Shown piece after piece: positions 1-64,000 of a stretch of 64,000 nt of DNA (its first letter is position 1; each line of letters opens with the position of its first letter). The stretch covers positions 1 to 64,000 of the forward strand of contig NZ_PJZI01000018.1 of assembly GCF_002858805.1 (NCBI RefSeq), read 5' to 3'. The DNA is from Chimaeribacter arupi. GTDB lineage: Bacteria > Pseudomonadota > Gammaproteobacteria > Enterobacterales > Enterobacteriaceae. The notes under the pieces are model-generated. The model searched no databases. It had not been told where the DNA came from and was given only the letters and a program-made list of their open reading frames with translations. Position numbers and translations under genes: made by a program.

Positions 1-75
<75 letters not shown>

Positions 76-179
76 ACGAAATTCGTGGATTTGCGAATTG
101 TAGAAGGATGTCTCCTTCGCTCAAAACGGCCTGGCTAACCGGCTGCTCTGAGGGTTGATATCACGCTGATATCGAAAAA

Positions 180-295
180 TGGTGGTGGGGGAAGGATTAT
201 TCGTCACTTCGTTCCTCACCCTCCGGGCCGTTGCTGCGCAACGTTGCTCGCGTTCGCTCGCCGAACCTTGTCGAAGGTTCTCGTCCTTCCCCGCA
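180..295 (-). repeat. Partial tRNA-Tyr 3'-end repeat in the tRNA spacer (rtT-like)
   Basis: Bases 180-198 (TGGTGGTGGGGGAAGGATT on the plus strand) are an exact copy of the last 19 nt of tRNA-Tyr including CCA, without the rest of the gene. Bases 272-295 are an imperfect copy of the T-arm and acceptor end in the opposite orientation. Together they can pair through GGGGAAGGA (188-196) and TCCTTCCCC (284-292). E. coli tyrT has rtT repeats that begin with the same 19-nt tRNA end, so this is probably a related element. Any function is inference. Confidence 0.7.
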
Positions 296-352
296 TGGGC
301 AACTCTTTTTTTACTGGGATGTTTATCAGGAAGTGCGTGCTGTCTGAAAGGA

Positions 353-437
<85 letters not shown>

Positions 438-478
438 ACTGGCCTTGCGTGCTTGCGCTGTCGCGGTAAGCGGGGCGC

Positions 479-506
479 ATCATATCAAATGAATCCACGC
501 TGTAAA
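479..506 (-). promoter_or_regulatory. tRNA-Tyr operon promoter
   Basis: On the minus strand a TTTACA -35 box (complement of 501-506) and a TATGAT -10 box (complement of 479-484) are 16 bp apart and are followed by the GC-rich discriminator GCGCCCCGC. The arrangement matches the E. coli tyrT promoter closely, the textbook stringently controlled promoter. The discriminator predicts inhibition by ppGpp. FIS sites may lie further upstream, but I did not identify them. Confidence 0.85.
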
Positions 507-592
507 GTGTTGAAATGCAGAAAAGGATCCGTTTGCCGATTTTTTGCCCCGGACGGTGCATTCTTCACCTTTTGCACCGCCCGGCAGCCGGA

Positions 593-1441
593 TTACAAGA
601 TAATGGTACGGTTACCGTAGACAAACACGCGCTGGGCCAGCACCCGGTACAGGGCCCGGCTCAGCACATTCTTCTCTACGTCCCGGCCGGCACGCATCAT
701 GTCATCCGCCGTGTAAGTATGATCCACGTGAATCACATCCTGCATGATGATCGGGCCTTCATCCAGATTGTCATTCACATAGTGCGCAGTCGCCCCGATA
801 ATCTTCACGCCACGCTCATACGCCTGATGGTAAGGGCGCGCACCGATAAAGGCCGGCAGGAAGGAATGGTGGATATTGATCACCTGATTCGGGTAGTGCT
901 GCACAAACTGCGGGGTCAGCACACGCATATATTTCGCCAGCACCACGTAATCAGGCTGGTACTGGTCAATCTGCGCAATCATCTGGCTGTCATGCTGCTC
1001 GCGTGTCAGCCCTTCGTGGCTCACCAGGTGGAACGGAATATCAAAACGCTCCACCAGCGTCTGCAACGTGGTGTGGTTACCAATGACCGCCGCAATTTCC
1101 ACATCCAGGCCGCCATAAGCACTCTTCATCAGCAGATCGCCCAGGCAGTGGGCCTCTTTGGTGACCAGCACCACAATCCGGCGGCGGCCGGCGGCATGCA
1201 GCTCACGCACAGAGCCTTCAGGCAGGGCGCTGTCCAGATCGGCCAGCAAGGTATTGTCGTTGAAGATGCCTTCCAACTCGGTGCGCATAAAAAACCGCCC
1301 GGTACGGTGATCAACATACTCATTGTTTTGCACGATATTGAGCTCATGCTTGTAACAAATATTGGTGATCTTGGCGATCAGGCCCTTGGCATCAGGGCAG
1401 ATGGTGCGCAGAATTTTTCGTTGTACGTGCTGATGTTGCAT
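593..1441 (-). CDS. purU: Formyltetrahydrofolate deformylase
   Basis: PurU hydrolyses 10-formyltetrahydrofolate to formate and tetrahydrofolate, balancing one-carbon pools and supplying formate to PurT. The 282-aa protein (E. coli about 280) has an N-terminal ACT domain (about 8-85), the glycine and methionine sensor, and a C-terminal formyltransferase-type domain. IHHSFLPAFIGA and GATAHYVNDNLDEGPI carry the conserved Asn/His and Asp catalytic region. It lies beside the tRNA-Tyr genes as in E. coli and is read towards them. An imperfect hairpin without a T-run follows the stop codon (about 546-582). Confidence 0.97.
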   Translation of the reverse strand: MQHQHVQRKILRTICPDAKGLIAKITNICYKHELNIVQNNEYVDHRTGRFFMRTELEGIFNDNTLLADLDSALPEGSVRELHAAGRRRIVVLVTKEAHCLGDLLMKSAYGGLDVEIAAVIGNHTTLQTLVERFDIPFHLVSHEGLTREQHDSQMIAQIDQYQPDYVVLAKYMRVLTPQFVQHYPNQVINIHHSFLPAFIGARPYHQAYERGVKIIGATAHYVNDNLDEGPIIMQDVIHVDHTYTADDMMRAGRDVEKNVLSRALYRVLAQRVFVYGNRTIIL

Positions 1442-1504
1442 CGGGGGTAATCCTGTAGGCGTTGCGATGGTGTGAGTATGTCTCTGTTTTCGGAATGTTC
1501 GGAA

Positions 1505-1969
1505 TTATTGTCCGCAACATTTCTTATATTTTTTACCGGAACCACAAGGGCAGGCATCATTACGGCCGCTTTGCAGGTGGGTGCCGTCCCTATAGTACCA
1601 GCGTTCATTTACACGAAGAAAGCGTGAGCGTTCATGCAGCAGATGCACGTGCGGGTTGTCGCCTTCACTGAAGCGGGCGGCAAACTCGACGAACCCTTCA
1701 TCCGGCCCGCGGCCTGCAGCCTCCTCAATGATGCGCAGCCCCAGCCACCGGGTCTGGGCGGCACTCTCGGCCAGGCTTTCGCGCCACTGTTCAGCCCGGC
1801 AATCCGGGTGCCAGCTGGCCAGCAGGTAAGCGACATCATTCATGACATACGCAGTATAGCGCGAGCGCATCAGGGCCACCGGCGTGGGGGCAATATCAGT
1901 GCCCTTATGGTAAGGCTGGCAACAGAGGCTGTAGGTTACGCCACTGCCGCAAGGACAGGTCTGGGACAC
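1505..1969 (-). CDS. ychJ: YchJ family SEC-C zinc-binding protein
   Basis: A 154-aa protein of unknown function with two cysteine clusters, CPCGSG near residue 5 and [13 protein letters not shown] at the C-terminus. The second is a SEC-C metal-binding motif like the one at the end of SecA. Between them lies a YchJ middle domain with an NTF2-like fold in the family. I chose the GTG start at 1969 because AGGAG lies a few bases upstream and it gives the family N-terminus [10 protein letters not shown] longer reading to 2020 has no family support. It follows the purU orientation with a 63-bp gap. Confidence 0.9.
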
Positions 1970-2338
1970 AATGACTCCTGATTTAACAATAAGTTTGGCG
2001 CACCGGCGCACTTGAATCACATAGGCGGACTATGTTACCTAACAATATCGCCGGCTGACAATGCAACCGGCAGGTTCTGTTTTTTGCACTGAGGACAGCC
2101 TGACAGGCTGTCCTCAGTGCAAGCGTTTACCTGCACGTCAACATTGGGTACGATCGTATTATCCGGCTGTTTACTGTGTCAGGCCACAGAGTGGGTTAGG
2201 TGATAAAAAACTTTGTTTCGTAAAAAAAGTGAGTCAGCAGGCGGGTTTCTCACCAGTTTGGTGCACTAACCCCACTTTCAGACATGCGAAAAACCGCTTT
2301 TTAGGCCACTATTAAAGAGGAGTGAGCAAGGGGGCCAG
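1970..2338. promoter_or_regulatory. ychJ-rssB divergent intergenic region
   Basis: This 369-bp gap separates divergent ychJ and rssB. In E. coli rssA lies here, but I see no patatin-like reading frame or remnant. The striking object is the long palindrome at 2084-2122 (listed separately). The rssB side ends in GCAAGGGGGCCAG just before the ATG, which supplies a ribosome binding site. I could not assign promoters with confidence. Confidence 0.6.
2084..2122. repeat. 39-bp perfect inverted repeat
   Basis: Two 19-bp arms, TTGCACTGAGGACAGCCTG (2084-2102) and its exact reverse complement (2104-2122), are separated by a single A. There is no T-run of terminator quality after either arm on the transcribed sides. 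It could be a cruciform-forming site, a mobile-element end or a protein target. I do not recognise it as REP, ERIC or another named family. Confidence 0.85.
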
Positions 2339-3352
2339 ATGGATAAACCGTTAACAAGCAAGCATATCCTGATCGTGGAGGACGAGGCCGTCTTTCGCTC
2401 GGTGCTTGTCGGCTACCTGAAAACGCTGGGGGCAACCACCAGCGAAGCGGAGAATGGCCTGGAAGCGTTATCAGCTGTAGAGGAGGTGTCGCCTGATTTG
2501 ATCCTGTGTGATCTGGCGATGCCCGAGATGGACGGTATTGAGTTTGTCGAGAACCTCCGCCTGCAGGGGAATAAAATTCCGGTGCTGGTGATTTCCGCAA
2601 CCGACAACATGAGCGATGTGGCAAAAGTATTGCGGCTGGGCGTCGAAGACGTGCTGTTGAAACCGCTTAACGATCTTACCCGGCTGCGCGAAGCGCTGCT
2701 GGCCTGCCTCTATCCCAACCTGTTTACCTCACAGGCGATGGAGGGGAATGACCTGATTCAGGATTGGTCGGCGCTCTGCCAGGACCCGGCGCAGGCGGCC
2801 AAGCTGCTGAAACAGCTTCAGCCACCGGTACAGCAGGTGCTGGCGCACTGCCGCATCAACTACCGGCAACTGACGATGGCAGAACACCCGGGGCTGGTGT
2901 TGGATGTTGCCGCGTTATCGCCAAACGATCTGGCATTTTATTGCCTGGATGTGACACGCGCCGGGGAAAACGGTGTATTAGCCGCGCTGCTGCTGCGGGC
3001 AATATTCAATGGATTATTACGTGACCATTTAACCAATCAACGCCAGCGTTTGCCGCAGATGTCCACTATTTTAAAGCAGGTTAACCAGTTATTAAAACAG
3101 GCACATCTGGAGGGGCAATTCCCTCTGTTGCTGGGTTATTACCATGCTGAGTATAAGAATTTAATATTGGTCTCGGCGGGGTTACATGCCACAGTCAACA
3201 CCGGTGAAAATCAGATTCAACTCAGTAATGGGGTGCCGTTAGGCACGCTGGGGGCGACCTATTCAAACCAGATTTCACAACGTTGCGCCGCCTGGCAGTG
3301 TCAGGTATGGGGTGCCGGGGGACGGCTGCGTTTAATGCTTTCCTCAGATTAA
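2339..3352 (+). CDS. rssB: Two-component response regulator RssB, RpoS adaptor
   Basis: RssB delivers the stationary-phase sigma factor RpoS to the ClpXP protease. The 337-aa protein has a receiver domain (about 8-125) with acidic pocket residues E14 and D15 and phospho-acceptor D58 in ILCDLAMPEMDG, and a C-terminal PP2C-like domain lacking obvious phosphatase activity. It is close to E. coli RssB along its full length. The usual upstream partner gene rssA is absent. A hairpin terminator follows at 3361-3383, so galU is probably transcribed separately. Confidence 0.96.
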   Translation: MDKPLTSKHILIVEDEAVFRSVLVGYLKTLGATTSEAENGLEALSAVEEVSPDLILCDLAMPEMDGIEFVENLRLQGNKIPVLVISATDNMSDVAKVLRLGVEDVLLKPLNDLTRLREALLACLYPNLFTSQAMEGNDLIQDWSALCQDPAQAAKLLKQLQPPVQQVLAHCRINYRQLTMAEHPGLVLDVAALSPNDLAFYCLDVTRAGENGVLAALLLRAIFNGLLRDHLTNQRQRLPQMSTILKQVNQLLKQAHLEGQFPLLLGYYHAEYKNLILVSAGLHATVNTGENQIQLSNGVPLGTLGATYSNQISQRCAAWQCQVWGAGGRLRLMLSSD

Positions 3353-3357
3353 TCTGT

Positions 3358-3384
3358 AAAAAAGGGAGCGTTGCTTCCTTTTTA
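3358..3384 (+). terminator. rssB terminator
   Basis: A stem of AAAGGGAGC and GCTTCCTTT with a GTT loop (3361-3381, one G-U pair), followed by T residues, lies just after the rssB stop codon. Confidence 0.7.
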
Positions 3385-3565
3385 TATTCATTATTTAACC
3401 GGGTTCAATATATTGCAGATAAGGGCTATTAGGTAATTATCTTAATTTTTCTCAAACCCTCATATGAAATAAGCGCGACGGAATGAAGGTGGTATACTCG
3501 AAAACGCTAATTTAGGGTAAACCCGCTAATGTTCATTAAATGAACGGGCAAGAGAGAGATAGTCA

Positions 3566-4501
3566 ATGTCTGCATCAAATAGAAAAGTAAAAAAGGCTGT
3601 GATTCCTGTTGCAGGGCTTGGGACGCGTATGCTGCCTGCAACGAAAGCCATTCCTAAAGAGATGTTGCCGCTGGTGGATAAGCCGCTGATTCAGTATGTG
3701 GTCAACGAATGCATCGCCGCAGGCATCCAGGAAATCATCCTGGTGACCCACTCCTCTAAAAACTCCATCGAGAACCACTTCGATACCAGTTTCGAACTGG
3801 AAGCCATGCTGGAAAAACGCGTCAAGCGCCAGTTGCTTGAAGAAGTGCAGGCGATCTGCCCGAAACATGTCACCATCATGCAGGTGCGTCAGGGTGAGGC
3901 CAAGGGCCTCGGCCATGCCATCCTCTGCGCCAAACCGCTGGTGGGCAACGAGCCGGTTGCCGTGGTACTGCCGGATGTGATCCTCGATGAATACTCCGCC
4001 GATCTGACCAAAGAAAACCTTGCAGAGATGATGGCGCGTTTTGAGCAGAGCGGCCGCAGCCAGATCCTGGTTGAGCCGGTGCCGGAAAGCGACGTCTCCA
4101 ACTATGGCGTGGCAGATTGCGAAGGCCGTGAGCTGTCCGCGGGTGAAAGCGCGCCGATGGTCGGCATGGTGGAAAAACCTGCCGCCGGGACTGCGCCGTC
4201 CAATCTGGCCGTGGTAGGGCGTTATGTCCTCTCCGCTGACATCTGGCCGTTACTGGAAAAAACGGAGCCGGGTGCCGGTGACGAGATCCAGCTGACGGAC
4301 GCCATCGCCATGCTGATGGATAACGAAACTGTTGAGGCCTATCACCTCCAGGGCGTGAGCCATGATTGCGGCAACAAGATGGGCTATATGCAGGCTTTTG
4401 TTGAATATGGCATGCGTCACCAGGGGTTGGGTAAAGCATTCAGTGACTGGGTAGCCGATTTCGTCAAGCAACAGGACGAACGCACTGCCGGGCACGCGTA
4501 A
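3566..4501 (+). CDS. galU: UTP-glucose-1-phosphate uridylyltransferase
   Basis: GalU makes UDP-glucose from UTP and glucose 1-phosphate, the entry to LPS core, osmoregulated glucans and capsule precursors. The 311-aa protein (E. coli 302) starts its nucleotide-binding fold with [18 protein letters not shown] (about 16-33) and keeps the ILPD-like metal and nucleotide segment [11 protein letters not shown]. The start has an AGAGAGA purine tract upstream. It heads a cluster with ugd and a UDP-glucuronate epimerase, which use its product in turn. Confidence 0.97.
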
Positions 4502-4541
4502 CACCCTTTTTCTTTTCAATTTTAAAAACTAGGATTTTCCA

Positions 4542-5885
4542 ATGAAAGTAACAGTTTTTGGTATTGGTTATGTCGGTTTGGTGCAAGCTGCCGTCCTAGC
4601 TGAAGTTGGCCATGATGTACTCTGTGTAGATGTGGATGAGCGTAAGGTCGAGAACCTGAAAAAAGGCATCATCCCGATTTATGAACCGGGCCTGACCCCG
4701 CTGGTCCAGCAAAACTATGAAGCCGGCCGCCTGCAGTTCACCACGAACGCAGAGCAGGGCGTGGCGCATGGTGTGATGCAGTTCATCGCGGTAGGCACCC
4801 CGCCGGATGAAGACGGCTCTGCCGACCTGAAATACGTGACGGCCGTGGCGCGTACCATCGCGCAGCACATGACCGATCGCAAAGTCGTGATCGACAAATC
4901 TACCGTACCGGTCGGTACTGCTGACAAAGTGCGCGCCGTGATGGCAGAGACGCTGAAACAGCGTGGCGCAGAGATCGCCTATGATGTGGTTTCCAACCCG
5001 GAATTCCTGAAAGAAGGCGCCGCAGTGGCTGACTGTATGCGTCCGGAACGTATTGTTATCGGTACGGACAACCCGGAAGCCATTGAGCCGATCCGTGAGC
5101 TCTATGAGCCGTTCAACCGCAATCACGACCGTATGATCCTGATGGATGTGCGCAGTGCTGAGCTGACCAAATATGCGGCCAACTGTATGCTGGCCACCAA
5201 GATCAGCTTCATGAACGAAATCGCTAACCTGGCTGAAATCCTGGGTGCGGATATCGAAAAAGTGCGTCAGGGCATCGGTTCTGATTCCCGTATCGGTTAC
5301 CACTTCATCTATCCGGGCTGCGGCTACGGCGGTTCCTGCTTCCCGAAAGATGTGCAGGCCCTGATCCGTACCTCCGAACAGATCGGTTACCAGCCGAAGC
5401 TGCTGCAAGCTGTTGAGCACGTGAACTATCAGCAGAAATATAAGCTGACCCAGTTCATCAAACGTGAGTTCGGTGACAACCTGAAAGGCAAAACCTTCGC
5501 GCTGTGGGGCCTCTCCTTCAAGCCAAACACCGACGATATGCGTGAAGCCTCCAGCCGTGTGCTGATGGAAACCCTGTGGGAAGCCGGTGCGCAGGTACAG
5601 GCATTTGACCCGGAAGCGATGGACGAAACCCAGCGCATTTATGGTCACCGTGACTCCCTGAAACTGATGGGCACCAAAGAAGCTGCTTTGCAAGGCGCTG
5701 ATGCACTGGTAATTTGTACCGAATGGCAGAACTTCCGCGCGCCGGACTTTGATGTCATCAAGGCGTCGCTGAAGCAGCCGGTCATTTTTGATGGCCGTAA
5801 CCTTTTCGATCCGGAGCGTCTGGCGAAGCGTGGTTTCACCTATTATGGAATCGGCCGCGGCGCATCGGTGCAAGTGCATGATTAA
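4542..5885 (+). CDS. ugd: UDP-glucose 6-dehydrogenase
   Basis: Ugd oxidises UDP-glucose twice with NAD to UDP-glucuronate. The 447-aa protein has the Rossmann motif GIGYVG (7-12) and the catalytic cysteine C266 in [10 protein letters not shown], followed by the UDP-binding C-terminal domain. The length fits the longer bacterial class (about 440-450 aa) rather than the 388-aa E. coli enzyme. It lies 40 bp after galU and 9 bp before the epimerase gene, so one mRNA is likely. In enteric bacteria UDP-glucuronate feeds 4-aminoarabinose for lipid A and uronic-acid polysaccharides. Confidence 0.96.
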
Positions 5886-5894
5886 GAGGTAGGT

Positions 5895-6899
5895 ATGAAT
5901 TTTCTGGTAACAGGTGCGGCCGGTTTTATCGGTTATCATGTCACGGAACGACTGCTGGCCGCCGGCCATCAGGTGGTCGGGATTGATAACCTGAATGACT
6001 ATTATGATGTCAATCTTAAGCGGGCACGCCTGGCCAGGCTGGAGCAGCCGGGTTTCACCTTTATCAAAATGGACCTGGCTGACCGCGAGGGCATGGCTGA
6101 GCTGTTTGCCGCACATCAGTTCCAGCGCGTCATCCATTTGGGTGCGCAGGCCGGGGTTCGCTATTCGCTGGAGAATCCGCTGGCGTATGCTGATGCTAAC
6201 CTGATTGGGCATCTGAATGTGCTGGAAGGGTGCAGGCATAACAAGGTGGAACACCTGCTTTATGCCTCCTCCAGTTCAGTCTATGGCCTGAACCAGAAAA
6301 TGCCTTTCTCTACCGAAGATTCGGTTGATCACCCGGTGTCGTTGTATGCGGCGACCAAGAAAGCGAATGAGCTGATGTCACATACTTATTCGCACCTCTA
6401 TAGTCTGCCGACCACCGGGTTGCGCTTCTTTACCGTGTACGGCCCCTGGGGCCGGCCGGATATGGCACTGTTTAAGTTTACTAAGGCCATGCTGGCCGGA
6501 GAGGCGATTGACGTCTATAACCGTGGCGAGATGCGCCGTGATTTCACCTACATCGATGATATCGCCGAAGCCATTGTCCGGTTACAAGAGGTCATTCCGC
6601 AGCCGGACACCCGCTGGACGGTGGAGCAGGGCTCTGCCGCCACCAGTTCGGCGCCTTACCGGGTGTACAATATCGGTAACAGCCAACCGGTGAAACTGAT
6701 GGCTTACATTGAAGCGCTGGAAACTGCGTTGGGCATTGAAGCAAAGAAAAACCTGCTGCCTATGCAGCCGGGTGACGTGCTTGAAACCAGCGCTGATACC
6801 ACCGCGCTCTATGAGGCGATTGGTTTTAAGCCAGAGACCAGCGTGACAGACGGTATTCAACGCTTTGTTGATTGGTATCGTGACTTTTACCAGCAATAA
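5895..6899 (+). CDS. UDP-glucuronate 4-epimerase (NAD-dependent, SDR family)
   Basis: An extended short-chain dehydrogenase of 334 aa with GAAGFIG (7-13), a serine run SSSS before VYG and the catalytic pair Y151 and K155 in YAATK. The PWGRPDMA segment and overall resemblance are typical of the UDP-glucuronate epimerases that make UDP-galacturonate. It starts 9 bp after ugd, which makes its substrate. A UDP-glucose 4-epimerase role (GalE) is less likely from the context. The pathway probably serves capsule, O-antigen or LPS core. The symbol varies between organisms, so none is given. Confidence 0.88.
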   Translation: MNFLVTGAAGFIGYHVTERLLAAGHQVVGIDNLNDYYDVNLKRARLARLEQPGFTFIKMDLADREGMAELFAAHQFQRVIHLGAQAGVRYSLENPLAYADANLIGHLNVLEGCRHNKVEHLLYASSSSVYGLNQKMPFSTEDSVDHPVSLYAATKKANELMSHTYSHLYSLPTTGLRFFTVYGPWGRPDMALFKFTKAMLAGEAIDVYNRGEMRRDFTYIDDIAEAIVRLQEVIPQPDTRWTVEQGSAATSSAPYRVYNIGNSQPVKLMAYIEALETALGIEAKKNLLPMQPGDVLETSADTTALYEAIGFKPETSVTDGIQRFVDWYRDFYQQ

Positions 6900-6913
6900 A
6901 ACGTGAACAGTTT

Positions 6914-6942
6914 AAAAAGGGATGCGTTGGCATCCCTTTTTT
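6914..6942 (+). terminator. Terminator of the galU-ugd-epimerase cluster
   Basis: AAAAAGGGATGC and GCATCCCTTTTT form a 12-bp stem around GTTG and end in a T-run, 15 bp after the epimerase stop codon. Confidence 0.88.
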
Positions 6943-6997
6943 ATGGGTAAGGGTTCATTGTTTTATTTTTGTAGGTAGAATGTAAAATAAATGTATA

Positions 6998-7023
6998 TAA
7001 AAATACTCCCCGGCGGGAGTATT
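6998..7023 (-). terminator. hns terminator
   Basis: AATACTCCC (7002-7010) and GGGAGTATT (7015-7023) pair around CGGC. On the minus strand the stem is followed by TTTTATAT, which fits factor-independent termination of hns mRNA. Confidence 0.8.
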
Positions 7024-7059
7024 GTTTTAAGCAGGTGACGTGCAATAGCAATAGAGCAA

Positions 7060-7467
7060 TTACAGCAGGAAATCGTCCAGCGATTTACCTTCTTCATCAA
7101 TTGCTTTTTTGATCACAGCCGGAGTACGCCCCTGGCCTGTCCAGGTACGGGTTTCACCGTTTTCATCCTGATATTGGTATTTAGCCGGGCGTGCAGCACG
7201 CTTGGCTTTACCTGCCGGCTTAGCCGCCGCCAGGGTTTGCATTAACTCGTTTGGATCAATACCGTCAGCAATTAACATCTCACGGTACTGTTGCAGTTTG
7301 CGGGTACGTTCTTCTGTTTCCGCAGCAACATGTTGTTCTTCTTCCCGGCGTTCATTAACAACAACATCCAATTTTTCCAGCATCTCTTCAAGCGTTTCAA
7401 GAGAGCACTCTCTTGCCTGCGCCCGCAAAGTGCGGATGTTGTTCAGAATTTTCAAAGCTTCGCTCAT
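7060..7467 (-). CDS. hns: DNA-binding nucleoid protein H-NS
   Basis: H-NS binds curved AT-rich DNA and silences transferred and stress genes. The 135-aa protein has the N-terminal dimerisation helices (to about 65), a flexible linker rich in Ala, Lys and Arg, and the C-terminal DNA-binding motif TWTGQGRTP with the QGR hook that enters the minor groove. Length and sequence match E. coli H-NS (137 aa). A GAGAGTAGGACA leader precedes the ATG. It diverges from tdk across an AT-rich 487-bp gap. Confidence 0.97.
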
Positions 7468-7954
7468 TGTCCTACTCTCTAATTATCATATGGGGTATTC
7501 GCCGTAATAATAGAGTGCGGGTTTAAATTCTGCAACAGCCAATATGCCGCGCTTCAGGCAGTTATAGTATAAGGCGATTATTTTTCCCGTTAAAAATAGC
7601 CTATAAACCAAAGGGAGATAAAAAAGAGAACAGGTAAATAGCGTGCCTACATGTATTTGAATTTACTGTCGCCTCGCGTCTTTTTTGATTATGAAAAACA
7701 GTTTTATTATTCCTGTTTCCATAAACCAGCCACTATTTACGCTATTTTGTAAGAAAATCGTAAGATGTCTGGAGGAGAAGTCGCCAACATGCTGCCTTCT
7801 TATTCATTTTGTCACACCGGCATAAATTAGCGGGCTAACCGGCGTCGCAACACAGCAGGCGGTGCAGGGCGGGGGAACAGGCAGAGGATCTGCCCCCGGT
7901 GCTATGTTACACTCCACGCAAATTTAATTTGGTGTGATAGGGAACGCGAGAGCA
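7468..7954. promoter_or_regulatory. hns-tdk divergent regulatory region
   Basis: 487 bp without a gene. The hns side is strongly AT-rich, consistent with autoregulation by H-NS. A CCAAT pentamer occurs near 7539; a cold-shock Y-box is known for E. coli hns, but this match is weak by itself. Near 7885 GGCAGA-GGA-TCTGCC forms a small palindrome. A TATGTT -10-like box at about 7903-7908 may start tdk. No small coding sequence is convincing. Confidence 0.5.
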
Positions 7955-8551
7955 ATGGCTCAACTCTATTTTTATTATTCTGCGATGAATGCCGGAAAAT
8001 CTACGGCCTTGCTGCAATCATCCTATAACTATCAGGAACGCGGTATGCGTACCCTGGTGTTCACCGCTGAAATTGACCGACGCTTTGGGGTCGGCAAGGT
8101 CAGTTCCCGTATTGGACTCTCCTCTCAGGCGCAGCTCTATAATGCGGAAACCGATCTGCAGGCCATGATTACCCAGGAACACGTTCAGCAACCGGTACAT
8201 TGTGTTTTATTAGATGAAAGCCAGTTCCTGACAAAAAGCCAGGTGAGCCAGCTCTGCGACGTGGTCGATCACCTGGATATTCCGGTTTTATGTTATGGGC
8301 TCAGAACAGATTTTCTCGGGGAGTTGTTCATCGGCAGTCAATATCTGCTGGCCTGGGCAGATAAACTGGTAGAACTAAAGACAATTTGTCATTGTGGCCG
8401 TAAAGCCAACCGCGTGCTGCGCCTGGACCAGAACGGCCGCCCGATGCATGCAGGCGAACAAGTGGTCATTGGCGGCAATGAGCGTTATGTTTCAGTGTGC
8501 CGCAAACACTATCGGGATGCGTTGTCCGGTACCGGTGAAGATACCCCGTAA
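7955..8551 (+). CDS. tdk: Thymidine kinase
   Basis: Tdk phosphorylates thymidine and deoxyuridine with ATP for nucleotide salvage. The 198-aa protein is a class II (small) kinase with P-loop SAMNAGKST (9-17), a DESQFL Walker B-like segment carrying the catalytic acid, the lasso region, and zinc ligands in CHCGRK and CRKH. I start at the ATG at 7955, matching the family N-terminus [16 protein letters not shown]; an in-frame ATG 21 bp upstream is less likely. The terminator at 8581-8604 is shared with convergent adhE. Confidence 0.96.
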
Positions 8552-8574
8552 ATAGTCTGCTGTGCATCGACGCA

Positions 8575-8605
8575 TAAAAAAACCCGCCTGACGGCGGGTT
8601 TTTTG
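8575..8605. terminator. Bidirectional terminator between tdk and adhE
   Basis: AACCCGCC (8581-8588) and GGCGGGTT (8593-8600) pair around TGAC, with A-run before and T-run after, so it can stop transcripts from both sides. A further hairpin, GTGCCTCT with AGAGGCAC near 8652-8676, lies in the adhE 3' untranslated region. Confidence 0.9.
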
Positions 8606-8686
8606 TGGCCAGTGTGAAATTATCTTCCCGCAGGGGGAGGGTTCTCACACTGTGCCTCTTTTAAGGAGAGGCACAGCAGGCAGGCC

Positions 8687-11377
8687 TTATTTTTTCGCTT
8701 TTTTATCCGCTTTTACTGACTCAGTCACGGCAACCGGTTCAACGGCTTCAACCGCTGTAGCCTTCTCTTCCTCAGTAAATTTGCGGCCGTAGTAAGTGTC
8801 CAGCAGGATCTGTTTCAGCTCAGCAATCAGCGGGTAACGTGGGTTAGCCCCAGTACACTGGTCGTCAAAGGCATCTTCAGACAGCTTGTCCACTTTTGCC
8901 AGGAAATCAGCTTCCTGTACGCCGGCTTCGCGGATAGAGGTCGGAATACCCAGGTCGGTTTTGATCTCATCCAGCCAGTTAAGCAGTTTCTCGATTTTTT
9001 GTGCAGTGCGATCGCCGGGTGCACTCAGGCCAAGGTGGTCAGCGATTTCAGCATAACGACGACGCGCCTGCGGACGGTCATACTGGCTGAAGGCTGTTTG
9101 CTTGGTCGGGTTATCATTCGCGTTATAGCGGATGACGTTGGAGATCAGCATCGCATTCGCCAGACCGTGAGGAATGTGGAACTCTGAACCCAGTTTGTGG
9201 GCGATAGAGTGGCAGACCCCCAGGAAGGCGTTCGCAAAGGCGATCCCTGCGATAGTCGCCGCGTTATGTACACGTTCGCGGGCAACCGGGTTTTTCGCCC
9301 CGTCACGGTAGCTTTGCGGCAGGTTCTCTTTCAGCAGTTTCAGGGCTTGCAGCGCCTGGCCGTCAGAATACTCATTCGCCAGCACAGACACATAGGCTTC
9401 CAGCGCATGGGTCACTGCATCCAAACCGCCAAAGGCACACAGCGACTTCGGCATGTTCATCACCAGGTTGGCGTCAACAATCGCCATATCCGGGGTCAGG
9501 GCATAGTCTGCCAGCGGGTATTTCTGGCCGGTTGCGTCATCGGTCACCACGGCAAACGGCGTAACTTCAGAGCCGGTACCTGAGGTGGTGGTAATGGCCA
9601 CCATTTTTGCTTTGACGCCCATTTTCGGGAATTTGTAGATGCGTTTACGGATATCCATAAAGCGCAGCGCCAGTTCTTCGAAATGGGTTTCCGGATGCTC
9701 GTACATGACCCACATAATTTTGGCTGCATCCATCGGCGAACCACCACCCAGCGCGATAATGACGTCTGGTTTAAAGGAGTTCATCAGCTCCGCCCCTTTA
9801 CGCACAATGCTCAGGGTTGGATCAGCCTCTACTTCAAAGAACACCTCGGTTTCGATACCGTGCGATTTCAGTACGCTGGTGACCTGGTCGGCATAACCAT
9901 TGTTGAACAGGAAACGGTCAGTGACGATAAAGGCACGTTTAGCGCCATCAGTTGCCACCTCTTCCAGTGCAATCGGCAGTGAGCCACGACGGAAGTAGAT
10001 GGATTTCGGAAGTTTATGCCACAACATATTTTCTGCTCGTTTCGCAACGGTTTTCTTGTTGATCAGGTGTTTAGGCCCTACGTTCTCAGAAATTGAGTTA
10101 CCGCCCCAGGAGCCGCAGCCCAGAGTCAGAGAAGGAGCCAGTTTGAAGTTGTACAGGTCACCGATCCCACCCTGTGACGCCGGGGTGTTAATCAGGATAC
10201 GGGCCGTCTTCATCTTGTCGCCGAAGTAATTTACGCGTTCCGGCTGGTTGTCCTGGTCTGTGTAGAGGCAGGAGGTGTGGCCGATACCACCCATCGCCAC
10301 CAGTTTTTCTGCCTTGCTGACCGCATCATGGAAGTCAGTGGCACGGTACATCGCCAGGGTGGGGGAGAGTTTTTCATGAGCGAAAGGCTCAGACTCATCC
10401 ACCAGCGTTACTTCACCAATCAGCACTTTGGTGGAAGCCGGCACACGGATACCGGCCATTTCAGCGATTTTATGCGCCGGCTGGCCAACAATTGCTGCGT
10501 TCAGGCCACCATTTTTCAGGATAATATCCTGAACGGCTTTCAGCTCCTGGCCGCGCAGCAGATAGCCGCCGTGGCTGGCAAAACGTTCGCGGACAGCGTC
10601 ATACACAGCGTCTACAACGATGACGGACTGTTCAGACGCACAGATAACGCCGTTATCGAAGGTTTTGGACATCAGGATAGACGCGACAACACGTTTGATA
10701 TCTGCCGTTTCATCCACGACTACCGGGGTGTTACCGGCCCCTACACCGATAGCCGGTTTACCGGAGCTATAGGCGGCTTTCACCATACCCGGGCCACCGG
10801 TCGCCAGAATCAGGTTCAGGTCCGGGTGATGCATCAGTTGATTGGAAAGCTCAACGGACGGCTCATCAATCCAGCCGATAATGTCTTTTGGCGCCCCAGC
10901 GGCAATGGCGGCCTGCAGGACAATGTCTGCGGCCTTGTTGGTGGCGTTTTTAGCACGTGGGTGCGGGGAAAAGATGATGCCGTTACGGGTTTTCAGGCTA
11001 ATCAGCGCCTTGAAAATCGCAGTAGAAGTTGGGTTGGTGGTAGGAACGATACCGCAAATCAGGCCAATAGGTTCAGCGATGGTGATAGTCCCGAAGGTGT
11101 CATCTTCTGACAAAACCCCACAGGTTTTTTCATCTTTATAGGCGTTGTAAATATATTCAGAAGCAAAGTGGTTTTTGATGACTTTATCTTCCACAATACC
11201 CATGCCGGATTCTGCAACAGCCATTTTGGCTAAGGGAATACGGGCATCGGCGGCAGCCAGGGCAGCGGCACGGAAGATCTTGTCGACTTGCTCCTGAGTA
11301 AAGTTGGCATACTCGCGCTGGGCTTCTTTGACACGGGCCACAAGTGCGTTAAGTTCAGCAACATTCGTTACAGCCAT
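8687..11377 (-). CDS. adhE: Bifunctional acetaldehyde-CoA/alcohol dehydrogenase
   Basis: AdhE reduces acetyl-CoA to acetaldehyde and then to ethanol, re-oxidising NADH in fermentation; the protein forms long spirosome filaments. The 896-aa chain (E. coli 891) has an N-terminal aldehyde dehydrogenase domain (about 1-440) with the catalytic cysteine in FDNGVICASEQ, a linker, and an iron-dependent alcohol dehydrogenase domain (about 450-870) with GGGSPMDAAK and metal ligands in GLDAVTHALEAY and GVCHSIAHKLGSEFHIPHG. The lysine-rich tail is slightly extended. GGAGAGC precedes the ATG. The perfect FNR box upstream suggests oxygen control. Confidence 0.97.
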   Translation of the reverse strand: MAVTNVAELNALVARVKEAQREYANFTQEQVDKIFRAAALAAADARIPLAKMAVAESGMGIVEDKVIKNHFASEYIYNAYKDEKTCGVLSEDDTFGTITIAEPIGLICGIVPTTNPTSTAIFKALISLKTRNGIIFSPHPRAKNATNKAADIVLQAAIAAGAPKDIIGWIDEPSVELSNQLMHHPDLNLILATGGPGMVKAAYSSGKPAIGVGAGNTPVVVDETADIKRVVASILMSKTFDNGVICASEQSVIVVDAVYDAVRERFASHGGYLLRGQELKAVQDIILKNGGLNAAIVGQPAHKIAEMAGIRVPASTKVLIGEVTLVDESEPFAHEKLSPTLAMYRATDFHDAVSKAEKLVAMGGIGHTSCLYTDQDNQPERVNYFGDKMKTARILINTPASQGGIGDLYNFKLAPSLTLGCGSWGGNSISENVGPKHLINKKTVAKRAENMLWHKLPKSIYFRRGSLPIALEEVATDGAKRAFIVTDRFLFNNGYADQVTSVLKSHGIETEVFFEVEADPTLSIVRKGAELMNSFKPDVIIALGGGSPMDAAKIMWVMYEHPETHFEELALRFMDIRKRIYKFPKMGVKAKMVAITTTSGTGSEVTPFAVVTDDATGQKYPLADYALTPDMAIVDANLVMNMPKSLCAFGGLDAVTHALEAYVSVLANEYSDGQALQALKLLKENLPQSYRDGAKNPVARERVHNAATIAGIAFANAFLGVCHSIAHKLGSEFHIPHGLANAMLISNVIRYNANDNPTKQTAFSQYDRPQARRRYAEIADHLGLSAPGDRTAQKIEKLLNWLDEIKTDLGIPTSIREAGVQEADFLAKVDKLSEDAFDDQCTGANPRYPLIAELKQILLDTYYGRKFTEEEKATAVEAVEPVAVTESVKADKKAKK

Positions 11378-11899
11378 AATGCTCTCCTGATAAGGTTAAA
11401 CTCTTTTAGTAAATGAGCTGTCAGCACCGCATCAAGTATAGTCCTGGGGGACATATTCGCTTGGGGCGTTACCCGATTCCCTGGGGATGTACAATTATCG
11501 CTTATTTACTGAAAGAGCTTGTCAGCATGCTGCAGTGCGGCGTAATGAGGAAAATGGCCGCTAATGATGAAGTTGGACAGGATCTCGTGATTTCTTAATA
11601 TGTGCTCATGGTACTCTTCCCTGCACAGGTTTTCTTGATCTGGATCAAGAAAACCCCAAGCTGACACCTTTCAGCAACAGATAAAATGAGAAAAACTCTC
11701 ATAGATAAGAAATGTTTTTTATTTCTTGTAAAAAATAAAAGATTACAGAAAAAGCTTCGCCAGAGGGGAGTGTTTTATCTTATAACTACTTCTAATATCG
11801 CTATTAAATCCTGCTTATGAGGATGGATTATATCGGGTAATTCCATTACATTAGCGGCCTTCAAAATGTCACCTTTATGGCCTGTTGACGGAGTTCTGC
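11378..11899. promoter_or_regulatory. adhE-ychE divergent region
   Basis: 522 bp without a gene. It contains the long adhE leader, the FNR box at 11635-11648 and an AT-rich tract at about 11690-11760. A further weak dyad, GGGGCGTTACCCGATTCCC at about 11463-11481, lies near the adhE start. In E. coli the adhE leader needs RNase III processing; I could not verify a comparable structure here. Confidence 0.55.
11635..11648. promoter_or_regulatory. FNR binding site, perfect consensus
   Basis: TTGAT-CTGG-ATCAA matches the FNR consensus TTGATNNNNATCAA in every defined position. The symmetry extends to 11-bp arms (11630-11640 and 11643-11653). It lies 258 bp before adhE and about 250 bp before ychE. 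The same 14-mer occurs before ompW. Confidence 0.85.
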
Positions 11900-12544
11900 G
11901 TGAGCCAGACACTACTGGATTTGTCAGGATACATTAAATTTTTTGTCGGCCTTTTTGCGCTGGTTAACCCGATCGGCATCCTGCCGGTATTTATCAGTAT
12001 GACCAGCTACCAGGCGGCAGCCGGCAGAAATAAAACCAACCTGACGGCGAATTTGTCAGTGGCCATTATTCTGTGTACCTCGCTGTTCCTGGGGGATGCG
12101 ATTCTGCATCTTTTCGGCATTTCCATTGATTCCTTCAGGATTGCCGGCGGCATACTGGTCGTGACCATTGCGATGTCAATGATCAGCGGGAAGCTGGGCG
12201 AAGACAAGCAAAACAAGCAGGAAAAATCGGAGTCAGCGATCCGCGAAAGTGTTGGGGTGGTGCCGCTGGCGTTGCCGTTAATGGCAGGGCCGGGCGCAAT
12301 CAGCTCCACTATTGTCTGGAGCTCCCGTTACCATAGCTGGCAGAACCTGCTCGGGCTGACACTAGCTATCGCCTTCTTCTCTTTCTGCTGTTGGCTGTTG
12401 TTCCGGGCGGCTCCCCTAGTGGTGCGGCTGCTGGGGCAGACCGGCATCAACGTGGTGACACGGATTATGGGATTATTATTGATGGCACTAGGTATCGAAT
12501 TTATTGTTACCGGTATCAAAACAATTTTCCCCGGACTGCTGTAA
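11900..12544 (+). CDS. ychE: MarC family inner membrane protein YchE
   Basis: A 214-aa polytopic membrane protein of the MarC/UPF0056 family with about six hydrophobic segments, the first being YIKFFVGLFALVNPIGILPVF. The NPIG and PLMAGPG motifs are conserved in the family. Function is unknown; the name MarC is historical. I choose the GTG at 11900, preceded by GGAG, because it gives the 215-aa family length; a TTG 15 bp upstream is also open. As in E. coli it stands upstream of the opp operon. Confidence 0.88.
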   Translation: MSQTLLDLSGYIKFFVGLFALVNPIGILPVFISMTSYQAAAGRNKTNLTANLSVAIILCTSLFLGDAILHLFGISIDSFRIAGGILVVTIAMSMISGKLGEDKQNKQEKSESAIRESVGVVPLALPLMAGPGAISSTIVWSSRYHSWQNLLGLTLAIAFFSFCCWLLFRAAPLVVRLLGQTGINVVTRIMGLLLMALGIEFIVTGIKTIFPGLL

Positions 12545-13258
12545 CATTATTTCCGCACACGCCTTTTCTTTTCGCTTGTCCCTGTTAGTTCGTGAACACG
12601 CTTTACGGGCTGACAGGCAGCCTCCCTTATTCTTTCCTGCCTTTTATCAGTGCACTATTTGCTGAGTAAAACAGCGGTTGCACCATCATGGCGCATTAAA
12701 ACGGCATGAATGATCCAACGGTGTTCATGGCCTCCTTTCTGATACTTTTCCTGTGTTTAAAGCTGTCATAAAAATGTCATTTTTCTCACTGATGTTAATT
12801 TAGTCACATCATTCTGCAGGGCTTGTGAAGCACGTGGTGAGATGATATTAGTGTTAATTCGGACTTGCACAGCGGTTTATTCTTCAGGCGTCAGTGTTGT
12901 TAACGCTTTGTTTTTGGTTTTTTGATTATCACAGAAGCCTGGGTCAGGAAGATTTCCTGGTCATAGTGTAAGTTATTGTATTTAGTTGATTTATTTAGAT
13001 TTGGCGGTTTGTTTCCAGTCCTTTCCGGTCTGGGTGCCTTTTGTTAAAAGAGAAATGCTTAACATTTCTGTAAATTAGATTGGCACAACATTTTCGCTTC
13101 TGATAATTTTTCGAACCCACCTTGTGTGCAGACCTTTTCGGACAACAGCAGTCTCTTTTGGGCAATGGCAGTTTCATTCAGCCAATTCAAACAGGCAGGC
13201 CTGAAATTTGCTAGTTAACACGTCTTATGTGATCTAATTAAAACAGAGGGAGGAGAGT
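12545..13258 (+). promoter_or_regulatory. Long leader and promoter region of the opp operon
   Basis: 714 bp without a convincing gene between ychE and the first oppA. It is AT-rich and probably holds the opp promoter and a long 5' untranslated region. Two visible items are an NtrC-like dyad GCACC-ATCAT-GGCGC (12680-12694) and CACAACAT (13084-13091), which fits the C/A-rich target type of the small RNA GcvB, a known repressor of oppA in enteric bacteria. Neither is proven. I found no -24/-12 sigma-54 promoter with correct spacing. Confidence 0.45.
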
Positions 13259-14902
13259 GTGGCAGTGATCTCATTATTGTTTAACCCTGCCCGTGCAGCC
13301 ATGTTTGCCGCGTTGGCCGGTACTTTACCTGTTCCCATGTTGTTTGCTGCCGACGTCCCGGCATCTGTGGCGCTGGCTAAACAGCAGAGCATCGTGATTA
13401 ATAATGGCTCAGAAGTCTCTTCCCTGGATCCGCAAAAAATAGAGGGTGTGCCTGAATCGAATATTATTCTCAACCTCCTTGAAGGCCTGGTTGAGACGGA
13501 CGCCAACGGCCACATTGTGCCGGGTGTGGCAGAGCGCTGGGAAAACAGCGGTTACCGGGTCTGGACATTCCATCTGCGTCAAAACAGCCGCTGGAGTGAC
13601 GGTACGCCGGTCACGGCTGAAGACTTCGTCTATAGCTGGCAGCGCCTGGTCGACCCAAAAACAGCCTCACCTTACGGCAGTTACCTGCAATTCGGCAAAG
13701 TCGACAATATCGACGACATTCTGGCCGGTAAAAAAGCGCCGGATACATTGGGCGTCAAGGCACTGGATGCAACAACGCTGCAGGTGACGTTAAGTGCGCC
13801 GGTGCCTTATTTCGTCTCACTGCTGGCGAATACATCCCTTAAGCCGGTCAAGCGGTCAGTGATTGAAAAGTATGGCGAACGCTGGACCCAGCCGGAGAAT
13901 TACGTCGGCAATGGGGCCTTCCGCCTGAAAAAGTGGGTGGTGAATGAGCGCATTGAACTTGAGCGCAGCCCCACCTACTGGAACAACGGTAAGACGGTGA
14001 TTGAACACGCGACCTTCCTGCCGATCTCCTCGGAAGTGAGCGACGTTAACCGTTACCGCAGCGGCGATACCGACATCACCAGCAGTGCGATTCCCCCCAC
14101 CTTATTCCCGATGGTGAAAAAAGAGCTGACGACCCAGCTGCATGTCAGCCCGCTGCTGTGCACCTTTTACTATGAGCTGAATAACCGCCGCCCACCATTG
14201 AATGATGCGCGTGTGCGTACCGCGCTGAAAATGGGGCTGGACCGCCAGATCATCACGGAAAAAATCATGGGGCAGGGGCAGATCCCGGCCTATGGCCTGA
14301 CGCCGCCTTACACCGCAGGTGCCGGGTTTACCGCGCCTGCCTGGGCCGGCTGGAGCCAGCAGCAGCGCAATGCCGAAGGGCGCAAATTACTGGCGGAGGC
14401 CGGGTTCACTGCCCAGAACCCGCTGAAAGTCGCGCTGCTTTACAACACGTCTGATCAAAACAAACAACAGGCGATTGCTGCCGCCTCAATGTGGACGAAA
14501 AACCTGGGCGCGCAGGTCACCCTGCAGAACCAGGAGTGGAAAACCATGCTGGAAACGCGCCGCCAGGGTAACTATGACATTGCCCGCGCGACCTGGTGCG
14601 CCGATTACAACGAGCCGTCAAGTTTCCTCAGCATGGCGATCTCGACCAGCAGCAATAACACCATGTTCTATAAAAGTGCGGCGTTTGACCGCCTGATGGC
14701 GCAGTCACTGACCGCACCGGATGACGCAGCCCGCCATGCCCTGTACCAGCAGGCAGAGAATCAGCTGGACAGCGATTCCGCGGTGGTGCCGGTCTATTAC
14801 CGCGTCAGCGCCCGGCTGGTGAAACCCACGGTGGGCGGTTTTACCGGCAAAGACCCGCAGGACCTGACGGATTTGAAGAATTACTACCGGATCCAGCCCT
14901 GA
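13259..14902 (+). CDS. oppA: Periplasmic oligopeptide-binding protein, first OppA copy
   Basis: A 547-aa solute-binding protein of the SBP family 5 for an oligopeptide ABC importer. An N-terminal signal peptide ends near LFA-ADVP, giving the mature start ADVPASVALA like E. coli OppA. The two cysteines that form the OppA disulphide are kept (LLCTFYYELNN and ATWCADYNEPSSF), as is DYNEP, which binds the peptide N-terminus. The start is a GTG at 13259 after GGGAGGAGAG; a GTG two codons later is possible. It is a diverged tandem paralog of the next gene and may widen peptide range. Confidence 0.92.
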   Translation: MAVISLLFNPARAAMFAALAGTLPVPMLFAADVPASVALAKQQSIVINNGSEVSSLDPQKIEGVPESNIILNLLEGLVETDANGHIVPGVAERWENSGYRVWTFHLRQNSRWSDGTPVTAEDFVYSWQRLVDPKTASPYGSYLQFGKVDNIDDILAGKKAPDTLGVKALDATTLQVTLSAPVPYFVSLLANTSLKPVKRSVIEKYGERWTQPENYVGNGAFRLKKWVVNERIELERSPTYWNNGKTVIEHATFLPISSEVSDVNRYRSGDTDITSSAIPPTLFPMVKKELTTQLHVSPLLCTFYYELNNRRPPLNDARVRTALKMGLDRQIITEKIMGQGQIPAYGLTPPYTAGAGFTAPAWAGWSQQQRNAEGRKLLAEAGFTAQNPLKVALLYNTSDQNKQQAIAAASMWTKNLGAQVTLQNQEWKTMLETRRQGNYDIARATWCADYNEPSSFLSMAISTSSNNTMFYKSAAFDRLMAQSLTAPDDAARHALYQQAENQLDSDSAVVPVYYRVSARLVKPTVGGFTGKDPQDLTDLKNYYRIQP

Positions 14903-15072
14903 ACCGGGCTTCCTGTCATAAGAATCAGGGGTAGTGCCCTTACTCAGGGCGGTACAAAGTGAGCCACTGCGGTGCGGCCTCCGTTCCGGCCCATCCGCAG
15001 TCACACTCCGTTCGCGGAGCAATCCTGCCGTTTGGCGGCGGGTTCATAATAAAAAGTGGAGTTAAAAAGAGA

Positions 15073-16710
15073 ATGACCAACATCACGAAAAAAACAGGGC
15101 TGGCCGTCGCGGTCATGGCAGCGATGGGCATCAGCAGCGCGTTTGCGGCTGAGGTGCCGGCAGGCGTCCAGCTGGCAGCGAAACAGGAGCTGGTACGTAA
15201 CAACGGGTCGGAAGTGCAATCCCTTGACCCGCATAAAGTGGAAGGGGTGCCGGAATCCAACGTCATCCGTGATTTGCAGGAAGGGCTGGTCAACACCTCA
15301 GTCAAAGACGGCAGCGTCACGCCGGGTGTGGCAGAAAGCTGGGATAACAAAGACTTCAAAGTCTGGACGTTCCACCTGCGTAAAGACGCCAAATGGTCGA
15401 ACGGCGAGCCGGTGACGGCAGAAGATTTCGTGTTCAGCTGGCAGCGCCTGGCCGATCCGAAAACCGCTTCACCGTATGAGAGCTACCTGCAATATGGTCA
15501 CATTGCCAATATTGATGACATCATCACCGGCAAAAAAAGCCCGGATACGCTGGGCGTGAAAGCCATTGATGACCACACCCTGGAAGTCACCCTGACCCAG
15601 CCGGTGCCGTATTTCGTTAAAATGCTTTCCCATACCTCGATGAAACCGGTCAATAAAAAGGCCGTGGAGAAGTTTGGCGACAAATGGACGCAGCCGGAAA
15701 ACTACGTCAGCAACGGCGCTTACAAGCTGAAAACCTGGACGGTCAACGAGCGCATCGTGCTGGAGCGCAACCCGCAATACTGGGATAACGCCCATACGGT
15801 GATCAATCAGGTCACCTACCTGCCGATCTCCTCGGAAGTCACCGACGTTAACCGCTACCGCAGCGGTGAAATCGACATGACCTACAACAACATGCCGATT
15901 GAGCTGTTCCAGAAACTGAAGAAAGAGATCCCGAACGAGGTGCATGTTGACCCGTATCTCTGCACCTACTATTACGAAATCAATAACCAGAAAGCCCCGT
16001 TCAATGACGTGCGTGTCCGTACCGCGCTGAAACTGGGCCTGGATCGTGACATCATCGTCAATAAAGTGAAAAACCAGGGCGATCTGCCGGCCTACGGCTT
16101 TACCCCGCCGTACACTGACGGCACGGAAGGCAAGCTGACCAAGCCGGAGTGGTTCACCTGGACGCAGGAAAAACGCAACGAAGAAGCCAAAAAACTGCTG
16201 GCAGAAGCGGGCTACGGCCCAGGCAAACCGCTGAGCTTTGACCTGCTGTACAACACCTCTGACCTGCACAAAAAGCTGGCGATTGCCGCCTCGTCCATCT
16301 GGAAGAAAAACCTGGGCGTCAACGTGAAGCTGGAGAACCAGGAATGGAAAACCTTCCTGGATACCCGTCATCAGGGGACGTTTGATGTGGCACGTGCCGG
16401 CTGGTGTTCTGATTACAACGAGCCGACCTCGTTCCTGAACATGTTACTCTCCGACAGCAGCAACAATACTGCCCATTATAAAAGTGAAGTATTTGATAAG
16501 CTGATCGCAGATACCATGACGGTGAAAACGGACAGCGAGCGCGCCGACCTTTACCAGAAAGCGGAAGCACAACTGGATAAAGACTCCGTGCTCGTCCCGG
16601 TCTACTACTATGTTAACGCACGTCTGGTGAAACCTTACGTCGGTGGCTATACCGGTAAAGACCCGCAGGACAACGTCTACGTTAAAGACCTCTACATTAT
16701 TAAACACTGA
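15073..16710 (+). CDS. oppA: Periplasmic oligopeptide-binding protein, second OppA copy
   Basis: The 545-aa protein is the closer match to E. coli OppA (543 aa). It has a signal peptide MTNITKKTGLAVAVMAAMGISSAFA, cut before AEVPAG, the cysteine pair (YLCTYYYEINN, GWCSDYNEPTSF) and the peptide-anchoring DYNEP motif. I start at 15073, where the family N-terminus begins; the upstream open frame has no family support. It lies 170 bp after the first oppA without a clear terminator between them, and 110 bp before oppB with two hairpins, which should make this binding protein more abundant than the membrane parts. Confidence 0.95.
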   Translation: MTNITKKTGLAVAVMAAMGISSAFAAEVPAGVQLAAKQELVRNNGSEVQSLDPHKVEGVPESNVIRDLQEGLVNTSVKDGSVTPGVAESWDNKDFKVWTFHLRKDAKWSNGEPVTAEDFVFSWQRLADPKTASPYESYLQYGHIANIDDIITGKKSPDTLGVKAIDDHTLEVTLTQPVPYFVKMLSHTSMKPVNKKAVEKFGDKWTQPENYVSNGAYKLKTWTVNERIVLERNPQYWDNAHTVINQVTYLPISSEVTDVNRYRSGEIDMTYNNMPIELFQKLKKEIPNEVHVDPYLCTYYYEINNQKAPFNDVRVRTALKLGLDRDIIVNKVKNQGDLPAYGFTPPYTDGTEGKLTKPEWFTWTQEKRNEEAKKLLAEAGYGPGKPLSFDLLYNTSDLHKKLAIAASSIWKKNLGVNVKLENQEWKTFLDTRHQGTFDVARAGWCSDYNEPTSFLNMLLSDSSNNTAHYKSEVFDKLIADTMTVKTDSERADLYQKAEAQLDKDSVLVPVYYYVNARLVKPYVGGYTGKDPQDNVYVKDLYIIKH

Positions 16711-16728
16711 GTGACACACTGAGTGCGA

Positions 16729-16751
16729 CGGGCAGGCCCTGAGCCTGCCCG
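16729..16751 (+). terminator. Attenuating hairpin between oppA and oppB
   Basis: CGGGCAGGC and GCCTGCCCG pair around CCTGA with no T-run, so it is more likely a 3'-end stabiliser or partial terminator than a full stop. A second small hairpin, AAGCCG and CGGCTT around TTTTTG, follows at 16786-16803 just before oppB. Confidence 0.6.
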
Positions 16752-16820
16752 CTTATCATAATGAAGAGAGTGAGCTGTCGTTATAAAGCCGTTTTTGCGG
16801 CTTAAGAACAGGTATGGGCA

Positions 16821-17741
16821 ATGTTAAAGTTTATTTTCCGTCGCTGTCTGGAAGCCATTCCGACACTTTTTATTCTGATCACCATCTCGTTCTTTATGAT
16901 GCGTCTTGCGCCGGGCAGCCCGTTTACCGGTGAGCGTAATCTTCCGCCCGAGGTGATGGCTAATATTGAGGCGAAATATCACCTCAATGATCCGATGTAC
17001 AAACAGTATTTCAATTACCTGGAGCAACTGGCCAAAGGCGACTTCGGCCCGTCCTTTAAATACAAAGACTACACGGTGAATGACCTGGTGGCGGCGTCCT
17101 TCCCGGTATCCGCCAAACTGGGGCTGGCCGCCTTTGTGCTGGCGGTGGTGCTGGGGGTCACGGCCGGTGTCATTGCCGCGCTGAACCAGAACACCAAATG
17201 GGATTATACCGTGATGGGGTTCGCGATGACCGGCGTGGTTATCCCGAGCTTTGTGGTGGCGCCGTTGCTGGTGCTTATCTTCGCCATCACGCTGAAATGG
17301 CTGCCGGGCGGGGGCTGGAACGGCGGGGCACCCAGATTCATCATCCTGCCGATGGTGGCGTTATCCCTGGCGTATATCGCCAGTATCGCGCGCATCACCC
17401 GCGGGTCAATGATTGAGGTGCTGCACTCCAACTTCATCCGCACCGCCCGTGCCAAAGGGCTGCCGATGCGCCGCATCATCCTGCGCCACGCGCTGAAGCC
17501 GGCGCTGTTGCCGGTGATGTCCTACATGGGCCCGGCCTTTGTCGGCATCATCACCGGGTCAATGGTGATTGAAACCATTTACGGCCTGCCGGGTATCGGC
17601 CAGTTGTTTGTGAACGGCGCCCTGAACCGTGACTACTCCCTGGTGCTGAGCCTGACCATCCTGGTGGGCGGGCTGACGATTCTGTTCAACGCGATTGTTG
17701 ACGTGCTGTATGCCGTTATCGATCCGAAAATCCGTTATTAA
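16821..17741 (+). CDS. oppB: Oligopeptide ABC transporter permease OppB
   Basis: OppB is one of two membrane subunits of the oligopeptide importer. The 306-aa protein has six predicted transmembrane helices, the first at about 9-30 (LEAIPTLFILITISFFMMRL), and the EAA loop that contacts the ATPase (IRTARAKGLPMRRIILRHALKPALLP). Length and sequence match E. coli OppB exactly. The gene follows oppA after a spacer with two hairpins and precedes oppC by 15 bp. Confidence 0.97.
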   Translation: MLKFIFRRCLEAIPTLFILITISFFMMRLAPGSPFTGERNLPPEVMANIEAKYHLNDPMYKQYFNYLEQLAKGDFGPSFKYKDYTVNDLVAASFPVSAKLGLAAFVLAVVLGVTAGVIAALNQNTKWDYTVMGFAMTGVVIPSFVVAPLLVLIFAITLKWLPGGGWNGGAPRFIILPMVALSLAYIASIARITRGSMIEVLHSNFIRTARAKGLPMRRIILRHALKPALLPVMSYMGPAFVGIITGSMVIETIYGLPGIGQLFVNGALNRDYSLVLSLTILVGGLTILFNAIVDVLYAVIDPKIRY

Positions 17742-17756
17742 CGCTGGAGCACGCTC

Positions 17757-18665
17757 ATGATTGTCAGTAAGAAAAACAGCGACGCTCTGGAAAGTTTCAG
17801 TGAAAAGCTGGAAGTGGAAGGGCGCAGCCTGTGGCAGGACGCCCGCCGTCGTTTTATGCATAACCGTGCCGCGGTCACCAGCCTTATCGTGCTCTGCCTG
17901 ATTGCGCTGTTCGTGGCGCTGGCCCCGCTGTTCGCGGCCTTTACCTATGATGACACCGACTGGAACATGATGTCCGCTGCGCCGGATATGGCCTCCGGCC
18001 ACTATTTCGGCACGGACTCCTCCGGGCGTGACCTGCTGGTGCGGGTGGCGATTGGCGGCCGCATCTCCCTGATGGTTGGGGTGGCAGCCGCGCTGGTGGC
18101 CGTGATCGTCGGGACGCTGTACGGCTCACTTTCCGGTTACCTCGGCGGCAAAACCGACTCCGTGATGATGCGCCTGCTGGAGATCCTGAACTCCTTCCCG
18201 TTTATGTTCTTCGTCATCCTGCTGGTGACCTTTTTTGGTCAGAACATCCTGCTGATCTTTGTGGCGATTGGCATGGTGTCATGGCTGGATATGGCACGTA
18301 TTGTGCGCGGCCAGACCCTGAGCCTGAGACGCAAAGAGTTCATCGAAGCGGCGCTGGTGGGTGGGGTCTCTACCCGCAATATCGTGCTGCGCCATATTGT
18401 CCCGAACGTGCTGGGCGTGGTGGTGGTGTATGCCTCCTTGCTGGTGCCGAGCATGATCCTGTTTGAGTCCTTCCTGAGCTTCCTGGGGCTGGGCACGCAG
18501 GAGCCGCTGAGCAGTTGGGGGGCACTGTTAAGCGACGGTGCCAACTCCATGGAAGTTTCACCCTGGTTGCTGCTGTTCCCGGCAGGTTTCCTGGTTGTCA
18601 CTCTGTTTTGTTTTAACTTTATCGGCGATGGCCTGCGTGATGCCCTCGACCCGAAAGATCGTTAA
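17757..18665 (+). CDS. oppC: Oligopeptide ABC transporter permease OppC
   Basis: The second membrane subunit, 302 aa as in E. coli. An N-terminal cytoplasmic segment (to about 35) precedes the first transmembrane helix; five more follow, with the EAA loop [25 protein letters not shown] facing the ATPases. It pairs with OppB to form the pore. The start codon lies 15 bp after oppB and oppD begins 11 bp after its stop, typical of a translationally linked operon. Confidence 0.97.
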
Positions 18666-18676
18666 GGAGTGCAATC

Positions 18677-19668
<992 letters not shown>

Positions 19669-19672
<4 letters not shown>

Positions 19673-20670
19673 ACAGCATCGCTGAAAAGAAAGTGTTGCT
19701 TGAAGTGGCCGATCTGAAAGTGCATTTCGACATCAAAGACGGCAAACAGTGGTTCTGGCAACCGCCCAAAACCCTGAAAGCGGTAGACGGCGTGACCCTG
19801 CGGCTGTTCGAAGGGGAGACCCTGGGCGTGGTGGGGGAGTCCGGCTGTGGTAAATCGACGTTTGCCCGGGCCATTATTGGCCTGGTGAAAGCCACCAGCG
19901 GGCGGGTCGCCTGGCTGGGGAAAGATTTGCTCGGCATGAACGAGGCCCAATGGCGTGAAACCCGCAGCGATATTCAGATGATCTTCCAGGACCCGCTGGC
20001 CTCACTGAACCCGCGGATGACCATCGGTGAAATTATCGCCGAGCCGCTGCGGACTTATTACCCCAACATGCCGCGCGCCGAGGTCAAAGACAAAGTCAAA
20101 GCGATGATGATGAAGGTAGGGCTGCTGCCAAACCTGGTTAACCGCTATCCCCATGAGTTCTCAGGCGGCCAGTGCCAGCGCATCGGCATTGCACGCGCGC
20201 TGATCCTGGAGCCGAAACTGATCATTTGTGATGAGCCGGTTTCGGCACTGGATGTTTCTATCCAGGCGCAGGTGGTCAACCTGTTGCAGAAACTGCAACG
20301 GGAGATGGGGCTGTCGTTAATCTTTATCGCCCACGATCTGGCCGTGGTGAAACACATTTCTGACCGGGTGCTGGTAATGTACCTGGGGCATGCGGTGGAG
20401 CTGGGCACTTATGATGAGGTGTACCATAACCCACAGCATCCTTATACCCGCGCATTGATGTCGGCAGTGCCGATCCCTGACCCGGACAAAGAGAAACTGA
20501 AGGTTGTCCAATTGCTGGAAGGGGATTTGCCGTCACCGATTAACCCGCCTTCGGGGTGTGTCTTCCGTACCCGTTGCCCGATTGCCGGGCCGGAATGCGC
20601 GCAGACCCGGCCGCTGCTGGAAGGCAGTTTCCGCCACGCGGTTTCCTGCCTGAAAGTTGACCCGTTATAA
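19669..20670 (+). CDS. oppF: Oligopeptide ABC transporter ATPase OppF
   Basis: The second ATPase subunit, 333 aa. Walker [10 protein letters not shown], signature FSGGQCQR, Walker [14 protein letters not shown] and the C-terminal cysteine region [14 protein letters not shown] are all present. It forms a heterodimer with OppD to power peptide import. Its ATG overlaps the oppD stop, so translation is coupled. A strong terminator follows at 20696-20725 and ends the opp operon. Confidence 0.97.
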
Positions 20671-20695
20671 CATCTTGTGTTGCCGTGCAGCTCAG

Positions 20696-20725
20696 ACACC
20701 GCGCCGGTTGCGCGGTGTTTTTTTT
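20696..20725 (+). terminator. opp operon terminator
   Basis: ACACCGCGC (20696-20704) and GCGCGGTGT (20710-20718) pair around CGGTT and run into eight or more T residues. Confidence 0.93.
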
Positions 20726-21116
20726 ATGTCCTGCGTCTTCCGGCTTCACCCTCCGGCCCGTTTAGCCGTGAATACGCTTGTCAGGGGACGTCACGCCTCT
20801 TATAGTTACAACATACTGTATAGACCCCCGTCATACTCTCCGGCAACTGTGACAAACTCAGCATCGCAATGTCTTACAGGGTGGAACGGGCAGGCGCAGA
20901 GGGTGAGGGCATACGGGCCGTCAGGTCACAGCGGAAACGTCAGCACAGCGAGGGTTAAGGCAACAGCAAGGGTTGAGGCAACAGCAAGGGTTGAGGCAAC
21001 AACGGCAAGGGGAAACAGAAATAAGCGCAGCCGCCAGGAGAAAGCTCAGGCAACCGCAAACAGCCAGGAACATCCGCAGGGGGCAGGCTGACGCCTGCCG
21101 CACGGAGCCAGGGCCG
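20726..21116. other. Intergenic region between oppF and yciU with tandem repeat
   Basis: 391 bp between the opp terminator and the 3' end of yciU. The only structure I see is the 18-bp tandem repeat at 20948-21001. An open frame runs through it on the plus strand from inside oppF but has no ribosome binding site, no family resemblance and low-complexity sequence from the repeat, so I do not call it a gene. Confidence 0.5.
20948..21001. repeat. Three tandem 18-bp repeats
   Basis: The unit GCAAGGGTTGAGGCAACA occurs exactly at 20966-20983 and 20984-21001, with a two-mismatch copy at 20948-20965. A decayed trace (GGCAAGGGGA) follows. Direct abutting copies suggest slipped-strand expansion. Confidence 0.9.
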
Positions 21117-21440
21117 TTACTCTTTCCAGAGGATGTGGCAGAACTTGTGATCTTTTTCGCGGCAGATCAATACGCGGGCGAACACATCATTGATCGGCTC
21201 ACCATCGGCATCGGCCAGGCCAATCACCACCTCGGCAAAAAAGTCCGGGTTCAGATCGAGATCAACATGTTCGTTCCAGTCTTCAGCCGGGTCGTACAGC
21301 TCTGCGCCACCGCGTTCTTCGAACTGAAGATTGAACAGCAGCACATCCGCAGGATCCAGGTTCTCGGTCGCCAGCTCCAGAAAAATATCGTAGGCCTGTT
21401 CCAGCGTTTCATCTTCCGTCAGGCGGTTATTCAGATCCAT
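21117..21440 (-). CDS. yciU: YciU family protein (UPF0263)
   Basis: A 107-aa acidic protein nearly identical in pattern to E. coli YciU (109 aa): [24 protein letters not shown] at the start and [19 protein letters not shown] at the end. The family is small, soluble and without an established function; its strongly negative charge led to suggestions of DNA mimicry. I start at 21440, where the family begins; six codons upstream are also open. It is transcribed in the same direction as clsA, 132 bp downstream. Confidence 0.92.
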
Positions 21441-21572
21441 AGAGAATCCCATTAACAAAGTGGGGGAACGTGCAGCATAGCATGAGCCGCCGCACTCCTT
21501 TTTAAAACCTTTTTCTCTCTGCCGGCCATTATTCTGGCGGCACGCCGGCCTGCCTGGCCGGCGCCCCGTTTT

Positions 21573-23033
21573 TTACAGCAGCGGGCTGAAAAAGTAAAAC
21601 AACCGCTCAACGATCCGGTGCCACAGTGGCCGGTTCAGCCATTTTTTGCCATTTAACAGGGTCGAGCGCGCGATGTAATCTTCCTGCACCCTGGCCAGAT
21701 CGGCCCCAAAACCATCATCATCGATGACCAGCGTAATCTCAAAGTTAAGCCACAAACTGCGCATATCCAGGTTGACGGTGCCCACCAGGCTCAGCTGGCC
21801 ATCCACCAGCACGCTCTTGGTGTGCAGCAGCCCGCCCTCAAACTGATAGATATTGACGCCCGCTTCCAGTAACTCATTGAAGAAGGCCCGGCTGGCCCAA
21901 TCCACCAGCATGGAGTCATTCTTGCGCGGCACAATGATGCTGACTTCCACCCCGCGCTGGGCGGCGGTACAGATGGCATGCAGCAAATCGTCACTCGGCA
22001 CGAAATAGGGCGTGGTCATGATCAGCTGTTCACGTGCGGAATAGGCTGCCGTCAGCAGCGCCTGATGGATCATCTCCTCAGGGAAACCGGGGCCGGAGGC
22101 GATCACCTGGATAGTGTGCCCGCTCTCCTGCTCAAACGGCATAATGGTCGATTCCGGCTCCGGCGGCAGAATACGCTTGCCGGTTTCGATCTCCCAGTCA
22201 CAGGAGTAGACGATGCCCATCGTTGTGGCGACCGGCCCCTCCATGCGTGCCATCAGGTCAATCCACTGTCCGACGCCTGAATCCTGCTTGAAGTAGCGCG
22301 GGTCCACCATATTCATGCTGCCGGTGTAAGCCACATAGTTATCGATCAACACCACTTTACGGTGCTGGCGCAGGTCCATGCGGCGCAGGAACACACGGAA
22401 CAGGTTCACTTTCAGCGCTTCCACTACTTCGATGCCGGCATTGCGCATCATGGCCGGGTAGGGGCTGCGGAAAAATTGCAGGCTGCCGGCCGAGTCGAGC
22501 ATCAACCGGCAATGGATGCCGCGGCGGGCCGCCGCCATCAGCGATTCCGCTACCTGATCCACCAGTCCGCCCGGCTGCCAGATGTAAAACACCATCTCAA
22601 TATTATGGCGCGCCAGTTCAATGTCGCGGATCAGCGATTTCAGGGTGTCATCACAGGTGGTCAGCAGCTGTAACTGGTTGCCTTTCACCCCCGGCACGCC
22701 CTGGCGGCGCTCGCACAGCTGAAACAGCGGCAGGGCCACTTCACTGTGCTCCGTGGCAAAAATATCCTTGGATTGTTTCAGTTCACTCAGCCAGCGGGCC
22801 GTGGCGGGCCACATCGCCTTGGCCCGTTCTGCGCGGCGTTTCCCCAGGTGCAGCTCCCCGAAGGAGAGATACGCCACAATCCCTACCAGCGGCAGGATGT
22901 AGATAATCAGCAGCCAGGCCATGGCCGACGGCACTGCCCGGCGTTTCATCAAAATCCGCAGGGTGATCCCGGCAATCAGTAACCAATAGCCAAATACCAT
23001 CAGCCAACTGATCACTGTATAAAATGTTGTCAT
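21573..23033 (-). CDS. clsA: Cardiolipin synthase A
   Basis: ClsA joins two phosphatidylglycerol molecules into cardiolipin and glycerol at the inner membrane. The 486-aa protein (same length as E. coli) has two N-terminal transmembrane helices (about 3-25 and 38-58) and two phospholipase D motifs, HRKVVLIDN and HTKSVLVDG, whose His, Lys and Asp form the active site. I take the ATG at 23033, which gives the family start MTTFYT; a TTG 24 bp upstream is in frame but unlikely. A GC-rich hairpin at 21543-21563 lies after the stop. Confidence 0.96.
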
Positions 23034-23288
23034 AAGGGCGAAAAATCCTGTTCGCAAGCCGTTTTATTGAGTTTACGCAGAGTTAACGAAAGGTGAAACC
23101 TTTTGTCCCACATAAAGCGGCGCAAAGTGATCAGACCTCCGGGCACGGTGGGCGTCACGCCGCGTATGCCGGGGGCTGCGGGAAAAGACTGAGAAAAAGC
23201 AGGGAATTAGCGCAGCATTTTTAGACTTGGATCACAAAATGAAATCCCTATAATGCCCCTGTCACCCCAGAACTGAGAAATTATTGTC

Positions 23289-23462
23289 ATGAAACGCACC
23301 AGAAATGAAGTGGGACGCTGGCGGATGCTGCGTCAACAGCAACGCCGCCGCAGCCGTTGGCTGGAGGCGCAATCGCGTCGCTACCGGCACATCTACCGGA
23401 TCCGTGCGGTAAACCACCATCAGCTGCTGCGTCGCATGGTGCTTAATGCGGTGAACTACTGA
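23289..23462 (+). CDS. yciY: Small basic protein YciY
   Basis: A 57-aa reading frame beginning MKRTRNEVGRWRM and very rich in Arg. The start matches E. coli YciY (MKRSRTEVGRWRM, also 57 aa), and the position after clsA on the opposite strand is the same as in E. coli. Function is unknown; the charge suggests nucleic-acid or membrane binding. The ATG is followed by a complete frame to TGA at 23462 and a good terminator directly after, which supports a real short transcript. Confidence 0.88.
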   Translation: MKRTRNEVGRWRMLRQQQRRRSRWLEAQSRRYRHIYRIRAVNHHQLLRRMVLNAVNY

Positions 23463-23465
23463 GAA

Positions 23466-23492
23466 AACAACAGTCCCTGACGGGACTGTTTT
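23466..23492 (+). terminator. yciY terminator
   Basis: AACAGTCCC (23469-23477) and GGGACTGTT (23482-23490) pair around TGAC and are followed by T residues. Confidence 0.85.
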
Positions 23493-23530
23493 GCTTTCAG
23501 GGCCAGGCTGCGTGAAACAGGCCCGCCTGC

Positions 23531-23827
23531 TTAAAAGGTGCGGCGGAACGGCTTCACCACCACTGACTTATAAATCCCGGCGGCAAGATAAGGCTCGGCA
23601 TCGGCCCAGGCCTGCGCGTCAGACAGCGAATCAAATTCCGCAATAATCGTGGAACCGCTGAACCCGGCCTCGCCCGGATCGTTGCTGTCGATGGCCGGAT
23701 GCGGCCCGGCAACAATCAGGCGCCCGGCATCATGCAAGGCCTGTAAACGTGCCAGATGTTCCGGCCGGGCAACCTGGCGTTTGGCCAGCGTGTCAGGATG
23801 ATCTTCGCAATAGAACAGATAGAGCAT
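23531..23827 (-). CDS. yciI: YciI family protein
   Basis: A 98-aa single-domain protein of the YCII family, a dimeric alpha-beta ferredoxin-like fold. [24 protein letters not shown] contains the conserved His and downstream Asp ([12 protein letters not shown]) thought to form a putative active site. E. coli YciI has the same length and place beside tonB. The enzymatic role is not established. It reads away from tonB with 282 bp between their starts. Confidence 0.93.
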
Positions 23828-24053
23828 ATTTCACCTTTCAAATCATTAAGCTGCACAGGGTTCTACCATAGCTGAAAATCGGGGGCGGCGGGAAGGGATT
23901 AACGTGCGCTCTGTCGCGCCAGGGCAGCCGGCTCACGTTAACAGAACGTAACTTCTGTAGGGTTAATTTTCCTCTTCTGTTAATAACTTGCTGAAAAAAT
24001 AAGATTTATCGTTTTTTTAGCGACGTAAGGCAGAAGAGTTTCCTGCTGCTTAT

Positions 24054-24076
24054 TGAATATGATTGCTATTTGCATT
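24054..24076. promoter_or_regulatory. Possible Fur box before tonB
   Basis: The stretch TTGAATATGATTGCTATTTG (24053-24072), with GCATTT following, resembles the Fur-controlled tonB promoter of E. coli as I remember it. TGATT and a downstream ATTTGCA give partial Fur hexamers. It lies 35-55 bp before the tonB ATG, a position that would block transcription when iron is sufficient. Confidence 0.5.
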
Positions 24077-24109
24077 TAAACTTGCGGCTTCAGAGGAAAA
24101 TGAATCATT

Positions 24110-24859
24110 ATGCCGCCAAAAACCTTCTCATTTGCCCGCAGGATATCGCTCCCGGTTGTGCTCTCGGTTGGATTGCATAGTGCCGTGGTGGGCGGTTTGC
24201 TTTACGCCTCCTTTAATCAGGAGGTCACCTTGCCGCCTAAGCAGGAAGCACCGATCAGCGTCACGATGGTGAACCCGGCGGATTTTGCGCCGCCAAAAGC
24301 CGTGGAGCCGCCGCCGCCGGTGGAACCGGAGCCTGCACCGCCGGAACCGCAAGCAGAGCCGGAGCCGGAACCTGAGCCGCCGCCCCCGCCGAAAGCGGTG
24401 ACCATTGAGAAGCCGAAGCCAAAACCGGTTGAGAAAAAGGTTGAAAAACCAAAACCGAAACCACGGCCAAAAGAGGTGGTGAAACCCGCAGAGCGGCAGG
24501 AAAAACCGGACGCTTCCCCGTTTAAGCAGACGGCCAACACGCCGTCACCGGCAAAATCAGCCCCGGCCGCGGCCGCGCAGCCAACAGTGGCCCAGGGGCC
24601 GCGTCCCTTGCAGCGCGGCCAGCCGACTTACCCCCAACGTGCGTTTGCGCTGCGGCTGGAAGGGCGGGTTAAAGTCCAGTTTGATGTGGAGAGTGACGGC
24701 AGCGTCGGTAACGTGCGCATCTTGTCTGCGGAGCCGCGCAACATGTTTGAGCGCGAAGTCAAACAGGCGATGCGCAAATGGCGTTACGAAGCGAAGCCCG
24801 GTAAAGATCTGGTGGTAACCATTGTGTTTAAAATCAATGGCGGCAGCAGCATCCAGTAA
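24110..24859 (+). CDS. tonB: Energy transducer TonB
   Basis: TonB couples the ExbBD proton motor to outer-membrane receptors for siderophores, haem and vitamin B12. The 249-aa protein has an N-terminal membrane anchor (about 12-32) with the conserved Ser and His of the transmembrane helix ([11 protein letters not shown]), a long periplasmic Pro-Glu and Pro-Lys spacer (about 55-125) and a C-terminal domain ending [20 protein letters not shown]...[10 protein letters not shown]. The link to cobS, cobT and btuR in this window is functional only, through B12 uptake. A shared terminator follows. Confidence 0.96.
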
Positions 24860-24862
24860 ACG

Positions 24863-24895
24863 AAAAAAAGCCACGGCGCAGGCCGTGGCTTTTTG
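24863..24895. terminator. Bidirectional terminator between tonB and yciA
   Basis: AAAAGCCACGGC and GCCGTGGCTTTT form a 12-bp stem around GCAG, flanked by A-run and T-run, between the convergent genes. Confidence 0.92.
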
Positions 24896-24918
24896 ATGGG
24901 GCTCAGAGCTGGAACCGG

Positions 24919-25347
24919 TCAGCTGTCGCTGCCGACGCGGAAATTATCCTTCCCGGCGGGCAACTGGCGGGACTTGCCCTGATCGTCCACCGCCACGTAG
25001 GTAAACACCGCCTCGGTGGCGCGGTAGCGCTGGCCCAATGGCTCAGACGACACCTTCTTCACCCACACTTCCACATTGATGGTCATCGAGCTGCGCCCGG
25101 TACGGATACAGCGCGCATAGCAGCACACCACATCACCCACTGCCACCGGCTTCAGGAAGGTCATGCCGTCCACGCGCACCGTGACGACCCGGCCTTCGGC
25201 GATCTCTTTGGCCTGGATCGCGCCGCCCATGTCCATCTGCGCCATCAGCCAGCCGCCGAAAATATCGCCGTTGGCGTTGGTGTCTGCCGGCATCGCCAGC
25301 GTACGCAGCACCAGCTCGCCGTTGGGTAAACTCTGTTTTTCACTCAT
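24919..25347 (-). CDS. yciA: Acyl-CoA thioesterase YciA
   Basis: A 142-aa hot-dog-fold thioesterase that hydrolyses a broad range of acyl-CoAs. The helix segment ANGDIFGGWLMAQMDMGGA carries the catalytic Asn-Asp region of the family, and the C-terminal part holds the CoA-binding strand pattern. E. coli YciA is 132 aa; the N-terminal few residues differ. It is likely cotranscribed with yciB (56 bp upstream) and yciC in the same direction. Confidence 0.94.
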   Translation of the reverse strand: MSEKQSLPNGELVLRTLAMPADTNANGDIFGGWLMAQMDMGGAIQAKEIAEGRVVTVRVDGMTFLKPVAVGDVVCCYARCIRTGRSSMTINVEVWVKKVSSEPLGQRYRATEAVFTYVAVDDQGKSRQLPAGKDNFRVGSDS

Positions 25348-25403
25348 GGGATTGCTTCACACTAAGAAAGTAAATCCCTGCCTGTCCGGCAGGGGCAGGC
25401 CAC

Positions 25404-25961
25404 TTATTTTTTAGGCTCTTGCGGGTGTTTCTGGTCATCCGGCATATGGCGGTAGATATAGAGGCCGCTCAGCAGGGTAAACACCAGCGTCAGCGCCGTC
25501 AGGCCAAACACCTTGAAATTCACCCAGACGCTCTGCGGCAGCCAGAACGCCACATAGATGTTAGCCAGGCCACATAGCAGGAAGAACAGCGCCCAGGCAC
25601 TGTTGAGCCGGTTCCAGACGCTGTCCGGCAACGTCAGCTCTTTCCCCAGCATCCGCTGGATCAGCGGCTTGCGCAGCACCCACTGGCTTATCAGCAGCGC
25701 CAGGGCAAACAGCCCATAAATCACCGTGACTTTCCATTTGATAAACAGATCGTCATGGAAGACCAGCGTCAGCGTGCCGAACACCGCCACCATCGCGAAG
25801 GTGATCAGCGTCATTTTTTCAACTTTACGGTATTTCACCCAGGTGAAAACCAGCGCCAGCGCGGTCGCCGCGATCAATGCGCCGGAAGCGGCGTAAATGT
25901 CATACAGCTTGTAAACCACAAAAAACACAACCAGTGGAAGAAAATCCAGAAACTGCTTCAT
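25404..25961 (-). CDS. yciB: Inner membrane septation/envelope protein YciB
   Basis: A 185-aa integral membrane protein with about five hydrophobic segments, starting [27 protein letters not shown], the signature start of the YciB/IspA (intracellular septation protein A) family. In E. coli it interacts with cell elongation and division proteins and helps keep the envelope intact. It lies in the usual yciC-yciB-yciA order. The last residues are charged and cytoplasmic. Confidence 0.95.
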
Positions 25962-26097
25962 ACATTATTCCATGTTAAACCGATTGGCCGACTATACCGG
26001 ATTCAGCGGGGCGTGTGTACCACCGGCCGGGCGCGCAAACGGTGCCGGGCAGGCAGAAAAAAGGGCACCCGCAGGTGCCCTTGCCATTCCATCCTGG

Positions 26098-26850
26098 TTA
26101 CTTGCGTAACAGCATATAGAGACGGAACAGGTAGACAAGCAGCATGGCGGAGACCACGTTGCTCAGCGCCGTCAGCACCACGGTTGCCACCGTCGGGGTC
26201 AGGGCCGTGAGGTGGCTGACCAGAAACAGCAGCAGCAATTTAGCCGCCAGCCACAGCATCATCGCCGGGACAACCAGACGGATGTTGGCGTAAGCCAGCC
26301 GCGCACTGAGGCGCAACGCGCCCATTACGCCGACCCGCTCACTGGCAACAATCACCGGGGCCAGTGACACCGCAATCGCAATCAGCACACCCGGCAGGAT
26401 AAACAACATCATGCCCAGCTGAATCAGCAGGGTACAGATGAACATCAGCAGCAGCATACGCGGCAGGATCGGGGCCGAGGCCCCAATGGCCCGCAGCGCG
26501 CTGGTGGGCTGACGTTCAGACACCAGCCGGATCAGCGTCAGCATCCCGCCCGCCAGCAGCACATTGCCCACCAGCGCGGAGAAGGTCGCCGCCGCAGACA
26601 CCTTCAGCAATACGATCTGCTGCTCCGGTGTCATCTGCTGGATAATCTCCTGCAGCCCCATTCCGGCCGTCGAAGCCAGGTCACTCTCCGCGTTGGCCAG
26701 AATGTTGAGCTGGTCGGCATCCGGGATAAAGGCCTGATTCAGCAGCACGGTAATAAATGCGGTCAGCAGCGCCAGCAGCAGGATACTGGCCAGCTGGTTA
26801 CGCATAAAGTTGAAACTGTCACGGTACAACGTACTGGCCGTGATGGGCAT
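26098..26850 (-). CDS. yciC: YciC family inner membrane protein
   Basis: A 250-aa UPF0259 membrane protein with about six hydrophobic segments, for example [18 protein letters not shown] and [28 protein letters not shown]. Function is not established; E. coli yciC neighbours yciB and is envelope related. I start at 26850, where AAGGAG stands a few bases before the ATG and the protein begins [13 protein letters not shown] as in the family. A longer upstream frame overlaps the next gene and is not supported. Confidence 0.93.
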
Positions 26851-26902
26851 GGAAACTCCTTGGCAACAATCAAAATCACAATAAGACACTGATTGTAACC
26901 TG

Positions 26903-27298
26903 TTACGTGGCTGTGTGGCACCCCGCATCCGGCATTGCCGCCGGCAGCAGGCTGACCGGCACCACCGGGAGCGGCGGCAGGCCATAGCGCGCCCGCGCCC
27001 GGTCGCACGCCTCATTGGCAACACCGTTTTCACCAGACTGATCAAACTCCCGGCACGGGGTGGGCCGGTTAAGGTAAATGGAACAGGAGACTGACTGGCC
27101 TATCTCGCCCTCAAGGGCCGTGCAGCGCGGCGATTTACTGTTGGTGCCTTGCATACAGCGGAGAAACGGGGTGAGAGGTTCCGTGCGGTCAACCGGTACC
27201 AGCCCGCCGCCGTCTTCGGCTTCGGCCCAATAAAAGGAGACACGGAAATAGGCGCAGCACGCGCCACAGCTAACGCAGGGATTAAGGGATTCGCTCAT
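26903..27298 (-). CDS. YkgJ-family cysteine cluster protein
   Basis: A 131-aa protein with a cysteine cluster CVSCGACC at residues 8-15, further cysteines in FLRCMQG and PRCTALEG, and [14 protein letters not shown]. This pattern defines the YkgJ (putative zinc- or iron-chelating) family, of unknown function. It sits 52 bp upstream of yciC in the same direction and diverges from ompW. A redox or metal role is inference from the cysteines only. Confidence 0.85.
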
Positions 27299-27425
27299 CT
27301 TGATTACCCACCGACTCCTTACGGTTTCGAACCAAAAACACGGGGAAAGAGCACGTTACTCACGGCCCCGTTTTTTGGCAACAGAAATTTCAGGCCGGAA
27401 AAAGCGCCGATAAAAACAGGTGTTT

Positions 27426-27439
27426 TTGATCTGGATCAA
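27426..27439. promoter_or_regulatory. FNR binding site upstream of ompW, perfect consensus
   Basis: TTGAT-CTGG-ATCAA is a full match to the FNR consensus and the same 14-mer as the adhE-ychE site. Its centre is about 151 bp before the ompW ATG. ompW is a known FNR-activated gene in E. coli and relatives, which supports the call. It might also act on the divergent cysteine cluster gene. Confidence 0.85.
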
Positions 27440-27583
27440 TTCATTGCTTTTTAATGTATCCGGGTAAATTGATCGGGATGGAATCCTCATCTTTTCAATG
27501 CAATGATGCGCGCCTATACGAAATATGAATGTAAAAACCATAAACATTTCTCACGGAAATATATTCAGGCAAAGGAGAGGAGA

Positions 27584-28216
27584 ATGAACAAGGCATCCTG
27601 GGTTTTGCTGGCGGCAGCGGCACTGCCGGCCATCGCGTCGGCGCATCAGGCAGGGGATTTCATCGTGCGCGCCGGAACCGCCACGGTGCGGCCAACGGAA
27701 GGGTCAGACAATGTGCTGGGGCTTGGCCCTTTCGATGTGGATAACAACACCCAACTGGGGCTGACCTTCAGCTACCTGGTGACCGACAACATCGGCGTTG
27801 AGTTGCTGGCGGCCACGCCGTTCAAACATAAAATTGGCCTGCAATCCACCGGCACCCTTGCCGAAGTCAAGCAACTGCCGCCGACCTTGATGGCGCAATA
27901 CTATTTCGGCAGCAAACAGGACGCGCTGCGCCCCTACCTGGGTGTCGGGGTGAACTACACCACCTTCTTTGACGAGAAATTCAACGATACCGGCAAAGCG
28001 GCGGGCCTCAGCGACCTCAGCCTGAAAGATTCGTGGGGCATCGCCGGGCAGGCGGGGCTGGACTATAACCTCAATGAGCACTGGCTGCTGAACATGTCGG
28101 TCTGGTGGATGAATATTGAAACCAAGGCGCGCTTCAATGCCGGGGATGCCCACCAGAGTATCGACACCCGCATCGACCCGTGGGTCTTTATGTTTGGTGC
28201 CGGTTACCGCTTCTGA
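27584..28216 (+). CDS. ompW: Outer membrane protein OmpW
   Basis: OmpW is an eight-stranded outer-membrane beta barrel with a hydrophobic channel, induced on entry to anaerobic growth and a receptor for some colicins and phages. The 210-aa precursor (E. coli 212) has a signal peptide (MNKASWVLLAAAALPAIASA, cut before HQAGDF) and ends in the barrel signal GAGYRF with terminal Phe. AAAGGAGAGGAGA precedes the ATG at 27584; an in-frame ATG 81 bp upstream gives no signal peptide. It has its own terminator. Confidence 0.96.
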   Translation: MNKASWVLLAAAALPAIASAHQAGDFIVRAGTATVRPTEGSDNVLGLGPFDVDNNTQLGLTFSYLVTDNIGVELLAATPFKHKIGLQSTGTLAEVKQLPPTLMAQYYFGSKQDALRPYLGVGVNYTTFFDEKFNDTGKAAGLSDLSLKDSWGIAGQAGLDYNLNEHWLLNMSVWWMNIETKARFNAGDAHQSIDTRIDPWVFMFGAGYRF

Positions 28217-28237
28217 GAGGCCGCGTTTCATCAGGCA

Positions 28238-28268
28238 GAAAAAAGGCGCACCGGGGTGCGCCTTTTCT
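28238..28268 (+). terminator. ompW terminator
   Basis: AAAAGGCGCACC and GGTGCGCCTTTT pair across 28241-28266, with a T-run at the end. Confidence 0.9.
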
Positions 28269-28288
28269 GTTTCTTTACGGCAAAACGA

Positions 28289-28603
28289 CTATTTGATCTG
28301 CATCGCGTTCTCTACCGAGCGTACACCGGTCACTTTACGCGTCACCTGAACGGCGCGGCTGGCGTCGGCCATCGAGCTGACGAAGCCGCTCAACTGCACC
28401 CGGCCTTTAAAGGTTTCGACATTGATCTCGGTCGATTTCAGGGTGTCATCCGCCAGCAGGGCAGATTTCACCTTGGTAGTGATGACCGTGTCATCCAGGT
28501 AACCGCCGGTGCCTTCCGATTTTGCCGTCGGTGCGCAGGCAGACAAGGTCAGCGCAACCATCAGCGCCATACACAGTGCAGATAAGGCTTTGACTATCTT
28601 CAT
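28289..28603 (-). CDS. BON domain lipoprotein
   Basis: A 104-aa exported lipoprotein: signal MKIVKALSALCMALMVALTLSAC with the lipobox LSAC, then a single BON domain (about 38-104) with the pattern TTKVKSALLADDTLKSTEINVETFKGRVQLSGFV. BON domains bind phospholipid and occur in OsmY, YraP and Kbp. The ATG at 28603 follows GGAGAG. It is not part of the standard E. coli order between ompW and trpA. It faces ompW across the 28241-28266 terminator. The role is probably envelope maintenance, but this is inference. Confidence 0.9.
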   Translation of the reverse strand: MKIVKALSALCMALMVALTLSACAPTAKSEGTGGYLDDTVITTKVKSALLADDTLKSTEINVETFKGRVQLSGFVSSMADASRAVQVTRKVTGVRSVENAMQIK

Positions 28604-28732
28604 GTCCACTCTCCATGCCAAATAAAGGAATCATCCTTTGCCACAGCCAATCGGCCGTTACGGGCGCAGGTTCAATCAGTTTGGTGCATAGATGAGGGTT
28701 AGACAAATCCAGCGGGGAAATAAGCAGCACAA

Positions 28733-28764
28733 ATAACGCCTTACCGCACGAAACGGTAAGGCGT
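28733..28764 (-). terminator. trp operon terminator
   Basis: CGCCTTACCG (28737-28746) and CGGTAAGGCG (28754-28763) form a 10-bp stem just after the trpA stop on the minus strand, followed by TTATTTG. Confidence 0.75.
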
Positions 28765-28770
28765 GGAGGA

Positions 28771-29580
28771 TCAGGCGCGGGTAGCGGCTTTCATGTCAGT
28801 GACGAAGGTGGCCAAACGGCGCAGCATCTCCTCCGGCTGCTCATGGTACTGCTCGATGATGCGTACGATGGCAGAGCCGGAGATCGCCCCGGCGGCCCCG
28901 GCATTCAGCGCGTCCCGCACCTGTGACGGCTCGGAGATGCCGAAGCCCTGCAACGGCGGCGCGGCCTGGTATTCGGTCAGCTTGTCGATCAGGTGCCCAA
29001 GCGGCAACTGGGCGCGCTGCTCGGTGCCGGTCACCCCGGCGCGTGACAGCAGGTAGGTGTAACCGCGGCCGTGGGCAGCCACCTCGCGCAGCAGGTCATC
29101 ATCGGCATTCGGCGGGCAGATAAAGATCGGCGCGATGTTGTGGCGCAGGGCGGCCGCGCGGAACGGCGCGGACTCCTCGATCGGCACATCCGCCACCAGC
29201 ACCGAATCTACGCCCACCTCGGCGCAGCGCTGGTAGAAAGCATCAATCCCTTTGTGGAACACCAGGTTGGCGTACATCAGCAGGCCAATCGGGATGTCCG
29301 GGTGCTTTTCGCGGATCGCCGCCAGCATCTCAAAGCAGCGGGTCGGCGTCACCCCGGCGGCAAAGGCGCGCAGGGCGGCATTCTGGATCGTCGGGCCATC
29401 CGCCAGCGGGTCAGAGAACGGGATGCCCAGTTCCAGCGCATCGGCCCCGGCTTCCACCAGCGTGTCGATAATCGCCAGCGAGAGTTCCGGGTTCGGGTCG
29501 CCAAGGGTCACGAAGGGCACAAACGCGCCTTCCCGGCGGGCGGCCAGCGCCGCAAAACGTTGCTGATAGCGTTCCATCAA
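28771..29580 (-). CDS. trpA: Tryptophan synthase alpha chain
   Basis: TrpA cleaves indole-3-glycerol phosphate to indole and glyceraldehyde 3-phosphate and channels indole to TrpB. The 269-aa TIM barrel (E. coli 268) keeps the catalytic Glu in [13 protein letters not shown] and Asp in [18 protein letters not shown], and the phosphate-binding GISEPSQV region. Its ATG overlaps the trpB stop by 4 bp, the usual coupling that balances the alpha2-beta2 complex. It is the last gene of the operon. Confidence 0.97.
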
Positions 29581-30767
29581 ATCTCTCCCCGTGCTTTCAG
29601 AATGTCATGGACCGTGAAAATATCCTTGTCGCCGCGGCCGGAGAGGTTCACCACCAGCAGTTGCTCTTTCTCCGGGTTCTCTTTAATCATTTTCAGCGCA
29701 TGGGCCAGCGCATGGGAGGACTCCAGCGCCGGGATAATTCCCTCGCTGCGGCAGAGCGCCTTGAAGGCGTCCAGCGCCTCCTCATCGGTAATCGAGACAT
29801 ACTCGGCGCGGCCGATGCTGTTCAGGTAGGCGTGCTGCGGGCCGACGGACGGGAAATCCAGCCCGGCGGAGATAGAGTAAGACTCCTCAATCTGCCCCTC
29901 TTCAGTCTGCATCATCGGCGCTTTCATGCCGAAATAGATGCCGACGTGGCCATGCTTGAGCGGTGCGCCATGCTGGCCGGACTCAATGCCCAGCCCGCCC
30001 GGCTCTACGCCTATCAGCGCCACCGATTCCTCTTCGATGAAGTCGGCAAACATGCCGATGGCATTGGAGCCGCCGCCCACACAGGCCAGCACCGCATCCG
30101 GCAGGCGGCCCTCTTTTTCCAGCACCTGCGCCTTGGTCTCTTCGCCGATCATCCGCTGGAACTCACGCACAATGGTCGGGTAGGGGTGCGGCCCGGCGGC
30201 GGTGCCCAGCATATAGTGGGCATTCTCATAGCTGGCAGACCAGTCGCGCAGCGCCTCATTGCAGGCATCTTTCAGCGTGGACGAACCGCTGTGCACCGGG
30301 ATCACCTCCGCGCCCATCAGCCGCATCCGGAACACATTGGGGGACTGGCGGGCAATATCTTTCGCACCCATATAGATGCGGCACTTCAGGCCAAGCAGGG
30401 CGGACGCCAGTGCCGACGCCACGCCGTGCTGCCCGGCACCGGTTTCGGCAATGATTTCGGTTTTGCCCATCCGCTTCGCCAGCAAGGCCTGGCCCAGTAC
30501 CTGGTTGGTTTTGTGCGCGCCGCCATGCAGCAGATCCTCACGCTTCAGATAGAGCGTGGTACGGGTACCGGCCGTCAGGTTGCGGCACAGCGTCAGGGCG
30601 GTCGGGCGGCCGGCGTAGTTTTTCAGCAGGTCAAAAAATTCAGCCTGAAAAGCCGGGTCGCGCTGGGCGCTGACAAACGCCTCTTCCAGCTGTTTCAGTG
30701 CGGGCATCAGAATCTGCGGCACATACATCCCGCCGAACTCACCAAAGTAGGGGTTAAGTAATGTCAT
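29577..30767 (-). CDS. trpB: Tryptophan synthase beta chain
   Basis: TrpB condenses indole with serine using pyridoxal phosphate. The 396-aa protein (E. coli 397) has the PLP lysine in HGGAHKTNQ and the glycine-rich phosphate-binding [10 protein letters not shown]. It starts [20 protein letters not shown] as in enteric enzymes. The gene is 41 bp after trpCF and overlaps trpA. Confidence 0.97.
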
Positions 30768-30808
30768 TCTTCGCTGTCCTGTGTATGAAAACGGTCTGAC
30801 GGCGCGCC

Positions 30809-32167
30809 TCAGTAGGCGCGCAGCGTCTGGAATACGGCGATCAGTTTCGCAGGGTCTTTAATGCCGGGGGCAGACTCCACGCCGGAGTTGAAATCCAGCC
30901 CGGCACAGCCGAGCTGGGCGGCCTGCACGCAGTTGTCTGCGCCCAGCCCACCGGCCAGCAGCACATTCTCCAGCGGCTGCCCGGCCAGCACCCGCCAGTC
31001 AAAGCGTTGGCCGCTGCCGCCGTTGCCGTTGTCCAGCACATAGCGGTCCACCTGGTTCAGGTCACGGGCGGGCATCTGGTCGCGCACGCTCAGCGCTTTC
31101 CAGATTTGGCAGGTATCCGGCAGTAAAGCGCGCAGGCGGCCGATGTACGCCTGATCCTCCTGCCCGTGCAACTGCACCGCATGCAGGCCGAGCGTGGCGG
31201 CGGTCTGCGCCACCTCGTCAGCCGGCTGGTCGCTGAACACGCCGACATACTTCAGCGGCGCACCTGCCATCACCTGCCGCGCCTGTTCCGGCGAGATGCA
31301 ACGCGGTGAGCGGGCGACAAAAATCAGCCCGCCGAAGGCCGCGCCGGCCTGATGGGCCGCCTGGGCATCTTCCGGCCGGGTCAGGCCGCAGACTTTATTC
31401 TCACCCAGCATCACACGGCGTACGGCCGCCGCCAGATCCGGCTCCGCCATCAGCGCGCTGCCAATCAGGAAGCCGTTGGCAAAGCGGCTCAGCTCGCGGA
31501 TCTGGGCGTAGGTGTTGATGCCTGACTCGCTGATCACCGTCACACCCGGCAGAAGCGGGGCCAGGCGGCGGGTGCGGTCAAGGTCGATGCTCAGGTCGCG
31601 CAGGTCACGGTTGTTGATGCCGACCACTTTCGCGCCCAAACGCAGCGCGCGCGCCGCTTCTTCGTCACTGATCACCTCGGTCAGCACGCCCATGTTCAGG
31701 CTGTGGGCCACTGCAGCCAGTTGGCGGTACTGTTCATCGTCCAGCACGGAGAGCATCAGCAGCACGGCATCGGCCTGATAGTGGCGCGCCAGGTAGATCT
31801 GGTACGGGTCGATGATGAAATCTTTACACAGCACCGGCTGGGTGACGGCAGCGCTGACCTGCGGCAGGAAATCAAAACTGCCCTGGAAATATTTCTCGTC
31901 AGTCAGCACTGAAATGGCCGAGGCATAGTCACTGTAAATCCCGGCAATCTCGGCCGGGTTAAAATCTTCCCGGATAAGCCCCTTGGAGGGCGACGCCTTT
32001 TTGCATTCCAGGATAAAGGCGGTGCGGGCGCCCTGAAGGGCGTGGTAAAAGCTGCGCTGGCTGGGGCCGAGCAGGTGTTCAAAATCGGCCAGCGGCTGCT
32101 GTTCTTTACGCGCCGCGACCCAAACTGCCTTGTCACGAACGATCCGGTGGAGCACGGTTTCCTGCAT
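30809..32167 (-). CDS. trpC: Bifunctional indole-3-glycerol phosphate synthase / phosphoribosylanthranilate isomerase
   Basis: One 452-aa chain carries two TIM barrels: IGP synthase (TrpC, about 1-255, with [10 protein letters not shown] and [11 protein letters not shown]) and PRA isomerase (TrpF, about 256-452, with [11 protein letters not shown] and the final [16 protein letters not shown]). The fusion is normal for enteric bacteria. I choose the ATG at 32167, because AGAGGA inside the trpD end lies six bases upstream; a GTG one codon earlier is too close. It follows trpD directly. Confidence 0.96.
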
Positions 32168-32170
32168 CAC

Positions 32171-33190
32171 TTATCCTCTTGCTGCCAATGCGCTGACACG
32201 CTGGTAAGCGTCGCCGCTGCGGATCACCGCGAGCGCCTGCTGCGCATTTTGTTTTAGGTCTTCTTGCCCGAAAAGCTTCAGTAAAAGCGCGACATTAGCG
32301 GCCACCGCGGCCTCATGGGCGGGTTCACCTTTACCTTGTAACAAGCGTGCCAGAATGTCACGGTTTTCTTCCGGCGTACCGCCCAGCAGCGCCTCCACCG
32401 GGTAACTTTGCAACCCGAGGTCAGCCGGGGTCAGCTGATAGGTGGTGACGCGGCCCTGGTTCAGCTCTGCCACCTGGGTCGGGGCGTGGATCGCCACCTC
32501 ATCCATACCGCCGCCGTGCACCACCGCCGCGCGCTGGTAGCCCAGCGTACGCAGGGTTTCGGCAATCGGCAGCACCAGCTCCGGGCTGTAGACGCCAATC
32601 AGCGCCAGCGGCGGGCGCGCCGGGTTAATCAGCGGCCCCAGCACATTAAACAGCGTGCGGGTTTTCAGCTGCTGGCGTACCGGCATCGCGTGGCGGAAGC
32701 CGGTGTGGTACTGCGGCGCAAACAGGAAGCAGACGCCGAGGTCGTCCAGCGCCTGACGCGCTTCGTCAGCCGGTAAATCCAGGCGGATGCCGAATGCCGC
32801 CAGCAGGTCGGACGAACCGGACCGGCTGGAGACGCTGCGGTTGCCGTGTTTGGCGACCCGCACCCCGCACGCCGCGGCCACAAAGGCGCTGGCGGTGGAG
32901 ATGTTAATGCTGTTGCTGCCGTCGCCGCCGGTGCCGACGATATCGGCAAACGGATAGTCGGGGCGCGGGAAAGGCTGCGCATCAGCCAGCAGCGCCTGCG
33001 CCGCCCCGGCAATCTCTTCCGGGCGCTCGCCGCGCACTTTCATGCTGATCAGCGCCGCTGCCAGTTGGGACGGCTCCAGCTCGCCGTGAATAATGGCGGT
33101 AAACAGCCGGCGGCTCTGTGCCTGGCTCATCGGCTCGGCACGGTAGAGCTGCTCGAGGATGGCGGCGTGGTGGTCATGTGACGTTGTCAT
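32171..33190 (-). CDS. trpD: Anthranilate phosphoribosyltransferase
   Basis: TrpD joins anthranilate to PRPP. The 339-aa enzyme has the PRPP-binding [14 protein letters not shown] and the anthranilate-binding [17 protein letters not shown]. It is a stand-alone gene, whereas in E. coli and Salmonella it is fused to trpG. The gap to trpG is 16 bp with AAGGAGA before the ATG, so this is a true split and not a sequencing artefact as far as can be seen. Confidence 0.97.
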
Positions 33191-33206
33191 GATCTGTCTC
33201 CTTGTC

Positions 33207-33785
33207 TTAAGCCAGCGCCCAGGCCAGGGTCTGCTCCAGCAGACGCGCGCCCTGTGAGGTCAGGATGGATTCCGGGTGGAACTGCAGGCCGCAGACGCGA
33301 TCGGCGTCGTGGCGGACGGCCATCACCATGCCGTTGAAATGGGCGTTCACCACCAGCCCGGCCGGAATATCACTGCCGACCAGTGAATGGTAACGCGCCA
33401 CCGGCAGCGGGTTCGGCAGCCCGGCAAACATCGCCTGGTTGTCATGTTCAACCGGGGAGGCCTTGCCGTGCAGGATTTCACCCGCCTGGCCGACGTGGCC
33501 GCCGTAGGCTTCCACAATCGCCTGATGGCCGAGGCAGATGCCGATCACCGGCAACTGGCCGCGCAGCCGTTGCAGCAGTTCCGGCATACAGCCCGCCTCT
33601 GCCGGGGTGCCGGGGCCGGGGGAGAGCATCAGGATCGGCTGCTCCATCTCTTTCAGCCTGGCGATGATGGTGTCCGCCGGGATCTGGTTGCGGTAGATGA
33701 CCACCCGGTGGCCGAAGGTGCGCAGCTGGTCCACCAGGTTGTAGGTAAAGGAATCGATATTATCGAGCAGCAGGATATCAGCCAT
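33207..33785 (-). CDS. trpG: Anthranilate synthase glutamine amidotransferase component
   Basis: TrpG supplies ammonia from glutamine to TrpE. The 192-aa class I amidotransferase has the nucleophile Cys in GICLGHQAI, the oxyanion-hole SPGPGTP and the catalytic His-Glu in FHPES. Its start overlaps the trpE stop (TGATG), a sign of coupling with its partner subunit. Separate from trpD here. Confidence 0.97.
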
Positions 33786-35347
33786 CAGAACACCTCCCCG
33801 GCATGGTGTGCGGTAGCAATGGCGCGCAGCACGGCGCGGGCTTTGTTGCGGGTTTCGTCCGCTTCCGCCTGCGGAATGGAGTCCAGCACCACGCCGGCCC
33901 CGGCCTGCACGGTGGCGATGCCGTCTTCCACATACGCAGAGCGGATCACGATGCAGGTATCGAGGTCTCCGTGGGCGGTGAAGTACCCCACGGCCCCGCC
34001 GTAACTGCCGCGGCGGCTGCCTTCGGAGGCGGCAATCAGTTGCATGGCGCGCACTTTCGGTGCGCCGCTCAGGGTGCCCATGTTCATGCAGGCCTGATAG
34101 GCGTGCAGCACATCAAGATCGTGGCGCAGGGTGCCGACCACGCGGGACACCAGGTGCATCACGAACGAGTAGCGGTCAACTTTGGTGAGGTCAGCGACGT
34201 AGCGGCTGCCCGGCTCGCAGATGCGCGCCAGGTCGTTGCGCGCCAGATCCACCAGCATCAGATGTTCGGCCAGCTCTTTGTGGTCAGTGCGCATCTCCAG
34301 CTCAATCCGGCTGTCGAGGTCACGGTCCAGCGAGCCGTCGGCATGGCGGCCGCGCGGGCGGGTGCCGGCAATCGGGTAGATCTCAATCTGGCGGCTGTCG
34401 GCCTCATACTTCAGGGCGCTTTCCGGCGAGGCACCGAACAGCTGGAAATCGTTGTCCTGCATAAAGAACATATAGGGGCTGGGGTTGTTCTCTTTCAGCG
34501 TCTGGTAGGCGGCCAGTGGTGACGGGCAGGGCAGGGAGAAGCGGCGCGACGGCACCACCTGGAAAATCTCCCCGGCGCGGATCGCCTGTTGTAACCCGCT
34601 GACCACCGCGCCGTATTCGGCGTCGCTCTGGTTGCAGCTCAGCGCCATGTCCTGCACCGCCTGGTACGGGATCGGGCGCGCGGGCTGCTGCAACTGCTGT
34701 TGCAACTGTTCCAGCCGTTGTTGCAGGCGCTGTTCCTCACCGGCAGACGGGGTAAACACGCTGGCTTGCAGGCGGCTGGTGCGGTGCTGGTGGTCGAGCA
34801 CCAGCAGCGTCTCCGCCAGGTAGAAGCAGAAATCGGGGCAGCGCTGGTCAGCGCGCAGCGGCGGCAGGTCTTCAAACCCGGCCACCAGATCGTAGGCGAA
34901 CAGGCCGCCGAGGAACATCGCCTCACGCTCATCAGCCGGGCAGGCCACCAACGTCAGGATGCGGCGCAATGCATCAAACACGGACAGTGAACAGAGGCGC
35001 GCGTCCTCATCCTGCATCGGGTCGATGGCCGGGAATGTCAGCTCGCGGCCGTTGGGGCGCACGTGGTTAGCGACCTCCGGCGGCAGCGCCGCATCCAGCA
35101 GCGGCAGCAGCGAGGCACCGTTGGCGGTGAGGGCCTGGAGGCTGACGGTGCGGCCCAGCGCGGTGATGCGCAGGGCGCTGTCGACAATCAGCAGGCTTTT
35201 CAGGTTCTGCTTGCTGGTGATCTCGGCGGATTCCAGCAGCAGCGTGGCCGGGCGTGCGCCGCACAGCTGGTTGAAGATGGCGGTCGGGTCATCCCGGTAG
35301 CAACCGGTCATGCTCAGCAGCGTCAGGGTAGGTTGGGTTGTGTTCAT
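33785..35347 (-). CDS. trpE: Anthranilate synthase component I
   Basis: TrpE converts chorismate to anthranilate using ammonia from TrpG; it is the feedback-inhibited first step. The 520-aa protein matches E. coli TrpE, with LLLESAEI near the N-terminus as the tryptophan-binding element and the chorismate-binding core with [19 protein letters not shown] and [10 protein letters not shown] start at 35347 ([11 protein letters not shown], preceded by GGAAG); a longer reading runs into the attenuator and is wrong. Confidence 0.97.
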
Positions 35348-35376
35348 GTTTGCTTCCACGTCGTTATTTTTATCCA

Positions 35377-35402
35377 CAAAAAAGCCCGCACTCGGCGGGC
35401 TT
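35377..35402 (-). terminator. trp attenuator
   Basis: On the minus strand AAGCCCGC-CGAGT-GCGGGCTT is followed by TTTTTT, the classical 3:4 terminator of the trp leader. It lies 30 bp before trpE and 37 bp after the trpL stop codon. Confidence 0.93.
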
Positions 35403-35438
35403 CTGGGTATCTGCAAGGTCTGATGACCGTATGCGTGA

Positions 35439-35504
35439 TTACACCGCCCGCAAAAGGGAGGAGCGCCACCAACGAACAAGAAGGGTAATCAGCACGGTTT
35501 TCAT
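35439..35504 (-). CDS. trpL: trp operon leader peptide
   Basis: A 21-codon frame, [10 protein letters not shown] then [11 protein letters not shown], with two adjacent Trp codons (TGGTGG). Stalling at these codons under tryptophan shortage prevents the attenuator hairpin at 35382-35402. The C-terminal RAV end resembles the Serratia leader as I remember it and is longer than the 14-residue E. coli peptide. The position, about 30 nt after the promoter, is typical. Confidence 0.93.
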
Positions 35505-35533
35505 CATCAGGCACCAGGTTGTCGTGAACTTGT

Positions 35534-35567
35534 GTACTAGTTAACTGGTTCGGTGAAGGAAAGTCAA
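35534..35567 (-). promoter_or_regulatory. trp promoter and TrpR operator
   Basis: On the minus strand TTGACT (complement of 35562-35567) and TTAACT (complement of 35539-35544) are 17 bp apart. Overlapping the -10 box, GTACTAGTTAACTGGTTCG (35534-35552, plus strand) is a near match to the TrpR operator half-sites CTAGTTAACTAG. Repression by TrpR with tryptophan is the clear prediction. Confidence 0.92.
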
Positions 35568-35698
35568 CCCTCATTTCCGGGGGTTAACGTGAAATGATAA
35601 AAATGATGAAGATGACATAGGGCTGGCATCCGCCCGCCACTATGGGGTAACGTGCCGCCACTGCCCCACCGGGGATTCACGTTTTTTGCAGGATGACC

Positions 35699-36565
35699 AT
35701 GTTGACTGAAGCCACTTCCACCGCCTTTACCCTGTTCGACCTCCACAGCCACACCACCGCCTCGGACGGGTTCCTGACGCCCGCCGCGCTGGTGGCGCGC
35801 GCCGTGGAGATGCGCGTCGGGGTGCTGGCGATCACAGACCATGACTCGGTTGACGGCCTGGCGGCAGCAGCGGAGGCCATAGCGGCGCAACAGTTGCCGC
35901 TGCGGCTGGTAAACGGGGTGGAGATCTCCACCCTGTGGGAAAACCATGAGATCCACATCGTCGGGTTGAATATTGACCCACAGCACCCAATGATGCAGGC
36001 CTTGCTGGCGCAGCAGCGGCTCTACCGTCAGCAGCGGGCAGAAGAGATGGCGCGCCGTCTGGAGAAAGCGCACATTCCCGGTGCGCTGGCAGGCGCATTA
36101 CGGCTGGCGGACGGCGGGGCCGTGACGCGCGGCCATTTTGCCCGTTTCCTGATTGAGGCCGGCAAAGCCGAAAACGTCGCGCAGGTGTTCAAGAAATACC
36201 TGGCCAAGGGGAAAACCGGCTACGTTCCGCCTCAGTGGTGTACAATAGAACAGGCTATTGATGTTATTCATCAATCTGGCGGTCAGGCGGTGGTCGCCCA
36301 CCCCGGCCGTTACGATCTGTCAGCAAAATGGCTTAAGCGGCTGCTGGCCTTTTTTGCTGAGCACGGGGGCGACGCCATGGAAGTGGCCCAGTGTCAGCAG
36401 GCCCCCAATGAACGCACGCAACTGGCCCAGTACGCGCAGCAGTATCAACTGCTGGCGTCGCAGGGATCGGACTTCCACCAGCCCTGCTCGTGGATAGAGC
36501 TGGGCCGCAAGCTCTGGCTGCCGGGCGGCGTGGAGCCGGTCTGGCGTGACTGGCCCACCGCCTGA
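35699..36565 (+). CDS. rnm: RNase AM / 5'-3' exonuclease of the PHP family
   Basis: Rnm (YciV) matures the 5' ends of rRNAs and also hydrolyses 3',5'-bisphosphonucleotides. The 288-aa protein has the PHP metal motif [11 protein letters not shown] near residues 13-23, [17 protein letters not shown] and SQGSDFH near the C-terminus. I choose the second ATG at 35699 because AGGA lies six bases before it, while the ATG at 35693 has no room for a site. It is divergent from the trp operon. Confidence 0.93.
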
Positions 36566-36618
36566 CGAGCCGGAAGCCCGGCATGACGCCGGGATAACCC
36601 TGATAAAAGAGGTACCTG

Positions 36619-37239
36619 ATGAGTCAGTTTTTCTATATTCACCCCGAAAACCCGCAACAGCGCCTGATCAACCAGACGGTGGATGTGCTGCGAAAAGGCG
36701 GGGTGATTGTCTACCCGACGGACTCCGGTTATGCGCTCGGGTGCCGGCTGGAGGAGAAAGCGGCGATGGAGCGCATCTGCCGCATCCGCCAGCTGGACAG
36801 CAATCACAACTTTACGCTGGTGTGCCGCGATTTGAGCGAGCTCTCCACTTACGCCTACGTGGACAACAGCGCGTTTCGCCTGATTAAAAACAACACGCCG
36901 GGTAACTACACGTTCATCCTGAAAGCCACCAAAGAGGTGCCGCGCCGGTTGATGAGCGAAAAACGCAAAACCATCGGCCTGCGGGTGCCGTCCAACCCGA
37001 TTACCCTGGCGTTGCTGGAGGCGCTCCATGAGCCGCTGATGTCCACTACGCTGATGCTGCCGGGCAACGATTTTGCCGAATCCGACCCGGACGAAATCAA
37101 AGACATGCTGGGCAAACAGGTGGATCTGATTATCCACGGCGGTTCCCTGGGCCAGCAGCCGACCACGGTGGTTGACCTGACTGACAGCACCCCGGAAGTG
37201 ATCCGCGAAGGGGCGGGCGACCCGGCGCCGTTCCGCTAA
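36619..37239 (+). CDS. yciO: YciO family RNA-binding/threonylcarbamoyl-AMP synthase-like protein
   Basis: A 206-aa protein of the Sua5/YrdC/YciO fold, length as in E. coli. N-terminal VIVYPTDSGYALGC and the KxR-type region (SEKRKTIGLRVPSNPITLAL) fit nucleotide binding. Its real role is not clear; the family relatives TsaC/Sua5 make threonylcarbamoyl-adenylate for tRNA. It lies 53 bp after rnm and is probably cotranscribed, as in E. coli. Confidence 0.94.
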   Translation: MSQFFYIHPENPQQRLINQTVDVLRKGGVIVYPTDSGYALGCRLEEKAAMERICRIRQLDSNHNFTLVCRDLSELSTYAYVDNSAFRLIKNNTPGNYTFILKATKEVPRRLMSEKRKTIGLRVPSNPITLALLEALHEPLMSTTLMLPGNDFAESDPDEIKDMLGKQVDLIIHGGSLGQQPTTVVDLTDSTPEVIREGAGDPAPFR

Positions 37240-37682
37240 TTTCCGCCGCCCGGCCCCTCAGCGTGGCCGGGCATAGACCTGCACCCGCCTTTAGGCCGCA
37301 TGCTTTTTCAAACCTGCTAAAGGCTTTTTCAAACCCGCTAAAGGCTTTTCAAATCCGCTAAAGGCTTTTTAAACCCGCTAAACCCGCTAAACCCGCTGCT
37401 TAAACGGGTCAACCTCACCTGTAATCCTGTAAACCCCACAGCCTCAGTTTCCCGCTTTATTTTCTCTTATCTTTCAGCCTGAATTTGGCTTACGTATTTT
37501 TATTAAAGCGACTTAAGTAAAATTAATCCTATTTCATCAGGTGTGAATTACGGGTTCCGTTAATTCAACGCGTTAAGATGATTAATCAGGGCTATTACAT
37601 TCATATTATTAAATGGTTCAAACGATTATCCGCGCTTATCTCTACACAATAAGATTAGCCTTATTTTCTCTTGAGACGATTT
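37240..37682. other. Intergenic region with tandem repeats before the small membrane gene
   Basis: 443 bp. The first part carries the short-period repeats at 37301-37397. The second part (about 37440-37680) is AT-rich and holds what should be the promoter of the small gene at 37683; I see no other feature. E. coli has yciQ at about this place, and it is absent here. Confidence 0.5.
37301..37397. repeat. Tandem repeats of about 20 bp with 9-bp sub-repeat
   Basis: Four abutting units of the type GGCTTTTTCAAACCCGCTAA plus A (37301-37321, 37322-37342, 37343-37362, 37363-37382) differ by one or two bases and one-base gaps. They are followed by two copies of CCCGCTAAA-like 9-mers (37383-37397). 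The pattern looks like slippage expansion. Confidence 0.85.
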
Positions 37683-37799
37683 ATGCGTGCACCGAAACAA
37701 CAAGCCGGCGGCAACCGGCTGCGCCGCACCGTGTGGCTGGCGATGCTGGCAGGCTGTGGCCTGTTCTGGGCCTGCCTGCTCTGGTGGCTGTTCAGTTAA
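37683..37799 (+). CDS. Small single-pass membrane protein, YmiA-like
   Basis: A 38-aa frame: a basic N-terminus (MRAPKQQAGGNRLRR) and one hydrophobic helix (TVWLAMLAGCGLFWACLLWWLFS). The pattern and the segment R-x-x-WLAxLxGxxLFW resemble E. coli YmiA as I recall it. In E. coli ymiA lies between cysB and acnA; here that gap has no such gene. GAGA lies about eight bases before the ATG. Function unknown. A chance frame is possible but the composition is protein-like. Confidence 0.55.
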   Translation: MRAPKQQAGGNRLRRTVWLAMLAGCGLFWACLLWWLFS

Positions 37800-38020
37800 C
37801 GTTTCCCTTTCCCACATCAGGGCCGCTGCGGCCGCCCCTTACCTTCTCCGCACGCTATAATAGGGAATACAAAGCGGGCGTAACTGTGTATAATAGTCGG
37901 CTAAACTTTTTATAAGTGATTGATTTATATCAAGATTGCTTATAAGCCCCATTCCTGAGCCGCAGAAATCTCTTTTGCGGTTTATCTGACGCCTGTGAAG
38001 GCGACAACAGAGGTTGCTCA

Positions 38021-38893
38021 ATGAGCGAGAAATTACAGAAAGTTCTGGCGCGGGCCGGCCACGGTTCCCGCCGCGAAATTGAAGCCATTATCCAGGCAGG
38101 CCGCGTCAGTGTAGACGGCAAAATCGCCACGCTCGGCGATCGCGTCGAAGTGACCGCAGGCATGAAAATCCGTATGGATGGCCACGTGGTTTCCATCAGT
38201 GAATCCACGGAAGCCGTGTGCCGCGTGCTGGCGTACTACAAGCCGGAAGGCGAGCTGTGTACCCGTAACGATCCGGAAGGCCGCCCGACGGTGTTTGACC
38301 GCCTGCCGAAACTGCGCGGCGCACGCTGGGTGGCAGTAGGGCGTCTTGACGTCAACACCTCCGGCCTGCTGTTGTTCACCACCGATGGTGAGCTGGCAAA
38401 CCGCCTGATGCACCCGAGCCGTGAAGTCGAGCGTGAATACGCCGTGCGTGTGTTCGGCCAGGTGGATGATGAAAAAATCAAACAGCTCAGCCGCGGTGTG
38501 CAGCTGGAAGATGGCCCGGCGGCGTTCCGCACCATCACCTACCAGGGTGGCGAAGGGCTGAACCAGTGGTACAACGTGACCCTGACCGAAGGCCGCAACC
38601 GCGAAGTCCGCCGCCTGTGGGAAGCGGTGGGCGTGCAGGTCAGCCGCCTGATCCGTGTGCGTTACGGTGACCTGACCCTGCCGAAAGGCCTGCCGCGCGG
38701 CGGCTGGACAGAGCTGGATCTGCCGCAGATCAACTACCTGCGTGAGCTGGTGGAGCTGGACCCGGAAACCGTCAGCAAAATGCCGGTGGAAAAAGATCGC
38801 CGCCGCGTAAAAGCTAACCAGATCCGCCGTGCAGTGAAACGCCACAGCCAGGTCGCCCCCGGCCGTCGCAGCACAACCAATAAGCGCGGCTAA
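38021..38893 (+). CDS. rluB: 23S rRNA pseudouridine(2605) synthase RluB
   Basis: RluB makes pseudouridine 2605 of 23S rRNA. The 290-aa protein has an N-terminal S4 domain (about 3-60, [20 protein letters not shown]), the catalytic D110 in [15 protein letters not shown], and a basic tail rich in Lys and Arg. E. coli RluB has the same arrangement. A strong terminator follows. Confidence 0.96.
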
Positions 38894-38914
38894 TCAATTC
38901 TCCGCGCCGTATTC

Positions 38915-38948
38915 CCTGAACCGCAGCCCTGGCTGCGGTTTTTTTTTG
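38915..38948 (+). terminator. rluB terminator
   Basis: AACCGCAGCC and GGCTGCGGTT (38919-38940) form the stem and are followed by nine T residues. Confidence 0.93.
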
Positions 38949-39412
38949 AATTTTTCTGAATTTTAGCCAATGAAATTATATAAAAGTAACATTATTTCAG
39001 TAAGATATTCAGTGCTGAAATAGAAACGAATTTCATTTCAATCAATTGCGATTAACCCGTGGTAAGACCTGTGATATTAATAAACGGCGACACCGGAGGA
39101 AATGCGCCGGGGGCGGGCATTCTGCCTGTTCATCATGCCGTCACGGTTATTAGGCCGTGATCGGATAAACCACCAAAATAGAGTGGTGCGCGCATTGACC
39201 CGGCTCCGCCGGACAGGTTGGCCATATGACAACAAGCCGTGAGCAATGCCCGTCCGGCAGGGAATGCCCTGCGGCACGGGAAGGGAGGGAAACCATCAGG
39301 CCGGCAGGGAATGCCTGCATATTACCGGATGCACGCTGGGCCGCGCCCAGGGTCACCGGCATTGAGTACAACATTAAAGGCTAGGATTAACATCAATGGA
39401 CAGATGCTCGCT
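38949..39412 (+). promoter_or_regulatory. cobS leader region
   Basis: 464 bp upstream of cobS. It begins AT-rich and continues with a GC-rich part that can form several small hairpins: CACGG-TTATTAGG-CCGTG near 39147-39164, ACCAC...GTGGT near 39170-39186, and a 15-bp direct repeat CCGGCAGGGAATGCC at 39254-39268 and 39301-39315. I searched by eye for the cobalamin riboswitch B12 box and did not find it. A six-codon frame ATGGACAGATGCTCGCTATGA (39396-39416) ends across the cobS ATG. Confidence 0.45.
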
Positions 39413-40156
39413 ATGAAAGTGTTTTTGGCAACCTTACAATTTTTAACCCGCCTTCCGGTTCCGGCCAACGCCTCAGCCCGGATGAGTGTGGAGGACTATC
39501 CCCGCGGCGTTTACTGGTTCCCGGTTATCGGATTAATCGTGGGGATGTGCTGCACCGTCATCTATATGCTGACGGCCAGTGCGCTGGGGCCGTTGATGGC
39601 CGCGATGCTGGCGGTCACCACCAATGTGCTGGTGACCGGGGCATTCCACCTCAACGGCCTGGCAGACAGCTGTGACGGGCTGTTTTCCCGTTCCGGCCGG
39701 GCGCGGGCGCTGGAGATTATGCGTGACAGCCGTATCGGCACGTATGGCGCCGCTGCGGTGGTCCTGACGCTGCTGATCCGCGTGGGGGCGATTTACCAGA
39801 TGAGCGTCAGCGGCTACGCCATGCTGCCGGTGCTGCTCGCCACCCCGTTGCTGAGCCGCGGTACGCTGTTGCTGCTGATGTTCCGGCAGAACTATGCGCG
39901 GGAGGATGGGCTGGGCAACCTCTATATCGGCAAGATCTGCCCGCGCCGCTTCGTGCTTACCCTGCTTATCACCCTGGCAGGCGTGGCGCTGCTGTGCGGC
40001 GTCATGAGCCTGATTGCGGTGGCCGTCACGCTGTTTTTTGCGCTGATGTTCCGCAGTGCGGTGCAGGAAAAGATCGGCGGCCAGACCGGTGACACGCTGG
40101 GTGCCGGTAATGAGCTGTTTGAGATTGTGTTCCTGCTGGCACTGATGTGGCACTGA
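39413..40156 (+). CDS. cobS: Adenosylcobinamide-GDP ribazoletransferase (cobalamin synthase)
   Basis: CobS joins adenosylcobinamide-GDP to alpha-ribazole, the last assembly step of cobalamin, in the inner membrane. The 247-aa protein is polytopic, with several hydrophobic helices and the family motifs FHLNGLADSCDGLFS and DSRIGTYG. I use the ATG at 39413, giving MKVFLATLQFLTRLPVP, the family start; an ATG nine bases upstream is also in frame. cobT follows after 153 bp, but cobU, which usually precedes it, is missing here. Confidence 0.93.
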   Translation: MKVFLATLQFLTRLPVPANASARMSVEDYPRGVYWFPVIGLIVGMCCTVIYMLTASALGPLMAAMLAVTTNVLVTGAFHLNGLADSCDGLFSRSGRARALEIMRDSRIGTYGAAAVVLTLLIRVGAIYQMSVSGYAMLPVLLATPLLSRGTLLLLMFRQNYAREDGLGNLYIGKICPRRFVLTLLITLAGVALLCGVMSLIAVAVTLFFALMFRSAVQEKIGGQTGDTLGAGNELFEIVFLLALMWH

Positions 40157-40167
40157 TGTCATCCCCC

Positions 40168-40207
40168 GGCTGCCCACACCGCCCGTGATGGCGGGGCAGC
40201 CCTTTTT
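40168..40207 (+). terminator. Terminator-like hairpin between cobS and cobT
   Basis: GGCTGCCC (40168-40175) pairs with GGGCAGCC (40194-40201), with an inner CCGCC-GGCGG extension, and CTTTTT follows. It may reduce or stop read-through from cobS. Confidence 0.75.
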
Positions 40208-40309
40208 CCGCAGGGGGCTATTCCCGCCCGGCGGCGCATTACCCCCTTTCTGAACCTATTAAATGAACGGCGGCGGCATGGCTGCCGCGACATCACATGG
40301 AGAGTTAAC

Positions 40310-41356
40310 ATGACATCGGTCAACGACATCCCCGGCGCTATCGCCCCCCTGGACAACGCCGCGATGGCGCGCGCCCGGCAACGGCTGGACTCCCTGGTCA
40401 AGCCGCCCGGCAGCCTCGGCCGCCTGGAAACCCTGGCCATCCAGCTGGCCGGTATCCGCGGCAGCGATCGGCCGCTGCAATTCCCGCAGAAAGAGATTGT
40501 GGTCATGGCCGCCGATCATGGCGTCTGGCAGGAGGGGATCACCCCGTCACCGCAGGTCGTCACAGCGATTCAGGCAAACAATATTCTGCGCGGGGTGGCT
40601 GGGGTCAATGTGATGGCTAAAACCGCCGGCGCCCGCGTGACGCTGGTGGACACCGGCATCATCGGCGGCCCGGTGGCCGGGGCCGTTGACTGCCACCAGG
40701 GGCAGGGCAGCGCGAACATCGCCGTGGGGCCGGCCATGAGCCGTGCGCAGGCAGAGGCGATTATCCTGTGGAGTGTGCGCTGGGTGGCAGCACAGGTGGC
40801 ACAGGGGCTGGATCTGCTGGGCGTCGGTGAGCTGGGTATGGGCAATACCACCCCGGCCGCCGCAGTGATATGTGCCGTGACCGGCCAGCCGCCGGAAGAG
40901 GTGGTGGGCCTTGGCGCAAACCTGCCGCCGGAGCAGCTGGGCCACAAAGTGGCGGTGGTGCAGCGCGCACTGGCGACCAACCAGCCGGACGCGCAGGACG
41001 GCATCGCCATCCTGGCCGCCGTCGGTGGCTTTGAGCTGGCGGCAATGAGCGGGGCGATCCTCGGCGCAGCGGCGGCGGGCATCCCGGTGGTGCTGGACGG
41101 CTACCTCTCTTATGCCTCGGCGCTGGCGGCCTGCCTGATCGCCCCGGCGGCCCGTGACTACCTGATTCCGTCACATAGGTCGGCGGAACGCGGCAGCCAG
41201 CTGGCGCTGGCGCATCTGCAACTGTGCCCCTATCTCGACCTCTCAATGCGCCTCGGTGAGGGCAGCGGGGCTGCGCTGGCCTTTACGCTGGTGGATGCTG
41301 CCTGCGCCATGCACAACGACATGGCCACGCTGGCAGAGTGCAATATTCAGCTTTAA
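40310..41356 (+). CDS. cobT: Nicotinate-nucleotide--dimethylbenzimidazole phosphoribosyltransferase
   Basis: CobT makes alpha-ribazole 5'-phosphate from dimethylbenzimidazole and nicotinate mononucleotide for the lower ligand of B12. The 348-aa protein has the family core VDTGIIGGPV, GELGMGNTTPAAAV and the C-terminal RLGEGSGAALAF with the catalytic Glu. GGAGAG precedes the ATG. It is read towards btuR (convergent), so the cobalamin salvage genes are clustered here. Confidence 0.96.
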   Translation: MTSVNDIPGAIAPLDNAAMARARQRLDSLVKPPGSLGRLETLAIQLAGIRGSDRPLQFPQKEIVVMAADHGVWQEGITPSPQVVTAIQANNILRGVAGVNVMAKTAGARVTLVDTGIIGGPVAGAVDCHQGQGSANIAVGPAMSRAQAEAIILWSVRWVAAQVAQGLDLLGVGELGMGNTTPAAAVICAVTGQPPEEVVGLGANLPPEQLGHKVAVVQRALATNQPDAQDGIAILAAVGGFELAAMSGAILGAAAAGIPVVLDGYLSYASALAACLIAPAARDYLIPSHRSAERGSQLALAHLQLCPYLDLSMRLGEGSGAALAFTLVDAACAMHNDMATLAECNIQL

Positions 41357-41376
41357 CGGCCAGTCAGCGCTGACGA

Positions 41377-41964
41377 TTACCAGTCGATGCCTTTCTGCGC
41401 CATGATCCCGGCGTCAAAGGCGTGTTTTACCGGACGCAGTTCGCTCACCGTATCCGCCTTCTCCAGCAGGTCACGGTGGCAGCCGCGCCCGGTGATGATC
41501 ACCGTCTGGTGCGCCGGGCGGGCATCCAGCGCGGCCATCAGCTCCGCCAGATCAAGGTAACCGTAACTCACCATGTAAGTCAGCTCATCCAGCAGCACCA
41601 GGTCGAGCGTTTCATCAGCCAGCATCTTTTTGCCGTGCTGCCACACCGCCTGGCAGGCAGCGGTGTCGGTGTCGCGGTTCTGCGTCTCCCAGGTGAAGCC
41701 GGTCGCCATCACCTGAAATTCCACGCCGTGCGGTTCCAGCAGGTTGCGCTCGCCGTTCGGCCATTCGCCCTTGATGAACTGGATCACCCCGGCGCGCAGC
41801 CCATGCCCAATTGCGCGGGTCACGGTGCCGAAAGCGGCCGTGGTTTTGCCTTTGCCGTTGCCGGTGAACACCATTAACAGGCCGCGTGTCTCCTGGGCGG
41901 CAGCAATGCGCGCATCCACCTGTTCTTTGAGTTTCTGTTGACGTTGCTGGTGACGGTCGCTCAT
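41377..41964 (-). CDS. btuR: Cob(I)yrinic acid a,c-diamide adenosyltransferase
   Basis: BtuR (CobO, CobA type) adds the adenosyl group of ATP to cob(I)alamin. The 195-aa protein (E. coli 196) has the P-loop GNGKGKTT (35-42) and the family motifs FIKGEWPNGE and LDLVLLDELTYMVSYGYL. I start at 41964, with GGAG upstream, matching MSDRHQQRQQKLKEQVDARIAAAQ. It lies four bases after yciK and should be cotranscribed with it, as in E. coli. Confidence 0.96.
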   Translation of the reverse strand: MSDRHQQRQQKLKEQVDARIAAAQETRGLLMVFTGNGKGKTTAAFGTVTRAIGHGLRAGVIQFIKGEWPNGERNLLEPHGVEFQVMATGFTWETQNRDTDTAACQAVWQHGKKMLADETLDLVLLDELTYMVSYGYLDLAELMAALDARPAHQTVIITGRGCHRDLLEKADTVSELRPVKHAFDAGIMAQKGIDW

Positions 41965-41968
41965 CGCA

Positions 41969-42730
41969 TCACTCCGCCGGGCCGGGCTTGCGGCCCGGTT
42001 GCGCATCGAAACTGATGCCGGTTTTACGGCGGCTGTCATCGCCCATCAGGTAGAGATACAGCGGCATAATATCTGCCGGGGTCTTCAGCTTGTTGGCATC
42101 CTCCTGCGGGAACGCCGAGGCGCGCATGGTGGTGCGGGTGCCGCCGGGGTTAATGCAGTTCACCCGCAGGGTAGAGTGTTTATACTCTTCCGCCAGCACC
42201 TGCATCATGCCTTCGGTGGCGAACTTGGAGACGGCATACGCGCCCCAGCCCGCACGCCCTTCGCGGCCAACGCTGGACGAGGTAAACACCAGCGAGCCGC
42301 CGGGGGATTTCAGCAACAGCGGCAGCAGCGCCTGGGTCAGCATAAAGGTGGCATTGACGTTGACCTGCATCACCTGATGCCACATCTCGCTGTCCTGTTG
42401 CGCCATCGGGGTGATTTCACCCAGCAGCCCGGCATTGTGCAGCACGCCGTCAAGGCGCGGCAGGTGTTGCGCCAGCGTGTCGGCCACCGCGCGGCAATCG
42501 GCCGGGGTGGCTGTCAGCAGATCCAGGGTGATGACGCGTGCCGGTTTCAGCCCGGCCTGGGCGATCTGTTGTTGCACGGCCAGCAGTTTGCTTTCGGTAC
42601 GGCCCAGCAGGATGACGCTCGCGCCGAAGCGGGCGTAGGTCAGGGCGGCTTCACGGCCGATGCCGTCACCGGCACCGGTGACCAGAATCAGGCGGTTTTC
42701 AAGCAGGTTACGCTTTGGATGGTAGTGCAC
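41969..42730 (-). CDS. yciK: YciK family SDR oxidoreductase
   Basis: A 253-aa short-chain dehydrogenase: NAD(P)-binding TGAGDGIG (18-25), NAG-type strand HNAGLLGE, catalytic Ser in TSSSVGREG and YAVSK with Tyr and Lys. The substrate is unknown; the family is sometimes annotated as an oxoacyl-ACP reductase-like protein. It forms a two-gene unit with btuR and diverges from sohB. Confidence 0.94.
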   Translation of the reverse strand: MHYHPKRNLLENRLILVTGAGDGIGREAALTYARFGASVILLGRTESKLLAVQQQIAQAGLKPARVITLDLLTATPADCRAVADTLAQHLPRLDGVLHNAGLLGEITPMAQQDSEMWHQVMQVNVNATFMLTQALLPLLLKSPGGSLVFTSSSVGREGRAGWGAYAVSKFATEGMMQVLAEEYKHSTLRVNCINPGGTRTTMRASAFPQEDANKLKTPADIMPLYLYLMGDDSRRKTGISFDAQPGRKPGPAE

Positions 42731-43067
42731 AGGGGTGTCCTCTCGCGTGGCAAAGGTGCCGGCGGCGTGGGCCGGTCACAAAGACCAGGGCACGGCGGGA
42801 GCAGGCTCGACCGTCAACGCAGCCCTGGCGCGAATCGTGGGTGATTTCAGGAATATTGCACGTTATATGCCTTAAATGGATCGACTTTTCAATGAATAAC
42901 CGCAATTTCATCCTATTATTTGTAACAAAACAGGAACATACCGTGCGTGGGCGCAGCGGCCGTGCGACACTCTTTGCCCGGTCCGGCAGCCTGCGGCAAG
43001 ACGCCGCCGCCGGAAATGTTTACACTGGTTAACCGGACGTTTACTGACAGGAAAAAGGCGGAAATTC
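42731..43067. promoter_or_regulatory. yciK-sohB divergent region
   Basis: 337 bp between divergent genes. It has an AT-rich centre (about 42870-42935) where promoters for both sides are likely, and GC-rich flanks. I see no named binding site or small gene with support. Confidence 0.4.
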
Positions 43068-44111
43068 GTGGAGTTACTCTCTCTGTATGGGCTGTTTCTG
43101 GCCAAAGTCGTCACCCTGGTGGTGGCCATCGGCGCCCTGGTGGTGCTGATCTTCAGCCTGCGGGCGCGCAAAGCGCAGCGCCCCGGCGAACTGCAACTCA
43201 CCGATCTTTCGGAGCAGTACCGGGAGGTGCAGCAGGAAATGCGTGCGGCGCGCCTGGATGAGCCCGCGCGCAAGGCCCGCGCCAAAGCGTTGAAAAAAGA
43301 GCGCAAAGCGGAGGCGAAACAGGCAAAACACAATGCGAAGCAGGGCGTCAGCCACGGCAAACCTTGCCTCTACGTGCTGGATTTCCGCGGCAGCATCGAC
43401 GCGCATGAAGTGGCGTCGCTGCGTGAGGAGATCACGGCCATTCTGGCGGTGGCAACGCCGCAGGATGAAGTGCTGCTGCGCCTGGAAAGCCCCGGCGGGG
43501 TGGTGCACGGCTACGGGCTGGCAGCCTCTCAGCTGACCCGCCTGCGCCAGGCCGGTATCCGGCTGACGGTGGCGGTGGACAAAGTGGCCGCCAGCGGCGG
43601 CTACATGATGGCCTGTGTGGCGGACCGCATCATCGCGGCACCGTTCGCGGTGATTGGCTCGATAGGCGTGGTGGCCCAGATCCCTAACTTCAACCGGCTG
43701 CTGAAGAAAAACGACATCGACGTGGAGCTGCACACCGCCGGCGAGTTCAAACGCACCCTGACCCTGTTTGGTGAAAACACCGAGCAGGGGCGGGAGAAGT
43801 TCCGCGAGGACCTGAATGAAACGCACCTGCTGTTCAAAGAGTTCGTCAAGCAGCAGCGCCCGTCACTGGACATCGACAGCGTGGCCACCGGCGAGCACTG
43901 GTTCGGGATGCAGGCCCGCGAAAAAGGGCTGATTGACGCCATCGGCACCAGTGATGATCTGCTGATCGCGGAGATGGAAAACCACGAGGTGATAAGCGTT
44001 CGTTACACCCGCCGCAAGCGCCTGATGGACCGCTTTACCGGCAGCGCCGCCGAAAGTGCTGACCGCCTGCTGCTGCGCTGGTGGCAGCGGGGCCAGAAGC
44101 CAATGTTATAA
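43068..44111 (+). CDS. sohB: Protease SohB (S49 signal peptide peptidase family)
   Basis: SohB is an inner-membrane serine protease whose overproduction suppresses htrA mutants in E. coli. The 347-aa protein has an N-terminal membrane helix (about 9-30), a charged coil (40-95), and an S49 domain with the Ser-Lys dyad S176 (VAASGGYM) and K228 (AGEFKRTLT). It starts with GTG at 43068 after GGCGGAAATTC; the reading MELLSLYGLFLAKVVT matches the family. Confidence 0.95.
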   Translation: MELLSLYGLFLAKVVTLVVAIGALVVLIFSLRARKAQRPGELQLTDLSEQYREVQQEMRAARLDEPARKARAKALKKERKAEAKQAKHNAKQGVSHGKPCLYVLDFRGSIDAHEVASLREEITAILAVATPQDEVLLRLESPGGVVHGYGLAASQLTRLRQAGIRLTVAVDKVAASGGYMMACVADRIIAAPFAVIGSIGVVAQIPNFNRLLKKNDIDVELHTAGEFKRTLTLFGENTEQGREKFREDLNETHLLFKEFVKQQRPSLDIDSVATGEHWFGMQAREKGLIDAIGTSDDLLIAEMENHEVISVRYTRRKRLMDRFTGSAAESADRLLLRWWQRGQKPML

Positions 44112-44134
44112 ACAAAACAGCGGTGTTATAAAGA

Positions 44135-44161
44135 AGAAAAAGGGGCGTCAGCCCCTTTTAA
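44135..44161. terminator. Bidirectional terminator between sohB and yciN
   Basis: AAAAGGGGC and GCCCCTTTT (44138-44159) pair around GTCA with A-run and T-run on either side. Confidence 0.9.
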
Positions 44162-44169
44162 CCGAATGG

Positions 44170-44421
44170 TTAATTTTCCAGATAATATTTATCAGATAAC
44201 TGATGGGCCAGATGTTTAAACATATTAAATACCGCGGTGCTTTTCGCCGTTGGCAACCCTTGCTGATCAAGGAAAAACTCCCCGCTGAAAACCAGCACGT
44301 CGCCATTTTGCCGCACATCGGTGGCAACCATACCGTGCAAATAATCTTCATGTGTTTTGATAATATTATTGGCGAGATCCAGTAACGCGTTTTTACTGAT
44401 GGCCGTTCTATTTTTGTTCAT
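44170..44421 (-). CDS. yciN: YciN family protein
   Basis: An 83-aa small soluble protein (DUF2498, YciN family) of unknown function, beginning [31 protein letters not shown]. It has the E. coli place beside sohB and topA. It is divergent from topA and converges on sohB. Confidence 0.92.
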
Positions 44422-44864
44422 CCTGATGACTCCGCAACTGATTATCCGCCGCCAGTGTAGTGCGCCAACGGAAAACCCGCAAACCCCGCAAGGGTATGGC
44501 GTGCAAAAGAGACCATTGGCGAAAACGCAGGATCCATGCTAATTAGGTTGCGTGGCGATATTTATCAGGTAGAGTGTGGCCTTTCGCCGGATAAGTGGAA
44601 GATTTACTTTACGCTTCAGACTTTTTTGTGTGCCGGTCATCCGTCAGGCGCGTCAAAAAAGTGGTTGCAATCGGCAGGTGCCGGGGCCAGCCCCGCAGGC
44701 GGACCGGGCGGATTGTGTCAGTGATGACCAATCAGGAACCCGATGATGAAAAATGCCTTGATCTCCTGCTTCACTGCCGCAATATAAAAAAGAGAGTCAT
44801 ACTGCTGCGGCATAACGAGATAAAAATTTCTTTTTCGGAAGAATTAATTTAGGTAAAGATAAAT
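44422..44864 (+). promoter_or_regulatory. topA upstream region
   Basis: 443 bp before topA that should contain the supercoiling-sensitive promoters known for topA in other enteric bacteria. The last 40 bp are AT-rich. A 42-codon frame (44724-44852) ends 12 bp before the topA ATG but lacks a ribosome binding site. I could not place promoter boxes with certainty. Confidence 0.45.
44724..44852 (+). CDS. Doubtful small ORF before topA
   Basis: A frame of 42 codons reading MTNQEPDDEKCLDLLLHCRN and ending KISFSEELI, stop TAG 12 bp before topA. The protein composition is plausible (acidic start, then basic and hydrophobic), and the place suggests a leader or coupling role. It has no clear ribosome binding site and no family that I recognise, so it may be noncoding leader sequence. 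Confidence 0.25.
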   Translation: MTNQEPDDEKCLDLLLHCRNIKKRVILLRHNEIKISFSEELI

Positions 44865-47462
44865 ATGGGAAAAGCTCTCGTAATAGTTGAGTCCCCGGCA
44901 AAAGCCAAAACGATTAATAAATATTTAGGCAATGACTACGTGGTGAAGTCCAGCGTCGGTCATATCCGCGATTTACCCACCAGCGGGTCAGCCAGTAAAA
45001 AAAGCGCCGAATCTTCCGAAGAAAAACCAAAGAAAAAAGTCAAAAAGGATGAGAAAGCCGCACTGGTAAACCGCATGGGGGTTGACCCTTACCACGGCTG
45101 GCAGGCGCAGTATGAAATCCTGCCCGGCAAAGAGAAAGTGGTGGCGGAGCTGAAGTCCCTGGCGGAAAACGCCGACCACATCTACCTCGCTACCGACCTT
45201 GACCGCGAAGGGGAAGCCATTGCCTGGCACCTGCGGGAAGTGATCGGCGGTGATGACAGCCGCTTCAGCCGCGTGGTGTTCAACGAAATCACCAAAAACG
45301 CCATCAAGCAGGCGTTTAACCAGCCTGGCGAGCTGAACATTGACCGCGTTAATGCCCAGCAGGCACGCCGGTTTATGGACCGCGTGGTGGGCTACATGGT
45401 CTCCCCGCTGTTGTGGAAAAAAATCGCCCGCGGCCTGTCCGCCGGCCGCGTGCAGTCGGTGGCCGTCCGGCTGGTGGTGGAGCGTGAGCGCGAAATCAAG
45501 GCGTTCGTGCCGGAAGAGTACTGGGAGCTGCATGCCCAGCTGAACACCCAGGACGACACCGTGCTGAACATGGAGGTGACCCACCACCATGACAAGCCGT
45601 TCAAACCGGTCAACCGCGAACAGACCCATGCCGCCGTCGCGCTGCTGGAAAAAGCGCGCTACACGGTGCTGGATCGTGAAGACAAGCCGACCAGCAGCCG
45701 CCCCAGCGCCCCGTTCATTACTTCCACGCTGCAACAGGCGGCCAGTACCCGTCTGGGCTTCGGCGTGAAAAAAACCATGATGATGGCGCAGCGCCTGTAT
45801 GAAGCGGGCCACATCACCTACATGCGTACCGACTCCACCAACCTGAGCCAGGACGCCCTGACCATGGTGCGCGGTTACATCGGCAGCGAATTTGGTGACA
45901 AATACCTGCCGAAAGAGCCGAACACCTACAGCAGCAAAGAGAACTCCCAGGAAGCGCACGAAGCGATCCGTCCTTCGGATGTGCAGGTGGTGGCCGAGCA
46001 GCTGAAAGACATGGAAGCGGACGCGCAGAAGCTGTACCAGCTGATCTGGCGCCAGTTTGTTGCCTGCCAGATGACCCCGGCCAAATATGATTCCACCACC
46101 CTGACGGTGCAGGCAGCGGATTACCAGCTGCGCGCCAAGGGGCGCATCCTGCGCTTTGACGGCTGGACGCGCGTGATGCCGGCGCTGCGTAAAAATGATG
46201 AAGACCGCACGCTGCCGAACGTGGCGATCGGTACCGAACTGAGCCTGCAACAGCTGTTGCCGAGCCAGCACTTCACCAAGCCGCCGGCGCGCTTCAGCGA
46301 AGCCTCGCTGGTGAAAGAGCTGGAAAAACGCGGCATCGGCCGCCCGTCAACCTATGCGTCGATTATCTCCACCATTCAGGACCGGGGTTACGTGCGGGTG
46401 GAAAACCGCCGTTTCTACGCTGAGAAGATGGGTGAGATCGTCACTGACCGGCTGGAAGAGAATTTCCGCGAGCTGATGAACTACGATTTCACGGCACGCA
46501 TGGAAAATGACCTCGACCAGGTCGCCAACAATCAGGCGGAATGGAAAGCGGTGCTGGACGGCTTCTTCAGCGATTTCAGTGACCAGCTCGGCAAAGCTGA
46601 GCAGGACCCGGAAGAGGGCGGTATGCGCCCGAACCAGATGGTGCTGACCAGCATCGACTGCCCGACCTGCGGCCGTAAAATGGGGATCCGCACCGCCAGC
46701 ACCGGCGTGTTCCTCGGTTGCTCCGGCTATGCGCTGTCACCGAAAGAGCGCTGCAAAACCACCATTAACCTGGTGCCGGAAACCGAAGTGCTTAACGTGC
46801 TGGAAGGCGAAGATGCCGAAACCAACGCGCTGCGCGCCCGCCGCCGCTGCCCGAAATGCGGCACGGCGATGGACAGCTACCTGATCGACAACCAGCGCAA
46901 GCTGCACGTCTGCGGTAACAACCCGGCCTGTGAAGGGTACGAGATTGAGCAGGGCGAATTCCGCCTGAAAGGCTATGACGGCCCGGTGGTGGAGTGCGAG
47001 AAGTGCGGTTCAGAGATGCACCTGAAAATGGGGCGTTTCGGCAAGTACATGGGCTGCACCAACGACGCCTGTAAAAACACCCGTAAAATCCTGCGTAACG
47101 GCGAAGTGGCGCCGCCGAAGGAAGATCCGGTACCATTGCCGGAGCTGGAGTGTGAGAAGTCTGACGCTTATTTCGTGCTGCGTGACGGCGCGGCCGGGGT
47201 CTTCCTGGCGGCCAACACTTTCCCGAAATCGCGCGAAACCCGTGCGCCGCTGGTTGAAGAGCTGGCCCGTTTCCGTGACCGCCTGCCGGAGAAACTGCGT
47301 TACCTGGCGGATGCACCGGCCACTGACCCGGACGGCAACAAAACCCTGGTACGCTACAGCCGCAAAACCAAGCAGCAGTACGTCTCCTCTGAGAAAGACG
47401 GCAAGGCGACCGGTTGGTCAGCGTTCTTTGTCGACGGCAAGTGGGCTGAAACCAAAAAATAA
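44865..47462 (+). CDS. topA: DNA topoisomerase I
   Basis: TopA relaxes negative supercoils by a single-strand cut. The 865-aa protein equals E. coli in length: TOPRIM domain (1-160, [10 protein letters not shown] and [11 protein letters not shown]), catalytic Y319 in ITYMRTDST, and three C-terminal four-cysteine zinc ribbons ([24 protein letters not shown]) followed by a basic tail. A terminator at 47501-47524 follows. It counterbalances gyrase. Confidence 0.98.
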
Positions 47463-47497
47463 GCGTCCCTGAGAAGGTGACCGCCTGAGCACTCCGC

Positions 47498-47528
47498 AAA
47501 AAACCAGCGTCTAAACGCTGGTTTTTTT
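47498..47528 (+). terminator. topA terminator
   Basis: AAACCAGCGT (47501-47510) and ACGCTGGTTT (47515-47524) pair around CTAA and end in T residues. Confidence 0.93.
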
Positions 47529-48803
<1,275 letters not shown>

Positions 48804-48921
48804 CCTGCCGGGTACTGCCCGGCGGCTTTGCCCTCCCGCCTGTTCCCCCCTGTCTACGCGGTTTTACCGATTTTCCCCTGCCATTAAGGGGTTGCGCCGA
48901 TCGTCCTGATCAAAAGGTGTT

Positions 48922-48936
48922 GTTATCAAAACGTTA
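48922..48936. promoter_or_regulatory. ArcA-like direct repeat before acnA
   Basis: GTTATCAAAACGTTA carries two GTTA units 11 bp apart, the spacing of ArcA-P sites. It lies about 120 bp before acnA, close to a TATCTT -10-like box (48951-48956). E. coli acnA is repressed by ArcA, which supports the idea, but the match is not proof. Confidence 0.4.
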
Positions 48937-49051
48937 CGCGCTGTTTGTGTTATCTTTAAATTAAGACGCACAACCTGACCGGGTATTGGCGGTATTCCGC
49001 TCTCCGGCCGGGCATTGTGTGACATGAACAGATCCAAATGGGAGGAGCGCC

Positions 49052-51724
49052 ATGTCATCCGATCTTCGTGAGCAAAGTCAGAAAAAGCTGGACGCGCTGA
49101 ATCACGAGTACCACTACCACAGCCTGAATACGGTGTCTGAGCAACTGGGGGACATCTCCCGCTTGCCGAAATCGATGAAGGTCTTGCTGGAGAACCTGTT
49201 GCGCCATATTGATGGCGACACCGTCACCGAGGACGACCTGCGGGCGATGGTGAACTGGCAGAAAACCGGCCATGCCAACCGTGAGATTGCCTACCGCCCG
49301 GCACGCGTGCTGATGCAGGACTTCACCGGCGTCCCGGCGGTGGTGGATCTGGCCGCAATGCGTGAGGCGGTGAAACGGCTGGGCGGGGCCGTGGATCAGG
49401 TTAACCCGCTGTCACCGGTTGACCTGGTGATTGACCACTCGGTCACCGTGGATGAGTACGGCACCACCCACGCGTTTGATGAGAACGTGCGGCTGGAGAT
49501 GGAACGTAACCATGAGCGCTACCAGTTCCTGCGTTGGGGGCAGCAGGCGTTTAACCGCTTCCGCGTGGTGCCGCCGGGTACCGGCATCTGCCACCAGGTG
49601 AACCTGGAGTACCTCGGGCAGGCGGTGTGGCATGAGGAGCAGGACGGCAAAGAGATCGCCTACCCGGACACCCTGGTCGGCACCGACTCCCACACCACCA
49701 TGATCAACGGCCTGGGCGTGCTGGGCTGGGGGGTGGGGGGTATTGAGGCGGAAGCGGCGATGCTCGGCCAGCCGGTGTCGATGCTGATCCCGGATGTGGT
49801 GGGCTTCAAACTCACCGGCAAACTGCGTGAGGGCATCACCGCCACTGACCTGGTGCTGACGGTGACGCAGATGCTGCGCAAACACGGCGTGGTCGGCAAA
49901 TTTGTGGAGTTCTACGGCGACGGGCTGGCCGATCTGCCGCTGGCCGACCGCTCCACCATCGCCAACATGGCACCGGAATATGGTGCCACCTGCGGCTTCT
50001 TCCCGGTAGACGAGGTGACGCTGAGCTACATGAAACTCACCGGTCGCAGCGATGAGCAGATCGCGCTGGTGGAGAAATACACCCGCGAGCAGGGGTTGTG
50101 GCGGCATGAGGGCGACGAACCGATCTTTACCAGCACCCTGGCGCTGGATATGGGGACGGTGGAGTCCAGCGTGTCGGGGCCGAAACGCCCGCAAGACCGC
50201 GTGGCGCTGCCCGGCGTGCCGCAGGCGTTTAACGCCGCGACGGAACTGGATGTCAACGCCCGTGCCGGCAGCGAGGCCGAAACCATCACCCTGCGCGGTG
50301 AGGAGCTGAACCTGGAAAACGGCGCGGTGGTGATCGCCGCCATCACCTCCTGCACCAACACCTCCAACCCCAGCATCCTGATGGCCGCCGGGCTGGTGGC
50401 GAAAAAAGCGGTGGAGCGCGGCCTGACGAGCAAGCCGTGGGTAAAAACCTCGCTGGCACCCGGTTCAATGGTGGTGACCAACTACCTGGCCAAGGCGGGG
50501 CTGATGAGCTATCTCGACAAGCTCGGCTTCAACCTGGTGGGCTACGGCTGTACCACCTGTATCGGCAACTCCGGCCCGCTGCTCGGCCCGATTGAAGAGG
50601 CGATCAAAGCCGGTGACCTGACGGTGGGCGCGGTGCTCTCCGGCAACCGTAACTTTGAAGGGCGCATCCACCCGCTGATCAAAACCAACTGGCTCGCCTC
50701 GCCGCCGCTGGTGGTGGCCTATGCGCTGGCCGGTAACCTGAAGGTCAACCTCAGTGCCGATCCGCTCGGCACCGACAAAGAGGGCAAACCTGTCTACCTG
50801 CATGAGATCTGGCCGAGTGCCAATGAGATCGCGCAGGCCGTGGAGCAGGTACGCACCGAGATGTTCCTCAAAGAGTACTCTGAGGTGTTTAACGGCGATG
50901 AAAACTGGCAGGCGATTCAGGTGAAAGGCTCGCCGACCTACAGCTGGCAGCATGACTCCACCTACATCCGCCATTCGCCGTTCTTCGACGACATGGAGGC
51001 GGAGCCGAAAACGGTGCAGGACATCGAAGGCGCGCGCATCCTGCTGATGCTGGGCGACTCAGTGACCACGGACCACATCTCGCCGGCGGGTAACATCAAG
51101 GCGGAAAGCCCGGCCGGGTACTATCTGCGCGATCATGGCGTGGCGAAAGAGGATTTCAACTCCTACGGTTCGCGCCGCGGCAACTACGAGGTGATGGTAC
51201 GCGGGACCTTTGCCAACGTGCGCATCCGTAACGAGCTGGTGCCGGGCGTGGAGGGTGGGATCACCCGCCACCTGCCGTCCCAGGAGCAGATGGCAGTGTA
51301 TGATGCCGCAATGCGTTACCAGCAGGAGAAGGTGCCGCTGGCGGTGATTGCCGGTAAGGAATATGGTTCCGGCTCCAGCCGTGACTGGGCGGCGAAAGGG
51401 CCGCGACTGCTGGGGATCCGTGTGGTGATTGCCGAATCGTTTGAACGTATCCACCGTTCTAACCTGATCGGCATGGGGATTTTGCCGCTGGAGTTCCCGG
51501 ACGGGGTAACCCGCAAAACCCTGGCGCTGACCGGCGAGGAGCAGATCAGTATTCATGGCCTGCAAACCCTGTCACCGGGGCAAACGGTAAAAGTGACGCT
51601 GACCTACGCAGATGGCCATACCGCTGAGATCGACGCCCGTTGCCGCATCGATACCAGCAATGAGCTGACCTACTTCAACAATGACGGCATCCTGCACTAT
51701 ATGATCCGTAAAATGCTGGCCTAA
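49052..51724 (+). CDS. acnA: Aconitate hydratase A
   Basis: AcnA interconverts citrate and isocitrate in the citric acid cycle and is the stress- and stationary-phase enzyme. The 890-aa protein (E. coli 891) has the three 4Fe-4S ligands in TSCTNTSNP and GCTTCIGNSG and the C-terminal swivel domain with GSRRGN and GSGSSRDWAAKG. TGGGAGGAGCGCC precedes the ATG. It stands directly after cysB as in E. coli. Confidence 0.98.
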   Translation: MSSDLREQSQKKLDALNHEYHYHSLNTVSEQLGDISRLPKSMKVLLENLLRHIDGDTVTEDDLRAMVNWQKTGHANREIAYRPARVLMQDFTGVPAVVDLAAMREAVKRLGGAVDQVNPLSPVDLVIDHSVTVDEYGTTHAFDENVRLEMERNHERYQFLRWGQQAFNRFRVVPPGTGICHQVNLEYLGQAVWHEEQDGKEIAYPDTLVGTDSHTTMINGLGVLGWGVGGIEAEAAMLGQPVSMLIPDVVGFKLTGKLREGITATDLVLTVTQMLRKHGVVGKFVEFYGDGLADLPLADRSTIANMAPEYGATCGFFPVDEVTLSYMKLTGRSDEQIALVEKYTREQGLWRHEGDEPIFTSTLALDMGTVESSVSGPKRPQDRVALPGVPQAFNAATELDVNARAGSEAETITLRGEELNLENGAVVIAAITSCTNTSNPSILMAAGLVAKKAVERGLTSKPWVKTSLAPGSMVVTNYLAKAGLMSYLDKLGFNLVGYGCTTCIGNSGPLLGPIEEAIKAGDLTVGAVLSGNRNFEGRIHPLIKTNWLASPPLVVAYALAGNLKVNLSADPLGTDKEGKPVYLHEIWPSANEIAQAVEQVRTEMFLKEYSEVFNGDENWQAIQVKGSPTYSWQHDSTYIRHSPFFDDMEAEPKTVQDIEGARILLMLGDSVTTDHISPAGNIKAESPAGYYLRDHGVAKEDFNSYGSRRGNYEVMVRGTFANVRIRNELVPGVEGGITRHLPSQEQMAVYDAAMRYQQEKVPLAVIAGKEYGSGSSRDWAAKGPRLLGIRVVIAESFERIHRSNLIGMGILPLEFPDGVTRKTLALTGEEQISIHGLQTLSPGQTVKVTLTYADGHTAEIDARCRIDTSNELTYFNNDGILHYMIRKMLA

Positions 51725-51761
51725 GCCGCGATGTGCCGGGCACCTGTTGCCCGGCGGCCTA

Positions 51762-51794
51762 TAAAAAAGGGCACCCGCTGGGGTGCCCTTTTTC
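51762..51794. terminator. Bidirectional terminator between acnA and ribA
   Basis: AAAAGGGCACCC (51765-51776) and GGGTGCCCTTTT (51781-51792) pair around GCTG, with A-run and T-run. It serves convergent acnA and ribA. Confidence 0.93.
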
Positions 51795-51807
51795 GTGCCG
51801 GAACGGC

Positions 51808-52404
51808 TTATTTTTTCGGGTCGAGCAGGTGGCCCATTTTGGCCGCTTTGGTCGCCAGATAGTGCTCATTTTTCGGGTTGCGCCCCACAATCAACGGCAC
51901 ACGTTCGGTGATGTTGATGCCGGCTTCCGTCAGGATCGCCACTTTTTTCGGGTTATTGGTCAGCAGGCGCACGGCGTCTACCCCCAGCAGCTTGAACATA
52001 TCCGCGCACAGGGTGAAGTCACGCTCATCGGCGGCGAACCCGAGCTGATGGTTGGCTTCCACGGTGTCTGCGCCTTTGTCCTGCAACGCATACGCGCGGA
52101 TTTTGTTCAGCAGCCCGATGTTGCGCCCTTCCTGACGGTGGTAGAGCAGGATGCCGCGCCCCTCTTCGGCAATCTGCGTCAGGGCGGCTTCCAGCTGGAA
52201 ACCACAGTCGCAACGCAGGCTGAACAGGGCATCGCCGGTCAGGCACTCTGAATGCACACGTGCCAGCACCGGCGCACTGCCGGAGACATCGCCGTACACC
52301 AGCGCCACGTGATCCTGCCCGGTGGCCAACTCTTCGAAGCCGACCATGAGGAAATCCCCCCACGGCGTCGGCAGTTTCGCTTCGGCGACCCGTTTAAGCT
52401 GCAT
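51808..52404 (-). CDS. ribA: GTP cyclohydrolase II
   Basis: RibA opens GTP to the pyrimidine precursor of riboflavin and formate. The 198-aa protein matches E. coli RibA; the zinc ligands are C54, C65 and C67 ([17 protein letters not shown]), with the catalytic region [12 protein letters not shown] start at 52404 ([16 protein letters not shown]), preceded by GGAGAG; four more upstream codons are open but not in the family. Confidence 0.97.
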
Positions 52405-52722
52405 GTTACTCTCCAAAAAAACTGATATTTGACGTTATTCTTGTTGCGCATCCTACGTTCTGCGGCGCGCCTTGACCAGCACTAAACCGCCGGGGAGCCG
52501 TACAACCGGCCGCCGCCGCCACAGCAAAAAGCAGACGCCGGGCAGGCAAAAACCCGCCGATCATGCTGGATAGGCAACAAAAGGGCTGATGACCTGCCGG
52601 GGAGCGGCCTGTTTTCGGCCATTCGAAATACTAGCGTACTTTGGCCGCGGTGAAATGGATTTATTGTGTCAAGCTTATGACGACGTGGTTAAATTAACGC
52701 TCATTTTTACAAGGACGGTACC
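52405..52722. promoter_or_regulatory. ribA-pgpB divergent region
   Basis: 318 bp between divergent genes, AT-rich next to pgpB (about 52660-52715) where its promoter should be. No FMN riboswitch elements are visible before ribA. A loose dyad GGCCATTCGAAATACT...GTACTTTGGCC occurs at about 52617-52644. Confidence 0.4.
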
Positions 52723-53523
52723 ATGCCTGAAAATCGCACTTCCCTGTTGGCAAACGGCACGCTGTTCGCCATTGTAAAACGCACCACGCTGGGTGCGCTG
52801 ATCCTGCTGCTGATGCCGCTGGCCGTCTGGGCGTCGGGCTGGCAGTGGCAGCCGGGTGATGCCGGGCCTTTCCTGCGGGGGCTGTACTGGATAACCCAGA
52901 CCGTGACCCGCCCGTGGGGGATTATCACCTCTGCGCTGTTGATCGCCTGGTTCCTGTGGTGCCTGCGTTTCCAGCTGCGTGGGGCGATCGGGCTGGCGCT
53001 GCTGCTGTCAGCGGCCATCCTGCTGGGGCAGCAACTCAAAAGCCTGGTCAAGGAGCATGTCCAGGAGCCGCGGCCGTTTGTGGTCTGGATGGAACAGCAG
53101 TACCAGGTGGATAACCAGGCGTTCTACCAGCTCAAGCGGGCGGACCGCAGCGCGCTGGTGGAGGAACAGTTGCGGGACAATACCCAGGTGCCGCACTGGC
53201 TGAAAGCGCACTGGCAGTTTGAGACCGGTTTTGCCTTCCCCTCCGGCCATACCATGTTTGCCGCCAGTTGGGCGCTGCTCGGCATCGGCCTGCTCTGGCC
53301 GCGCCGCCGCTATAAAACCATTGTGCTGCTGGTGGTCTGGGCCGTGGCGGTGATGGGCAGCCGGCTGGTGCTCGGGATGCACTGGCCGCGCGATCTGGCG
53401 ATGGCGACGGTGATGAGCTGGGCGCTGGTGACGCTGGCCTGCTGTGTGGTGCAACGCTTCATCGGCCCGCTGAACGTGGAGCGTGACGAGCATAAAGAGA
53501 TCGCCGAGCGCGAAAAAACCTGA
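52723..53523 (+). CDS. pgpB: Phosphatidylglycerophosphatase B
   Basis: PgpB dephosphorylates phosphatidylglycerophosphate and undecaprenyl pyrophosphate at the inner membrane. The 266-aa protein (E. coli 254) has several membrane helices and the three PAP2 motifs: KSLVKEHVQEPRP, PSGHTMF and SRLVLGMHWPRD with the catalytic His residues. It is 208 bp upstream of lapA, and the end is charged and cytoplasmic. Confidence 0.94.
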   Translation: MPENRTSLLANGTLFAIVKRTTLGALILLLMPLAVWASGWQWQPGDAGPFLRGLYWITQTVTRPWGIITSALLIAWFLWCLRFQLRGAIGLALLLSAAILLGQQLKSLVKEHVQEPRPFVVWMEQQYQVDNQAFYQLKRADRSALVEEQLRDNTQVPHWLKAHWQFETGFAFPSGHTMFAASWALLGIGLLWPRRRYKTIVLLVVWAVAVMGSRLVLGMHWPRDLAMATVMSWALVTLACCVVQRFIGPLNVERDEHKEIAEREKT

Positions 53524-53731
53524 TCCTGGCGGGGCGAGGGCGGGCGTTTTCCCGCCGCGCCCCTGCCGGTTTATTCCGGCCATTGGGCACACAGTGTGCA
53601 AATAGCGGCGGTAAGCGGCTTTATCATGGCGCAGGGTTTCCCAGCTGCAATGGGAAGTGCTAACTTAATAGGTCAGGACGCCACAATGTTGGCTTAATTC
53701 ATCCGGTTAACCCGGCATCACAGGAATAAAT

Positions 53732-54040
53732 GTGAAATATTTGCTCATTTTTTTGGTCTTGCTGGTGATCATCGTGATTTCCATCACGTTAGGCGCCCAT
53801 AACGATCAGGTGGTCACCTTTAATTATCTCCTTGCCCAGGGCGATTACCGCGTCTCTACCTTGCTGGCCACGCTGTTCGGCACCGGCTTTATCCTTGGCT
53901 GGGTCATCTGCGGCCTGTTCTACCTGCGCGTACGCCTGTCACTCTCCCGCGCACAGCGTAAGATCAAACGCCTGGAGCAGCAGATTGCACCGGCCGGTGA
54001 GAGCCAGCCTGCCGCGCAGACCTCTCTCAGCAAGGAATAG
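53732..54040 (+). CDS. lapA: Lipopolysaccharide assembly protein LapA
   Basis: LapA (YciS) is a small inner-membrane protein that works with LapB in controlling LPS synthesis through LpxC turnover. The 102-aa protein has two transmembrane segments (about 2-20 and 44-66), then a cytoplasmic coil (70-90). lapB starts 6 bp after its stop, so the two are cotranslated, as in E. coli. Confidence 0.94.
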   Translation: MKYLLIFLVLLVIIVISITLGAHNDQVVTFNYLLAQGDYRVSTLLATLFGTGFILGWVICGLFYLRVRLSLSRAQRKIKRLEQQIAPAGESQPAAQTSLSKE

Positions 54041-54046
54041 CCCCCT

Positions 54047-55216
54047 ATGTTAGAGCTGCTGTTTCTGTTGTTGCCTGTGGCAGCCGCCTACGGCTGGTAC
54101 ATGGGGCACAGAAGTGCTCAACAGAACAAGCAACAGGAGGCGAACCGCCTGTCACGCGAGTATGTGGCCGGGGTGAACTTCCTGCTTTCCAACCAGCAGG
54201 ATAAAGCGGTCGACCTGTTCCTCGATATGTTGAAAGAGGACAGCAGCACCGTGGAAGCCCACCTGACGCTGGGTAACCTGTTCCGTTCACGCGGCGAGGT
54301 CGATCGCGCCATCCGCATCCACCAGGCGTTGATGGAGAGCGCGTCGCTCTCTTTTGAACAGCGGTTACTGGCGGTACAGCAACTGGGGCGCGACTACATG
54401 GCCGCCGGGTTCTATGACCGGGCGGAGGAGATGTTCACCCAGCTGATTAAAGAAGAGGATTTCCAGCACTCGGCACTGCAACAGCTGCTGGTGATTCACC
54501 AGGCCACCAGCGACTGGCAAAAAGCGATTGATGTCGCGGAAAAACTCACCCGGTTGGGCAAAGAGGACAAACGGGCCGAGGTGGCGCACTTCTACTGTGA
54601 ACTGGCCCTGCTGGCGATGGGCAGTGACGATCAGGAAAAGGCGATGGGGCTGCTGAAAAAAGCCTCCGCCGCCGACCGCAACTGCGCGCGCGTTTCCATC
54701 ATGCAGGGCCGCATTTTTATGGCGCAGGAGGCGTGGGCGAAAGCCGCCGCCGCACTGGAGCAGGTGCTGGAGCAGGACAAAGAGATGGTCAGCGAAACCC
54801 TGCCGATGCTGCATGAATGTTTTTCTCACCTGCAACAACCGGCGGAGTGGACAGCCTTCCTCAAGCGCTGTGTGGAGAGCAACACCGGCGCGGTGGCGGA
54901 GCTTTATCTGGCGGAGATCCTGGAGCAGGACGAAGGCCGTGACGTGGCGCAGGTCTATATCAACCGCCAGTTGCAGCGCCACCCGACCATGCGCGTCTTC
55001 TACCGGCTGATGGATTACCACCTGGCCGACGCCGAAGAGGGGCGCGCCAAAGAGAGCCTGCAACTGCTGCGTGACATGGTCGGCGAGCAGATCCGTACCA
55101 AACCGCGCTACCGCTGCCATAAATGCGGCTTTACCGCCCATTCCCTGTATTGGCACTGCCCGTCCTGCCGTGCCTGGGCCTCCGTCAAACCGATCCGCGG
55201 CCTAGACGGCCAGTAA
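54047..55216 (+). CDS. lapB: Lipopolysaccharide assembly protein LapB
   Basis: LapB (YciM) is an essential regulator in E. coli that brings LpxC to the FtsH protease, limiting LPS synthesis. The 389-aa protein has an N-terminal membrane anchor (1-20), TPR repeats (about 35-335) and a C-terminal rubredoxin-type metal site, CHKCG and CPSC, near 357-374. The order lapA-lapB-pyrF-yciH is the same as in E. coli. Confidence 0.97.
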   Translation: MLELLFLLLPVAAAYGWYMGHRSAQQNKQQEANRLSREYVAGVNFLLSNQQDKAVDLFLDMLKEDSSTVEAHLTLGNLFRSRGEVDRAIRIHQALMESASLSFEQRLLAVQQLGRDYMAAGFYDRAEEMFTQLIKEEDFQHSALQQLLVIHQATSDWQKAIDVAEKLTRLGKEDKRAEVAHFYCELALLAMGSDDQEKAMGLLKKASAADRNCARVSIMQGRIFMAQEAWAKAAAALEQVLEQDKEMVSETLPMLHECFSHLQQPAEWTAFLKRCVESNTGAVAELYLAEILEQDEGRDVAQVYINRQLQRHPTMRVFYRLMDYHLADAEEGRAKESLQLLRDMVGEQIRTKPRYRCHKCGFTAHSLYWHCPSCRAWASVKPIRGLDGQ

Positions 55217-55333
55217 GCACGGCGCTCTGCCGTGCGGCCCGGCGCACGCTGGGCTTTCCCGCCGCTGCCATGTAGAATGCGGGCGGTAAAAATGGCGATC
55301 CCTGCCCAACCCCCCGCGTATAAGGATGAAGAA

Positions 55334-56062
55334 ATGGCGTCTGTTCTCACCCCCACCTCCCGTGGCCCGGTCTCCTCACCGGTTGTTGTCGCGCTGGACT
55401 ATGCTGATCAGGCGGCCGCGCTGGCCTTTGCTGACCAGATTGACCCGCGTGACTGCCGCCTGAAAATCGGCAAGGAGATGTTCACCCTGTTTGGGCCGCA
55501 ACTGGTGCGTGACCTGCACAGCCGGGGTTTTGAGCTGTTTCTCGATCTGAAATTCCATGACATCCCCAACACCGTGGCCAAAGCGGTGGCCGCAGCCGCT
55601 GAGCTGGGCGTCTGGATGGTGAACGTGCACGCCGGCGGTGGCCGCCGGATGATGACGGCCGCCCGCGAGGCGCTGCTGCCGCTGGGTGCCGATGCGCCGC
55701 TGCTGATTGCCGTCACTGTGCTGACCAGCATGGAACAGGGCGATCTGGCCGACGTCGGCATTGATCTCTCCCCGGCAGACCATGCAGAGCGGCTGGCGCG
55801 CCTGACCCGTGACTGCGGGCTGGATGGCGTGGTCTGTTCCGCCCACGAAGCGGTGCGCCTCAAGCAGCAGTGCGGCCCTGATTTCCGGCTGGTGACCCCC
55901 GGCATCCGCCCGGCGGGCAGTGACGCAGGCGACCAGCGCCGCATCATGACCCCGCAACAGGCACAGGCCGCGGGCGTGGACTATATGGTGATCGGGCGTC
56001 CGATTACCCAATCTGCCGATCCGGCTGCGGCGCTGCGCGCTATTTTAGCTGAACTGGCCTGA
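55334..56062 (+). CDS. pyrF: Orotidine 5'-phosphate decarboxylase
   Basis: PyrF makes UMP from OMP. The 242-aa TIM barrel (E. coli 245) has the active-site array [10 protein letters not shown] with its Lys and Asp residues, the first Asp in VALDYAD, and the phosphate-binding GIRP...GDQRRIMTP and VIGRPIT. I start at 55334, with AAGGA upstream and the family-like N-terminus; 34 earlier codons are open without support. yciH follows 10 bp later. Confidence 0.97.
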
Positions 56063-56072
56063 GGAGAAGAGG

Positions 56073-56399
56073 ATGGCACGTGATGATAACCCGCTGGTGT
56101 ACTCCACCGACAGCGGCCGGATTGTCGCCCCACAGAGCAAACCGGCGCGGCCGAAAGGTGACGGCATCGTACGTATCCAGCGCCAGACCAGCGGCCGTAA
56201 AGGCAAAGGGGTCTGCGTGATCACCGGGGTGGATCTGGATGACGCGGCACTGGAGAAACTGGCGGCGGAGCTGAAGAAAAAATGCGGCTGCGGCGGTGCG
56301 GTAAAAGAGGGCGTGATTGAAATCCAGGGCGACAAGCGTGAGCTGTTGCAGCAATTGCTGGAAGCCAAAGGCATGAAAGTCAAACTGGCGGGCGGCTGA
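56073..56399 (+). CDS. yciH: YciH, SUI1/eIF1 family translation factor
   Basis: A 108-aa protein related to eukaryotic eIF1. In E. coli YciH checks translation initiation under stress. The SUI1 domain (about 30-108) has KGVCVITGVDLDDAALEKLAAELKKKCGCGGAVKEGVIEIQGDKR. It is cotranscribed with pyrF (10 bp). Confidence 0.95.
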   Translation: MARDDNPLVYSTDSGRIVAPQSKPARPKGDGIVRIQRQTSGRKGKGVCVITGVDLDDAALEKLAAELKKKCGCGGAVKEGVIEIQGDKRELLQQLLEAKGMKVKLAGG

Positions 56400-56414
56400 T
56401 ACCGGTGATGAAAA

Positions 56415-56439
56415 CTGCGGGCGCACAGTGCGCCCGCAG
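56415..56439. repeat. Perfect 11-bp hairpin after yciH
   Basis: CTGCGGGCGCA (56415-56425) and TGCGCCCGCAG (56429-56439) are exact reverse complements with CAG between them. No poly-T follows, so an mRNA stabiliser is more likely than a terminator. Confidence 0.8.
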
Positions 56440-56548
56440 GTGACAACGTTGAGGTTGCTGGGCGTGAATAAACGTCATACTTATCAAAATGCGCTCAGGT
56501 AACGCTGAGGGGGATATCCCGGCGGATAGCCCGGTTATTCCTGACGCG

Positions 56549-56571
56549 GGTGCCTTTAACGCACCTTTTTT
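56549..56571 (+). terminator. Possible terminator of pyrF-yciH
   Basis: GGTGC (56549-56553) and GCACC (56561-56565) form a short stem with a seven-base loop, followed by six T residues. Confidence 0.6.
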
Positions 56572-56726
56572 ATTATCAGACCTGAAATCTGTTACCGGCA
56601 TCCTGCCTGATTATCTGTCCTGCCTGTTGTTGCGTTTATAACGCCTTTAGCAGGTAAACGCGGCCGGTTAAATAACCTGACCCGGACAGACATTTCTTTA
56701 CTTTTCTTTTTTCAACGCTATTTCAA

Positions 56727-56945
56727 TTAACGATCAACCTGATGGCCGATAATCCCGCCGATGGCTGCACCGCCCAGCGTACCCAGGGTGCTGCCGTCTG
56801 TCAGGACTGCGCCGCCCAGTGCACCGGCACCTGCGCCGATGGCGGTGTTACGGCCGCGGTGGGACATGTTGGAACAGGCCGACAGGGAAAGGGCCAGGGT
56901 CGTGACCAGCACCACGGTGGTCAGACGTTTATTGACTTTCATCAT
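56727..56945 (-). CDS. osmB: Osmotically inducible lipoprotein OsmB
   Basis: A 72-aa lipoprotein with signal and lipobox LSAC at residues 21-24, then a glycine-zipper region NTAIGAGAGALGGAVLTDGSTLGTLGGAAIGGIIGHQVDR that is almost the same as E. coli OsmB. It is induced by osmotic stress and stationary phase in E. coli. GGAGAAG precedes two adjacent ATGs (56945 and 56942); either could be used. Confidence 0.95.
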   Translation of the reverse strand: MMKVNKRLTTVVLVTTLALSLSACSNMSHRGRNTAIGAGAGALGGAVLTDGSTLGTLGGAAIGGIIGHQVDR

Positions 56946-57390
56946 GTTTACTTCTCCTTGCAGGGGAATACGCCATATTTTGACTTAAGTGAAATTAATC
57001 AACCCAAGCCGGTACTGCTGTATTCATTATAGGCAATAATGCCCAGCTTCGTGTCTCTGGGTGGAATTCCACACAGCAGATTATCGGGAACATCAGAATG
57101 TTCATTGGCATTCCCGTGGAATGAACCGGGTTTCCTGGTGTTCTATTTCGCCGCCCGACAGAACGGCCATAAAAACAACGCAAAAAAACAGAACCGGACA
57201 GGGCGTATTCTATTTATTGCCGGCGCAGCGACTAGGTAAATATTCTTAATTTATTTCGCCCGGAATGGGTGCCGCACAAAAAGACACAGATGGCGACACA
57301 GCAGGTTTCTACGCACTCTTCAGCGATTTCACCCATACCGGGCATCGGGCCGGGCTTCCAGAATAGGGCATCTGCGCAGTAACCAAGGAC
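56946..57390. promoter_or_regulatory. osmB-araD divergent region
   Basis: 445 bp. The osmB promoter should lie near 56960-57010. The araD side has no clear promoter; AAGGACATGAAG gives a ribosome binding site just before araD. On the minus strand a cysteine-rich 37-codon frame occupies 57232-57345 (separate entry). I found no copy here of the operator-like repeat seen near 62360-62394. Confidence 0.4.
57232..57345 (-). CDS. Possible cysteine-rich microprotein
   Basis: A 37-codon frame, MPGMGEIAEE then CVETCCVAICVFLCG and a basic tail. Cysteines at 11, 15, 16, 20 and 24 would lie on about one face of a hydrophobic helix. GGAAG stands some nine bases before the ATG. I do not recognise a family. 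The frame is antisense to the araD leader and open beyond its start, so it could be chance; the cysteine spacing is the only positive sign. Confidence 0.3.
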   Translation of the reverse strand: MPGMGEIAEECVETCCVAICVFLCGTHSGRNKLRIFT

Positions 57391-58092
57391 ATGAAGATGC
57401 TTAACGAATTGAAACAACAGGTGCTGGAAGCAAACCTGGCCCTGCCGCGCCACAATCTGGTGACCTTTACCTGGGGAAATGTCAGCGCCGTTGACCGCGG
57501 ACAGGGGCTGTTGGTGATCAAACCCTCGGGGGTGGAGTATGCGCATATGACGGCCGAAGACATGGTGGTGGTGGAGCTGGAGAGCGGCCGCGTGGTGGAA
57601 GGCAGCAAAAAGCCCTCGTCAGACACCGACACCCACCGGGTGCTCTACCTTAATTTTGAACAGGCGGGCGGCATTGTGCATACCCACTCACGCCATGCCA
57701 CCATCTGGGCGCAGGCGGGGCAGGACATCCCGGCCTGGGGCACTACCCACGCAGACTACTTCTACGGGCCCATCCCCTGTACCCGGATGATGACCGGGGC
57801 GGAGATTGGCGGGCGTTATGAGTGGGAAACCGGCGAGGTGATCGTGAAAACCTTCCGCGAACGTCAGATCGATCCGCAGGCCGTACCGGCGGTGCTGGTG
57901 CACTCCCACGGCCCGTTTGCCTGGGGCAGTGACGCCGACAACGCGGTGCACAACGCCGTGGTGCTGGAAGAGGTGGCGTATATGGGCATTTTCTCGCGCC
58001 AGCTTACCCCGGAACTTCCGGCGATGCAGCCGCAGTTGCTGGACAAGCACTACCTGCGCAAGCACGGCAAAAATGCCTACTATGGTCAATAA
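57391..58092 (+). CDS. araD: L-ribulose-5-phosphate 4-epimerase, AraD type
   Basis: A 233-aa class II aldolase-fold enzyme that converts L-ribulose 5-phosphate to D-xylulose 5-phosphate. It aligns in memory with E. coli AraD along its full length ([71 protein letters not shown]); UlaF and SgbE are more distant. Zinc ligands are His in HTHSRH and LVHSHGPF. No araB or araA is beside it, so this is an orphan copy inserted between osmB and yciT. The start may be the first ATG (57391) or the third codon. Confidence 0.88.
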
Positions 58093-58200
58093 GGGCCTGG
58101 GCCAATAACAGCCTGGGTTAATAACCACCGGCGCCGCCGGCCTTTATCCTCTTCCTCAGCAGCCTGCGGCAACGCGGGCCGCTGTTCTTCCAGGCCAACG

Positions 58201-58947
58201 TTATTCGCTGACCCGATCCACCGTAATCCCTTGCCCGATCAGGTAATCCGCATACTGCGGCGGCAGTTTGTCGTCGGTTATCACCCGGCTGAAGGCGCTG
58301 GCTGCGCCCAGCACGTTGGGGGTGATCTGGCCGAATTTCGAGGAGTCGGTCAGCACGATATTCTCGGCCCCCTTCGCCAGCAGCGCGTTGACCACATCGG
58401 CGCGCATCATGTCCCGCCCGGTAAAGCCGCTCTCCGGCGTAAAACCGTCGATGCCGACAAAGGCTTTGCTGAAATGCAGCTGCTGGATGCAGAGCCGGGT
58501 CAGCGGGCCGACCACGGTTTCGCTCTCTTTCTGGTACATGCCGCCCAGCAAAATCACATCGCACGGGGTAGCGCGCAGTAAATGGGCGATATAGCTGCTG
58601 ACGGTGATAAGCGTAATGTGCTTGCGCTCCGCCAGGTAGCGCGCCAGCAGGGCATTGCTGCTGCCGCTTTCGATAAAGATGGTGTCGCCGTCATTGACCA
58701 GTGAGGCGGCAAACTGCGCCAGTTTCTGCTTCTGGGCGAAATTAGACATCATCCGCGCGTCCAGATCGTCACTTTCAATCGCGACGGCGTAACCGTGAAC
58801 GCGCTTCAGGTAGCTGCGCTGCTCAAGACGGTTAAGATCCTGCCGGATAGTCACCTCAGAGACGCCGCACTGCTGGGCAAGCTCGCCCACGCTGACCCGG
58901 CGCTGTTGGTTTACCACCTGCATAATGTGTTGTTGTCGTGCGTTCAT
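58201..58947 (-). CDS. yciT: DeoR-family transcriptional regulator YciT
   Basis: A 248-aa repressor of the DeoR/GlpR family: helix-turn-helix (about 3-57, [32 protein letters not shown]) and a sugar-phosphate-binding domain (about 70-230). It matches E. coli YciT (249 aa), which also follows osmB. I start at 58947, where the family begins MNARQQHI; the ribosome binding site is weak. Only about 12 bp separate the ATG from the terminator of the ybiY-ybiW operon, so it may be reached by read-through. It is the natural candidate to control that operon. Confidence 0.9.
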
Positions 58948-58958
58948 AGTGGCCCAGA

Positions 58959-58985
58959 CAAAAAAGGGCAGCCGGGTGGCTGCCA
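58959..58985 (-). terminator. ybiY-ybiW operon terminator just before yciT
   Basis: On the minus strand GGCAGCC-ACCC-GGCTGCC is followed by CTTTTTT (stem at 58966-58973 and 58978-58984). The T-run ends about 12 bases before the yciT start codon, leaving little room for a separate leader. Confidence 0.85.
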
Positions 58986-59013
58986 CAAAGTATCTTCTGA
59001 AAAAAGAGGTTTC

Positions 59014-61446
59014 TCAGAGCGTGTGTTCAGTGCGCGCAATAATATCATCCTGCGCGTCCGGCGATAAAGCCGTAAAGAACGCCGAGTAACCGGCAACACG
59101 CACCACCAGGTCACGGTACTGATCCGGCTGCGCCTTGGCGGCCAGCAGTGTGTCACGCGACACAATGTTGTACTGCACATGCCAGCCGTGGTGGACATCA
59201 AAGAACGTGCGCAGCAGCGCCAGCAGTTTTTCGCGGTCGCGCGGGTTCTCAAGCGTGGCCGGGTTCAGTTTCTGGTTCAGCAGCACGCCGCCCAGGATCG
59301 CCGAGGTCGGCAATTTCCCGAGCGAGTTGAACACTGCCGTTGGGCCGAGGGTATCGGTGCCGGAGGCGGGGCTGGCGCCTTCTGCCAGCGGCGTGCCGGC
59401 CTTGCGGCCGTCCGGCGTCGCCGGGGTGGCCGCGCCGAACGGCACATTGGCAGAGATGGAGGACGTCCCGGCGTAGTAGGTGCCGCCCACCGGGCCGCGG
59501 CCGAAGCGGGTGTTGTGGTACTGCTTCAGCTCATCGATGTAGGTCTGGTAGGCGCGCACCAGCAGGTCATCCACCTCATCGCGGTCATTGCCGTATTTCG
59601 GCGCGCCGTTGACCAGCCGCTGGCGCAGTTTCTCGCCGTCCAGCCCGCTGAAATCGCTGGCCAGCGCCGCCGCCAGCTGTTGCTGGCCGATAATACCCTG
59701 TTCAAACACCAGCGTACGCACCGCCGCCAGGCTGTTGCCGAGGTTCGCGATGCCGACCTGCAAGCCGGAAACCCAGTCATATTTTGCGCCGCCCTGTTTG
59801 ATGCTTTTGCCGCGCTCAATGCAGTCATCCACCAGCGCGGAGCAAAGGATGTCATGGGCATTCTCCTCCAGCACGGTATCCACCACGCACTCAATCTCAA
59901 TCGACTTGCGGGTGTAGTAGCGGATCTGGCGGTCCCAGGCGGCCATCACCTCGTCAAACCGGGTGAAATTGCCCTGTGACAGCCCCTGTTCTTGCGGCAG
60001 GAACACCCGGCCGCTCTGGCTGTCGCGCCCCTGTTCCAGCGCCGCCAGCATCACGCGGGCGAAGTTAATGAAGCTCATGCCGGTGCAGCGGTAGCCCCAT
60101 TTGCCGCCTACGGCGGTTTCAATGCAGCCGATGGCGGCATAGTCGTAGGCATCCTCGCGCGAAACGCCCAGCTTGATAAACTCCGGGATCACGATCTCAT
60201 CGTTGTTGAACGCCGGCATCCCGAAGCCACAGCGGATCACCTGCACACAGGCATCCATAAAATCATCGCTGATCCCGCTGTGGTAACGCACGCTGAGGTT
60301 CGGTTGGGTGGAGCGCAACCGGCCGCAGGATTCCAGCACCACATAGGAGAGCGGGTTAACCGCATCCACCGCCCGGCCGTCTGCCCAGCGCTGGCCGCCG
60401 ATGGTGACATTCTGGTAGAGCGGGCTGCCGGCCGAGGCTTTGGAGTGGCTGCCGGAGCGGATCTTGTTCACTTCCAGCAGTTTCAGCCAGCAGCTGTTCA
60501 GCAGCTCAATCGCCTGTTCACGCGGCAGCGCGCCGGTCAGCTCGACATCCCGCCGGTACCACGGGTAGAGGTACTGGTCGAGGCGGCCGAAGGAGACGGA
60601 GTGGCCGTTGGACTCAATCTGCAACACCAGTTGCACGAAATAGCAGAGTTGCAGCGCCTGCCAGAAGGTTTGCGGCGGCTGGTGGGCGATCAGTTCACCG
60701 TTGGCCGCGATCGCCTGCAATTCGTCGCGGCGGGCAGGGCGCGTCTCTTCCGCCGCCATACGCCGCGCCAGATCGGCAAAGCGCAGGATGTGGTCACTGA
60801 GCGCGGCCAGGGTAATATCAATTGCTTTCAGGAACTGCTCTTTATGCAGGTCTTCCCAGTCGGTGAGCGCCAGCCGCTCGCGGCGTTCACTGACTTTTTC
60901 GCGCAGGCCGTCCAGCCCGAGCTCCAGCAACAGCGGGTAGTTCACCGCCAGGTGGGCGTCGCCGGAGGTCATATTGCCTTCGGCCTTGATAATGCCTGCC
61001 TCCAGCAGCGCTTTCTGTTCGTCCGTGAACATGCCGTAGCAGCGATCCTGTACCGTCTGGCCGCGCCACCACGGGCAGACCTGATGCAGCACGGTTTTGT
61101 CCTGCTCGGAAACGGCGAACCCGGCACCGGGGCGGTCGGCCAGATCGTCGATCTCTTTCTCAATCCAGTTGACGGTGTATTCCGGGAAAATTGGCGCGGC
61201 GCGCACCTGGCTCGCCTGGTTGCCGACAATCAGCTCGTCATGCTTAATCCAGATGGTGCGTTGTGCCAGGTGGTGCGCCAGGGCCAGCGCGCGGCGCACC
61301 GGCAGTGGTTTATCCTGGTGCTGCTGGTACATCTCGGTGTAGTGCTGCGCCCGCTCGGTGCAGATCGGCGGTTTGACAATCGCGACCAGCGCCGCCTTGT
61401 GGGCGCGGATACGGTCACTCAGGGTATCAAGGTTGAGTTGGGTCAT
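59014..61446 (-). CDS. ybiW: Glycyl radical enzyme, YbiW (PflF) type
   Basis: An 810-aa glycyl radical enzyme with the same length and pattern as E. coli YbiW. The radical glycine is G786 in RVAGYSAF near the C-terminus; the thiyl radical cysteine C441 and the base E443 lie in AAIGCIETAVGG. This single-Cys GCxE motif fits eliminases such as glycerol and diol dehydratases rather than pyruvate formate-lyase, which has a Cys-Cys pair. The substrate is unknown. It is oxygen-sensitive by family and lies directly after its activase gene ybiY in one operon. Confidence 0.94.
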   Translation of the reverse strand: MTQLNLDTLSDRIRAHKAALVAIVKPPICTERAQHYTEMYQQHQDKPLPVRRALALAHHLAQRTIWIKHDELIVGNQASQVRAAPIFPEYTVNWIEKEIDDLADRPGAGFAVSEQDKTVLHQVCPWWRGQTVQDRCYGMFTDEQKALLEAGIIKAEGNMTSGDAHLAVNYPLLLELGLDGLREKVSERRERLALTDWEDLHKEQFLKAIDITLAALSDHILRFADLARRMAAEETRPARRDELQAIAANGELIAHQPPQTFWQALQLCYFVQLVLQIESNGHSVSFGRLDQYLYPWYRRDVELTGALPREQAIELLNSCWLKLLEVNKIRSGSHSKASAGSPLYQNVTIGGQRWADGRAVDAVNPLSYVVLESCGRLRSTQPNLSVRYHSGISDDFMDACVQVIRCGFGMPAFNNDEIVIPEFIKLGVSREDAYDYAAIGCIETAVGGKWGYRCTGMSFINFARVMLAALEQGRDSQSGRVFLPQEQGLSQGNFTRFDEVMAAWDRQIRYYTRKSIEIECVVDTVLEENAHDILCSALVDDCIERGKSIKQGGAKYDWVSGLQVGIANLGNSLAAVRTLVFEQGIIGQQQLAAALASDFSGLDGEKLRQRLVNGAPKYGNDRDEVDDLLVRAYQTYIDELKQYHNTRFGRGPVGGTYYAGTSSISANVPFGAATPATPDGRKAGTPLAEGASPASGTDTLGPTAVFNSLGKLPTSAILGGVLLNQKLNPATLENPRDREKLLALLRTFFDVHHGWHVQYNIVSRDTLLAAKAQPDQYRDLVVRVAGYSAFFTALSPDAQDDIIARTEHTL

Positions 61447-61450
61447 GGTG

Positions 61451-62350
61451 CTATCCTCTTAACAGGGCGTCCAGGCCGCGCTGCCGGGCATAATGCCGGG
61501 CAAAGGCCAGCAGCGCCGGGTCATCCAGCGGCGTGGCCGGTGCGGTGTAGGGCTGGTTCAGCAAGGCATACTTATTGATGCCGAGCGTGTGGTAAGGCAG
61601 AAAATGGATCTCTTTGCAGGGCGTCTCGTCTGCGGCAAAATCGATGATGGCGCGCAACGAGTCATTATCCGCGTTGAAACCGGGAATGACCGGCACCCGC
61701 ACAATCACCGGCACCCCGGCCTCTGCCAGGCGGCGGAAATTGGCCATCACCCGCCGCGCGGAGCCGCCGGTCCAGTCGCGAAAGCGCGCGTCATCAACGT
61801 GTTTCAGGTCAGCGAGCAGCAGTGACAGGTGCGGCAGGGAGGGCGCAATGTAATGCCACGGCACATGCAGGCAGCTCTCCACGGCGGTGTGCAGCCCTTC
61901 GGCCCGGCAGCGCTGCAACAGGTCAGCGCAGGCGTCCGGCTGCATAAAGGGTTCGCCGCCGGAGAGCGTGATGCCGCCGCCGCTGCGCTGGTAGAAAGGC
62001 CGGTCACGCAACAGGGTCGCCATGACGGCGTCCCTGTCCAGCGCCTCGCCGCACAACGACAGCGCGCCGCTCGGGCAACCGGCCGCCAGCACCGGCAAAT
62101 CTGCCTCTGTCAGGCGTTCACGGTGCAGGGTCAGGTGATCCTGCTGATGCGTCACTGCCTCCGGGCAGCGCTGGCTGCATTCGCGGCAACCGGCAATGCA
62201 CAGGCGCGGGTCAAACAGCAGGTCGGGCGTGCGGGCGCGGCTTTCCGGGTTCTGGCACCAGCGGCAGCTCAGCGAGCAGCCTTTTAGAAACACCACGGTG
62301 CGGATGCCGGGGCCATCGTGGGTTGAGTATCGTTGAAGATTAAACAGCAT
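61451..62350 (-). CDS. ybiY: Glycyl radical enzyme activase, YbiY (PflE) type
   Basis: A 299-aa radical SAM enzyme that abstracts a hydrogen from the glycine of YbiW. The SAM cluster motif is CSLSCRWC (CX3CX2C), near residue 25, preceded by [13 protein letters not shown]. An inserted ferredoxin-like region ([16 protein letters not shown] and CPSGAL) holds extra cysteines for auxiliary clusters, normal for this subfamily. GGEP (SGGEPFMQP) binds SAM. The gene precedes ybiW by 4 bp. Confidence 0.94.
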
Positions 62351-62360
62351 AGCGCCTCCA

Positions 62361-62394
62361 TTTCGTTCGGAGATTAAAATGGTTTCGAACGAAA
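62361..62394. promoter_or_regulatory. Operator-like inverted repeat between ybiY and fsa
   Basis: TTTCGTTCG (62361-62369) and CGAACGAAA (62386-62394) are exact reverse complements 16 bp apart, about 11-44 bp before the ybiY start. TTTCG-type repeats are common operators of DeoR-family repressors, and yciT in this cluster is one. Direct evidence is lacking. Confidence 0.6.
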
Positions 62395-62400
62395 GTTATA

Positions 62401-62414
62401 TTGACGCGGGTCAA
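62401..62414. promoter_or_regulatory. FNR-like palindrome TTGAC-N4-GTCAA
   Basis: TTGAC-GCGG-GTCAA has the architecture of the FNR box with C/G for T/A in the innermost position of each half-site. It lies between the divergent ybiY and fsa, where oxygen control would make sense for an oxygen-sensitive glycyl radical enzyme. Confidence 0.45.
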
Positions 62415-62481
62415 GAAGAGGGCGGCTTTATCCGTTACCATGCGGGCAGTGTGACGTTACCCAATTAATCAGGAGAGTGAG

Positions 62482-63147
62482 ATGGAGCTATATCTGGATA
62501 CGGCAGACGTGAATGCCGTCAAACGCCTGGCGCGCATTCTGCCGCTGCATGGCGTCACCACCAACCCAAGCATTGTGGCCCGCGCCGGGAAACCGCTGTG
62601 GGACGTGCTGCCCGCGCTGCGGGATGCACTGGGCGGCACCGGCAAACTCTTTGCCCAGGTGCTGGCAGAGGATGCAGACCACATGGTGGCCGAAGCGCAG
62701 ATGCTGACGCAGCGGGTGCCGGGGCTGGTGGTGAAAGTGCCGGTCAACGGCGAGGGGCTGGCAGCGCTGAAGACGCTGAAAAGCCTCGGCATCCCGACGC
62801 TGGGCACGGCGGTTTACGCCGCCGGGCAGGGGCTGCTGGGCGCGCTGGCCGGGGCGGAGTATGTGGCGCCCTATGTCAACCGGCTGGATGCGCAGGGCAG
62901 TGACGGCATCGCGATGGTGCGCCAGTTGCAATCGTTGCTGGACCAGCACGCACCGCACGCCAGCGTGCTGGCGGCCAGCTTCCGTACCCCGCGCCAGGCG
63001 GTCGATTGCCTGCTGGCCGGTTGCCGTTCGATTACCCTGCCGGTGGATGTGGCAGAGCAATTGTTTACCGCCCCGGCGGTAGACGCCGCGATCCAGGCCT
63101 TCGGCAATGACTGGCAGGGCGCATTCGGCACCCGTGTGCTGAGCTGA
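62482..63147 (+). CDS. fsa: Fructose-6-phosphate aldolase
   Basis: A 221-aa transaldolase-like enzyme that cleaves fructose 6-phosphate to dihydroxyacetone and glyceraldehyde 3-phosphate or runs in reverse. K85 in GLVVKVPV is the Schiff-base lysine; D6 (YLDTADV) and TTNPS are the usual neighbours. E. coli FsaA (220 aa) also stands divergent to ybiY-ybiW, so the cluster is conserved. CAGGAGAGTGAG precedes the ATG. Confidence 0.94.
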
Positions 63148-63162
63148 CGCCGCCCTTGCGCG

Positions 63163-63191
63163 GTAAGCCTGCCGCCCGGCAGGCTTTTTTT
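63163..63191 (+). terminator. fsa terminator
   Basis: AAGCCTGCC (63165-63173) and GGCAGGCTT (63178-63186) pair around GCCC and run into T residues. Confidence 0.93.
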
Positions 63192-63446
63192 GCCTCCCCC
63201 GTTGCTGCTTTTCCCGCCATTTTTGAGAAAAATGAGATCGCAATGAGATTTTTTAGCCTGCCTGACCAGAGGTGAACTGCCTGCGTCACAAAAATAGAAA
63301 CGGCGTTTCAAAATTGTGGGTGAGATCATTTTTATTCACCATGTAAACGGTTAACTTACTCAACCATTGGCGCATGAATGAATAAGGCTCGCTGGACACA
63401 GTGGCCGCGCATCCGTTTTCTTAGTTCTCTGAGGCGAAAAAGTCCC
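63192..63446 (+). promoter_or_regulatory. kdgT promoter region with KdgR-like box
   Basis: 255 bp between the fsa terminator and kdgT. GAAACG-G-CGTTTC (63297-63309), flanked by A-rich and T-rich ends, resembles the box of the pectin and hexuronate repressor KdgR and lies about 140 bp before the start. TTAACTTACT near 63351 is a weak -10 region. Confidence 0.5.
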
Positions 63447-64000
63447 ATGCAAATTAAACGTGCGATAGAAAAAATTCCGGGCGGTATGATGCTGGTGCCG
63501 CTGTTTCTCGGTGCGCTGTGCCATACCTTTGCGCCGGATGCCGGAAAATATTTTGGCTCCTTTACCAATGGCCTGATCGCCGGTACGGTGCCGATCCTGG
63601 CGGTCTGGTTCTTCTGTATGGGGGCGTCGATCAAGCTCAGCGCCACCGGCACCGTGCTGCGCAAGTCCGGCACGCTGGTGGTCACCAAAATCGCGGTCGC
63701 CTGGATTGTGGCGGCGATCGCCTCCCGGATATTGCCGGAAAACGGCGTCGAAATCGGCTTCTTTGCCGGGCTGTCAACGCTGGCGCTGGTGGCCGCGATG
63801 GACATGACCAACGGCGGGCTGTACGCCTCTATCATGCAGCAGTACGGCACGAAAGAGGAAGCGGGGGCCTTCGTGCTGATGTCGCTGGAGTCCGGCCCGT
63901 TGATGACCATGGTCATCCTCGGCACGGCGGGCATCGCGTCCTTTGAGCCGCATGTGTTTGTCGGGGCGGTGCTGCCGTTCCTGGTGGGCTTTGCGCTCGG
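63447..64000 (+). CDS. kdgT: 2-keto-3-deoxygluconate permease, 3' end outside window
   Basis: KdgT imports 2-keto-3-deoxygluconate, an intermediate of pectin and hexuronate breakdown. The first 184 codons of about 327 are present: [39 protein letters not shown], then several hydrophobic helices, with [29 protein letters not shown]. It matches E. coli KdgT very closely. The start is at 63447; the frame runs open to the window edge. Confidence 0.96.

Follow-up and report, generated by a model that had tools for sequence, protein, structure and literature searches.

A yciT-Linked ybiYW–fsa Cluster in Chimaeribacter arupi as a Predicted Anaerobic Pathway for 1,5-Anhydroglucitol-6-Phosphate

Introduction

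It has been reported that YbiW of E. coli cleaves 1,5-anhydroglucitol-6-phosphate (AG6P) into 1-deoxyfructose-6-phosphate, and that PflD forms the same product by cleaving 1,5-anhydromannitol-6-phosphate (Ma et al., J Am Chem Soc 2024, as summarized in PMC12441222). According to the same summary, both polyols are first phosphorylated by the PTS, and E. coli and other gut bacteria are able to grow on 1,5-anhydroglucitol (1,5-AG) through these pathways. Proteomic work on animals is also on record: FsaA was increased 163-fold in the piglet gut, and YbiW was among the proteins increased in vivo. As for the aldolase, Fsa would act on 1-deoxyfructose-6-phosphate and yield hydroxyacetone and glyceraldehyde-3-phosphate.

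The regulator YciT of E. coli has also been described. ChIP-exo located it at 49 sites, including peaks upstream of both ybiUVWY and fsaA; deletion of yciT altered the expression of ybiV, ybiY and fsaA, and the YciT motif was called palindromic, as far as the excerpts of this work go (PMC8464067, 2021).

The window, that is, the whole stretch of 64,000 nucleotides of Chimaeribacter arupi that was analysed, carries araD, yciT, ybiW, ybiY and fsa. A first-pass annotation, made from the sequence alone, had described them as a candidate uncharacterised anaerobic module, with no known substrate, for the breakdown of a polyol or sugar phosphate under YciT control. Both the breakdown and the YciT control agree with what is reported of E. 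coli in the summary and excerpts above, where YbiW acts on AG6P and YciT binds and regulates these targets; the words "uncharacterised" and "no known substrate" are outdated. That is to say, the core inference was right and mostly known, the YciT regulation of ybiY and fsaA being in print already, as is the AG6P chemistry. What is new here is the linked regulator, a two-part promoter and a lead from Yersinia, and the rest is explained by the work of 2021 and 2024.

Locus Layout and Gene Models

Table 1. Features of the locus, by position in the window (positions in locus L005 in brackets).
Feature	Position	Strand	Basis or remark
araD, L-ribulose-5-phosphate 4-epimerase family	57391..58092	+	TIGR00760, 414.1 bits, above the cut-off of 389.1
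yciT-type regulator, DeoR family	58201..58947	-	frame listed from 58986; ATG 58947 likelier
terminator-like hairpin, between ybiW stop and yciT ATG	58967..58984 (L005 2984-2967)	-	simple pattern scan
ybiW orthologue, glycyl radical enzyme, predicted 1,5-anhydroglucitol-6-phosphate lyase	59014..61446	-	TIGR01774; Gly_radical
ybiY, radical SAM activase of glycyl radical enzyme	61451..62350	-	TIGR02494
predicted YciT operator GTTTCGAACGAAAG (consensus CTTTCGAATGAAAG)	62382..62395		conserved palindrome
predicted FNR box TTGACGCGGGTCAA	62401..62414		conserved box, 19 nt after operator start
candidate -10 element of fsa promoter, TACCAT	62436..62441	+	28 nt from FNR-box centre
fsa, fructose-6-phosphate aldolase family	62482..63147	+	TIGR00875 / PRK12653, above cut-off
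terminator-like hairpin with T run, 3' of fsa	63165..63186 (L005 7165-7186)	+	pattern scan
kdgT-type permease gene, runs past the window	63378..64000 (L005 7378-8436)	+	PF03812

The five genes named in the first-pass annotation are open frames at the coordinates that it gave, with strong family matches. ybiY and ybiW run leftward, four bases apart, and are followed by yciT; fsa leaves the same 131-base gap as ybiY in the rightward direction, and araD converges on yciT. With these opposed directions and the terminator-like hairpin after fsa, the five genes do not form a single transcription unit. The simple pattern scan for terminators found 15 sites against 7.9 in shuffles. Since one of its hairpins lies between ybiW and yciT, the case for one ybiY-ybiW-yciT transcript is weakened.

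For yciT, the frame of the first-pass annotation is kept and its start is moved, the gene probably beginning at the ATG and not at the GTG at 58986. The ATG is favoured because the alignment to the family model begins at residue 14 of the longer frame, because the Serratia orthologue starts at the matching place, and because the shorter gene leaves the hairpin in the ybiW–yciT gap. NF040887 is the best DeoR-type model for this protein (400.8 bits; 148.8 for the next model), but its score is under the cut-off of 450, so the regulator is named "yciT-type" here. In Fsa, residue 85 is a lysine, which we take to be catalytic.

The kdgT-type permease gene was absent from the first-pass annotation; its part within the window scores 359.1 bits with TIGR00793, whose cut-off is 453.8. 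Behind kdgT follow a frame of 574 residues (L005 8737-10461) and further frames, which are presumably cstA and rnb. The 574-residue frame, which stands between kdgT and cstA, has a 97% match in C. coloradensis (L006); the rest of the best 80 named loci gave none when 40% identity and length were required. No transporter of 1,5-AG linked to the cluster was found.

The Glycyl Radical Enzyme and the Proposed Pathway

The comparison covered the best 80 named loci of at least 585 YbiW relatives and 30 further loci with 1.5 kb flanks, 110 in all. The motifs GCIET and RVAGYSAF, pointed out in the first-pass annotation, are indeed present in YbiW from residues 440 and 783, respectively, and the Cys-x-Glu active-site motif occurs together with the C-terminal glycyl radical motif in 110 of 110 loci. 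Over its full length, YbiW is 84.6% identical to YbiW of E. coli K-12 (685 of 810 residues), while YbiY and Fsa are 63.9% and 66.5% identical to their E. coli orthologues. The top PDB matches of YbiW are 6xs4, 8id7 and 8yjn, the last two being deposited structures of E. coli YbiW. Among the matches listed, the nearest named relative is that of Chimaeribacter coloradensis (96%), and another Chimaeribacter genome has a YbiW of 98% identity. The source genome has four Gly_radical matches; a YbiW search of it gave three matches, the listed one being full length at 100%, and no second YbiW-like protein of about 40% identity was among the matches listed.

In the pathway proposed, 1,5-AG would be taken up by the PTS and arrive in the cell as AG6P; YbiY would put the glycyl radical on YbiW, which would convert AG6P to 1-deoxyfructose-6-phosphate, and Fsa would then split this product into a triose phosphate and a C3 ketone. 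The reaction of E. coli YbiW is in print, and the orthology and linkage of the genes are seen directly in the window; the same substrate is inferred for this species. On the whole, the cluster is very probably an anaerobic AG6P pathway together with its regulator, controlled by YciT and FNR, with araD and kdgT as neighbours.

The ybiY–fsa Promoter Region

The ybiY–fsa gaps of the related loci were compared next to that of the window. A script scored 90 of the 110 loci as divergent, and 81 distinct gaps were left when 9 repeats had been dropped. The palindrome CTTTCGAATGAAAG or its reverse complement is present with ≤3 mismatches in 81 of 81 distinct gaps, and it is exact in 59. Because the loci are related, this count stands for conservation and not for 81 independent events. 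Moreover, a box of the form TTGAYNNNNRTCAA is found with ≤1 mismatch exactly 19 nt from the start of the palindrome in all 81 gaps (exact in 67); the box of the window has two mismatches to the strict FNR form TTGATNNNNATCAA. When the forward palindrome and the strict box TTGATNNNNATCAA were each allowed ≤2 mismatches, 77 of the 81 gaps contained the pair, against 5 of 4050 shuffles that kept the dinucleotides. As for the 20 loci not scored as divergent, 12 keep the palindrome with ≤1 mismatch and 8, all of Yersinia, do not (5–6 mismatches).

A class II FNR promoter has its FNR site centred near -41.5 of the start site. In the gaps, a -10-like hexamer lies +28 from the box centre with ≤2 mismatches in 54% of cases, whereas the remaining offsets between 8 and 49 give 0–23%; the best -10 takes the +28 place in 41 of the 81 gaps and another place in the remaining 40. 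If the hexamer at +28 is the -10 element, the box centre would be at about -40.5 of a start site that is itself predicted. A general promoter scan did not pick the TACCAT candidate; its sole site in the region is 62374-62402, and one site there compares with 2.5 in shuffles. FNR control of fsaA and ybiY is not settled by the excerpts of PMC3686733 and PMC8464067.

Taken from sequence, the palindrome with its FNR-like box suggests repression by YciT combined with anaerobic activation by FNR. The palindrome would be the YciT site: YciT at this one operator would repress both divergent transcripts, a phosphosugar of the pathway would release it, and FNR bound beside it would activate fsa, and probably ybiY, when oxygen is absent.

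The exact core TTTCGAAYGAAAG occurs once in the source genome, inside the operator. With ≤1 mismatch (the exact one included), the source genome has 7 matches against 8 in a backwards control, and three other genomes have 8 against 7, 8 against 7 and 5 against 8. These counts are at control level, so only exact matches are telling, and a wider YciT regulon in the source genome was rejected on the same numbers. A 30 kb stretch of E. coli K-12 holds three copies of the exact 13-base core, one each before ybiU, ybiV and ybiY/fsaA; at ybiO and ompX, which are reported YciT targets in that stretch, the core was not found with ≤1 mismatch. In E. coli E69, all three exact cores of the whole genome are within the ybiW locus (L031), and the matches with ≤1 mismatch in this genome are at control level. 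Among the 22 named yciT-linked loci, exactly one exact core stands just before ybiY in 18 and none in 4.

Loci of Ewingella and Rahnella (L056, L059 and L082) carry the common operator form in reverse complement, CTTTCATTCGAAAG, with the same spacing; such a flip is to be expected if a dimer binds a near-palindrome. A half-site-like stretch TTTCGTTCG at 62361-62369 starts 22 nt before the operator core, and similar stretches, TTTCGTA or TTTCGTT, can be seen by eye in many relatives. In Phytobacter ursingii (L033), the palindrome and the FNR-like box are upstream of ybiY; fsa was not found beside ybiY at this locus, and its flank resembles, by eye, the tail of fsa, which would mean a deletion.

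Gene Neighbourhood in Related Bacteria

Among the best 80 named loci, yciT accompanies ybiWY and fsa in 22, sgrR is present in 7, and 51 have neither; 43 of these 51 carry ybiV, as E. coli does, short contigs hiding some genes. In the 30 further loci, yciT was seen in 12 and sgrR in 1. On a quick tree of 82 YbiW proteins with a midpoint root, the three arrangements need two changes, which is the minimum, against 27.3 in shuffles. The yciT-linked arrangement is probably the older one, since the proteins with it occur on several branches that surround the other two groups; this direction is inferred from a tree whose root is not fixed.

Three neighbours were considered as members. For araD, which the first-pass annotation had counted in, membership is not supported: the gene stands apart and is convergent, only 9 of the 80 named loci have it at most 8 kb from ybiW, and no operator core with ≤2 mismatches was found near it. 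The genome has a second araD copy of 61% identity (G000:C34:77580-78263). kdgT is present in 4 of the best 80 named loci. Both were set aside on the lack of an operator, the transcript layout and their patchy presence, and they are probably neighbours of the pathway genes. ybiV was also rejected as a missing member: the source genome has no close relative of it, and the best by score of four matches is 23% identical.

The Yersinia Arrangement

In all seven named Yersinia, yciT and fsa are adjacent and divergent without ybiYW between them, and araD lies beside yciT. Their yciT–fsa gap has the palindrome with ≤1 mismatch (exact in five), and the FNR-like box there stands one base closer and has AC, not AA, as its last two letters. 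ybiY and ybiW are instead situated between sgrR and a gene for a SetA-type sugar exporter. SgrS RNA lies directly 3' of ybiW, above the Rfam cut-off in three of the seven (37.6 bits each) and below it in four (25.7–35.0 bits). The sgrR–ybiY gap can be aligned with the sgrR–sgrS promoter region both in E. coli and in the source genome, which has the usual sgrR-sgrT/SgrS-setA order. SgrT, the product of sgrT, is a protein that blocks glucose uptake. A named example of ybiY-ybiW in the place of sgrT is seen at L012 5310-12134.

A further 25 genomes of the genus of G040 were searched, which probably overlap the seven named species; the genus is taken as Yersinia because G040 and Y. alsatica share ybiW at 100% identity. 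All 25 have some YbiW match, with an orthologue in 22 (21 at ≥96% to the query and one at 82%) and distant relatives of ≤29% alone in three. In 21 of the 25 (L093, L170-L189), sgrR, the promoter block, ybiYW, the base-pairing part of SgrS and setA follow in order, and SgrT was found in none of these 21 by pattern or by tblastn, which gave weak short matches (E ≥0.039). The three genomes without ybiW have a full SgrT frame at the sgr locus. That is to say, this locus holds ybiYW in 21 genomes, sgrT in 3, neither in 1 and both in 0. The one with neither is the 82% genome, G180 (L190 and L199), which keeps yciT-ybiWY-fsa; sgrT could therefore be lost without the arrival of ybiYW, and G180 may represent an intermediate stage, with the loss of sgrT coming first. 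The SgrS matches of G180 and of the three ybiW-less genomes are below the Rfam cut-off (27.4–35.4 bits).

The swap of ybiYW for sgrT fits the remark of a 2014 review that SgrS of Yersinia has a truncated 5' end and no sgrT (PMC4021124). A link of sgr with ybiW or anhydroglucitol was not found in print with few search terms, which makes this a weak absence. This gene order of Yersinia may already be noted in the 2009 SgrS survey of Horler and Vanderpool, which PMC4021124 cites.

If AG6P is a natural stressor, it is understandable that an enzyme which destroys it should stand under the stress promoter where SgrT was encoded. As a tentative proposal, AG6P might be a natural inducer of the SgrR/SgrS glucose-phosphate stress response and YbiW its anaerobic clearing enzyme; in most of the Yersinia examined, the sgrS promoter would drive ybiY-ybiW, and SgrS would form a 3' portion of this transcript, the enzyme that destroys the stressor having replaced SgrT. 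Alternatively, ybiYW may have come to a useful promoter by a chance move, or Yersinia SgrS may act from a promoter of its own.

Alternative Explanations

The same arrangement raises the question whether the module mainly detoxifies, YbiW removing AG6P as an analogue of glucose-6-phosphate and not serving growth on 1,5-AG. In favour of this, ybiYW occupies the site of sgrT within sgrR-SgrS-setA in 21 of the 25 genomes searched in the genus Yersinia, but the operator is retained at fsa, whose step is catabolic, sgrR is near ybiW in 0 of the other 73 of the best 80 named loci, and the growth of E. coli and other gut bacteria on 1,5-AG is reported in the summary of PMC12441222, so that detoxification as the main role is possible and rather doubtful.

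It is improbable that YbiW has some other polyol or sugar phosphate as its substrate here, such as one linked to kdgT or araD, and no more than resembles the AG6P enzyme. Both of these genes border the cluster, and 9 of the 22 named yciT-linked loci have araD beside yciT, as do all 7 named Yersinia; against this stand the identity of YbiW to the characterised enzyme, the lack of an operator at both genes, the terminator-like hairpin before kdgT and the rarity of kdgT at these loci. The older annotation of YbiW as a pyruvate formate-lyase, still given as putative in the K-12 record and echoed by the subfamily model that was passed (formate C-acetyltransferase/glycerol dehydratase family), is highly improbable, as pyr_form_ly_1 gives 154 bits with a cut-off of 994 and PRK09983 gives 588 with 1109, and a different reaction is reported for E. 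coli YbiW in the summary of PMC12441222.

Comparison with Known Systems

In the window, a known pathway is joined on the DNA to the gene of its regulator, and the window offers a concrete promoter model, of YciT and FNR, for an orphan enzyme that was explained only recently; the gene rearrangement in related bacteria hints at a link to the sugar-stress response. PflD is a related glycyl radical enzyme for which the same product is reported as for YbiW, but its structure 8yjo matches YbiW of the window at 502 bits, against 1578 for the YbiW structure 8id7. The ybiUVWY/fsaA locus of E. coli has orthologous YbiW, YbiY and Fsa in the same divergent ybiY–fsa layout, and its ybiY–fsaA gap has the same palindrome and FNR-like box. 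The window differs from it in having yciT beside ybiW and araD and kdgT on the flanks, with no adjacent ybiU or ybiV. In the sgrR-ybiY-ybiW-SgrS-setA order of Yersinia, the ybiYW pair is the same, and yciT and fsa share the palindrome at another site; unlike in the window, ybiYW stands behind the sgrR–sgrS promoter region, in the place of sgrT.
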